Origin: a virus | Virus record (IMG/VR): IMGVR_UViG_3300044491_002865 | Location: 1-33,295 of that record | DNA: 33,295 nucleotides | Strand: one strand, 5' to 3' | Shown: positions 1 through 33,295 of the stretch, piece by piece | How positions within the stretch are numbered: the first letter of the stretch is position 1 | Layout: each line of letters opens with the position of its first letter | The notes under the pieces: model-generated | The model's input: only the letters and a program-made list of their open reading frames with translations | Databases searched by the model: none | Told to the model about the DNA's origin: nothing | Program-made: the position numbers and the translations under genes

Positions 1-221
1 ATGCTTCGAATGTACCAATTACAGAAGCTGAGACTGATTGGATTGAAAACAATATTGTACCCTATAATAACGGTGTTGTGGAACCTAAAATTAATATCTC
101 AAGATTTGATCAAAATAAATGGTACACCCCATATGATACCCCAAATAACTTTGATTCTATAGGAAGGTCATTAGTTGGCACAGATTCCATAGGATATCAT
201 GGAATTACTCAGTGGTGGTAG
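1..221 (+). CDS. C-terminal end of an upstream virion gene (partial)
   Basis: An open frame enters from the left edge (codons start at base 3) and ends with TAG at 219-221, giving about 72 residues ending HGITQWW. It is rich in Asn, Asp, Tyr and Trp and has no recognisable motif. Its place directly before gp9/gp10-like and gp8 genes suggests a baseplate component such as a gp6/gp7-position protein, but that is inference from order only. The ATG at base 1 belongs to another frame that stops near base 163, so it is not the start of this gene. The stop codon abuts a late promoter box at 222-229. Confidence 0.7.
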   Translation, partial: ASNVPITEAETDWIENNIVPYNNGVVEPKINISRFDQNKWYTPYDTPNNFDSIGRSLVGTDSIGYHGITQWW

Positions 222-229
222 TATAAATA
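222..229 (+). promoter_or_regulatory. T4-type late promoter box TATAAATA
   Basis: An exact TATAAATA, the consensus read by the T4 gp55-type late sigma factor. It lies right after the stop of the upstream gene and 27 bases before the ATG of the gp9/gp10-like gene. The position in one of the few gaps supports it. Confidence 0.7.
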
Positions 230-256
230 ATACTAAAGAAATTGGTAGGCAGATAA

Positions 257-1234
257 ATGGCTAGACAAACTATTAATACAGGTACGACTGCTAATGATGG
301 ATCGGGAGATACATTAAGGGTTGCTGGTACCAAGATAAATGAAAACTTTGTGGAATTGTATACTACCGTTGGCGGGGGTGTTGGCAATCCCACGCGCCTA
401 ACTGATAGTGGAGTTACCTTTCTTGGTTTATCCTATAATACAAGACTTGGATTTGTTGAAGGTGCGAGTCTTATATCAATTGATTTACCCAACACCAGCG
501 GGGTGTTATTAGTAGATACAGCTACACAGACAATTACCAATAAAACCATTTCAGCCGATGATAATAGTATTTCGGGTCTGCCTAATTCTAGTTTTGTGGT
601 TACAAATGGTTCAGGTGTAATAAATGGTGCGGCTGCGGCCAAGACGATACCTGTGGGTGACGTGATTGGCTCTACGGATGCCCAAACAATGACCAATAAG
701 GTTTTGACACGACCCACAATCTATCGACCAAATATTCACCAGTCGCTGCGTGATTCAGACGGTTCAGATATTATCAAAATCGTAACCGTGGGTTCAGCAA
801 ATTCAATTCAAATATCTAATGCCACGACTTCCAACAAACCAATAATCGAAGTTGCGGGTGATGATGCTAATATTGGCCTGGATATCAATGCTAAGGGAAC
901 GGGGCAAATTAATATTAATTCTTCGTTGGTATTGGGTAATAATTCTATTGATTCTGCAGCGCCTACCCTAGCTGCATATATGAAATCACCTCTTACAATT
1001 TTTAATCACAATGCTTCTATTTCTGCGACAATGCCTGATGGTACTACAATAGGTCAAAAGAAAACCTTTGTAAATAAAAATACTGGAGCGGCCACAATAA
1101 CTAAATCTGGAAGTAATCTGGGTCCACATAATACCTTTGCAGTAGCAAGATTTGGATCTGCGTCATTAGTGTGGGATGGGTCCGAGTGGATAGTTCTAAA
1201 CGATCCGACATCTACATACTTAACATTTACATAA
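257..1234 (+). CDS. gp9/gp10-like baseplate wedge or fibre-connector protein
   Basis: 325 aa. Residues about 4-38 (INTGTTANDGSGDTLR then GTKINENFVELY) match from memory the N-terminal domain shared by T4 gp9 and gp10; gp10 has the same KINENF core. In T4 these proteins sit at the baseplate rim and connect long or short tail fibres. The middle resembles a fibre shaft, with two TQTxTNK repeats (TQTITNKTI and AQTMTNKVL) and an IGLDINAKGTGQI segment. The last 90 residues form a beta domain ending WDGSEWIVLN, like the first beta domain of gp10. It follows a TATAAATA box and precedes gp8, close to the T4 order 7-8-9-10 but with 9/10 first. Whether it acts as gp9 or gp10 is not decidable here. Confidence 0.75.
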   Translation: MARQTINTGTTANDGSGDTLRVAGTKINENFVELYTTVGGGVGNPTRLTDSGVTFLGLSYNTRLGFVEGASLISIDLPNTSGVLLVDTATQTITNKTISADDNSISGLPNSSFVVTNGSGVINGAAAAKTIPVGDVIGSTDAQTMTNKVLTRPTIYRPNIHQSLRDSDGSDIIKIVTVGSANSIQISNATTSNKPIIEVAGDDANIGLDINAKGTGQININSSLVLGNNSIDSAAPTLAAYMKSPLTIFNHNASISATMPDGTTIGQKKTFVNKNTGAATITKSGSNLGPHNTFAVARFGSASLVWDGSEWIVLNDPTSTYLTFT

Positions 1235-1244
1235 GAGATAAACC

Positions 1245-2765
1245 ATGGCAGCAATTATTACTAAAAAATTAAAAAAACTTTTTATACAGGATCTACTTGA
1301 TCAATACAATGTAGAGAATATTGGTGATTCTAATAATTACTTCTATATTGGCCTCAGTAAATCTCAGCCCTATAATGTAGAAGTGGGTGGTTTGGATACG
1401 GTATATGACCCCGATCCATCAGATTGGGATGAACGTAGCTTTAGAATGTCACTACAATCCGTAAAGTTAGCCGAAGCAGTATCATTTGTGGTTCCCATTG
1501 AAATATGGTCTACTAATACTAAGTATTATCAATACACAGATAATTTATCACAGGATCCAAGATTCTATGTAAGAACAACCGATAATAACGTTTATGTTTG
1601 TATTCGTCAGGGTAAAAATGCTGTTGGTGCTCATACAGAATCAACAGTTAAACCTGACCATACGGATACGACACTTCCAATTGAAACAGATGGATATGTT
1701 TGGAAATATCTCTATACCATTTCTACGACAGATGCAAACAACTACCTGACCGACACATGGATGCCCGTTAAGTATGTTGACTCGGCAGCTCCCACTGCTC
1801 CAGAGGCTCCTCAGAAGGCAGTGCAGGATGCCGCTATAGGTGGACAACTTATTGGTTATAGGGTAGTTGCAAATCAAGGTGCTGCGGCCGCTCAATATTC
1901 TCAGGCCCCTTCGCTAACAGTTATTGGCAACGGTACAGGAGCATTGGCTCGGCCTGTTATGTCTGCCATATCTGGAAATGCTACTATTGTCTCAGTTGAA
2001 GTTGGCGACAGTGTCAACGCGGGTACTACGGGATATGGTGACCTTGCTAATTACATGGGGTCAGGTTATAATTATGCTAATATTGCAATTGATAACACGT
2101 TTCTGGTATCAGGAACTGCTCCCACGATCTACCCCGTATTTGCTCAAGACTCAGGTCTAGGAGCCGATCCTACAGTTGATCTAAAGACACGGGCCATTAT
2201 GTTCCACATTAAGCCAACCGGAGTTCAAAATAAAAAATTCGTTATTGATCAAAATTATAAACAAATTGGCCTGATTAGAAATCCTAATTCATATGGAACA
2301 AATACTTTATACAATGATGCAGAGGGATTGGGTCTTTCTAAACTCAGAATCAAACCAAGGCCAGCCGGTGCTACGGGTGATCCTTCTGGTGGATATGCCC
2401 TAACATTTAGTGAGAATACAGTTGTTACACAGACGACAGGTACTAATGCAGGGGCCAAGGCTTACCTCACATGGTATGATGATTCTGATACTATATGGTG
2501 GCATCAAGATGAATATACAGGATTTTTACCATTTGATTCAGGTGAAACAATTACTATCGAGGATAACAATTCACTTCCCACGACAACTATATTTGGTATC
2601 TATAATACTAGCACACTACCCACTGGTTCTGGGTCAAACATATATACTTCCTTTAATCCGGATATTGATAAATTTTCGGGTGAAGTACTGTTTATAAATA
2701 ACCAAACAGCTACTCCTCGTAGTAGACTTGGTGCAGAAGACATCAAGCTAGTAATGCAACTTTAA
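1245..2765 (+). CDS. 8: baseplate wedge subunit gp8
   Basis: 506 aa, longer than T4 gp8 (about 334 aa). Two conserved signatures place it in the gp8 family: NYFYIGLSKSQPYN at about residues 31-45 (T4: IFITFGRSEPW) and ETDGYVWKYLYTIS at about 147-160 (T4: GDGYVWEYLFEI). In T4 two gp8 copies per wedge bridge gp7, gp6 and gp10. The extra length is mostly C-terminal beta-rich sequence ending SRLGAEDIKLVMQL. The ATG at 1245 follows AAGAGATA, ten bases after the previous stop. A late promoter box near its 3' end (2693-2700) probably serves the next gene. Confidence 0.85.
   Translation: MAAIITKKLKKLFIQDLLDQYNVENIGDSNNYFYIGLSKSQPYNVEVGGLDTVYDPDPSDWDERSFRMSLQSVKLAEAVSFVVPIEIWSTNTKYYQYTDNLSQDPRFYVRTTDNNVYVCIRQGKNAVGAHTESTVKPDHTDTTLPIETDGYVWKYLYTISTTDANNYLTDTWMPVKYVDSAAPTAPEAPQKAVQDAAIGGQLIGYRVVANQGAAAAQYSQAPSLTVIGNGTGALARPVMSAISGNATIVSVEVGDSVNAGTTGYGDLANYMGSGYNYANIAIDNTFLVSGTAPTIYPVFAQDSGLGADPTVDLKTRAIMFHIKPTGVQNKKFVIDQNYKQIGLIRNPNSYGTNTLYNDAEGLGLSKLRIKPRPAGATGDPSGGYALTFSENTVVTQTTGTNAGAKAYLTWYDDSDTIWWHQDEYTGFLPFDSGETITIEDNNSLPTTTIFGIYNTSTLPTGSGSNIYTSFNPDIDKFSGEVLFINNQTATPRSRLGAEDIKLVMQL
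2693..2700 (+). promoter_or_regulatory. possible internal late promoter box TATAAATA
   Basis: Exact TATAAATA inside the 3' end of gp8, 74 bases before the ATG at 2775. It is flanked by CTGTTT and AAACAG, which could pair as a six-base stem. In AT-rich coding DNA this may be chance; the spacing to the next gene favours a real promoter. Confidence 0.45.
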
Positions 2766-2774
2766 GGGTATAAT

Positions 2775-5700
2775 ATGGCTACTCAATATACACAAAATAC
2801 ATTTTTAGCTCAGTATAATGATGATTACAGAGACAGTGATCACTTCCATCGTATATTGTTTAATAATGGTCGGGCATTACAAGCACGTGAACTTACACAA
2901 ATGCAGACTATTATTCAGGCTGAAATATCACGTATTGCAACCTATCTTTTTAATGAGGGTTCAATACTCAATACAAATGTCAGCTTGGCATCCGGGCCAA
3001 ATGAAGGCGCCTATACTTTCGTAAAAGTTGATAATCTATCATCTATATCAGGATCCCAGGCTCTGGTTGGAACAGAGATTAATGATGGTACTCTATATGC
3101 CGTGGTCAAGGCGGTCATACCATCCGAAACAGTTACGCGGAATGGAGTTGTGGTTACGGATCCTGACACCCTAATCGTAAAGATGGGTAGGGGTAATCCC
3201 AATACTGGCAACCAAGCTCCAGAACCATCATCTGCTCTAAAATTCCAGGCGGGTGGTACACTTACGACTGATCTTGGAAATTTAGATATTACGGTGGGAA
3301 CCAATGTCGTAGGTACATGTACTCTTATTGATACTCCTCGTTTTGAATCCTTTGCGGCAGGCCATATGATTATGGTTGAAGCCCAGACCCTTATTATTGA
3401 CAAGTATAGTCCTACAGGCTCTGGTATTGTTGGATTCAAAATAACCGAAGAGATCATTACAAGCAGTGACAATGTAGCCTTATTTGACAATTCAGGAACC
3501 ACACCAAATCTTACATCTCCTGGAGCAGACCGCTATAAGATTACTCTAACGCTGGACCTAAAAAAGAATTCATCAGCTGGCTCTACATTCTTTGAATTAT
3601 ATCATATCTCAAATGGTCTATTTACATTAGTAAAAACAAAAGACAATAATCTTAACTTTTTAGGTGATCTATTAAATGATCGCACCAAAGCAATTAGTGG
3701 TAATTTTATTGAAAAAACCGGTGGACTTGAATCATTTACACTCTCTATAGAAGATGACTCTATTGATGAAAATTATTTAAGTTATTCTCTTGCCGGTGGT
3801 ACCGCCTTTATTGAAGGCCAGAAAATTACCAAAAAGTATTTTAATAAACTAAGAGTAGCTAAACCAAGGTCACTAGTAAATGACGTTGAAACCAAAACTA
3901 ATGAATTTGTTTCGGCAAGATATGGTGGTTACTTCCTTGCAGACTCTGCTTGGGGATTAATTGGAAAAATAAATGATTACACTACCGTAAACCTTTATGA
4001 TATAGAAAAAAACGGAACTCAGCAGTATCAACTTAACTCCTTTAACACAAATATCGGTACGGCTCGTGTAAGACATATTGATGAATATAACGATCAATAT
4101 CGTATACATGTATTTGATGTAAATATGGTTCCTTCCAAGGGCATTAAAGATGTCAAGTCATTAGGTTCTGATTCTGACAATCATGCTAATTTAGTTACTT
4201 TGTTGGGATCAACTGACATATATGATATTCAGGATAACAACCTCCTGTTTAATTTAGGTAGAGATAGAGTTCAGACCGTATCTAATTTAACGTCTACGGT
4301 TGGAGTAGTAAAGACAGATACCTCAAGTGGTGCCGGTGTAGCAACCAATATCAACTCAACCGGATCAAATACTCTTACAGATGCAGAACAATGGTTGATC
4401 TCAGTAGATTCTAGTGGAGAAATTTTCTCCGAGGCTTCTATTAATATTGCCGTTGATGGCCTATCTGCTTCGATAAGTGGATTACCATTTAATTCAGCTA
4501 TTACGGTATTGGCCTATGAGAATACCACTTTGACCCAAAAGGTCAAAACCATTTCATCTAATGTTACGGAAACGGGGCTTTCTCTCAGCAATGGAAGATT
4601 TAATCTTAATAAGGTTGACATCTATCAATTCATAAGTATTACGGATGATACGACAGGTGCAAATATTAAGCATAAATTCATACTTGATAATGGTCAAAGA
4701 GATAATCATTATCAAGCAGGTGGTGGAGATCTAAAGGCGAGTGTTTCGGCCCCTGCTGGTACAATTACGGTTGTCTACAAATACTTTAATCATGGATCGG
4801 CACCGTCTGGTGTAGGCTATTTTGGAGGTAAGGCATCATATCCCAGCCTTTCATATGATAAAATACCATCCTATACTACGGCAACCGGTGTGAAAAATAG
4901 ACTTACTGATGTAATTGACATGAGACCAATAAAGGATCCATCCAGTGGTAGCTTTACGTCAGGTGATGGCAGAATTGAAAGACTGCCACGCAATACTGAT
5001 ACACTTACGGTTGGTACCACTGAATATTGGAAACCAAGGGTAGACATTATTTCCCTTGCTCCCGATGGCATAGTGCATCATCATGCCGGTCCTTCATCCT
5101 TTAGGTTACTTGAACCATCAGATATTCAACCAACCCACATGTTATTACATAAAGTGACCTTGGGGCCCTACACTCTAAATGCTAAGGACCTAAGAAAGAC
5201 ATCATATGATAATCGTGGTTTTAAGATGGCCGACATTCGTAAAATGGACCGCAGACTAAACAATGTCGAGGCTCTCACTACACTAAGCCAAACAGAATGG
5301 TCACTATCTCAATTGGAAGTATATGATCCTGACAACCCAACATCTGTAAGGCAGACCGAAGGATTATCGGGTGATGGTTTTAATAATCTTCGCCAGACTG
5401 ATTATCACAATAACGATCACCGTGCCTTGGTATATGATCTGCCGGGTATTATGGCTCCGTTGCAGTACAAACGTCAGGTTGGGGTAACATTCGACCTATC
5501 TTCATCTGATGATGTAACTCTTAAGGGAGATCAGGTGTGGCCAGTCTATACAGAAGTAGTGGCTGATTGGTCTATGGACTCTGCGACCAGCTACATTGCC
5601 GTGAATCAATTTGAAACTGGTAGAACTATTGGTGTTGGAGAATTAACCCCACAGATGGATTATTGGACAGTAAAGAAAAAGGTTGATGAATCATATATTT

Positions 5701-5819
5701 CAGAAGCAGAAGAATCATTTATTGATCCAGATGGCAATCCAACCATACTATCCCAACCCCTGGGGTTCACAGACCTTGATGCAGGTGAAGCATATAATAC
5801 ACCTGGAGGACAAAGCTAA
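2775..5819 (+). CDS. DUF4815-type baseplate/tail structural protein
   Basis: 1014 aa. The N terminus (YNDDYRDSDHFHRILFNNG then RALQARELTQMQTIIQ, residues about 14-48) is the hallmark of DUF4815 proteins, large virion proteins of many myophages found near the baseplate genes. Later family signatures are IPSYTTATGVKNRLTDVIDM (about 696-715), YWKPRVDIISLAPDG (about 752-766), and RKMDRRLNNVEALTTLSQTE (about 827-846). It may replace or extend the gp10 layer of the wedge, by position. The ATG at 2775 has GGGTATA upstream. Its stop overlaps the next start as TAATG, so the two are likely translationally coupled. In relatives, as I recall, the polypeptide continues into modules found here in the next two genes. 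Confidence 0.8.
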   Translation: MATQYTQNTFLAQYNDDYRDSDHFHRILFNNGRALQARELTQMQTIIQAEISRIATYLFNEGSILNTNVSLASGPNEGAYTFVKVDNLSSISGSQALVGTEINDGTLYAVVKAVIPSETVTRNGVVVTDPDTLIVKMGRGNPNTGNQAPEPSSALKFQAGGTLTTDLGNLDITVGTNVVGTCTLIDTPRFESFAAGHMIMVEAQTLIIDKYSPTGSGIVGFKITEEIITSSDNVALFDNSGTTPNLTSPGADRYKITLTLDLKKNSSAGSTFFELYHISNGLFTLVKTKDNNLNFLGDLLNDRTKAISGNFIEKTGGLESFTLSIEDDSIDENYLSYSLAGGTAFIEGQKITKKYFNKLRVAKPRSLVNDVETKTNEFVSARYGGYFLADSAWGLIGKINDYTTVNLYDIEKNGTQQYQLNSFNTNIGTARVRHIDEYNDQYRIHVFDVNMVPSKGIKDVKSLGSDSDNHANLVTLLGSTDIYDIQDNNLLFNLGRDRVQTVSNLTSTVGVVKTDTSSGAGVATNINSTGSNTLTDAEQWLISVDSSGEIFSEASINIAVDGLSASISGLPFNSAITVLAYENTTLTQKVKTISSNVTETGLSLSNGRFNLNKVDIYQFISITDDTTGANIKHKFILDNGQRDNHYQAGGGDLKASVSAPAGTITVVYKYFNHGSAPSGVGYFGGKASYPSLSYDKIPSYTTATGVKNRLTDVIDMRPIKDPSSGSFTSGDGRIERLPRNTDTLTVGTTEYWKPRVDIISLAPDGIVHHHAGPSSFRLLEPSDIQPTHMLLHKVTLGPYTLNAKDLRKTSYDNRGFKMADIRKMDRRLNNVEALTTLSQTEWSLSQLEVYDPDNPTSVRQTEGLSGDGFNNLRQTDYHNNDHRALVYDLPGIMAPLQYKRQVGVTFDLSSSDDVTLKGDQVWPVYTEVVADWSMDSATSYIAVNQFETGRTIGVGELTPQMDYWTVKKKVDESYISEAEESFIDPDGNPTILSQPLGFTDLDAGEAYNTPGGQS

Positions 5820-6574
5820 TGAGTCATGGTTATTATAAAAATAAAACAATATCAACAGTAGAAGATGTATCAGCAGGATTTGATCAGGTTCCCGTGCATC
5901 GACCTCTTTTTCTCTACTTTGAATTTGAGGGGTTGCGGCCCAACATTCCCCATTGGTTTTTCTTTGGAGGTACGAATGTTACGACCTATGTAAGAACTGG
6001 AGTTGCCAAGTCAACCTTTACTAACGCGGCCCGTAATTCTACTCTGAAAGAGCCCGGAGATGCCTACGTAAATGAAACAGCTTTTCCTGCAGCTCAGGGT
6101 GGTCCCACTAGTTCCAACGGCGATGGTATAAAAACAGATGCCGAGGGAAAAATATTTGGTCTATTCTATTTGCAGAGTAATACCAGCCTAAATTGGCAGA
6201 CCAAATATAGCGGTACAGAATTTATTGTCAGTGACGTCCTTTCAACCAAGAAAGTTAATTCTACTTCCTATTCATCAACTATGTTTAGTGGCTTTGGGCA
6301 ATATCAAAATTACTGGACAAAGGTTACGACATCTAATAGTGCAGAATGGGTAGCGTATGCCCACAGTTCTAATAATGATAATAGTGGCGGCTATCAATCA
6401 CCCTACACTACTACGGGTAATTTTAATACGACTACAAATCAGTGGTCATATACTACTACAGGGCCAGGTGGTTACTCTTCAACATCATATTCTCAAGCAG
6501 ATAATCAGTCAGGTGGGTTTTTAGGATCTTTAAAAGAATTTTTCTCTCCTCGTACAGATAATGAATTTAAATAG
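5819..6574 (+). CDS. structural protein resembling the middle module of DUF4815-family proteins
   Basis: 251 aa. The segment FEFEGLRPNIPHWFFFGGTN (about residues 37-56) matches the GLKPNTRxxxFFDGxxV motif that follows the DUF4815 core in long relatives. Next come DAEGKIFGLFYL (about 109-120) and a short F-x-S-D-V strand, again in family order. The C-terminal 80 residues are low-complexity Ser/Thr/Tyr/Gly/Asn, which could be a flexible linker. It overlaps the upstream gene by one base (TAATG) and is followed nine bases later by the next module. I infer that it forms one complex with both neighbours. No enzymatic motif is visible. Confidence 0.6.
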   Translation: MSHGYYKNKTISTVEDVSAGFDQVPVHRPLFLYFEFEGLRPNIPHWFFFGGTNVTTYVRTGVAKSTFTNAARNSTLKEPGDAYVNETAFPAAQGGPTSSNGDGIKTDAEGKIFGLFYLQSNTSLNWQTKYSGTEFIVSDVLSTKKVNSTSYSSTMFSGFGQYQNYWTKVTTSNSAEWVAYAHSSNNDNSGGYQSPYTTTGNFNTTTNQWSYTTTGPGGYSSTSYSQADNQSGGFLGSLKEFFSPRTDNEFK

Positions 6575-6583
6575 GAATAACAA

Positions 6584-8263
6584 ATGACCGCACTTTTAAA
6601 TATTACTGAACAAAGAAATCCTGCCGCTCAGGTATTTAAAGTACCGGAAGCAACTGTTCTCACCAAAATAGGGATTTTCTTTGCTAAGGCTCATTCAACC
6701 CTACCCATTACCCTGGAATTAAGACCAGTGACAGAAGGAGGCATTCCTTCTACACAAGAGTTTTTACCTGGGTCAAGAGTAACCCTTCCAGCATCATCAT
6801 TTAGTGGTGTGTCAACTACATTTAGTAAGAATAACGAAGTAGTTTTTGAATTTGTTAATCCTATTCTTATACCCGAACAAATGTATATGTCGTTCTGTTT
6901 ATATACATCGGCTCCCATAGGGGCCTATGAAATGTGGATTGCAGAGGGTGGTAAGTTTATCACGGGTACCAATACCAAGAAATATATTGTTTCAGCTGGT
7001 GGTGGTGGATTCTATGGATCATCTAATGATATATCCTGGGATGCCGACAATAATAAAAATATAGTATTTAAGGCCTATAAGGCCCAATTTGATACATCAA
7101 AGACCTATAGAGCCAAACTTCATTCAAATGTCCCACCCACTAAAAAATTAACTGAGCTCAGCCAGGTTGATAATATTGCTAGGTATACGTATGATCCCCT
7201 ATACTTTACACAGGGCGATGCTACTATTAAAGTAAACCATCCATCTCACGGATTTCGGGTTGGAGATAAGGTAGAATTATTTTCAGATGGAGTAAACAGT
7301 TTTGATAGTTCCGATACTATTAATGGTGTGTCAGGAGCTGCAATCCTGGGACCCCGTAAAATACATACGGTTGATCCATATGGATATTCCTTTGAAATGG
7401 ATGCAGGGTCAAGCCCTACCGAGACCGTAAGAGCTGGGGGTACCGGCCTGTCTGCCACTGAGCAGTATGAAATGGCAATGGCACAATTAAATCTACCCTA
7501 CTATACTCCTCGGGGTACATTTCTCAAGGCTGAGGCCAATCTTACTACCACCAGTAGTTTTGCGGGTAATGAAACAGCCTACGTAAAGGAAACGGGTCTA
7601 CGAATAGAACCCAATGTTATGACCCAATGGAACAAACCCTATGTCATAGCATCTAATTCACAAGAACAACCTTCCACAGGAGATTCTAGTGGCGGACGAG
7701 GACTTGACGAATCTACTTCATTTGATATTTACATGTCAACCCAAGATCCTAATGTAGCGCCCTACTTTAATTCAAGCCTATCGGGGATCTATACAAATAG
7801 CTTCCTCATTGATTATCAAGATTCTGCATCTACAAATGGCCGTAACCTAATTACTACGGTACCATGGACCTCTGAGACCCAAGCTAATGGTGGCACGACA
7901 GCTGCTAAACATATTACGATACCCTACTTTCTTGAATATGCATCAGATTCAATCGTAGTCTATCTAGACGCTTCAAGGCCCCAAGGATCTGACTTTTCGG
8001 TATGGTATAGAACAACTCCAGGTGATGGTACCCATATTCATGAACAGTCGTGGACAGAGTTTGATAAAAATACAAAAAATGTTAAGGGCAAATCTTATTC
8101 AGAAATTAGCTTCAACAATTCCTACAGCCAATATTCTGAATATGCATTCTCATCATTTAATATGATACCATTTAAGGAATATCAAATTAAAGTTACCATG
8201 AATTCAAAAAACCAAGCCATGGCTCCTATTTTCCGTAATCTAAGAATCGTGGCATCTTCTTAA
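6584..8263 (+). CDS. structural protein resembling the C-terminal module of DUF4815-family proteins, with E1-FCCH-like domain
   Basis: 559 aa. Residues about 12-45 (NPAAQVFKVPEATVLTKIGI then FFAKAHSTLPITLELR) correspond to the DPLAQTF...FLTKVDLFFA...LPVTLEIR block of long cyanophage baseplate proteins. YEMWIAEGGKFITG (about 114-127) matches their WIAExGE block. Residues about 213-290 (INGVSGA, HPSHGFRVGDKVELFS, GYSFEMDAG) resemble the small beta domain called E1-FCCH, found in phage structural proteins. The rest is beta-rich, ending NLRIVASS. AGGAAT precedes the ATG at 6584. The stop overlaps the next start as TAATG. Likely a peripheral baseplate protein; the exact contact partners are unknown. 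Confidence 0.65.
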   Translation: MTALLNITEQRNPAAQVFKVPEATVLTKIGIFFAKAHSTLPITLELRPVTEGGIPSTQEFLPGSRVTLPASSFSGVSTTFSKNNEVVFEFVNPILIPEQMYMSFCLYTSAPIGAYEMWIAEGGKFITGTNTKKYIVSAGGGGFYGSSNDISWDADNNKNIVFKAYKAQFDTSKTYRAKLHSNVPPTKKLTELSQVDNIARYTYDPLYFTQGDATIKVNHPSHGFRVGDKVELFSDGVNSFDSSDTINGVSGAAILGPRKIHTVDPYGYSFEMDAGSSPTETVRAGGTGLSATEQYEMAMAQLNLPYYTPRGTFLKAEANLTTTSSFAGNETAYVKETGLRIEPNVMTQWNKPYVIASNSQEQPSTGDSSGGRGLDESTSFDIYMSTQDPNVAPYFNSSLSGIYTNSFLIDYQDSASTNGRNLITTVPWTSETQANGGTTAAKHITIPYFLEYASDSIVVYLDASRPQGSDFSVWYRTTPGDGTHIHEQSWTEFDKNTKNVKGKSYSEISFNNSYSQYSEYAFSSFNMIPFKEYQIKVTMNSKNQAMAPIFRNLRIVASS

Positions 8264-8481
8264 TGAATAGACAATTAATACCCGTTGATGGACATCCAGA
8301 TTTGGCTAGAGATGGAAGAAGTGGTCTCATAGTTAATATAAATAAAGGAAAGCACTTACGTCGACAAAAGCTAAAAACAAAAGAAGCATTGCAGAGTGAA
8401 GAGATAGCTAACCTAAAAAATGACGTTAATGAAATAAAAATGATGTTGCAAAAACTATTAGAGAACGGTACAAATGGCTAA
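8263..8481 (+). CDS. small coiled-coil virion protein
   Basis: 72 aa. The N terminus NRQLIPVDGHPDLARDGRSG is followed by a basic stretch (KGKHLRRQKLKTKE) and a C-terminal amphipathic helix with heptad-like spacing (IANLKNDVNEIKMMLQKLL, about 49-67). Small proteins of this shape sit at the same place in T4-like marine phages, between baseplate and fibre genes. The start overlaps the previous stop as TAATG, and its last eight bases overlap the fibre gene at 8474, so translation is probably coupled on both sides. A role in fibre attachment or assembly is inference. Confidence 0.65.
   Translation: MNRQLIPVDGHPDLARDGRSGLIVNINKGKHLRRQKLKTKEALQSEEIANLKNDVNEIKMMLQKLLENGTNG
8337..8344 (+). promoter_or_regulatory. 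possible internal late promoter box TATAAATA
   Basis: Exact TATAAATA inside the 72-aa gene, 129 bases upstream of the 1568-aa fibre gene at 8474. It could boost fibre expression, but it also encodes ordinary residues (VNINK) and may be chance. Confidence 0.35.
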
Positions 8482-11400
8482 TAATACTAAAATACCTTCA
8501 GTGCAATTAAATGATACTTTTAATACGCACAGAAAACGTTTAAATCAATTAATTGATTCTGTTGGAGATATTACGGCATTGACTACTGATGCAGTCGATG
8601 TCGTACAGTCAATTAATGAATTGGATGCCAAGCTTGATTCAATTGAATCTACCGGGCTCTGGACACCTGGTGCCCATTTTTCAGATAGTAACTTTGTAAG
8701 TCACTTTGATGGCCAACTTGAAGTAGATACACGGATTTGGACCTCAAACCTTGAAGCCGATTCCGCCTATGTAGGAGTACTGGATGCACACTTCCTGCAC
8801 GCGGACAGCGCGTATATCGACGGAGACCTATCAGTAAAGGGCAATCTAGTAGTAGATGGTATTTCTACTCTCAAGGCCGGTAGTAGTTCGAATATTAATC
8901 TTGGTGATGATAATACTGATAATGTAGTATTTAATGCAGATGTTAATTCAAATATTATTCCCAATACAACTAATGCATATGACATAGGTTCAGGCAGTCA
9001 GGAATGGCGGCATGGACATTTTGATGGTACACTAAACACAGATGAATTGGCCGCAGACTCAGCCACAATGGGCACTGCCAAAATTACTGACCTTACGGAA
9101 GATAGGGTCGTAATAGTAGGGGTTGATGGTGAATTAGAGGATCACACTGGATTAACATATGATGGTACGACACTTAATGTAGCGGGTACCCTTGATGTAG
9201 ATGTTGATGCTACTATTGCCTCTGCAAAGATTGAAGACCTTACCGACAATAGAGTTGTTATTGCAGGCAATGGAGGTGAGATTGAGGACGATGCTAATCT
9301 AACTTTTGATGGCGCGACCTTCTCAGTTGGTCTAACCAATATCGTACAGGCAACAGGTAACACCAATGTTGGTGGAGATTTGGATGTATCTGGTAATGTA
9401 CAAATTGATGGTAATCTCACAGTTGATGGTATTGCTACATTAAAGGCTGGTACAAATAATAACATTAATCTTGGTGATGGTGATAATACTACAGATACTG
9501 TTACCTTTAATGCGGAAGTATCTTCTCATATTCTTCCGGATGCAGATAATACGTTTGATCTTGGTGATCCCTCTAAAGAGTGGAGACATGGATATTTTGA
9601 TGGAACTGTAGATGCGGATAATGTAAATGCAGACTCAGCTACATTAGGAACTGCTAAAGTTTCTGATTTAACAGCCAATAGAGTTGTTATTGCTGGAACA
9701 GATGGTGAGATAGAGGATAATGCTAATTTAACCTTTGACGGAACCACTTTTGAAGTAGGTACAAATTTTGATGTTGACGTAGCTACGGGTGGTACGGATA
9801 TCGGAGGAAATTTAGATGTTACCGGAAATGTAACATCAACTGGATGGGCCCTAAAGATTGCGGCAGAAACAGGAACTACAGATGAAGTAAGCCTGGGAAA
9901 TACAATAACCTTTGAAGCGGGCGAAGGCATCAACACAACTGTTTCTAATAATAATATTAAGATTGACGGAGAAGATGCCTCGGATACCAATAAAGGTGTT
10001 GCATCATTTAGTACAGATAACTTCTTAGTCACTAATGGTGCCGTAACAATTAAGGACAACGGAGTTGCTCTTGGAACCGAAACTACTGGTAACTACATGT
10101 CGGGTATATCGGGTACCGCCAGTGAAGTAGAAGTTACTCATACTCCTGGCGAAGGATCTTCTGCTATTATTGGTCTTCCAAATGATGTCACAATTGGAAA
10201 TGATTTAACGGTTGTAAACGACTTTACGGTTGGTGGTGTATTTACCATTGCTGGCGAAACCAGGACCGCAAGTCAATACATTTTCCTTAATGATGGTACA
10301 GTGAGTGCCCCTTCTCTTAATGCTGGCATAACTGTAGATCGTGGTAATGAAGATTCAGCGGTATTACAATGGAATGAGACCAATGACTATTGGGAGGCTG
10401 GTGATAAAAACAGTCTTAATAGGTTGGCTCTGCAAAATGATTCGGCCAACTTTTCAATTCTTACGGTCGATAATAATCTAATAGTAACAGGTAATTTGGA
10501 TGTGCGGGGCACAACCACTACAATTGATACAACCAATCTTACAATTGAAGATAACCTAATTATATTAAACGGTAATCAAACAGGAACTCCTTCAACCTCT
10601 CTTAGATCAGGTATTGAAGTAGAACGTGGTGATGCTACTAACGCTAAATTACAATTTAACGAGAATACAGACGAGTGGGAATTTATAGGCCCTAAAACCG
10701 GTACCTTGGCGGTAACTGGTGATATTGGAAATGCTACTATTACTCTCTCGGCTGGTACAGATTTGTCTACAGGTGGTAGCTTTACTACTAATGCTTCTGG
10801 CAACTCATCAATTACTATTAACCATGCCAATATAACTAGAACCAACAATACATCTAGTGCTAGTCCTGCATTTGGTGGCACGTTCACGGCCATTGACAGT
10901 CTTACTTCAAATGCAAGAGGGCATATTACGGCAGTTAATACAAAAACGGTTACTATTCCAACCCCCACTGCCTACTCATTACCTTTAGCAACTAGTACTG
11001 TTAGAGGCGGTATTGAGTTATTTAATAATACAGATCAATCAGTAGCTGCTAATGCAGTTACAACCACTGCTAATAGAACCTATGGGTTACAGCTTAACTC
11101 AGCAAATCAGGGCGTTATAAACGTACCTTGGACCGATACAGTCTATTCTCACCCAACACATGACGGTGATGATATATCTATTGATACGGGTCCTCTTACA
11201 GGCGCAACAGTTATTTCAGATCTAGACTTTAATGTTACGACTAATGGATTGGGACATGTTACTGACGCAAATGGTACTGTAGCTACTAGAACACTTACAC
11301 TAGCTAATCTAGGATACACTGGCGCTACAGATGCTAACAATTACTCACTACCATTAGCTACTAATACCGTAAGAGGTGGTATAGAGTTATTTAGTAACAC

Positions 11401-13180
11401 TGATCAAGCAGAAGGTGCTCAAACAGTCACAGCAACTGCAGGTAGGACATATGGCATTCAACTTAACTCAGCAAATCAAGCTGTTGTTAACGTTCCTTGG
11501 GTTGATACTAACACCGATACTAATACTACCTACTCTGCAGGTAAGGATTTAGATCTTAATGGAACCACATTTGATATTGAAGCTACTCTTAATCATGTAA
11601 CTGCTATAACTACAGCTAATAATACACCCCTTACCCTAACATCAAGTGGTACAGGTCTTATATTTATGAAAGCTGAAGGTGGCGGTGTAAGTTATTACAA
11701 AGATGACGCCTATGCCGCTGGTAACACGTATATATCGTCATTACTTTTTCAAGCAGGAAATGCTAGTAATGCCCGGTCTACATATGCTGGGATTGAGGGA
11801 TGGCGCTTGTCGTCAACAGCGGGATATCTTCGATTACATAGCACCTATAGCAACATTGATCGGACTGTTTTCGAAAATGACGGTTCAACTGGAAACACTT
11901 CTGTAAAAGCTATTGGCGATATTTACCTTGAACCTACTGGTGATAATGTCTACATGAGAGGCAGTGGGCTGGCGGCGCAACAACTTTTGTTCCAATTAGA
12001 TGCTGGAGAGCAGACGATAACATCTTCGGCCAACAGCGATTTAAAATTAAGTACTAGTGGGAACGGGGGCGTAGAAGTAAATGTTAACTCGACTATAACA
12101 TTCAATGACCGTACCTACGGAGACAGTGAAAATATTACGTTTCTAATGAAAGACAATGTCAATGGTGGGTCGGTTATCAAGAGTGGGAATCTTCATTTAT
12201 CATCCACTAATTCAACCCAATATTATCGAGCATCTTCTGAAGGCGGCTGCAGCCTTTCTGGCGCTCATAAGTTTCAAACTGGAAATTGTTTGAACGCTGG
12301 GCTTACTATAATCTGTGATGCACCGAATAGTCTTACAACCCTCAGTGCAAATGATGGGCTGAAAATCACATCTTCTTCAGCTGATGCGATTGAAATAGCC
12401 TCTGCATCAAATCTGGACCTGATTGCAACAACAGATATCTATCTTAAACCAACTGGTGATAATGTCTTTATGCAAGGCAATACATCAGGCGAACAGCTTA
12501 ACTTTACACTATCCTCAAGTCAACAATCTATAACTGCTTCCGACATTTTGGTTTTAGAAGCCGCAGGTGATATTTTCCTTAAACCAACAGGCGATGATAT
12601 CTTGATGCAAGGTACATCATCAGGAGAGCAGATCAAGTTTACGCTAGGCACAGGGTCTCAGCAAATCGTTTCTTCAGATGATTTAATCCTTGGTGGCGGC
12701 GGGGAAATGACCCTTTATACAACTGGTTCAGGTGATATCGATCTTAATCCATTTACAGGTAAAATTGGTTTGTTTGAGAATGGATATGAACATGCGGGAT
12801 TTGATGTAAGTACAATCAACACTCTTAAAATCTATACTGGAGCCAACTTCGGGACTCTAAACTCTACGTTTGCAGGGGATGATCTAACCGTACAAGGAGA
12901 TATTAACTCTGTATCTGATGTTCGCACAAAAGAAAACATTGAAACTGTTGAGAATGGCTTAGATCTAGTATCACAACTACGTGGTGTGTGGTATAACAAG
13001 ATTGGTGAAGAAGATCGTAAAGTTGGTGTGATTGCACAAGAAGTTGAAGAGGTTCTACCTGAGGTAGTTCATACTGATACTGAAGGGATGAAATCTGTTG
13101 ACTACGGTAAAATGGTCGGTGTGCTAATTGAAGCGATCAAAGAATTGAAACAAGAAATAGATGAATTAAAAGGTAAATAA
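8474..13180 (+). CDS. long tail fibre with C-terminal S74 intramolecular chaperone
   Basis: 1568 aa. The N terminus (LNDTFNTHRKRLNQLIDSVG, about 12-31) resembles the attachment region of marine phage tail fibres. The shaft holds two long repeats (about 133-260 and 315-440; NINLGD, EWRHGxFDGT, NRVVIAG, LTFDGTTF). Two copies of YSLPLATxTVRGGIELFxNT start near 833 and 956, and three copies of DIYLxPTGDNVxMxG lie between about 1147 and 1380. The end is a peptidase S74 chaperone: SDVRTKENIE from Ser1481, then GVIAQEVEEVLPEVV. In this family the chaperone trimerises the fibre and cuts itself off before the Ser, here releasing about 88 residues. The gene starts inside the previous one and is followed two bases later by an assembly chaperone. 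Confidence 0.88.
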   Translation: MANNTKIPSVQLNDTFNTHRKRLNQLIDSVGDITALTTDAVDVVQSINELDAKLDSIESTGLWTPGAHFSDSNFVSHFDGQLEVDTRIWTSNLEADSAYVGVLDAHFLHADSAYIDGDLSVKGNLVVDGISTLKAGSSSNINLGDDNTDNVVFNADVNSNIIPNTTNAYDIGSGSQEWRHGHFDGTLNTDELAADSATMGTAKITDLTEDRVVIVGVDGELEDHTGLTYDGTTLNVAGTLDVDVDATIASAKIEDLTDNRVVIAGNGGEIEDDANLTFDGATFSVGLTNIVQATGNTNVGGDLDVSGNVQIDGNLTVDGIATLKAGTNNNINLGDGDNTTDTVTFNAEVSSHILPDADNTFDLGDPSKEWRHGYFDGTVDADNVNADSATLGTAKVSDLTANRVVIAGTDGEIEDNANLTFDGTTFEVGTNFDVDVATGGTDIGGNLDVTGNVTSTGWALKIAAETGTTDEVSLGNTITFEAGEGINTTVSNNNIKIDGEDASDTNKGVASFSTDNFLVTNGAVTIKDNGVALGTETTGNYMSGISGTASEVEVTHTPGEGSSAIIGLPNDVTIGNDLTVVNDFTVGGVFTIAGETRTASQYIFLNDGTVSAPSLNAGITVDRGNEDSAVLQWNETNDYWEAGDKNSLNRLALQNDSANFSILTVDNNLIVTGNLDVRGTTTTIDTTNLTIEDNLIILNGNQTGTPSTSLRSGIEVERGDATNAKLQFNENTDEWEFIGPKTGTLAVTGDIGNATITLSAGTDLSTGGSFTTNASGNSSITINHANITRTNNTSSASPAFGGTFTAIDSLTSNARGHITAVNTKTVTIPTPTAYSLPLATSTVRGGIELFNNTDQSVAANAVTTTANRTYGLQLNSANQGVINVPWTDTVYSHPTHDGDDISIDTGPLTGATVISDLDFNVTTNGLGHVTDANGTVATRTLTLANLGYTGATDANNYSLPLATNTVRGGIELFSNTDQAEGAQTVTATAGRTYGIQLNSANQAVVNVPWVDTNTDTNTTYSAGKDLDLNGTTFDIEATLNHVTAITTANNTPLTLTSSGTGLIFMKAEGGGVSYYKDDAYAAGNTYISSLLFQAGNASNARSTYAGIEGWRLSSTAGYLRLHSTYSNIDRTVFENDGSTGNTSVKAIGDIYLEPTGDNVYMRGSGLAAQQLLFQLDAGEQTITSSANSDLKLSTSGNGGVEVNVNSTITFNDRTYGDSENITFLMKDNVNGGSVIKSGNLHLSSTNSTQYYRASSEGGCSLSGAHKFQTGNCLNAGLTIICDAPNSLTTLSANDGLKITSSSADAIEIASASNLDLIATTDIYLKPTGDNVFMQGNTSGEQLNFTLSSSQQSITASDILVLEAAGDIFLKPTGDDILMQGTSSGEQIKFTLGTGSQQIVSSDDLILGGGGEMTLYTTGSGDIDLNPFTGKIGLFENGYEHAGFDVSTINTLKIYTGANFGTLNSTFAGDDLTVQGDINSVSDVRTKENIETVENGLDLVSQLRGVWYNKIGEEDRKVGVIAQEVEEVLPEVVHTDTEGMKSVDYGKMVGVLIEAIKELKQEIDELKGK

Positions 13181-13181
13181 C

Positions 13182-13496
13182 ATGGCGTATCATTCGACGA
13201 CTTATCAATATATCGATAGTGACGGAGCTGTAATCACAGCAGATAAAACTTCAGAGATGTTATCTGCTGATTCTGATCATGCAGTAATGTTGAAAACTGA
13301 TGCTGGTTGGATGGCAGCTAAAAGAGCTCAACGAAATGTTCTCTTAAATGAATGCGACTGGACACAAGGTGAAGATGTTCCTGATTCTATCAAACTTCCG
13401 TATAGAACATATAGAGCTTCTTTAAGAGATTTACCTAACCATGAAAATTGGCCGCTTCTCATAGCAAGCGATTGGCCAACTAAACCAGAGGTGTAA
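13182..13496 (+). CDS. APC-type phage tail/fibre assembly chaperone
   Basis: 104 aa. The C-terminal half carries the Phage_tail_APC pattern: KRAQRNVLLNECDWTQGEDV (about 47-66), YRTYRASLRDLPNHENWP (about 74-91), and a Pro-rich end SDWPTKPEV. Proteins with this domain typically follow fibre genes and are thought to help fibres assemble, sometimes at the fibre tip. The first 45 residues (YQYIDSDGAVI...) are a short beta region. It begins one base after the stop of the S74 fibre and is followed three bases later by the next gene, which has a strong GAGGTG ribosome site. This pairing supports a role in maturing the 1568-aa fibre. Confidence 0.75.
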   Translation: MAYHSTTYQYIDSDGAVITADKTSEMLSADSDHAVMLKTDAGWMAAKRAQRNVLLNECDWTQGEDVPDSIKLPYRTYRASLRDLPNHENWPLLIASDWPTKPEV

Positions 13497-13498
13497 CA

Positions 13499-14080
13499 AT
13501 GGCTTTTCAAATAAATGGTCAAACAGTAATAAACAATTCTCGTGTTGCATCTTCTATGACAGGAATACCTAGTTTAGCCCACGCTGAGACCACATGGAAT
13601 GGGTCATATATCAATTTTGGTGGGTTTGGAAGTTATGCTGCAGGTGAAGTAAACTTTGTTACAGAAAGTATACAACCATATGGCTTTACTGATTTTAATA
13701 ATTTGTATATTTCTATTACGCCCAACCTCATAAGCAACGCTGGAAGTACGTTTGGTGGTAATGTTACATTAGACCTTAAAGGTAATGTTGGTGGTGATGC
13801 ATGGACAATAATTCCATCATCCCATGCAGTGACCATATATACCAGAGTTATAATAGCAATGCGAAAAGCTAATGACGGGCTTCACATAGAAACTTGGTTA
13901 ACACCATCCAACTTTAGCTCTAGTTACAGCGCCGAATTAAATCTACAAGACGCTAGATGGTTAACCCCTGATAACGTTTTTGATGGTCCGTCTGAAAGTT
14001 TTAATTCAATTGTAATTGATTGGCCTTCTTGGGGAGGGGGTACTAATATGAACTTAGTTCATGATGTTCGATGGAGATAA
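13499..14080 (+). CDS. small beta-rich virion protein, possible fibre tip or adhesin
   Basis: 193 aa, not recognised beyond the N terminus. MAFQINGQTVINNSRV is a short beta leader seen in many small marine phage structural proteins. The rest is hydrophilic and beta-rich with many Asn, Ser, Gly and Trp (WLTPSNF, IDWPSWGGG), without signal peptide or membrane segment. It sits last in the fibre block: S74 fibre, APC chaperone, this gene, then a promoter-bearing gap. Receptor contact or fibre decoration is a guess from position and composition. GAGGTG lies before the ATG at 13499. Confidence 0.6.
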   Translation: MAFQINGQTVINNSRVASSMTGIPSLAHAETTWNGSYINFGGFGSYAAGEVNFVTESIQPYGFTDFNNLYISITPNLISNAGSTFGGNVTLDLKGNVGGDAWTIIPSSHAVTIYTRVIIAMRKANDGLHIETWLTPSNFSSSYSAELNLQDARWLTPDNVFDGPSESFNSIVIDWPSWGGGTNMNLVHDVRWR

Positions 14081-14087
14081 TTTAGGT

Positions 14088-14095
14088 TATAAATA
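14088..14095 (+). promoter_or_regulatory. T4-type late promoter box TATAAATA
   Basis: Exact box in the 121-base gap before the 118-aa gene. The downstream bases ATGACA are identical to those after the box at 21035, giving a shared TATAAATAATGACA. Confidence 0.65.
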
Positions 14096-14140
14096 ATGAC
14101 ACGATTTATGGTGGTACATAAAGCTCTAGTTCCTAACTCT

Positions 14141-14148
14141 TATAAATA
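14141..14148 (+). promoter_or_regulatory. T4-type late promoter box TATAAATA
   Basis: Second exact box in the same gap, 53 bases after the first and 53 bases before the ATG at 14202. It is preceded by AACTCT, as is the box at 21035 (AACTCTTATAAATA in both), which points to a conserved late promoter context. Confidence 0.7.
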
Positions 14149-14163
14149 AGATCAATGGAGCAG

Positions 14164-14179
14164 GGGCGTATTAACGTCC
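14164..14179 (+). other. short hairpin in the leader of the 118-aa gene
   Basis: GGGCG (14164-14168) can pair with CGTCC (14175-14179), with one G-U pair and the loop TATTAA. It falls between the second late promoter and the strong GGAGAG ribosome site (14192-14197). It could stabilise the mRNA 5' end; too short to call a terminator. Confidence 0.25.
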
Positions 14180-14201
14180 GACAAAGAGACCGGAGAGTTT
14201 T

Positions 14202-14558
14202 ATGGCCCAATATGAAGAGTTTACTATTGATAAAGGCAGTGATGTCGCTATAGAATTGCATCTTGAAGATGCTAATGGAAATACAAAAAATTTATTAAAT
14301 CACAGCGTAGAGGCTACCCTAAAAAAGTCCTATGCCGCAGATACATCTGTAAGTTTTACTTCCTTAATTGCTAATCCTCCCACTGATGGAGTAGCCACTC
14401 TCTCCCTAACAAATGTTCAAACTGCAGCCCTTGACACCGGCCGGTATGTTTACGATGTAAACATATCTTTTGCTGATAGTGATGGTAACGATATTATTGA
14501 ACGTATTATAGAGGGAAGAATACAGGTTACACCAAACGTAGTGGACCCTAGGTCTTAG
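14202..14558 (+). CDS. small BppU/Ig-like beta structural protein
   Basis: 118 aa. The layout matches a common phage beta-sandwich module: FTIDKGSDVAIELHLEDANG (about 7-26), then VEATLKKSYAADTSVSF (about 36-52), GVATLSLTNVQTAALDTGRY (about 63-82), and IIEGRIQVTPNV near the end. Related N-terminal domains occur in receptor-binding and baseplate upper proteins, and stand-alone forms are frequent beside cyanophage fibre genes. It starts the transcription unit behind two late promoters with a strong GGAGAG site, and precedes the 2150-aa fibre by 17 bases. It may cap or anchor that fibre; this is inference. Confidence 0.65.
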   Translation: MAQYEEFTIDKGSDVAIELHLEDANGNTKNLLNHSVEATLKKSYAADTSVSFTSLIANPPTDGVATLSLTNVQTAALDTGRYVYDVNISFADSDGNDIIERIIEGRIQVTPNVVDPRS

Positions 14559-14575
14559 TAATTTCGGAGAATTAA

Positions 14576-17500
14576 ATGCCAATTCAAACTACCCAGCCTA
14601 AGAACACCTACGTAAGAAAGGTAATAGTTGGTACACCCATAAGAAAAGTTACTTCGGGTTCACTATCAATTAATAATCTTGCTGGGGTCACTATTAACAA
14701 TGCGGTTGAAAATGATCTTCTTCAGTATGACTCGGCATCAGCTAGTTTTGTTAATAGGCAGGAGCTCCAACGTCTTCAGATTGATCAGATCACTCTTGAC
14801 AGTGATACTATATCCCTTACAAATAATCAACTTAATATTAGCGGTAGTGTTGATGTAACAGGCAATCTTGGTCTATCGGGTATTGGATCGGCAAATGTCT
14901 TTAGGCAGTCTAATCTTGGAGCCTTTAATGATTCTGACCTAACCACAAAACTATATGTGGATAATGAGGTTGATAAAGTAAAGCATGTCATCTTTAAGAC
15001 TGATGATAACTTTACAGATTCTATTAATATCTATGACGCCGAAACATTGAGAATTATTGGTGGCAATTCTATTAGTACTTCGGCCACTAAAATTGGATCA
15101 GAATATAGACTTGTACTTGATGTTGATTCAACAGGAGTTACGCCAGGTCAATATGGTTCAGGAGCTCAGGTACCAGTCTTAACCATAAATGATCAGGGCC
15201 AAGTTACGGCCATCAATACGGTTGCAGTTGCTGGTGTTACGAATCTGGAATATGATTCATCTGATAATAGTGGTGTTATCACCATATCCACTGCTGATGG
15301 CCAAACCTTTTCTTCGTCAGTTACTCTAAATCCTTTTTCCACAAATGATCTAAAGGAAAGTGATAACCTTTACTATACAAGGACCAGATTTGATTCTGCC
15401 CTAGGAGATGCTACTTCTATATCTACCATTAGAGGTATGATTAGTACTTCGGGTGACCTACAGTATAATGCTAATACTGGTGTAATTTCAGTAGACATTC
15501 AACAGGTCTATACTTCAGATGACTTTGACTCCGATCTGGATGATGCGATCGCCAATAGCGTTAACATTCATTGGTATCCCGATTCTAATTACTTCGATCT
15601 TAATGTAACTGGTGTAGATTCGGGAACATATGGTTCTACTACACAGATTCCAACATTTACAGTTGACAAGTATGGACGTTTGTATGACATTGATACGGTT
15701 GCTGTAGCTGGTGTAGATTCTACCAGCTGGCTATCGGGTACAAATACCTTTAGAATTAATACTGCTGACGGTCAGTTCTATGATACAGTATTCGATTCTT
15801 TTGGCACCGACATAAGATTAAAAGACAATGTTAACCTAACCCTAGGAAACGTTGATGGATTTGATGTAGATCTTTACCATGACGGTACAAATTTTATTGC
15901 AAAAAATAATGCCTCGGGTAACATAGAAGTATTATCTGATACCCAAAGATTTTTAACTCGGTCGGGTAATACGTTATTTGACGCAGCCGAAATCGGTAAT
16001 GGTGTAAGATTATTTTATAATTCAATAGAGCGACTTCAGACTACCGATAGTGGCCTTAATGTAACGGGTAATATATTACCTGATGTTGATTCTTCTTACG
16101 ATCTAGGCTCATCAAATCGTAAATGGAAAGATCTATATCTTTCTGGGCAATCAATATACCTTGGCAATTTAATATTAAAAGATTCCGCTGGTGGACTTGC
16201 CATCAAAAATTCAAACGGTGATGCGGTTGATCTGGTTGCCAAGCATGCTAGATTTGATTCTGCATTTATTTCCCAACTATCGGTAGATAGTCTTAATGTA
16301 TCTCAGCTGCACATTGATTCGTCTTTTGTAAATAACTTTAATATAGTTTATATGGAAGCTAATACTGCAGAGATACAACAATTAGCCGTTGATTCTATTT
16401 CTGCTCAAACACTAAATGTTATAACAGGTGATATTGATCAATTCACTAGCGACTCATCATTTATCCAACAACTAAATGTTGTTTCTGGAGATATCGATAC
16501 CCTTACATCTACTAATGCCATAATTGATTCTATATACGCAGGTCAGTTAAATGTTGCTATTGGTGATATCGATACGTTTACTTCATCCAACGCCATAATT
16601 GATTCTGCTCTTATATCAAATCTTAATGTTTTAGTAAGCGATATAGACACTGCAATACTGGGGCAGGTTACTATTGATTCTGCCGCAATTACTAACTTGT
16701 CGGCCGATACATTAGATATTACAACGGTTCTTATTGATTCAGCCACAATAACTAATATAGCCGCCACAACCGTAAATATTGATTCCGCAACAGTTAATGC
16801 AATAGCAATAGGCAATGCTAATGTAAATAATGCAGAAATTGATTCTGCCTTCATATCAACCATCAGTAGTGTTTCGGGTGATATTGATTCGGCATCTATC
16901 ACTAATTTAGCGGTAGTTACAGCCAACATTAATACGGCCGGCATTAATGCGGTTGATATTACTACGGCCTCTATTGATTCGGCCACAATAACTAATCTCG
17001 CAGCAACAACTGCAACCATAGATTCGGCTACTGTAGATACTTTGGCGTCTAGTGCCATCAATGCAGCCAATGCAGATATTGATTCGGCCTTCATATCAAA
17101 CCTCAATGTTATAACAGGTGATATAGACACCGCAACACTTGGTCTCGTAACTGCTGATTCTGCGACAATAACCAATCTTGCGGCTTCGGCCTCTATAACT
17201 AATACTCTTACGTCTGACTCTGCATCCATAACAAATCTTGCTACTTCAACTGGTATTGTAGGACAGTTAACATCAGACTCTGCCTTTGTTACCCAATTAA
17301 ATGCTAATAATAGTCACATAGATGATCTAAGCGCAGATAGTATACATACAACCCAATTGAATGCGTCTATGGCGCATATAGACGCTCTAACAGCCGATTC
17401 AAGTAGCATTACTACCTTAGCAACGACTACTGGTATAGTCAATCAACTTACATCTGTATCGGCATCGATCAATCAAATTGCATCAGACTCGGCAGCAATT

Positions 17501-20500
17501 GCACAAATATCTTCTGCAAAATTACTTACTGATTCTATCGAAGCCGGCAGATCAAGTCTTGGATATATTGAATTAGATGCAGCTAGTTATTCAGACCTTA
17601 CACCACCATCATTAGATGAGGGGGCCATATGGTATAACTCCGGGCCCGATGCTTTGGTCTATAGATCTTCAACTAGTAGTGCAGTTAAGATAGGTCAAGA
17701 AGAAGTAACAAGGGTCTTCAATAATTCTGGTAGTCAAATTGATAAGGGCAAGGCCGTATATGTTACGGGTGCATCAAATGACTTTCCAACTGTAGCCCTG
17801 GCAAGAGCCAATAGCCTTGGTACAGTCTATAAGACTTTGGGTCTAACAAAAGATGATATTCCGGCAAGTCAATATGGTCTGGTAATTAACAGAGGTTTAG
17901 TCGGTGGATTGGATACCCAATCCTTCTCCGTGGGTGATGTAGTACACGTATCGGTTGATTCCGCGGGTGAATTAATTTCAAGTAATCCAGTCTATCCTAA
18001 CTATGCAGTTGAAATAGGTACCGTATTAGTTTCTCAGGCCCCAAATGTTGGTATAGGCGGATGTATTCAGGTTTCTATTACAAAAGAGATTGTTGAGACT
18101 CTTCGGGTAGCTGGTGATGGTAGAATCGATGCTGACCTAACAATTGGTGGTAACCTAAACGTACTAGGTACCGAAACCCGAACGGCCGTATCAAATCTTA
18201 ATGTTGCAGATACATTTATCTACCTAGGCGCAGGTGATACGATAGGCGCCGGCAATACAAACTTTAATGGTACTGGTGACCAAAACGCAACATTCACTGG
18301 TCATTATAAGGGTGATAGTGACGAGACCTTTAGAGTACGTATTAGTGCCGTAGGTGGTGATACAATTGAATGGGCTTTAGACAGTTGGGGAGCAGGGACT
18401 CTACCATTTGATTCAGCCGCAGGTCCAACTACATGGAATCTTACAAATGATGGATTAATTGCTCCTTTAAATTATGGTATTTCTATAGACTTTGATGCCG
18501 CCACTGGGCATGATCTTAATGACAGTTGGCATGGATCTGCATCTCCGGTTAATGTTCAGATAGGTCTGGCCGGTAACTATAACGAGCCCGACGATATATA
18601 TCGCCATGCAGGTGTCTTTAGGGATATATCGGATGGTACCTGGAAATTCTTTGATAACTATACTCCAGAACCATCGGGCAATATTAACACGGCACATGCT
18701 ACTTTTTCTTATGCGGACCTACGAGCCAAAGATATAACGGGAACCACAATTGAAGCATCAGTAGGCTTTACGGGCACCTTGACCGGTACAGCATCCGATA
18801 TTTCAAATCACACTACTACGAATCTGGCTGAAGGTTCTAATCTCTATTATACATCTACTAGGGCCAACACTGATTTTGATACTAGACTTGGTACCAAATC
18901 AACAACAAACCTGTCTGAAGGTACCAACCTTTACTATACATCTACTAGGGCCAACACTGACTTTGATACTAGGTTAGCCACTAAGTCAACTACTGATTTA
19001 TCTGAAGGTTCTAATCTTTATTATACTCAGGGTAGATTTGATACTGCATTTACTGCCAAGTCAACTACTGATTTATCTGAAGGTTCTAATCTTTATTATA
19101 CTACTACTAGAGCCAACACCGACTTCGATACTAGACTTGGCACCAAATCAACAACAGATGTTGCGGAAGGTACCAACCTTTACTATACAAAGGTCAGAAC
19201 AGATTCTGACATTAATCAAGGATTTGCCGACAGAACTACAGATAACCTAACTGAAGGTTCTAATCTCTATTATACATCCACTAGAGCAAACACTGACTTC
19301 GATACCAGATTGGCCCTTAAATCAACAGATAATTTATCAGAAGGATCGACAAATCTTTACTATACAGATGCTCGTGCAGATTCGGACGCTAAGAATGCCA
19401 TAAGTGTTTCTGGTGATCTATCATATGATCCTTCTACGGGTATCATCAGTCTTGATGTAGAAGATGCATACACCAAGGCTAATTTCGATAGTGATTTAGG
19501 AACAGCCTCAACCTCAGACCTACCAGAAGGCACTAATCTCTACTATACTGATACCAGAGTAAGACAAGCAATTTCTGCTTCTGGTGATCTATCTTATGAT
19601 CAGGGAACTGGTAATTTTTCGATTGACGTTGAAGAAATCTATACTGCAGCAAACTTTGATTCGGACTTTGGAACGGCCATTCAAACTATTGATGGTAATT
19701 TAGTTCCAGCAATTAACGAGACATATGATTTAGGTGATTCAAACTATCGTTGGAAAGATTTGTATCTCTCTGGAAACACAATTGATATTGGTGGCACTCT
19801 TATATCCGTCGACTCACATGATGGTGGTGTAAGGTTCCACAATCCATCATTTGATAGAGTGGCCATGAGAGGCCTGGAAATTGATCTAGGTGGCACTGGT
19901 ACAAAAATTACTCTTAAGAAACACAGCACAAATGGTTTGTTACAGGTAGTTGATTCAGATGATACTCAACTAAAATATGACCTATCACAACAAACAACAG
20001 ATAGTTTGGGTGAAGGTTCTTTAAATCTTTACTATACAACAACTAGAGCTAATAGTGACATCGATGCTAGGTTGGTTGGTGGCACTGGCATTACAGTGGC
20101 GTCTGGTGATATTTCAATTACTAATACAGCGGTAACTGCTGGGGCATATGGCGATGCCTCTAATATACCAACATTTACGGTTAATGATCAAGGCCAATTG
20201 ACAGCTGCTGGTACAGTAGCAGTTGCGGGTGTATCATCTACAGCGTTTGATTCAGCATCAGGTGTAATGACAATTAACACGGCTGATGGCGGGGCATTTA
20301 ACACTATTATAGCCGACTCTGACTTTACAGTTAAGAGAGCCAGAGAAGCATTTAGTGCGGGCACTGGTGTTACATTGTCTAATGGTGTCATCTCAATTGA
20401 ACAGGATGTTGATAGTACCGGTACGTTTGAAGTAGATAAAGCTCTAGTTGATAAGTTAGAAGTTTCATCGGATAGTGAAGGTTCTTATCACATTGAGAAC

Positions 20501-21028
20501 AATGTTGTAATGAGAACAATTGCTCAGCATAGTGATAGCGCTGGTGGTAATCTAATTATTGACATTTATATGAGAACAGACTTTAAGACTGAATCCCACA
20601 GATATTATGAAAACGGATCCGCCAAGGGGTACTACCTGGCCTGGAAACAAGAAGATCTTCGGACTGCCCGTGAGTTCCAGTCACCTCATTTAGATCTTGT
20701 TCCGGGGCAGACCTACAGATTTTGGGATGAAGACTCATCAATGGTAACACATGATTTAAGATTCTTCTATGATGATGCAAGGTCTGGAACATATAATGAT
20801 TCTGACGTTGTTTACAATGCAACTGCTGCTGGTACTGCTGGATCCTATTCACAGATCTCAATCGATCAATACACACCAAGAACACTTGCATATCAATGTT
20901 TAAATCATCCATACATGGGTAACAGCTTTAACACAAACACTAATGCCGGTGGTAGAATGAAGGGTACATCAACTGGCATAGCAATTGATGGTAATATAGA
21001 AGCAACAATTGATGGTGGTACCTATTAG
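14576..21028 (+). CDS. giant repeat tail fibre with C-terminal cupredoxin-like domain
   Basis: 2150 aa. The N terminus (about 1-100) is an attachment region. Shaft modules of cyanophage type follow, including TKLYVDNEVDKVKHV, twice TVAVAGV, and WKDLYLSG twice (about 521 and 1726). Residues about 557-988 are a Ser/Asp/Ile/Ala-rich short repeat built on IDSATITNLAA. About 1040-1170 is a small beta module (KGKAVYVTGASNDFP, GDVVHVSVDSAGEL). Ten NLYYT motifs occur, eight of them clustered at about 1413-1660. Residues about 2003-2125 form a cupredoxin-like domain with His2059, Cys2108, His2111 and Met2114. No S74 chaperone is present. CGGAGAA precedes the ATG. It is the largest gene here and probably a long side or whisker fibre. 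Confidence 0.82.
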   Translation: MPIQTTQPKNTYVRKVIVGTPIRKVTSGSLSINNLAGVTINNAVENDLLQYDSASASFVNRQELQRLQIDQITLDSDTISLTNNQLNISGSVDVTGNLGLSGIGSANVFRQSNLGAFNDSDLTTKLYVDNEVDKVKHVIFKTDDNFTDSINIYDAETLRIIGGNSISTSATKIGSEYRLVLDVDSTGVTPGQYGSGAQVPVLTINDQGQVTAINTVAVAGVTNLEYDSSDNSGVITISTADGQTFSSSVTLNPFSTNDLKESDNLYYTRTRFDSALGDATSISTIRGMISTSGDLQYNANTGVISVDIQQVYTSDDFDSDLDDAIANSVNIHWYPDSNYFDLNVTGVDSGTYGSTTQIPTFTVDKYGRLYDIDTVAVAGVDSTSWLSGTNTFRINTADGQFYDTVFDSFGTDIRLKDNVNLTLGNVDGFDVDLYHDGTNFIAKNNASGNIEVLSDTQRFLTRSGNTLFDAAEIGNGVRLFYNSIERLQTTDSGLNVTGNILPDVDSSYDLGSSNRKWKDLYLSGQSIYLGNLILKDSAGGLAIKNSNGDAVDLVAKHARFDSAFISQLSVDSLNVSQLHIDSSFVNNFNIVYMEANTAEIQQLAVDSISAQTLNVITGDIDQFTSDSSFIQQLNVVSGDIDTLTSTNAIIDSIYAGQLNVAIGDIDTFTSSNAIIDSALISNLNVLVSDIDTAILGQVTIDSAAITNLSADTLDITTVLIDSATITNIAATTVNIDSATVNAIAIGNANVNNAEIDSAFISTISSVSGDIDSASITNLAVVTANINTAGINAVDITTASIDSATITNLAATTATIDSATVDTLASSAINAANADIDSAFISNLNVITGDIDTATLGLVTADSATITNLAASASITNTLTSDSASITNLATSTGIVGQLTSDSAFVTQLNANNSHIDDLSADSIHTTQLNASMAHIDALTADSSSITTLATTTGIVNQLTSVSASINQIASDSAAIAQISSAKLLTDSIEAGRSSLGYIELDAASYSDLTPPSLDEGAIWYNSGPDALVYRSSTSSAVKIGQEEVTRVFNNSGSQIDKGKAVYVTGASNDFPTVALARANSLGTVYKTLGLTKDDIPASQYGLVINRGLVGGLDTQSFSVGDVVHVSVDSAGELISSNPVYPNYAVEIGTVLVSQAPNVGIGGCIQVSITKEIVETLRVAGDGRIDADLTIGGNLNVLGTETRTAVSNLNVADTFIYLGAGDTIGAGNTNFNGTGDQNATFTGHYKGDSDETFRVRISAVGGDTIEWALDSWGAGTLPFDSAAGPTTWNLTNDGLIAPLNYGISIDFDAATGHDLNDSWHGSASPVNVQIGLAGNYNEPDDIYRHAGVFRDISDGTWKFFDNYTPEPSGNINTAHATFSYADLRAKDITGTTIEASVGFTGTLTGTASDISNHTTTNLAEGSNLYYTSTRANTDFDTRLGTKSTTNLSEGTNLYYTSTRANTDFDTRLATKSTTDLSEGSNLYYTQGRFDTAFTAKSTTDLSEGSNLYYTTTRANTDFDTRLGTKSTTDVAEGTNLYYTKVRTDSDINQGFADRTTDNLTEGSNLYYTSTRANTDFDTRLALKSTDNLSEGSTNLYYTDARADSDAKNAISVSGDLSYDPSTGIISLDVEDAYTKANFDSDLGTASTSDLPEGTNLYYTDTRVRQAISASGDLSYDQGTGNFSIDVEEIYTAANFDSDFGTAIQTIDGNLVPAINETYDLGDSNYRWKDLYLSGNTIDIGGTLISVDSHDGGVRFHNPSFDRVAMRGLEIDLGGTGTKITLKKHSTNGLLQVVDSDDTQLKYDLSQQTTDSLGEGSLNLYYTTTRANSDIDARLVGGTGITVASGDISITNTAVTAGAYGDASNIPTFTVNDQGQLTAAGTVAVAGVSSTAFDSASGVMTINTADGGAFNTIIADSDFTVKRAREAFSAGTGVTLSNGVISIEQDVDSTGTFEVDKALVDKLEVSSDSEGSYHIENNVVMRTIAQHSDSAGGNLIIDIYMRTDFKTESHRYYENGSAKGYYLAWKQEDLRTAREFQSPHLDLVPGQTYRFWDEDSSMVTHDLRFFYDDARSGTYNDSDVVYNATAAGTAGSYSQISIDQYTPRTLAYQCLNHPYMGNSFNTNTNAGGRMKGTSTGIAIDGNIEATIDGGTY
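16244..17539 (+). repeat. IDSATITNLAA-type short repeat region in the giant fibre
   Basis: Roughly residues 557-988 repeat a short unit of alternating hydrophobic and Ser/Thr/Asp/Asn residues (IDSATITNLAATT, IDSAFISNLNVITGDID). The regular pattern suggests a beta-helix or beta-solenoid shaft. DNA copies are diverged, though recurrent ATTGATTC and CTAATCTTGC words remain. The same composition leaves a long open frame on the opposite strand, which is a by-product. Confidence 0.7.
18812..19390 (+). repeat. tandem NLYYTSTRANTDFDTRL repeats (about 29 aa each)
   Basis: Seven consecutive copies of a unit of 25-30 residues (TTDLSEGSNLYYTxTRANTD then FDTRLGTKS), about 87 bases each. Nucleotide identity between several copies is high, for example TCTAATCTTTATTATACT. 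Three more diverged NLYYT copies lie at about 15360, 19540 and 20027 in the same gene. Such units are typical of cyanophage fibres. Confidence 0.8.
20582..20950 (+). other. cupredoxin-like domain (copy 1, divergent) in the giant fibre
   Basis: Residues about 2003-2125. The order is LVPGQTYRFWDEDSSMVTHD, a variable loop, then TLAYQCLNHPYMGNSF. Potential type-1 copper ligands are His2059, Cys2108, His2111 and Met2114. It is close to a widespread marine phage module whose members I recall only as uncharacterised. Copper binding is inferred from the residue pattern. Confidence 0.6.
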
Positions 21029-21034
21029 AACTCT

Positions 21035-21042
21035 TATAAATA
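21035..21042 (+). promoter_or_regulatory. T4-type late promoter box TATAAATA
   Basis: Exact box in the 64-base gap between the giant fibre and the next gene, 50 bases before the ATG at 21093. It shares AACTCT upstream with the box at 14141 and ATGACA downstream with the box at 14088. It probably starts the late transcript of the adhesin block. Confidence 0.75.
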
Positions 21043-21092
21043 ATGACAAGTAGGATTTTTATCCAATTAACTTACCTTTTTAGGACTTAGAA

Positions 21093-22301
21093 ATGGCAGC
21101 AAATATTAAGCTCAAGAGATCGGCTGTTATTGGCAAACAGCCACAACCAGTAGATCTAGACTATGGAGAACTAGCTCTTAATTATAGCGATGGGGTGCTT
21201 TACTATAAAAATGCATCCAATGCAGTATCCAGTATTTCTGGTGGTGGTGCCACTACAGATAGTGCTGCGCCAGTCTCTTCTTTGCGGGATGGTACTCTTT
21301 GGTGGGATGCCACTAACGGCAAGTTAAAGATTTACTATGTAGATGAAGATGCCCAGACTTCGCCCCAGACCATAAGTCTTACATCAAATGCTAGTGGCAA
21401 TCAAAATTATGAAATTACGGGATCTGATAGGGCCACAACCTTTACTGGTACAGCAGACCCTAATATCTATATTATTCAGGGTGACACACTACAAATTACT
21501 CAGAATAGTGACTTCACCCATCCTATGTATTTTGTTACTCAACTTAGTCTTTCCAATTCCTATGATGCCCAGTATAATGTTCCTGGAGTAACAAACCAGG
21601 GAGCTTATGGTGGTGTCGTTATATCACATCAATTTAATAGTGTCGGCACCTTTTATTACATTTGCTCATCACATCCACATATGGTTGGAGTTATTAATGT
21701 AGTTGCTGCTGATACGGCCGCCGCTCAATGGGTCGACGCATCTATAGCATCTGTAGGATATACTGGGTCGGCTGGTGCCATATTCCAAGGTGAAACAGCA
21801 CCTTCCAATCCTACAGATGGTCAAATTTGGTATGATAGTACTACCGGTAAGTCTTTTATTTACTATACAAACCCATCAACCGCACAATCACAATGGGTAT
21901 TGCAAGCAGACCCCACTGTAACTGATGGAGATACTGGTTATTCTGGATCAAGAGGATTTACCGGATCACAGGGTGTAATTTCTCCAAAGTTTGTGTCTAT
22001 TGAAAGTCCTACTTCTGGGCAGACCAAAACCCTAATGTATAACTTTAGTGCTACTACAGTTAGTGTCGTACGTGCTGGTATTTCTGGAGGTACTAGTGTT
22101 GCATATAGTGTTTATCATGATGCGGCAAGAAATGGCTCAGGTACTGTTATAGCAGCAGAAACTACAACCAATGCAACAAGTGGATCAACTCCAACAATTA
22201 TATCAGCTTCGGTACCTGCCGGTAGTTGGATATGGGTAGAGACCACCACTGTTACGGGCACAGTTAATGAATTTAATTTAAGTATAGAATTTACGGAGTA
22301 A
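21093..22301 (+). CDS. modular fibre/adhesin: WWD modules, cupredoxin-like insert, collagen-like hinge, beta head
   Basis: 402 aa. Residues 1-48 (IKLKRSAVIGKQP, DLDYGELALNYSDGVLYYKN) are a common phage fibre attachment leader. DGTLWWDATNGKLKIYY (66-82) and DGQIWYDSTTGKSFIYYTN (242-260) are two copies of one small module. The first is interrupted by a cupredoxin-like domain (about 95-206; His143, Cys191, His194, Met197) before its closing AAAQWVDA. Short collagen-like pieces follow ([20 protein letters not shown]), then a beta-sandwich head of about 110 residues. A late promoter lies at 21035, and TAGGAC precedes the ATG. It is likely an accessory tail or head fibre; its receptor is unknown. 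Confidence 0.75.
   Translation: MAANIKLKRSAVIGKQPQPVDLDYGELALNYSDGVLYYKNASNAVSSISGGGATTDSAAPVSSLRDGTLWWDATNGKLKIYYVDEDAQTSPQTISLTSNASGNQNYEITGSDRATTFTGTADPNIYIIQGDTLQITQNSDFTHPMYFVTQLSLSNSYDAQYNVPGVTNQGAYGGVVISHQFNSVGTFYYICSSHPHMVGVINVVAADTAAAQWVDASIASVGYTGSAGAIFQGETAPSNPTDGQIWYDSTTGKSFIYYTNPSTAQSQWVLQADPTVTDGDTGYSGSRGFTGSQGVISPKFVSIESPTSGQTKTLMYNFSATTVSVVRAGISGGTSVAYSVYHDAARNGSGTVIAAETTTNATSGSTPTIISASVPAGSWIWVETTTVTGTVNEFNLSIEFTE
21375..21710 (+). other. cupredoxin-like domain (copy 2) inserted in a WWD module
   Basis: Residues about 95-206 run YEITGSDR, IYIIQGDTLQI, DFTHPMYFVTQ, then VGTFYYICSSHPHMVGVINV. Potential ligands are His143, Cys191, His194 and Met197, in the canonical order. The flanks on either side complete one WWD module. 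Confidence 0.7.
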
Positions 22302-22304
22302 GAT

Positions 22305-23276
22305 ATGGCAGCTCTAACATTTCCAGCAGCTCCTGCACATTTATCTACATACACAGATCCCAGCCAGGCAATATGGCAATGGGACTCTGATGGTCCCGTA
22401 TGGAATGTAATTACTTCTACCACACGTAAAAATTTTAGTGGAGCCAAAAGAGAAGTAATTAATACTGGATTTTCCATAACAAATACTTTTTTACCTCTAG
22501 AGTTTGAGACCGAAATTTACGAAGTAGATAATTATTTTATTAATTCTAATTCCGCGGCTACAGCACCAACCACTGGATTTTATGGGGTGGCAGCAACTAT
22601 ACTTTCGGGTACACAAGGTTCTGGATCATCCTATACGGCAGAACTGCGAGTCAATAATATAAAAAATTCCGAAATACAATTTGGGCCAAACCAATCGGTT
22701 ACTATAGATGATACACTTGAACTTGTACAGGGTGATGTAGTAGAAATATATGTGAAAGAAACAATTGGTGTTGGTGAGATATTACAGGCTTCGACGTTCA
22801 CTATGTATCGTATTGGTTTTTCTCCAGGCACAGGAATAAGTAATCATAATGCCTTTAGTGGTGTAAAGGCTATTATTACACAGGTATTTAATACTACCTC
22901 TGTACCACAAGCCATAACTTGGGGTACGACATCATTTAATGCTAACGCTAACGTGCTTGGCGATCTCTATTGGTATTCCGCCGTACAGGAAAGGGTTACC
23001 ACAAGGGCTAGTGGTTATTATAAATTGAAATCCTTTATAAAGGCAGGAATTGCAGGATCAAATGATTCATATACAATCACAGTAAAAAAGAATAGAAATT
23101 TAGGATCAGAAGCCGACCTGTATACTATTACCCTAGGTCCTAATGATTTTGTACAATTAAATGAAACAATCTATCTTTTAGAAGATGATTTTTTAGAACT
23201 TATGGTATCAAACAGTGACAACACAGGTAATGTCACTACAGATACATATTTAGAGCTCGTCAGGGAAGGATTATAA
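22305..23276 (+). CDS. tandem C1q-like jelly-roll adhesin
   Basis: 323 aa. The leader MAALTFPAAPAHLSTY ... WDSDGPVWNV (1-35) is an anchor also used by the collagen-like gene at 28879 ([16 protein letters not shown] ... YDSDTTSW). Two similar beta domains follow (about 45-185 and 190-322). Each runs SGxK...I, a strand pair around an Asn-rich loop, GxYxVxA/GYYKLKSFI, a charged strand, then LELVQGDVVEIYV or YLLEDDFLELMVS, and a closing strand. This topology resembles C1q/TNF-type receptor-binding heads. Call by fold pattern only; no residue-level match is claimed. ACGGAG precedes the ATG at 22305, and the next gene starts two bases after the stop. Confidence 0.6.
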   Translation: MAALTFPAAPAHLSTYTDPSQAIWQWDSDGPVWNVITSTTRKNFSGAKREVINTGFSITNTFLPLEFETEIYEVDNYFINSNSAATAPTTGFYGVAATILSGTQGSGSSYTAELRVNNIKNSEIQFGPNQSVTIDDTLELVQGDVVEIYVKETIGVGEILQASTFTMYRIGFSPGTGISNHNAFSGVKAIITQVFNTTSVPQAITWGTTSFNANANVLGDLYWYSAVQERVTTRASGYYKLKSFIKAGIAGSNDSYTITVKKNRNLGSEADLYTITLGPNDFVQLNETIYLLEDDFLELMVSNSDNTGNVTTDTYLELVREGL

Positions 23277-23277
23277 A

Positions 23278-23646
23278 ATGGCGTTTGTTAAATCAACAAG
23301 TACTCTCTCGGCCGATGCTGTTACGGTTCCTGGACTTTCAGGGGGTGATAATGGTAAGGTAGTTAGAATGACCGGAGCCAACACCCTAACCAATGCAGCT
23401 AATACCGATACAGTGACACAATTAATGTCATTACTAATAAAAATTGGTGGGGAGTATTATGCTTCTGGAACAGTGTCTGGGTTTACGGGGCTGACCCCAG
23501 GATCACCATACTTTCTAGATGCTACTGGAGGTATTGTATCTTCACCCCCCACACCAAGTAGTATTACAAGAGCAGTCACAATTGGATTTGCTATTAATTC
23601 AACTGATATTGTCTTTAGACCAGGAATACCTATTTCAGGAACATAA
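23278..23646 (+). CDS. small beta-rich structural protein
   Basis: 122 aa. The pattern GDNGKVVRMTGANTLTNA (about 22-39), then GGEYYASGTVSGFTGLTPGS (about 58-77), YFLDATGGIVSSPPTP and a closing VTIGFAINSTDIVFRPG is a small beta module seen at the ends of phage fibres and decoration proteins. A related arrangement sits inside the 2150-aa fibre near residues 1040-1170 (KGKAVYVTGAS, GDVVHVSVDSAGEL). Here it is a separate gene with a strong GGAAGG ribosome site, between the C1q-like and propeller genes. A role as fibre tip or trimer cap is inferred. Confidence 0.55.
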   Translation: MAFVKSTSTLSADAVTVPGLSGGDNGKVVRMTGANTLTNAANTDTVTQLMSLLIKIGGEYYASGTVSGFTGLTPGSPYFLDATGGIVSSPPTPSSITRAVTIGFAINSTDIVFRPGIPISGT

Positions 23647-23649
23647 TTA

Positions 23650-26600
23650 ATGACCATTGCTAATATAACTAGGGAAACCTCCCTTACCGATTCTGACTAT
23701 CTGGGTTTACCGGTTATGCATCATATTGCTGCTGATGGATTTTGGTACCACTATAAACCGTCAGATAAAGTAAATAACGCTACATTGGCTGGCAATGCAA
23801 TTGTACCGTATCAGTGGGATTCTGCACTACCAATTGGTTCGGGTTCATTGGCTTCCGGTGGTGGTATTGAACTTGATGGTACATTTGCCTTTATAGACGA
23901 AGAACACAATGGTTCAACTCTAAAATATCATGGTGGATGTATACAGCATATTGGCGCTGGAATAAATGATATTACCAACATTACAGAAAATAATGCTTTC
24001 TTTATGGCGCATATTGGTACATGGGGTGATGATGGACCCACCACGGGCGGTCTTTTAGAAGATGATGCATTTTACTGGGATAGGCTTTATCAAACTACCG
24101 CTGGTGGTGATTGGAACTTTTATCAATATCACAAACACTTGCCTTCAAACTATGCTCAGTTTGATGATGGACGTTTAGTATGGGATGCTGATGGATATAT
24201 AAGATCTGCAGATAAGCAGTACGGCTATATGATTACGATTAGGGCAACATCCGGTGGGGCTTCCTATAATGTCCCATTGGCTCGTATTCACACTCCTTCA
24301 ATTGGTGGGGCTCACAATTCTCACAATGATGTTACATTACCTTCAGTAGCAGGTGTAAACTATCTTGCAGGGGGTATTTTAAAGGGATCATCAAATAGAT
24401 TCCATGCATTCTATATGGACTCTTCATCTACTGCAGGTGAATGGAATGTATATTCTAGAACCTTTACTTCCTCATCTGGATCCTTTACTCCCCAGGTCAA
24501 CTATGGTTCATATGATCTAGCAACACCTACGTTCACTCCATATCCAGGAGGTGGAGCAGAGAGCGAAGGGGCTTTAAGTCAGTATCCATTAAGAGCATCC
24601 GCTGGACATACTTTTGGGTCTTATGTCTATTGGCCCACAATTATAAAGGCTCAACCCATAAATTTTGGTGACCTAGTCGTTACTTCAAATGGCGGTAATG
24701 TATATCAACTTAATGGTAATGATCGTCAGAATCCTGGGTCAGCTGGGGCTCTATTACTTGATGGTAACAATAACAATCCAACCGTAAGGATAAAGGTCGG
24801 AGATACCATAAGACTGGCATTTGCTAGTTCTGGTACAGCATCTACTCACCCCCTTTATATAAAAACCACCACCCAGTCTAATACCAACGATCAGGCTGTG
24901 GGTGTATCGGGCAATGGGACTCAATATATAACATTTACTCCTGAATCAGCAGGTACCTACTATTATGTCTGTGTTGTACACAATGGCATGTATGGTGTTA
25001 TTGAGGTTACGGATCTAGATGGTACATTTGACACCCAAATATGGAGAGTGACTGATGCCAATACCATTTCTCCTGGTACACTAGAACGTATTGATTTACC
25101 ATGGTACTATAAAGCAACCCCTGAAAGACCTGACGTGTTATTGACAAGTGTTGGATCAAAGATATACGTTGCTAGCTCCGGGTCATTAAGAGGCGGGGTT
25201 GATCTATTCAGCGCGCCTATTATTGATTCATCTGGAGATTTATACGATGAGGGACAAATTGTAACCAATACAATTGCTAATGATTTAAGAGTTCATGGGT
25301 TTAAGTATAATGCATCTAATACAAAGTTCTATGCATTGCTTAGTGGTACAAGTGGGGTTGGATCATATAGTGGTAAAGGTCTATACAGCTTTGATTTAGC
25401 GGGCGGATCATTTGAAGGATATGATCATTTAGATTATGATGTTTCTACTGGAACATATATTACTAAGGGGCCCAATACTTCGGGTCATATAATGTATAAC
25501 CATTCTGATGCTTCTATGACAAAGAAAACTACTATAGAACCAGAAGGTATTGCCCAAGGAACATCAATTTTACAATATCAGATTGCTTCGCCTCAATTTT
25601 ATAATAAGACGGAAGTAAATACAGGGTATGAAGAATACTACTTCCAGGGCATCTACCTATCAGATGGTCGTAAGGCTCTAGTGGGACAGATCAGGTCGAA
25701 TCCCCAAAATACAGGTCTGGGAGGAGATCTACTTCTTACAATTATTGATAATGAAAATAATGATATTAGTTACACCTACACGGCCGAGGGTGATGACTAC
25801 ATCACAGGTATTATTGAGGATGTTGAAAATAATCGAATAGTATTATCAGGATATGCTAAGGGTGAGCTTACAACCAAGGGCGCACAGGGTATACATGGAT
25901 GGGGTAGAAATTTAAAGGAGAATGCTGATTCTGCGGATCAAGCATTTACCGGAATATTCAAAAAAGATGATCATGGATTTAAGTTGGTTGGTAATGACCG
26001 AAGACAGAAAAAAGCATTCATAAGTAATTTTGATAAGGACTACAATTATATCAATAGTAAGATATTATCAGTGGGACCTGATTCTGATGTTATTGATACT
26101 GTTACACCATTAGCTAATAATAAAGATTATATTATTTCTGGCTGGACTAGAAATGCAACTTCGGATAAAGATGCATTTATGGCTAGATTAGATTCCGCTG
26201 AAAATGTTATTTGGTCAAAAAGATTTAACATTAGTAATGCATATAATGCATTTACTTCTCATGCAATTGTTGATAACAATGGCACCGAGAATATCGTAGG
26301 GTTTTTTACTAATGAATCTGGTGATGATTCAACCCAGTCTTATGGTGTGTTGACTGTCTTGAATACTTCAGGTAATATAACAGATAATGCAGTGACCGCA
26401 TATACTGAGGGTAATTTTTATCTCAATAAAATTAGACCTGGCAGACCAGGTAGTGGTGAATTTTTATTCGCAGGTTCAGATACTACGAGCAATTACAGAG
26501 CTCCAAGTTGGGGAATAGGAAATGTCAATTCTGCAAATCTAATTGACTATATAAGACACCACTCTTGGTCAACTACCGCTGTCGCAGATGCTCAGGCCTT

Positions 26601-28875
26601 TAACGTAATTGAAGCCGGTTATAATGATATTACTCTTAACCGGTACGATTCAGACAATCAAAGATATAAGATAATGGTTGCTGGGAAGCGAGAAGATACA
26701 TCATTGGCCGATGGTGCAGGCCAGGCGGTGATGCACACTTCCCGAGATCACAGATCCTTTGCGATCGCAGGTAGTTATGATTTAAGAGATAGTGGGGGCA
26801 CTTGGGTTTCGGATACTAGATGGGAAAGGCAATATCTTTCTCCAACAACGGGTGCCTATTTAGAGGAAATAACCACCATTTTATCAGAAGATTCTTCCAG
26901 AAGAGAATGGTGGTATAATGATATTGATGAACATCCAAATCCAGGAAATCATAGAGTAATTGCCCTGGCTACAGGACTTAATTTGGATTCGGCTGCAGAG
27001 CAAAGCTTTGGAATGCAGATGAGAGCTGGGACCGCTGTTCTGGGTATTAATGATTCCGATGGATCACTATACTTCTCTAATTCATTGGGACACATGGGTG
27101 AAGACTATATTAATAATGATATGGTTTGGGATGAAAAGGGTCTAAACTTTGTTTTTTGTGGTAGTTCTACATCACACTCATATGGTAGAGATGCCTTGAT
27201 GTTTAGACAGATGAAGGATGGTTTCGGGACCGGTGTATACCACACAAGTTACTCTACATCAAATGCCTACTATTATGATTCAAATAATTTATCAGCAGTA
27301 AACGAAACGATTTTAAATAGTAATTCTACAGGGATTCAGATTACTAATAAGACATCAACAACTGTTGATAATATTACACTACCCGCCTCTACTATTAGTA
27401 ATGATTATTACCATACAGAGTATAATGGTTCTTATGGTGCAAATGGATTGTTCACGGGATTTTTGGCATATGTAGATCTGGCCGATCTACAAACGTTCCT
27501 TAACTCAGATACATATCAGGAAGAAGTTGATAGAGGGCTAAGAGTTCATGCCGCTAACAGTATCTTTAATATATTCCAACTTTCCACTGTAGGTGATGCT
27601 ACGGCAGATGATGGAAATATATTTGCCTACGATGTCCTCAAGTCATCAGACGGTGAGTACTATTATACGGGTGGTCAGATTTCTGGAAATATGTCATTTA
27701 CTAATACTGGCCTATCCGGTGTCTATGATTATTGGTTGGGGCAATTTAATATTGATACTAATGAATGGAGATTCTGGCAAAATGGTTCTTTTGAAGATGA
27801 AGAAATCTATGCTTTAGAGGAACTTAGAGGATCAACTCCTTCTAACCTTGTTGAGGATCCTAATGCAACCAATAATGGTGCAGTAAATGGAACCGTAACA
27901 TGGATACCTACAACCGCTGGTACCTATTATTATCAATGTGGCAATCATAGCTCAATGGTAGGACAAATCACGGTAACAGATGTACAGGGGTCACCATCGA
28001 CCATTAACCTTAATGCAGGTGCAGTATTTACAGACGCCCTTTATTGGTCTATTTCTGGAACCGACAGATCAACAACTCATAGTTCTGCACTGAATCCTAC
28101 TATTACGATTGACACCGGAGACACTCTTAATATATCGGTATCAACCACAGGAAGCAATCATCCATTTTATATTCAGGTGACTCCGGGGATTTCTCCAAAG
28201 GCTGGTAACATAGCATTTGCTGGTAGGACAACTGGCACCCTAGCAGGTGCATCTTCCTTGATTGGAGGATATGATTTATTCTTAGGTATTTTTAATCCGG
28301 GTACATGGAGCTCTGAATATTATGTAAATGGTTCGGGCTTTAATGATAAGGTAATGAACCTTCATGATATTAATGACACAATTCCTAATACTCTAGCTCT
28401 TGTGTATACCTCATTTGGTTCTGTAAATGGTTCGAATGTATTCGGTTCTGAAGACATTGGTATCATAACCTTTAATTACGCTACAGATACCTGGTCTACA
28501 GGATTTAACACAGGATCTGAGACATCAGAAGAAATCGAACAGAATGGTAGCCCATCGACCAGATTGTCTGATGGTAGAATAGGTGTTGTGTGTAATACAG
28601 CAGGGGCTTTTGCTGATGATGCTAATACATTTGGTCTTAAAGATATGGGACTTGGTATATTTGATTTTGATAGTGATGGCAATGGTAACTATAGTGGATG
28701 GTCTAAATACCAAGTAGGTTCAGGATCATCAGACTTTTCTTTTAGTGTAGATAATAATGGTTCTACATTCCTAGTAACAGGATATTCAGAAGCAACATGG
28801 GATAGAGCAGTACATGGTGTTTTTGTAGAATTCGACCCCGAAAAAGGGTACTTAGCGAAATCCGCAGGGAGTTAA
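23650..28875 (+). CDS. giant beta-propeller protein with two cupredoxin-like inserts
   Basis: 1741 aa. Most of the chain repeats units of about 55-65 residues with a hydrophobic strand plus Gly (ALVGQIRSNP, RIVLSGYAKG, DYIISGWTRN, FLFAGSDTT, YYYTGGQISG, IAFAGRTTG, ALVYTSFGS, FLVTGYSEA), a D-rich turn and a F/I-x-x-F/Y-D strand, typical of propellers of Kelch/SBBP type. Two cupredoxin-like domains interrupt it: about 341-456 (His400, Cys441, His444, Met447) and about 1401-1520 (Cys1430, His1433, Met1436, then His1504, order reversed). No signal peptide, membrane segment or protease motif is seen. CAGGAA lies before the ATG at 23650. Probably a carbohydrate- or surface-binding virion adhesin. 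Confidence 0.7.
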   Translation: MTIANITRETSLTDSDYLGLPVMHHIAADGFWYHYKPSDKVNNATLAGNAIVPYQWDSALPIGSGSLASGGGIELDGTFAFIDEEHNGSTLKYHGGCIQHIGAGINDITNITENNAFFMAHIGTWGDDGPTTGGLLEDDAFYWDRLYQTTAGGDWNFYQYHKHLPSNYAQFDDGRLVWDADGYIRSADKQYGYMITIRATSGGASYNVPLARIHTPSIGGAHNSHNDVTLPSVAGVNYLAGGILKGSSNRFHAFYMDSSSTAGEWNVYSRTFTSSSGSFTPQVNYGSYDLATPTFTPYPGGGAESEGALSQYPLRASAGHTFGSYVYWPTIIKAQPINFGDLVVTSNGGNVYQLNGNDRQNPGSAGALLLDGNNNNPTVRIKVGDTIRLAFASSGTASTHPLYIKTTTQSNTNDQAVGVSGNGTQYITFTPESAGTYYYVCVVHNGMYGVIEVTDLDGTFDTQIWRVTDANTISPGTLERIDLPWYYKATPERPDVLLTSVGSKIYVASSGSLRGGVDLFSAPIIDSSGDLYDEGQIVTNTIANDLRVHGFKYNASNTKFYALLSGTSGVGSYSGKGLYSFDLAGGSFEGYDHLDYDVSTGTYITKGPNTSGHIMYNHSDASMTKKTTIEPEGIAQGTSILQYQIASPQFYNKTEVNTGYEEYYFQGIYLSDGRKALVGQIRSNPQNTGLGGDLLLTIIDNENNDISYTYTAEGDDYITGIIEDVENNRIVLSGYAKGELTTKGAQGIHGWGRNLKENADSADQAFTGIFKKDDHGFKLVGNDRRQKKAFISNFDKDYNYINSKILSVGPDSDVIDTVTPLANNKDYIISGWTRNATSDKDAFMARLDSAENVIWSKRFNISNAYNAFTSHAIVDNNGTENIVGFFTNESGDDSTQSYGVLTVLNTSGNITDNAVTAYTEGNFYLNKIRPGRPGSGEFLFAGSDTTSNYRAPSWGIGNVNSANLIDYIRHHSWSTTAVADAQAFNVIEAGYNDITLNRYDSDNQRYKIMVAGKREDTSLADGAGQAVMHTSRDHRSFAIAGSYDLRDSGGTWVSDTRWERQYLSPTTGAYLEEITTILSEDSSRREWWYNDIDEHPNPGNHRVIALATGLNLDSAAEQSFGMQMRAGTAVLGINDSDGSLYFSNSLGHMGEDYINNDMVWDEKGLNFVFCGSSTSHSYGRDALMFRQMKDGFGTGVYHTSYSTSNAYYYDSNNLSAVNETILNSNSTGIQITNKTSTTVDNITLPASTISNDYYHTEYNGSYGANGLFTGFLAYVDLADLQTFLNSDTYQEEVDRGLRVHAANSIFNIFQLSTVGDATADDGNIFAYDVLKSSDGEYYYTGGQISGNMSFTNTGLSGVYDYWLGQFNIDTNEWRFWQNGSFEDEEIYALEELRGSTPSNLVEDPNATNNGAVNGTVTWIPTTAGTYYYQCGNHSSMVGQITVTDVQGSPSTINLNAGAVFTDALYWSISGTDRSTTHSSALNPTITIDTGDTLNISVSTTGSNHPFYIQVTPGISPKAGNIAFAGRTTGTLAGASSLIGGYDLFLGIFNPGTWSSEYYVNGSGFNDKVMNLHDINDTIPNTLALVYTSFGSVNGSNVFGSEDIGIITFNYATDTWSTGFNTGSETSEEIEQNGSPSTRLSDGRIGVVCNTAGAFADDANTFGLKDMGLGIFDFDSDGNGNYSGWSKYQVGSGSSDFSFSVDNNGSTFLVTGYSEATWDRAVHGVFVEFDPEKGYLAKSAGS
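24670..25017 (+). other. cupredoxin-like domain (copy 3, canonical order)
   Basis: Residues about 341-456 run VYQLNGNDR, VRIKVGDTIRLAF, STHPLYIKTT, YITFTPESAGTYYYVC, then VVHNGMYGVIEV. Potential ligands are His400, Cys441, His444 and Met447. The flanks (VYWPTIIKAQPINFGD and FDTQIWRVTDAN) read as one propeller unit when the domain is removed. Confidence 0.7.
27853..28200 (+). other. cupredoxin-like domain (copy 4) with halves in reversed order
   Basis: Residues about 1402-1517. The C-terminal half comes first (GTVTWIPTTAGTYYYQC then GNHSSMVGQITV; Cys1430, His1433, Met1436). The N-terminal half follows (YWSISGTDR, PTITIDTGDTLNISV, SNHPFYIQVTPG; His1504). Swapping the halves back gives a complete domain resembling copy 3, so it reads as a circular permutation. 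Confidence 0.65.
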
Positions 28876-28878
28876 TAA

Positions 28879-31239
28879 ATGGCGGCCTTAAACTTTCCAA
28901 TTAATCCAAGTCATAATGATACGTATTCAGCGAATGGTACTTCATACCTATATGACTCGGATACTACATCATGGGTAGCCGATCAATTTATAGGTTATAC
29001 AGGATCCCAAGGTTTTACGGGATCTAAAGGGGCTGGCTTTACAGGGTCTCGAGGTAATCTTGGATTTAGTGGGTCGGTGGGCTTTACGGGTTCCATAGGA
29101 TTTACTGGGTCGCGAGGTTTTACCGGATCTGCTGCAGCTCAGGGTCTAAAGTATGACGCCGACATAAGTACCACAACCCTTAACACTATATCAACGGGGC
29201 GTATAGGTTGGAACAATGCTACTCTAACATCTGCAACTCAGGTTGGTATACATAGAACCTCTTCAGATTCACAAGATAATATTAACTATCTAAACACATT
29301 TGATGATTATGGCGGCACGACCGACCGTGGTTATCTAATGATAAGATCTGCGGATGCTAACTCTTCTGATTTCCTACTCTACAGGGTTACGGGTAATAGT
29401 TCCTTAAATAATAGTGTAATGATATTTGATACCACCTACCTTGGAGGTACAGCCACCCCTATTACGGGTGAAGGTATGATTATTACCTATATTCACAGAG
29501 GTAATTCTGGATTTGTTGGGTCTCAAGGTAATATAGGATTCTCAGGATCAAGGGGATTTACTGGGTCGCAAGGTGTCATAGGATTTACGGGTTCTCAAGG
29601 TGATCAAGGTGTCATAGGATTTACGGGTTCTCAAGGAGATCAAGGTGTAGCTGGTGTAAGTGGTACTGGGGGTGGATTGTTTGGCCTTGTAGGTGAAAAA
29701 TCCACTACTCCTGGGGCGGGCGACTACCTTTCATTTGGTAGTGGGGCTACAGCAAATATATATGGTGTAAAAATCCCAGAAGTAATGATACTTGATAGTA
29801 TTACCGTTACTACTCAAAACGTGGTAACCTCTAATCTACAGATTTCAATCCGCAGGGGTGGAGTTGCAATTGCAACGGCTACGGTTGTTTTTGGCGATAA
29901 TGACACCAGAGTATCTAATATAGGTGTTTCAATAAACGCTGATGATGAAATATCAATACGCTGCGATGCCCCAGCAACTGGATCAGGGGCTGTCATTGCA
30001 ACGGCTTGGTTTGCGACTAATGGGGCAAAGGGTTATACAGGTTCTCAGGGTATACAGGGTATACAAGGCGCTACGGGTTCCCAGGGACCCATAGGTTATA
30101 CTGGATCGCAAGGTATACAAGGTATTCAGGGTGATGTTGGATTTACAGGATCTAAGGGAAATACAGGTTCCCAGGGACCCATAGGTTATACTGGATCGCA
30201 GGGTATACAAGGTCCTACGGGTATTCAGGGGCCTATAGGCTATACTGGATCTAAGGGTATTCAGGGTATACAAGGTATTCAGGGTATACAAGGACCCACG
30301 GGCCCACAAGGGCCTATAGGTTATACGGGATCTAAGGGAAATACAGGTTCTCAGGGACCCATAGGTTATACAGGATCACGAGGATCAGACGGTACATCAA
30401 TTGCTATTCAAGGAACTGTTGCAACAGTAGGCAATTTACCATCAACTGGGAATACTGCTGGCGATGCATATATTGTTACGGCAAGTGGTAATCTTCATGT
30501 ATGGACTGGATCAGCATGGACTGATGCAGGGCAGTTTGCTGGCTATACAGGATCTCAGGGAAATACAGGTGCTACGGGTCCTGGGGGAGCTACGGGCCCT
30601 ACTGGCCCTCAGGGACCTATAGGATATACGGGATCTAAGGGAAATACAGGTAGCACGGGCCCTGGAGGCCCTGCAGGCCCTACTGGACCTCAGGGGCCTA
30701 TAGGATATACGGGATCCAAAGGAAATACAGGTAGCACTGGCCCTGGGGGATCTACTGGACCTCAGGGTCCTCGGGGTTATACAGGATCTAGGGGAAATAC
30801 TGGTGCTACGGGCCCTGCAGGTCCTGGGGGAGCTACTGGTCCTGGGGGAGCTACGGGCCCTGCGGGTCCTCAGGGACCTATAGGCTATACGGGATCCAAG
30901 GGAAATACAGGCAGCACTGGCCCTACTGGGCCTGGTGGCTCTCAGGGTCCTCGAGGTTATACTGGATCCAAGGGAAATACAGGTTCTACGGGCCCTGGAG
31001 GAGGCACTGGTCCTCAGGGTCCTCAAGGTTATACGGGATCTAAGGGAGATACAGGTCCTGGAGGCCCTGGAGGCCCTGCGGGTCCTGGAGGTTCTCAGGG
31101 CCCTCGAGGTTATACGGGATCCAAGGGAAATACAGGAACTACAGGAGCTACGGGCCCTGCGGGCCCTGCGGGTCCTGCTGGAGCATCAGGGTCAACGTCA
31201 GTTGAAAAGGCTGTTGCCTATGCTATTCTATTTGGATAA
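28879..31239 (+). CDS. collagen-like fibre protein with two interspersed beta domains
   Basis: 786 aa. The anchor leader [16 protein letters not shown] (1-16) is shared with the C1q-like gene. Gly-x-y stretches lie at about 39-86, 211-262, 385-504 and 555-771. They change from GFTGSxG units to Pro-rich [20 protein letters not shown] units. Between them are a beta domain (about 88-208), a second one (about 265-380: [20 protein letters not shown] ... [12 protein letters not shown]), and a small module at about 508-552 ([32 protein letters not shown]) common in phage collagen-like fibres. The chain ends [15 protein letters not shown] without a head domain. It probably makes a trimeric rod. AGGGAG precedes the ATG at 28879. 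Confidence 0.82.
29572..29643 (+). repeat. 36-base tandem repeat in the collagen-like gene
   Basis: Two adjacent 36-base copies (29572-29607 and 29608-29643) encode [12 protein letters not shown] twice and differ at a single base (GGT versus GGA codon). This is the freshest duplication seen in the gene and keeps the Gly-x-y register. Confidence 0.85.
30541..31191 (+). repeat. Pro-rich collagen-like repeat block
   Basis: Eight units, each starting GYTGSKG or a close variant, with lengths of 24, 27 or 36 residues, so always multiples of three. The DNA carries recurrent GGATCTAAGGGAAATACAGG and GGGCCCTG words and is richer in GC than its surroundings. Open frames in other frames and on the other strand here are by-products of the repeat. 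Confidence 0.8.
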
Positions 31240-31245
31240 TTAAAA

Positions 31246-31659
31246 ATGAGTGCTAATTTTGTAAATATATCAACTTTGGGTTTTACACAGAGGCATGGGT
31301 ATAGTATAAGCTCAGGGCCTGGTGGGTTGAACAGCGTATTTGGCGTTGGAGTCAATGCGTCTACTCCTCAAAAATATTGTGTGCGTGTAAGTTTTACAAA
31401 TGTTGATCCCCAGGGACTAGATCGCAGAATATCAGTTCAGGTATCTCAGGAGTATAATAATGGAGGTCAAAGAGTTATTGAGATTGCTACAAACTTTTGG
31501 GTAGCCTACGGAACTACTTACGAGCCTTTTACTATGACAGAACCTATACATAATATAATGGGTAATTCACCACTGTATGATTATACTAGCATAAATTATA
31601 GTGAGTATAATTCTAATGGATCATTTAGAATAACTTCGGACTGGTGGGAGGCCTCATAA
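31246..31659 (+). CDS. small beta-rich orphan structural protein
   Basis: 137 aa, not recognised. It is hydrophilic and beta-rich (YCVRVSFTNVDP, RRISVQVSQEYNNGGQRVIE, INYSEYNSNGSFRITSDWWE), without signal peptide, membrane segment or catalytic motif. The strand pattern could form a small beta-sandwich. It starts six bases after the collagen-like gene with a modest GGA site, and its stop overlaps the next start as TAATG. The close link to the rod gene suggests it may supply a separate head or tip for it, but nothing in the sequence proves this. Confidence 0.55.
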   Translation: MSANFVNISTLGFTQRHGYSISSGPGGLNSVFGVGVNASTPQKYCVRVSFTNVDPQGLDRRISVQVSQEYNNGGQRVIEIATNFWVAYGTTYEPFTMTEPIHNIMGNSPLYDYTSINYSEYNSNGSFRITSDWWEAS

Positions 31660-32069
31660 TGGGTGTAAATCTTCATGATACTACTGGCAACCAAATGAGA
31701 ATATATCATTTCGCTAAAGAAATTTTAACCACTCCATCAGATCTGTTTACATTTTCAGGCACTGCCTTTACATCAATGAGAATTTTTAATATGTTTTGTA
31801 CATTAGATAATGAAAATGCTCAATCAGGTCCTGCTAGGATTTTCCTGGGCACAAAAAGAACAAATACAAATCCTATGGAGATAGTATATAGATATAATAA
31901 TGTTAAAGTATATCCAGGCATTACTACCTACCTTGCGGATAAAGACCATCCTTGGCATATATCCTCTGGTGACGATGCAACCGGATCTCCCTACTATATT
32001 TACGGATATAGAACCGGTCAGGCTGCATATACTTTTACATTACATATTTTTGCAGAGGTATATTCATAA
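31659..32069 (+). CDS. small beta-rich orphan structural protein
   Basis: 136 aa with start at the ATG at 31659 (MGVNLHDTTGNQM). That ATG overlaps the previous stop as TAATG and lies eight bases after GGAGG at 31647-31651; a GTG at 31644 in the same frame is less likely. Beta-rich with aromatic residues (FTFSGTAFTSMRIFNMF, PHWHISS-like PWHISSGD, YTFTLHIFAEVYS). No family recognised. It is the second in a chain of coupled small genes of 136-203 residues and probably a virion or fibre accessory protein. Confidence 0.55.
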   Translation: MGVNLHDTTGNQMRIYHFAKEILTTPSDLFTFSGTAFTSMRIFNMFCTLDNENAQSGPARIFLGTKRTNTNPMEIVYRYNNVKVYPGITTYLADKDHPWHISSGDDATGSPYYIYGYRTGQAAYTFTLHIFAEVYS

Positions 32070-32587
32070 TGGCAGACTGGTTTCAAAATAAAGGTATCTA
32101 TAAAAAATCTAAAGCCTATTATGTTACGACGACTACTAATACTACGCCGTCATCACCGTCTATGTCGATATACCCCCCATCGGGTATGGTTTGGGTGTTA
32201 CATGGTTTTTACATTTCCAATAATACACATGATAACAATGACTCCGCACCTACCATTAATGTATGTATGTACAGGGCAGGGGAAACCTCAACCAGTGCAA
32301 CGTCTGGTACAGATTGGGCGGCCGTAAGTGCAGATCCTGTACCATTTATAACGGGACAGACATTGGGGGTTTGCAATACCATTAATCTAGCTACTAAGGA
32401 ATCTCCTCTAGTCTTGAATAACACAACCAATCGTACTCTAGAACGAGCCATGAATACAAACACTGGTATCACCAACACTGATTTTTCCCATGTAATAAAA
32501 GGATTCGGAGTATATGTTACAGGAGGTAATAATTCCGCCTCTTCTGCATTTATAACAAGCACAATTGTTTATGAGGAATATAAGTAA
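32069..32587 (+). CDS. small beta-rich orphan structural protein
   Basis: 172 aa, not recognised. Residues about 28-60 (MSIYPPSGMVWVLHGFYISN) and the closing SSAFITSTIVYEEY have the alternating pattern of a beta-sandwich. The middle is rich in Thr, Ser and Asn. A short helix may lie near RTLERAMNTN. Start and stop both overlap the neighbours as TAATG, so it is translated as part of a coupled series. The ending ITSTIVYEEY resembles the last strand of several small phage beta proteins; a function cannot be assigned. Confidence 0.55.
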   Translation: MADWFQNKGIYKKSKAYYVTTTTNTTPSSPSMSIYPPSGMVWVLHGFYISNNTHDNNDSAPTINVCMYRAGETSTSATSGTDWAAVSADPVPFITGQTLGVCNTINLATKESPLVLNNTTNRTLERAMNTNTGITNTDFSHVIKGFGVYVTGGNNSASSAFITSTIVYEEYK

Positions 32588-33198
32588 TGAATTTTTTAAA
32601 TGGGCAAAGGTCCAGAATTGATAATATGAATGGTGCTCGGTGGGTATGTGGCCATTATCGAACCGCAATTAAGGATAACAATAATACGCATTGGACTAGA
32701 GCAATTATAGCAATGGGTGATAATTCATCTAGTTATCATGGATCTGGTAATGATTTAAGAGAAGCTGCATTATGTATAATGAATATGTTTGTAGTAATCG
32801 AAGACCCCCTTAACTATCAGCCACAAAACACTGGATACCCAGGCGAACATAGTGTACAATTTAAATTTAATTTTCAATATCCCAACCAATATTCTGGTTC
32901 CAATAGCTGGACAACTGCGGGTTGGAGTATTAATGTACCTTCAAATTATGCTGGAAACAGAGTACCGCTGCAAATTATAAATGCTAAAAGGCCTATATGG
33001 ATTTTAACTGGTTATCGAAATCAGGATGAAAACACTCTTACGGGGCCTACAGATAAATTTGCAAGCTTTGGTTTTTCGCGGATCAACCCTTATTGGACTG
33101 ATGGTCCAGAAGTAGGTGATCCGATTGATACGGGAAATTATCAATCAAGTGCTTATTTGGTTAGTATGTACTGGGCCGGAATGACATTACAGGGGTAA
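32587..33198 (+). CDS. orphan structural protein, aromatic-rich
   Basis: 203 aa, not recognised. It is rich in Asn, Tyr, Trp and Gly (GARWVCGHYRTAI, SNSWTTAGWSINVPSNY, RINPYWTDGPEVGDP) and closes with YLVSMYWAGMTLQG. It has no signal peptide, transmembrane helix or repeat. The start overlaps the previous stop as TAATG, with GAGGAA about ten bases upstream. The density of exposed-type aromatic residues fits a ligand-binding surface, but that is speculative. It is followed three bases later by the next gene. Confidence 0.55.
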   Translation: MNFLNGQRSRIDNMNGARWVCGHYRTAIKDNNNTHWTRAIIAMGDNSSSYHGSGNDLREAALCIMNMFVVIEDPLNYQPQNTGYPGEHSVQFKFNFQYPNQYSGSNSWTTAGWSINVPSNYAGNRVPLQIINAKRPIWILTGYRNQDENTLTGPTDKFASFGFSRINPYWTDGPEVGDPIDTGNYQSSAYLVSMYWAGMTLQG

Positions 33199-33201
33199 AT
33201 A

Positions 33202-33295
33202 ATGACTAAAAACTTATTGAATACAGGTTCGTTTCGAGCAAAGGTTGTATCATCTATCTTTAGTGGTAGTGGTTCTGCCTTAATATTTTCCGATG
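33202..33295 (+). CDS. start of a further small gene (partial, runs off the window)
   Basis: An ATG at 33202, three bases after the previous stop and preceded by AGGGG, opens a frame reading MTKNLLNTGSFRAKVVSSIF and then GSGSALIFSD to the end of the window (31 residues). Spacing and ribosome site match the preceding chain of small genes, so it is probably real; no function can be given. Confidence 0.55.
   Translation, partial: MTKNLLNTGSFRAKVVSSIFSGSGSALIFSD

What the first reader, a model, noticed from the sequence alone, without database searches (positions are those of the whole stretch)
20582..28200. Four cupredoxin-like domains with full copper ligand sets in phage fibre and adhesin genes
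Three neighbouring genes carry four copies of one module. All keep a His followed or preceded by C-x2-H-x2-M, the pattern of a type-1 copper site: H2059/C2108/H2111/M2114, H143/C191/H194/M197, H400/C441/H444/M447, and C1430/H1433/M1436/H1504. The sequences around them differ while all four ligands are kept, which suggests selection for metal binding. Cys is otherwise rare in these fibres. A copper or redox role on a virion surface (host copper scavenging, redox sensing, metal-locked stability) would be unusual. The motif is seen directly; copper binding is inference.
Basis: partly seen in the sequence, partly recalled or inferred. Interest (0 to 1): 0.8.

Follow-up and report, generated by a model that had tools for sequence, protein, structure and literature searches.

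The report
Copper-type cupredoxin modules in phage fibres
The tail-fibre genes of this marine virus carry four small domains of the blue-copper protein kind with complete copper-binding residues, one of them with its two halves naturally swapped in order, which points to metal-carrying tail fibres in many ocean phages although metal binding itself has not been measured.

Summary
Three tail genes carry four cupredoxin modules, each with all four type-1 copper ligands (His, then Cys-x2-His-x2-Met). A profile that leaves out the window and its closest relatives finds them at E = 1e-29, 3e-22 and 8e-19, and as two halves at 4e-15 and 2e-13. AlphaFold2 models one intact module at pLDDT 96. Its closest solved structures are type-1 copper proteins, and a fibre-only profile also recovers cyanophages' own plastocyanin (PetE). 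With a ligand-masked profile, 87 of 93 non-redundant viral modules keep all four ligands and the other six lose three or four together, so the site is kept or lost as a unit. The module is widespread in tail proteins of marine cyanophages, pelagiphages and methylophages, and in marine flavobacterial surface proteins. Four sequence lineages share this order with all ligands kept. The best match of its model, though modest (Z 5.2), is a laboratory-made circularly permuted azurin. Copper occupancy and function (a metal-stabilised or receptor-facing fibre bead is likeliest) are inferred. No earlier report turned up in the open-access library searched.

The parts
14576..21028 (+). 2150-aa repetitive tail-fibre-like protein; carries module 1 near its C terminus
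   Evidence: ORF; PHROG tail fiber protein 4e-24 over residues 2001-2144
20612..20929 (+). Cupredoxin module 1 (residues 2013-2118), tail-fibre C-terminal subtype; ligands H2059, C2108, H2111, M2114
   Evidence: held-out HMM 7.5e-19; homologues in tail fibres of P-SSM2, Bellamy, Mosig, Melnitz
21093..22301 (+). 402-aa fibre-related protein carrying module 2
   Evidence: ORF; PHROG tail/long tail fibre matches to its N terminus
21384..21710 (+). Cupredoxin module 2 (residues 98-206); ligands H143, C191, H194, M197
   Evidence: held-out HMM 9.7e-30; AF2 pLDDT 96.2, pTM 0.89; type-1 copper proteins as best PDB matches
23650..28875 (+). 1741-aa large adhesin-like tail protein carrying modules 3 and 4
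   Evidence: ORF; PHROG matches incl. baseplate wedge tail fiber connector
24679..25011 (+). Cupredoxin module 3 (residues 344-454); ligands H400, C441, H444, M447
   Evidence: held-out HMM 2.9e-22; Pfam PF00127 23.4 bits over cut-off 21.2
27838..28239 (+). Cupredoxin module 4 (residues 1397-1530), circularly permuted: C-terminal half first, N-terminal half second, between two repeat units of the host protein
   Evidence: half-profiles in reversed order; same order in L083-L089, L232, L233; model strand order is a circular shift of the canonical one; best VIA match is engineered permuted azurin 5syd
27838..27978 (+). C-half of module 4 with C1430, H1433, M1436
   Evidence: HMM positions 63-106, 3.5e-15
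28042..28236 (+). N-half of module 4 with H1504
   Evidence: HMM positions 8-71, 2.1e-13

Best explanation
The four segments are homologous cupredoxin domains of the plastocyanin/amicyanin kind, used as mobile modules in the tail-fibre and adhesin proteins of a marine T4-like myovirus. Shown by computation: the fold, the homology, the complete His/Cys/His/Met ligand set, its conservation or loss as a unit, its spread through marine phages, and one natural circular permutation conserved in a clade. Inferred: each module binds one copper ion (less likely another soft metal). As phage proteins fold in the copper-poor host cytoplasm, the site would mostly fill after lysis, outside the cell. Most likely role: the metal pins the Cys/His/Met loop to the opposite sheet and so stabilises a fibre bead or its exposed face, which helps the fibre endure seawater or contact the host surface; long-range electron transfer is less likely. 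Module 4 probably arose once from a tandem pair of modules by loss of the outer halves, and its new adjacent ends fit a loop of the host repeat.
For: Motif present, not chance; held-out profile. Canonical model pLDDT 96.2. Foldseek top matches type-1 copper proteins; VIA Z 11.9 to a nitrite reductase cupredoxin domain, about 10 to rusticyanin. Profile versus PDB sequences: plastocyanin 2e-8, amicyanin 4e-7, rusticyanin 2e-6, with ligands in register in the plastocyanin alignments shown. The fibre profile also finds annotated PetE of P-SSM2 and S-CAM1. With a ligand-masked profile: 84 of 93 modules score four ligands, three more are alignment artefacts that keep theirs, six have 0 or 1; pairwise loss association p from 1e-3 to 4e-7. 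Loci fetched without using any ligand: 19 of 20 informative have all four. In cultured phages the module sits in gp7, gp9, tail fibre and tail spike genes. Permuted clade: nine contigs besides the window, four distinct lineages with it, tree support 0.956, dN well below dS.
Against: No metal, spectroscopic or virion data. No coordinates were available, so ligand distances are inferred from homology. The permuted model is only fair (best pLDDT 74, the other four models 42-56) and part of its alignment was misplaced. Degenerate copies without the site persist in the same proteins, so metal is not needed in every copy. The first retrieval pattern included C and the second His, which favours intact copies. 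The cytoplasm has almost no free copper (general knowledge).
Confidence: 0.62

Rival explanations
1. The modules bind a metal for receptor or host-copper piracy: copper-loaded fibres are recognised by host copper-uptake surface proteins, a copper counterpart of the iron Trojan-horse idea.
For: Iron-binding HxH tail fibres and the Trojan-horse idea are published for marine phages (PMC11705849). Several fibre types of one virion carry the module.
Against: No host copper receptor evidence; module positions vary (near C terminus, internal, inside a repeat protein), not only at fibre tips; the module also sits at the C terminus of flavobacterial surface proteins.
Confidence: 0.12
2. Redox-active type-1 copper: the modules transfer electrons or sense redox state at the host surface.
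For: Complete type-1 ligand set; close matches are redox proteins.
Against: The modules are embedded in long structural proteins with no recognised redox partner or other redox domain beside them.
Confidence: 0.08
3. Plain immunoglobulin-like structural beads: the cupredoxin fold is used for shape only and the ligands are an evolutionary remnant.
For: A few degenerate copies with tyrosines or serines at the ligand positions persist.
Against: Ligand columns are among the most conserved of the domain (92-96% against a median column of 39%) and are lost together, not drifting singly.
Confidence: 0.13
4. The fourth module is not a permuted domain but two broken half-modules, or halves that pair between chains of a fibre trimer.
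For: Only one of five AF2 models is confident; sequential Foldseek finds nothing significant.
Against: Both halves and all four ligands are kept at 52-80% identity between lineages with dN well below dS; the model's nine strands follow a circular shift of the canonical order; best VIA match is engineered permuted azurin.
Confidence: 0.2

Closest known systems
Plastocyanin / amicyanin (Pfam PF00127 Copper-bind)
   Same: Fold, His...Cys-x2-His-(x)-Met ligand set in register, amicyanin-length C-x2-H-x2-M loop
   Different: Modules inside large phage tail proteins, not free electron carriers; module 4 is circularly permuted
Phage-encoded PetE plastocyanin of cyanophages
   Same: Detected by the same profile in the same genomes
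   Different: PetE is a stand-alone photosynthesis gene of about 108-131 aa; the fibre modules are structural-gene parts
Engineered circularly permuted azurins (PDB 5syd, 5yt7)
   Same: Permuted cupredoxin; only Z>=5 match of the module 4 model
   Different: Laboratory constructs; module 4 is natural and conserved in a viral clade; match is modest (Z 5.2, 3.3 A over 86 residues)
HxH iron-binding tail fibres (T4 gp37 tip; Alteromonas phage R22Y)
   Same: Metal in phage tail fibres
   Different: Different fold and ligand set; iron, octahedral histidines at a trimer axis
Marine flavobacterial surface proteins ending in the same module (L142-L221)
   Same: Same module with the same four ligands
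   Different: Cellular; several begin like lipoproteins and carry DUF285, InlB-like or Ig-like repeats; nearly always one module per protein

Membership tests
Cupredoxin superfamily | Greek-key beta-sandwich of the cupredoxin fold | tested here: met
   Module 2 model: pLDDT 96.2; Foldseek and VIA best matches type-1 copper proteins. Modules 1 and 3 by profile homology
Pfam PF00127 Copper-bind | Profile score over the curated cut-off | tested here: inconclusive
   Module 3 23.4 bits (cut-off 21.2), module 2 17.3, modules 1 and 4 none; relative in L089 38.6
Type-1 copper proteins | His, Cys, His, Met at the homologous ligand positions | tested here: met
   Profile alignment with plastocyanin; ligand counts
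Type-1 copper proteins | Bound copper with intense absorption near 600 nm and narrow EPR hyperfine | not testable with these tools
   needs purified protein
Amicyanin-type ligand loop | C-x2-H-x2-M spacing | tested here: met
   all four modules
Canonical cupredoxin topology (module 4 only) | First His before the C-H-M loop, strands in canonical order | tested here: not met
   C-half precedes N-half; it is a circular permutation
Plastocyanin as electron carrier | Small stand-alone soluble protein | tested here: not met
   modules lie in proteins of 402 to 2150 aa
HxH iron-binding fibre tips | H-x-H motifs at a trimeric fibre tip | tested here: not met
   the conserved set is H/C/H/M; only module 2 happens to hold H-P-H

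The most novel reading that the evidence does not exclude
A naturally circularly permuted type-1 copper domain, the counterpart of a laboratory-made permuted azurin, is built into a phage adhesin, and marine phages widely carry copper on their virions in several different fibre proteins.
Probability: 0.45. Interest if true: 0.82.

Novelty: new variant of a known kind. Interest (0 to 1): 0.68.

Why it matters
Known metals in phage fibres are mainly iron in HxH tips. A copper-type site in gp7, gp9 and tail-fibre proteins of abundant cyanophages, pelagiphages and methylophages would add copper to virion chemistry and to the ocean copper budget, and it can be tested on phages already in culture. 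A natural permuted cupredoxin would show evolution doing to a blue-copper fold what protein engineers did to azurin.

Tried and rejected
Assembly artefact for module 4: rejected, the order is shared by nine further contigs, four sequence lineages in all. Chance motif: rejected. Free ligand loss: rejected. Two 'ECHM' rows and one 'HCAM' row are alignment artefacts (permuted modules whose His lies downstream; a C-x4-H-x2-M loop in L051). Three attempts to align canonical halves to the permuted module misplaced the N-halves; the least faulty alignment was used. Sequential Foldseek of the permuted model gave nothing significant, as expected of a permutation. Ten literature searches found no report of cupredoxin modules in phage tail fibres nor of a natural permuted cupredoxin; the library lacks most subscription journals, so this is weak evidence of absence.

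Full report
What is there. The window is a 33,295-base virus record with baseplate wedge and tail-fibre genes of a T4-like marine myovirus. A C-x2-H-x2-M motif never arose in 200 shuffles of the window's proteins. A profile built from viral relatives after leaving out the window and its nearest kin finds module 2 at 9.7e-30, module 3 at 2.9e-22, module 1 at 7.5e-19, and the two halves of module 4 at 3.5e-15 and 2.1e-13; reversed proteins give nothing below 0.14.

What it is. The AlphaFold2 model of module 2 is very confident (pLDDT 96.2, pTM 0.89). The best PDB matches by Foldseek are type-1 copper proteins and multicopper oxidases, led by a purple cupredoxin of the marine archaeon Nitrosopumilus. 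The structural aligner gives Z 11.9 to the cupredoxin domain of a nitrite reductase and about 10 to rusticyanin. A profile of 54 fibre modules matches plastocyanin (2e-8), amicyanin and rusticyanin by sequence, and in the plastocyanin alignments the four residues fall on the copper ligands. As a positive control, the same profile finds the annotated PetE plastocyanins of phages P-SSM2 and S-CAM1.

Are the ligands under selection? With a profile blind to the ligand columns, 93 non-redundant viral modules were scored. Eighty-four have all four ligands; three more have them but are scored short for alignment reasons; six have none or one. No clear case of a single free loss was seen in that set. 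Loss at any one ligand goes with loss at the others (Fisher p from 1e-3 to 4e-7; 20,000 shuffles never gave as many modules with three or more losses). These p-values ignore shared ancestry: the losers form only a few families. Nineteen of twenty informative modules found without using any ligand carry all four. Ligand columns stand at 92-96% against a median column of 39%. This is the pattern of a metal site, kept or given up as a unit.

The fourth module. Here the C-x2-H-x2-M half comes first and the His half second. The order is shared by L083-L087, L088/L089 and L232/L233, at 52-80% identity over the module between the pairs compared, with all four ligands kept and dN far below dS. Put back in canonical order, these modules form one clade (support 0.956), so the change probably happened once. 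The predicted strands are the canonical nine in circularly shifted order. The model is only fair: best pLDDT 74, core 79-92, and the other four models poor. Yet of 799 chains compared, the only one at Z 5 or more is a laboratory-made circularly permuted azurin (5syd, Z 5.2, 3.3 A over 86 residues), and the next is another (5yt7, Z 3.0). By eye, the module lies between two similar repeat units of the host protein (GVYDYWLGQF... and GGYDLFLGIF...), so its new ends would fit a loop; this last point is inference.

Where else. Cultured marine phages carry the module in proteins annotated as gp7 baseplate wedge (P-HM1), baseplate wedge tail fiber connector (ACG-2014g), tail spike and tail fibre (P-SSM2, Mosig, Melnitz, Baldr) and virion structural protein (S-CAM1, S-TIM5), and in an unannotated gene of the podovirus P-SCSP2; hosts include Prochlorococcus, Synechococcus, Pelagibacter and Methylophilales. 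In cellular genomes it is found chiefly at the C terminus of marine flavobacterial surface proteins, several with lipoprotein-like N termini; most of these form one clade. The predicted-structure library of viral proteins shows the same domain in cyanophage fibres and similar folds in giant viruses.

How it may work. Shown: fold, homology, ligand set, joint conservation. Inferred: one copper per module, filled mainly after the virion leaves the copper-poor cytoplasm. The likeliest role is a metal-stabilised or receptor-facing bead; copper piracy and electron transfer are less likely. Degenerate copies in the same proteins show the fold can stand without the site, so intact sites probably serve a purpose beyond folding, or serve stability only where it matters.

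Novelty. No open-access paper found describes cupredoxin modules in phage fibres or a natural permuted cupredoxin; published fibre metals are iron at HxH motifs (PMC11705849). The search library is incomplete.

Noticed in passing
28879-31239: 786-aa collagen-like fibre with many G-x-x / [13 protein letters not shown] repeats (Pfam Collagen 2e-52).
   Followed up: no
14576-21028: The 2150-aa fibre is built of two degenerate repeat types (IDSATITNLAATT-like and TSTRANTDFDTRLG-like) upstream of the cupredoxin module.
   Followed up: no
L043, L048, L077, L039, L071: Degenerate cupredoxin copies with Tyr or Ser in place of ligands lie in the same polypeptides as intact copies.
   Followed up: partly
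L142-L221: Marine Flavobacteriia carry the same module at the C terminus of surface proteins with DUF285 and InlB-like repeats, several starting with lipoprotein-like signals.
   Followed up: partly
L223 and BFVD hits: Records name such proteins 'contains PF07686' or 'Immunoglobulin domain-containing' where the profile shows cupredoxin modules; possibly misannotation.
   Followed up: no

Follow-up and report, generated by a model that had tools for sequence, protein, structure and literature searches.

A cupredoxin domain lies in-frame within a WWD module of a tail-fibre-like viral protein and is absent from some homologues

The DNA examined is a stretch of 33,295 nt from IMGVR_UViG_3300044491_002865, a viral metagenomic contig, and is called the window below. 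The insert studied here is carried by a 402-aa protein (Table 1). This protein is related to tail fibres, since it matches PHROG tail families and lies in a fibre gene neighbourhood. The N-terminal domain recurs at the N-terminus of a 1084-aa fibre-like ORF in the distant locus L029. The C-terminal domain matches the Agrobacterium phage 7-7-1 tail fibre (9rkv) and the Pam1 capsid protein (7eel) in VIA with Z scores of 8.9 and 9.0, which are middling by the tool's own note. The window also has a baseplate wedge subunit gene (phrog_438, E 6e-58) with relatives mostly in cyanophages. The phage is marine and probably T4-like. A 786-aa ORF (28879-31239) has collagen-like repeats and matches phage tail fibre families. 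The 2150-aa ORF (14576-21028) contains internal LSEGSNLYYT-like repeats, and its product is probably a fibre shaft.

Table 1. Position of the 402-aa gene, its parts and the cupredoxin copies in the window.
Feature	Position (nt)	Strand	Remarks
Copy 1, divergent cupredoxin, C-terminal region of the 2150-aa protein	20612..20929	+	HMM 24.7 bits; C-x2-H-x2-M in the sequence
402-aa tail-fibre-like protein, host of the insert	21093..22301	+	ORF; 12 distinct family proteins; N-terminus matches PHROG tail-fibre families
N-terminal domain, common to tail fibre families	21093..21254	+	phrog_17885, phrog_35830, phrog_1699
WWD module 1, first half (DGTLWWD...IYY), two beta strands	21288..21338	+	Residues 66-82; AF2 strands 69-72 and 77-83
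IYY-to-QWV stretch of module 1, 129 aa	21339..21725	+	7 aa in empty homologues
Cupredoxin domain (copy 2)	21354..21716	+	Residues ~88-208; ligands H143, C191, H194, M197; Foldseek, VIA, Pfam
WWD module 1, last strand (QWVDA)	21726..21740	+	Residues 212-216; AF2 strand 211-215; follows IYY-DDGADSA in L009-L012
WWD module 2, continuous	21816..21902	+	Residues 242-270; AF2 strands 245-248, 253-259 and 266-272
C-terminal beta domain	21975..22298	+	Residues 295-402; VIA
Copy 3, canonical-order cupredoxin, 1741-aa protein	24676..25011	+	In 10/10 relatives looked at
Copy 4, circularly permuted cupredoxin, 1741-aa protein	27832..28203	+	C-half, linker, N-half

The preliminary description placed two WWD modules in the 402-aa protein and described the second as unbroken at residues 242-270, and these coordinates are correct. 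It also described the first module as broken by about 112 residues of cupredoxin-like sequence. The break is there, and its measured length is 116 residues, after ...TSPQ and before AAAQWVDA. The distance from IYY to QWV is 129 residues in the window protein and 7 residues in homologues that lack the domain, a net difference of 122. In the AF2 model each WWD module has three strands, and the cupredoxin of module 1 occupies the turn that joins strand 2 to strand 3. The model is of moderate confidence, with a mean pLDDT of 61 and ten-residue blocks within the insert ranging from 42 to 79.

Several lines of evidence identify the insert (copy 2) as a cupredoxin. Searched alone, it matches Pfam PF00127 (Copper-bind) with an E-value of 0.0007 and 20.5 bits, which is 0.7 bits short of the gathering cut-off of 21.2 bits; the whole protein scores 17.3 bits. 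The 1741-aa protein scores 23.4 bits against the same family, and its best stretch is copy 3. The AF2 model of the insert has a Greek-key beta-sandwich fold, modelled at modest confidence, and retrieves the solved cupredoxin 5fc9 in Foldseek (E 2.6e-5). VIA aligns this model with 2dv6 (Z 10.8, rmsd 2.4, 101 residues), 5fc9 (Z 10.4, rmsd 2.1, 92 residues) and 1bxu (Z 9.4, rmsd 2.4, 88 residues). The insert resembles the plastocyanin/azurin-type cupredoxins of PF00127, cyanobacterial plastocyanin among them, in its modelled fold and in its H-C-H-M ligands, but differs in being embedded in a fibre-like protein and in its C-x2-H-x2-M spacing. We take this spacing to be the short loop of amicyanin. 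The Pfam score, the fold matches of the model and the existence of homologues with and without the insert together mean that the broken module is not a chance pattern. A cupredoxin domain is present in-frame inside WWD module 1.

The preliminary description proposed a check for phages that have the gene without the insert, and such phages were found in four IMG/VR contigs with all four neighbouring genes conserved. The first IMG/VR scan gave 12 relatives, comprising eight loci with the insert and four (L009-L012) without it. A later profile scan gave 24 loci, five of which match around module 2 only. The other 19 contigs, which include the first 12, contain this gene, 15 with the insert and 4 without. 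With the window included, this amounts to nine distinct proteins with the insert and three without. The empty proteins are 275 aa long, read IYY-DDGADSA-QWVDA, and align across the remainder of the protein. Relatives of the flanking 2150-, 323-, 122- and 1741-aa proteins occur in identical order in 19/19 contigs. Thus uninterrupted homologues exist at the same locus with the same neighbours (4 contigs, 3 distinct proteins), and the inserted unit also exists elsewhere, with 184 distinct domains collected from these and other protein contexts. Since four contigs lack it, the cupredoxin is dispensable for the persistence of the gene. Read by eye at the DNA level, the filled and empty junctions show neither an obvious target duplication nor a flank in common.

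The number and direction of these changes were examined with trees. In a tree of 74 cupredoxin domains, the five insert rows long enough to be included form one clade (support 100/99), so a single origin is likely. The identity of the insert falls between the identities of the N-terminal and C-terminal parts of the protein in 6/6 comparisons among the window, L001, L006 and L008, as expected for an old, vertically inherited domain. Other modules are uninterrupted and the domain occurs in further settings, so a gain at some point is required. A loss may have followed in the L009-L012 lineage, and the trees and the AU test are compatible with more than one root. The insert would then have been gained before the family diverged, and L009-L012 would have lost it, either through an exact deletion or when an uninterrupted module replaced the filled one by recombination. 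In the flank tree with L029, the empty lineage groups with the insert-bearing L131 and L213 (89/93) and two changes are needed, one being sufficient in 2% of 200 bootstrap trees. L131, L213 and the empty lineage also have DDG in common on the left-hand side of the loop. However, L029 forms a very long branch in this tree, and the AU test does not reject the grouping of all insert-bearing rows (p 0.31). One change is enough in the flank tree without L029 and in the tree of three neighbouring genes. A clean deletion would also have to leave a loop like those of unrelated modules. The likeness of the empty loop DDGADSA to loops of unrelated uninterrupted modules, for example DDGDSA, speaks for the insertion. 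The loss is a possible but less likely alternative, and if it occurred the insertion itself would still be real and the empty homologues would be secondary.

The insert has the type-1 copper ligand set H-C-H-M in order, and H143, C191, H194 and M197 are kept in 9/9 distinct insert-bearing proteins. In the wider family of 184 distinct domains (172 viral, each covering 80 or more of the 106 model positions), the ligands are kept in 183/184 (H), 181/183 (C), 181/183 (H) and 180/182 (M) domains. In the set of 74 domains they are kept in 74/74, 74/74, 74/74 and 73/73. In a further set the first histidine is found in 71/77, and the six exceptions are half-matches of the permuted copy in which flanking sequence was aligned. 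This invariance is partly a result of how the domains were selected, because the collecting profile itself scores the C-x2-H-x2-M motif. The pattern of residues suggests that the insert would bind type-1 copper. Alternatively, the domain could be a spacer with a cupredoxin fold that no longer binds metal and keeps the motif for folding only. Many Ig-like decorations of phages require no metal, a few viral copies among the 184 deviate from the ligand set, and in the set of 74 one non-ligand tyrosine column is as invariant as the ligands (74/74). On the other hand, the four ligands are retained in nearly all of the 184 domains, whereas in the set of 74 a level above 85% is reached at just 14/106 positions, and they are retained in the permuted copy too, where they are drawn from swapped halves. 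A metal-free spacer is therefore unlikely.

The preliminary description allowed that QWV might belong to the cupredoxin rather than to the WWD module. A WWD pattern scan of IMG/VR, in which the 113 distinct matches listed are a sample and some are unrelated to the module, points the other way. Among these listed matches, 55 are uninterrupted modules with a QWV-like end 5-10 residues past the second strand; 54 of them lie outside this gene and one is an empty homologue of it. The insert is carried by four of the listed matches, every one from this gene. Of the remaining listed matches, 36 lack a second strand and 15 have no QWV-like ending within range, and three more of the 113 (L116, L149 and L211) were flagged by the regular expression but look uninterrupted by eye. 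No other domain was found in the same beta turn among the 113 listed distinct matches. In L029 the equivalent module is uninterrupted and ends in QFV (IYYDDGVSAQFV). The uninterrupted modules among the matches listed, together with the empty homologues, show that QWV is a strand of the WWD module. The idea of no insertion, in which QWV would belong to the cupredoxin and resemble module 2 by coincidence, found no supporting points and is refuted by the four contigs that read straight through without a cupredoxin and by the 54 listed modules outside the gene. An assembly artefact or chimera, conceivable for one metagenomic contig, has practically no likelihood since the arrangement recurs in 15 further contigs at 49-75% protein identity to the window.

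The preliminary description went on to suggest a domain that moves between fibre genes as an in-frame unit. The in-frame insertion and the uninterrupted homologues in the same neighbourhood bear out one part of this suggestion. Repeated traffic is not supported: the inserts tested form a single clade, this gene's module 1 is the only one filled among the matches listed, and no donor was found. In the 74-domain tree copy 2 forms a clade apart from the other domains, including copy 3 of its own genome.

An extra cupredoxin is present at residues ~358-462 of the upstream ORFs of L006 (1905 aa) and L008 (1812 aa). It was not detected in the 2150-aa protein of the window or in the L001 homologue. 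The upstream homologues of L009, L011 and L131 are truncated at the start and are uninformative on this point. This is a further case of presence and absence that fits mobility.

Copies 3 and 4 had been taken to show the same pattern as copy 2, and they do not. Both are cupredoxins of the 1741-aa ORF and neither lies in a WWD module. Their host is another kind of protein, both are present in 10/10 relatives (eight loci plus L131 and L213), and copy 4 is permuted. The order of copy 4 is identical in all ten, among them phages whose 402-aa gene belongs to the empty lineage. In its native order, copy 4 gives two half-matches to an HMM built from 47 canonical domains. When the halves are swapped in silico it gives one match of 95-108 bits, from model position 6-10 to 105 of 106, and the result is the same in 9/9 copy 4 sequences, six of them distinct. 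Copy 4 thus has both halves in swapped order in one ORF with all ligands kept, as in a circular permutation. AF2 gave no usable model of the copy 4 region (pLDDT 37). Among the collected domains, and by the criteria applied to them, the permuted order occurs only in the 1741-aa protein family.

Tandem arrays in other phages suggest how copy 4 could have arisen. In 11 ORFs (L057-L063, L065, L308, L313 and L320), cupredoxins stand in tandem pairs separated by fewer than 40 residues. Native copy 4 is collinear across the tandem-pair junction of L057 (43% over 106 residues, E 9e-24), likewise in L058 and L065, and not in one piece in L090. Against individual domains of these tandem proteins, swapped copy 4 aligns about equally well. 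The alignment to arrays shows the permutation rather than descent from an array, because any permuted domain must align in this way. Given the 11 tandem-pair ORFs, copy 4 could plausibly have come from a domain-length piece of an array that was taken up in a shifted register. When copy 4 is excised, its flanks align weakly across the cut with another stretch of the 1741-aa protein: a one-sequence search gives E 3e-5, with a gap of 4 residues close by, and a profile scores 8.3 bits.

The domain also occurs in other phages and in bacterial records. In IMG/VR, 499/590 candidate stretches encode a relative of it. Among phage records, 29/50,697 match at E 1e-5, with duplicates counted separately, and 27 of these are Synechococcus or Prochlorococcus phages. 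In P-SSM2 the domain belongs to the 'tail spike' protein, where a Peptidase_S74 chaperone domain follows it close to the protein's end. In L218 (P-HM1) the domain is in a protein with a subtilase domain, and in L219 (S-H9-1) it is in a protein annotated as a subtilisin-like protease. The cupredoxin array of L065 was considered as lying within a subtilase as well and this was rejected, as Pfam finds only cupredoxin there. One phage member of the family, L084, matches the Prochlorothrix plastocyanin 1b3i (E 2.3e-4). Matches to this phage cupredoxin domain also come from the PHROG families phrog_27200, phrog_9158 and phrog_677 (the last a baseplate wedge tail fiber protein connector); there the host proteins and positions are others, and the entries give the domain no function. 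A genome scan confirmed the domain in 12/69 candidate loci, of which ten are marine Bacteroidetes/Flavobacteriaceae records (L245-L254). In these records the domain ends the ORF in 10/10, with ORFs of up to 1102 aa, some of them incomplete. In L250 it follows many Ig-like surface domains in a surface-type protein. These bacterial copies were also considered as a source, and none was identified as the specific donor of this insert.

The tailed phages offer a close precedent. Ig-like domains on their structural proteins are dispensable, in-frame beta-sandwich units that are variably present on virion surface proteins. The insert is likewise a beta-sandwich unit in-frame and present or absent between relatives; it differs in being a cupredoxin, in its near-invariant metal ligands, and in lying inside the turn of a small module. 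The finding is a variant of known phage-fibre domain shuffling, and the copper-type domain and the permuted copy are unusual. Among the literature matches listed, no title dealt with phage-fibre cupredoxins or a naturally permuted cupredoxin.

We propose that the 402-aa protein consists of an N-terminal fibre domain, two three-stranded WWD modules and a C-terminal beta domain, and that a complete cupredoxin would have been inserted in-frame into the beta2-beta3 turn of module 1 in an ancestor, most likely once. The mechanism may have been illegitimate recombination. This site would let module 1 still pair its third strand, QWV, and the cupredoxin would project from the module as a side knob. 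The knob would be displayed on the virion, metal-stabilised if copper is bound, and by analogy with the phage Ig-like domains may have a surface role, probably in host adsorption. The identity of the domain (by model and sequence), its site, its presence and absence in the same gene neighbourhood, the one clade of the inserts tested and the conservation of the ligands are the established parts of this account. As a whole, a one-time insertion of a cupredoxin into a fibre module, giving a copper-type surface knob, is probable.

In a bolder reading, the fibres of marine T4-like virions would carry several type-1 copper centres, among them the naturally permuted copy 4, and the copper-loaded knobs would help in docking to copper-uptake or redox proteins on the host surface. 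We consider this very unlikely at present. The iron-binding HxH tail fibres of T4 (gp37) and of Alteromonas phage R22Y are proposed to exploit host metal uptake (PMC11705849). Both cases would place metal ligands on phage tail fibres, but here they form a separate type-1-copper-like domain instead of an HxH motif in the fibre. A copper analogue of that iron 'Trojan horse' proposal is possible, and it would become the copper counterpart of that idea if the docking reading were true.

The presence or absence of a whole folded domain in one beta turn of a single gene is a clean natural experiment on the gain of fibre domains. The permuted copy and the tandem arrays in other phages suggest a concrete natural route to circular permutation. 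The conserved ligands predict that many marine phages, cultured Prochlorococcus phages among them, may have copper in their fibre-like proteins.
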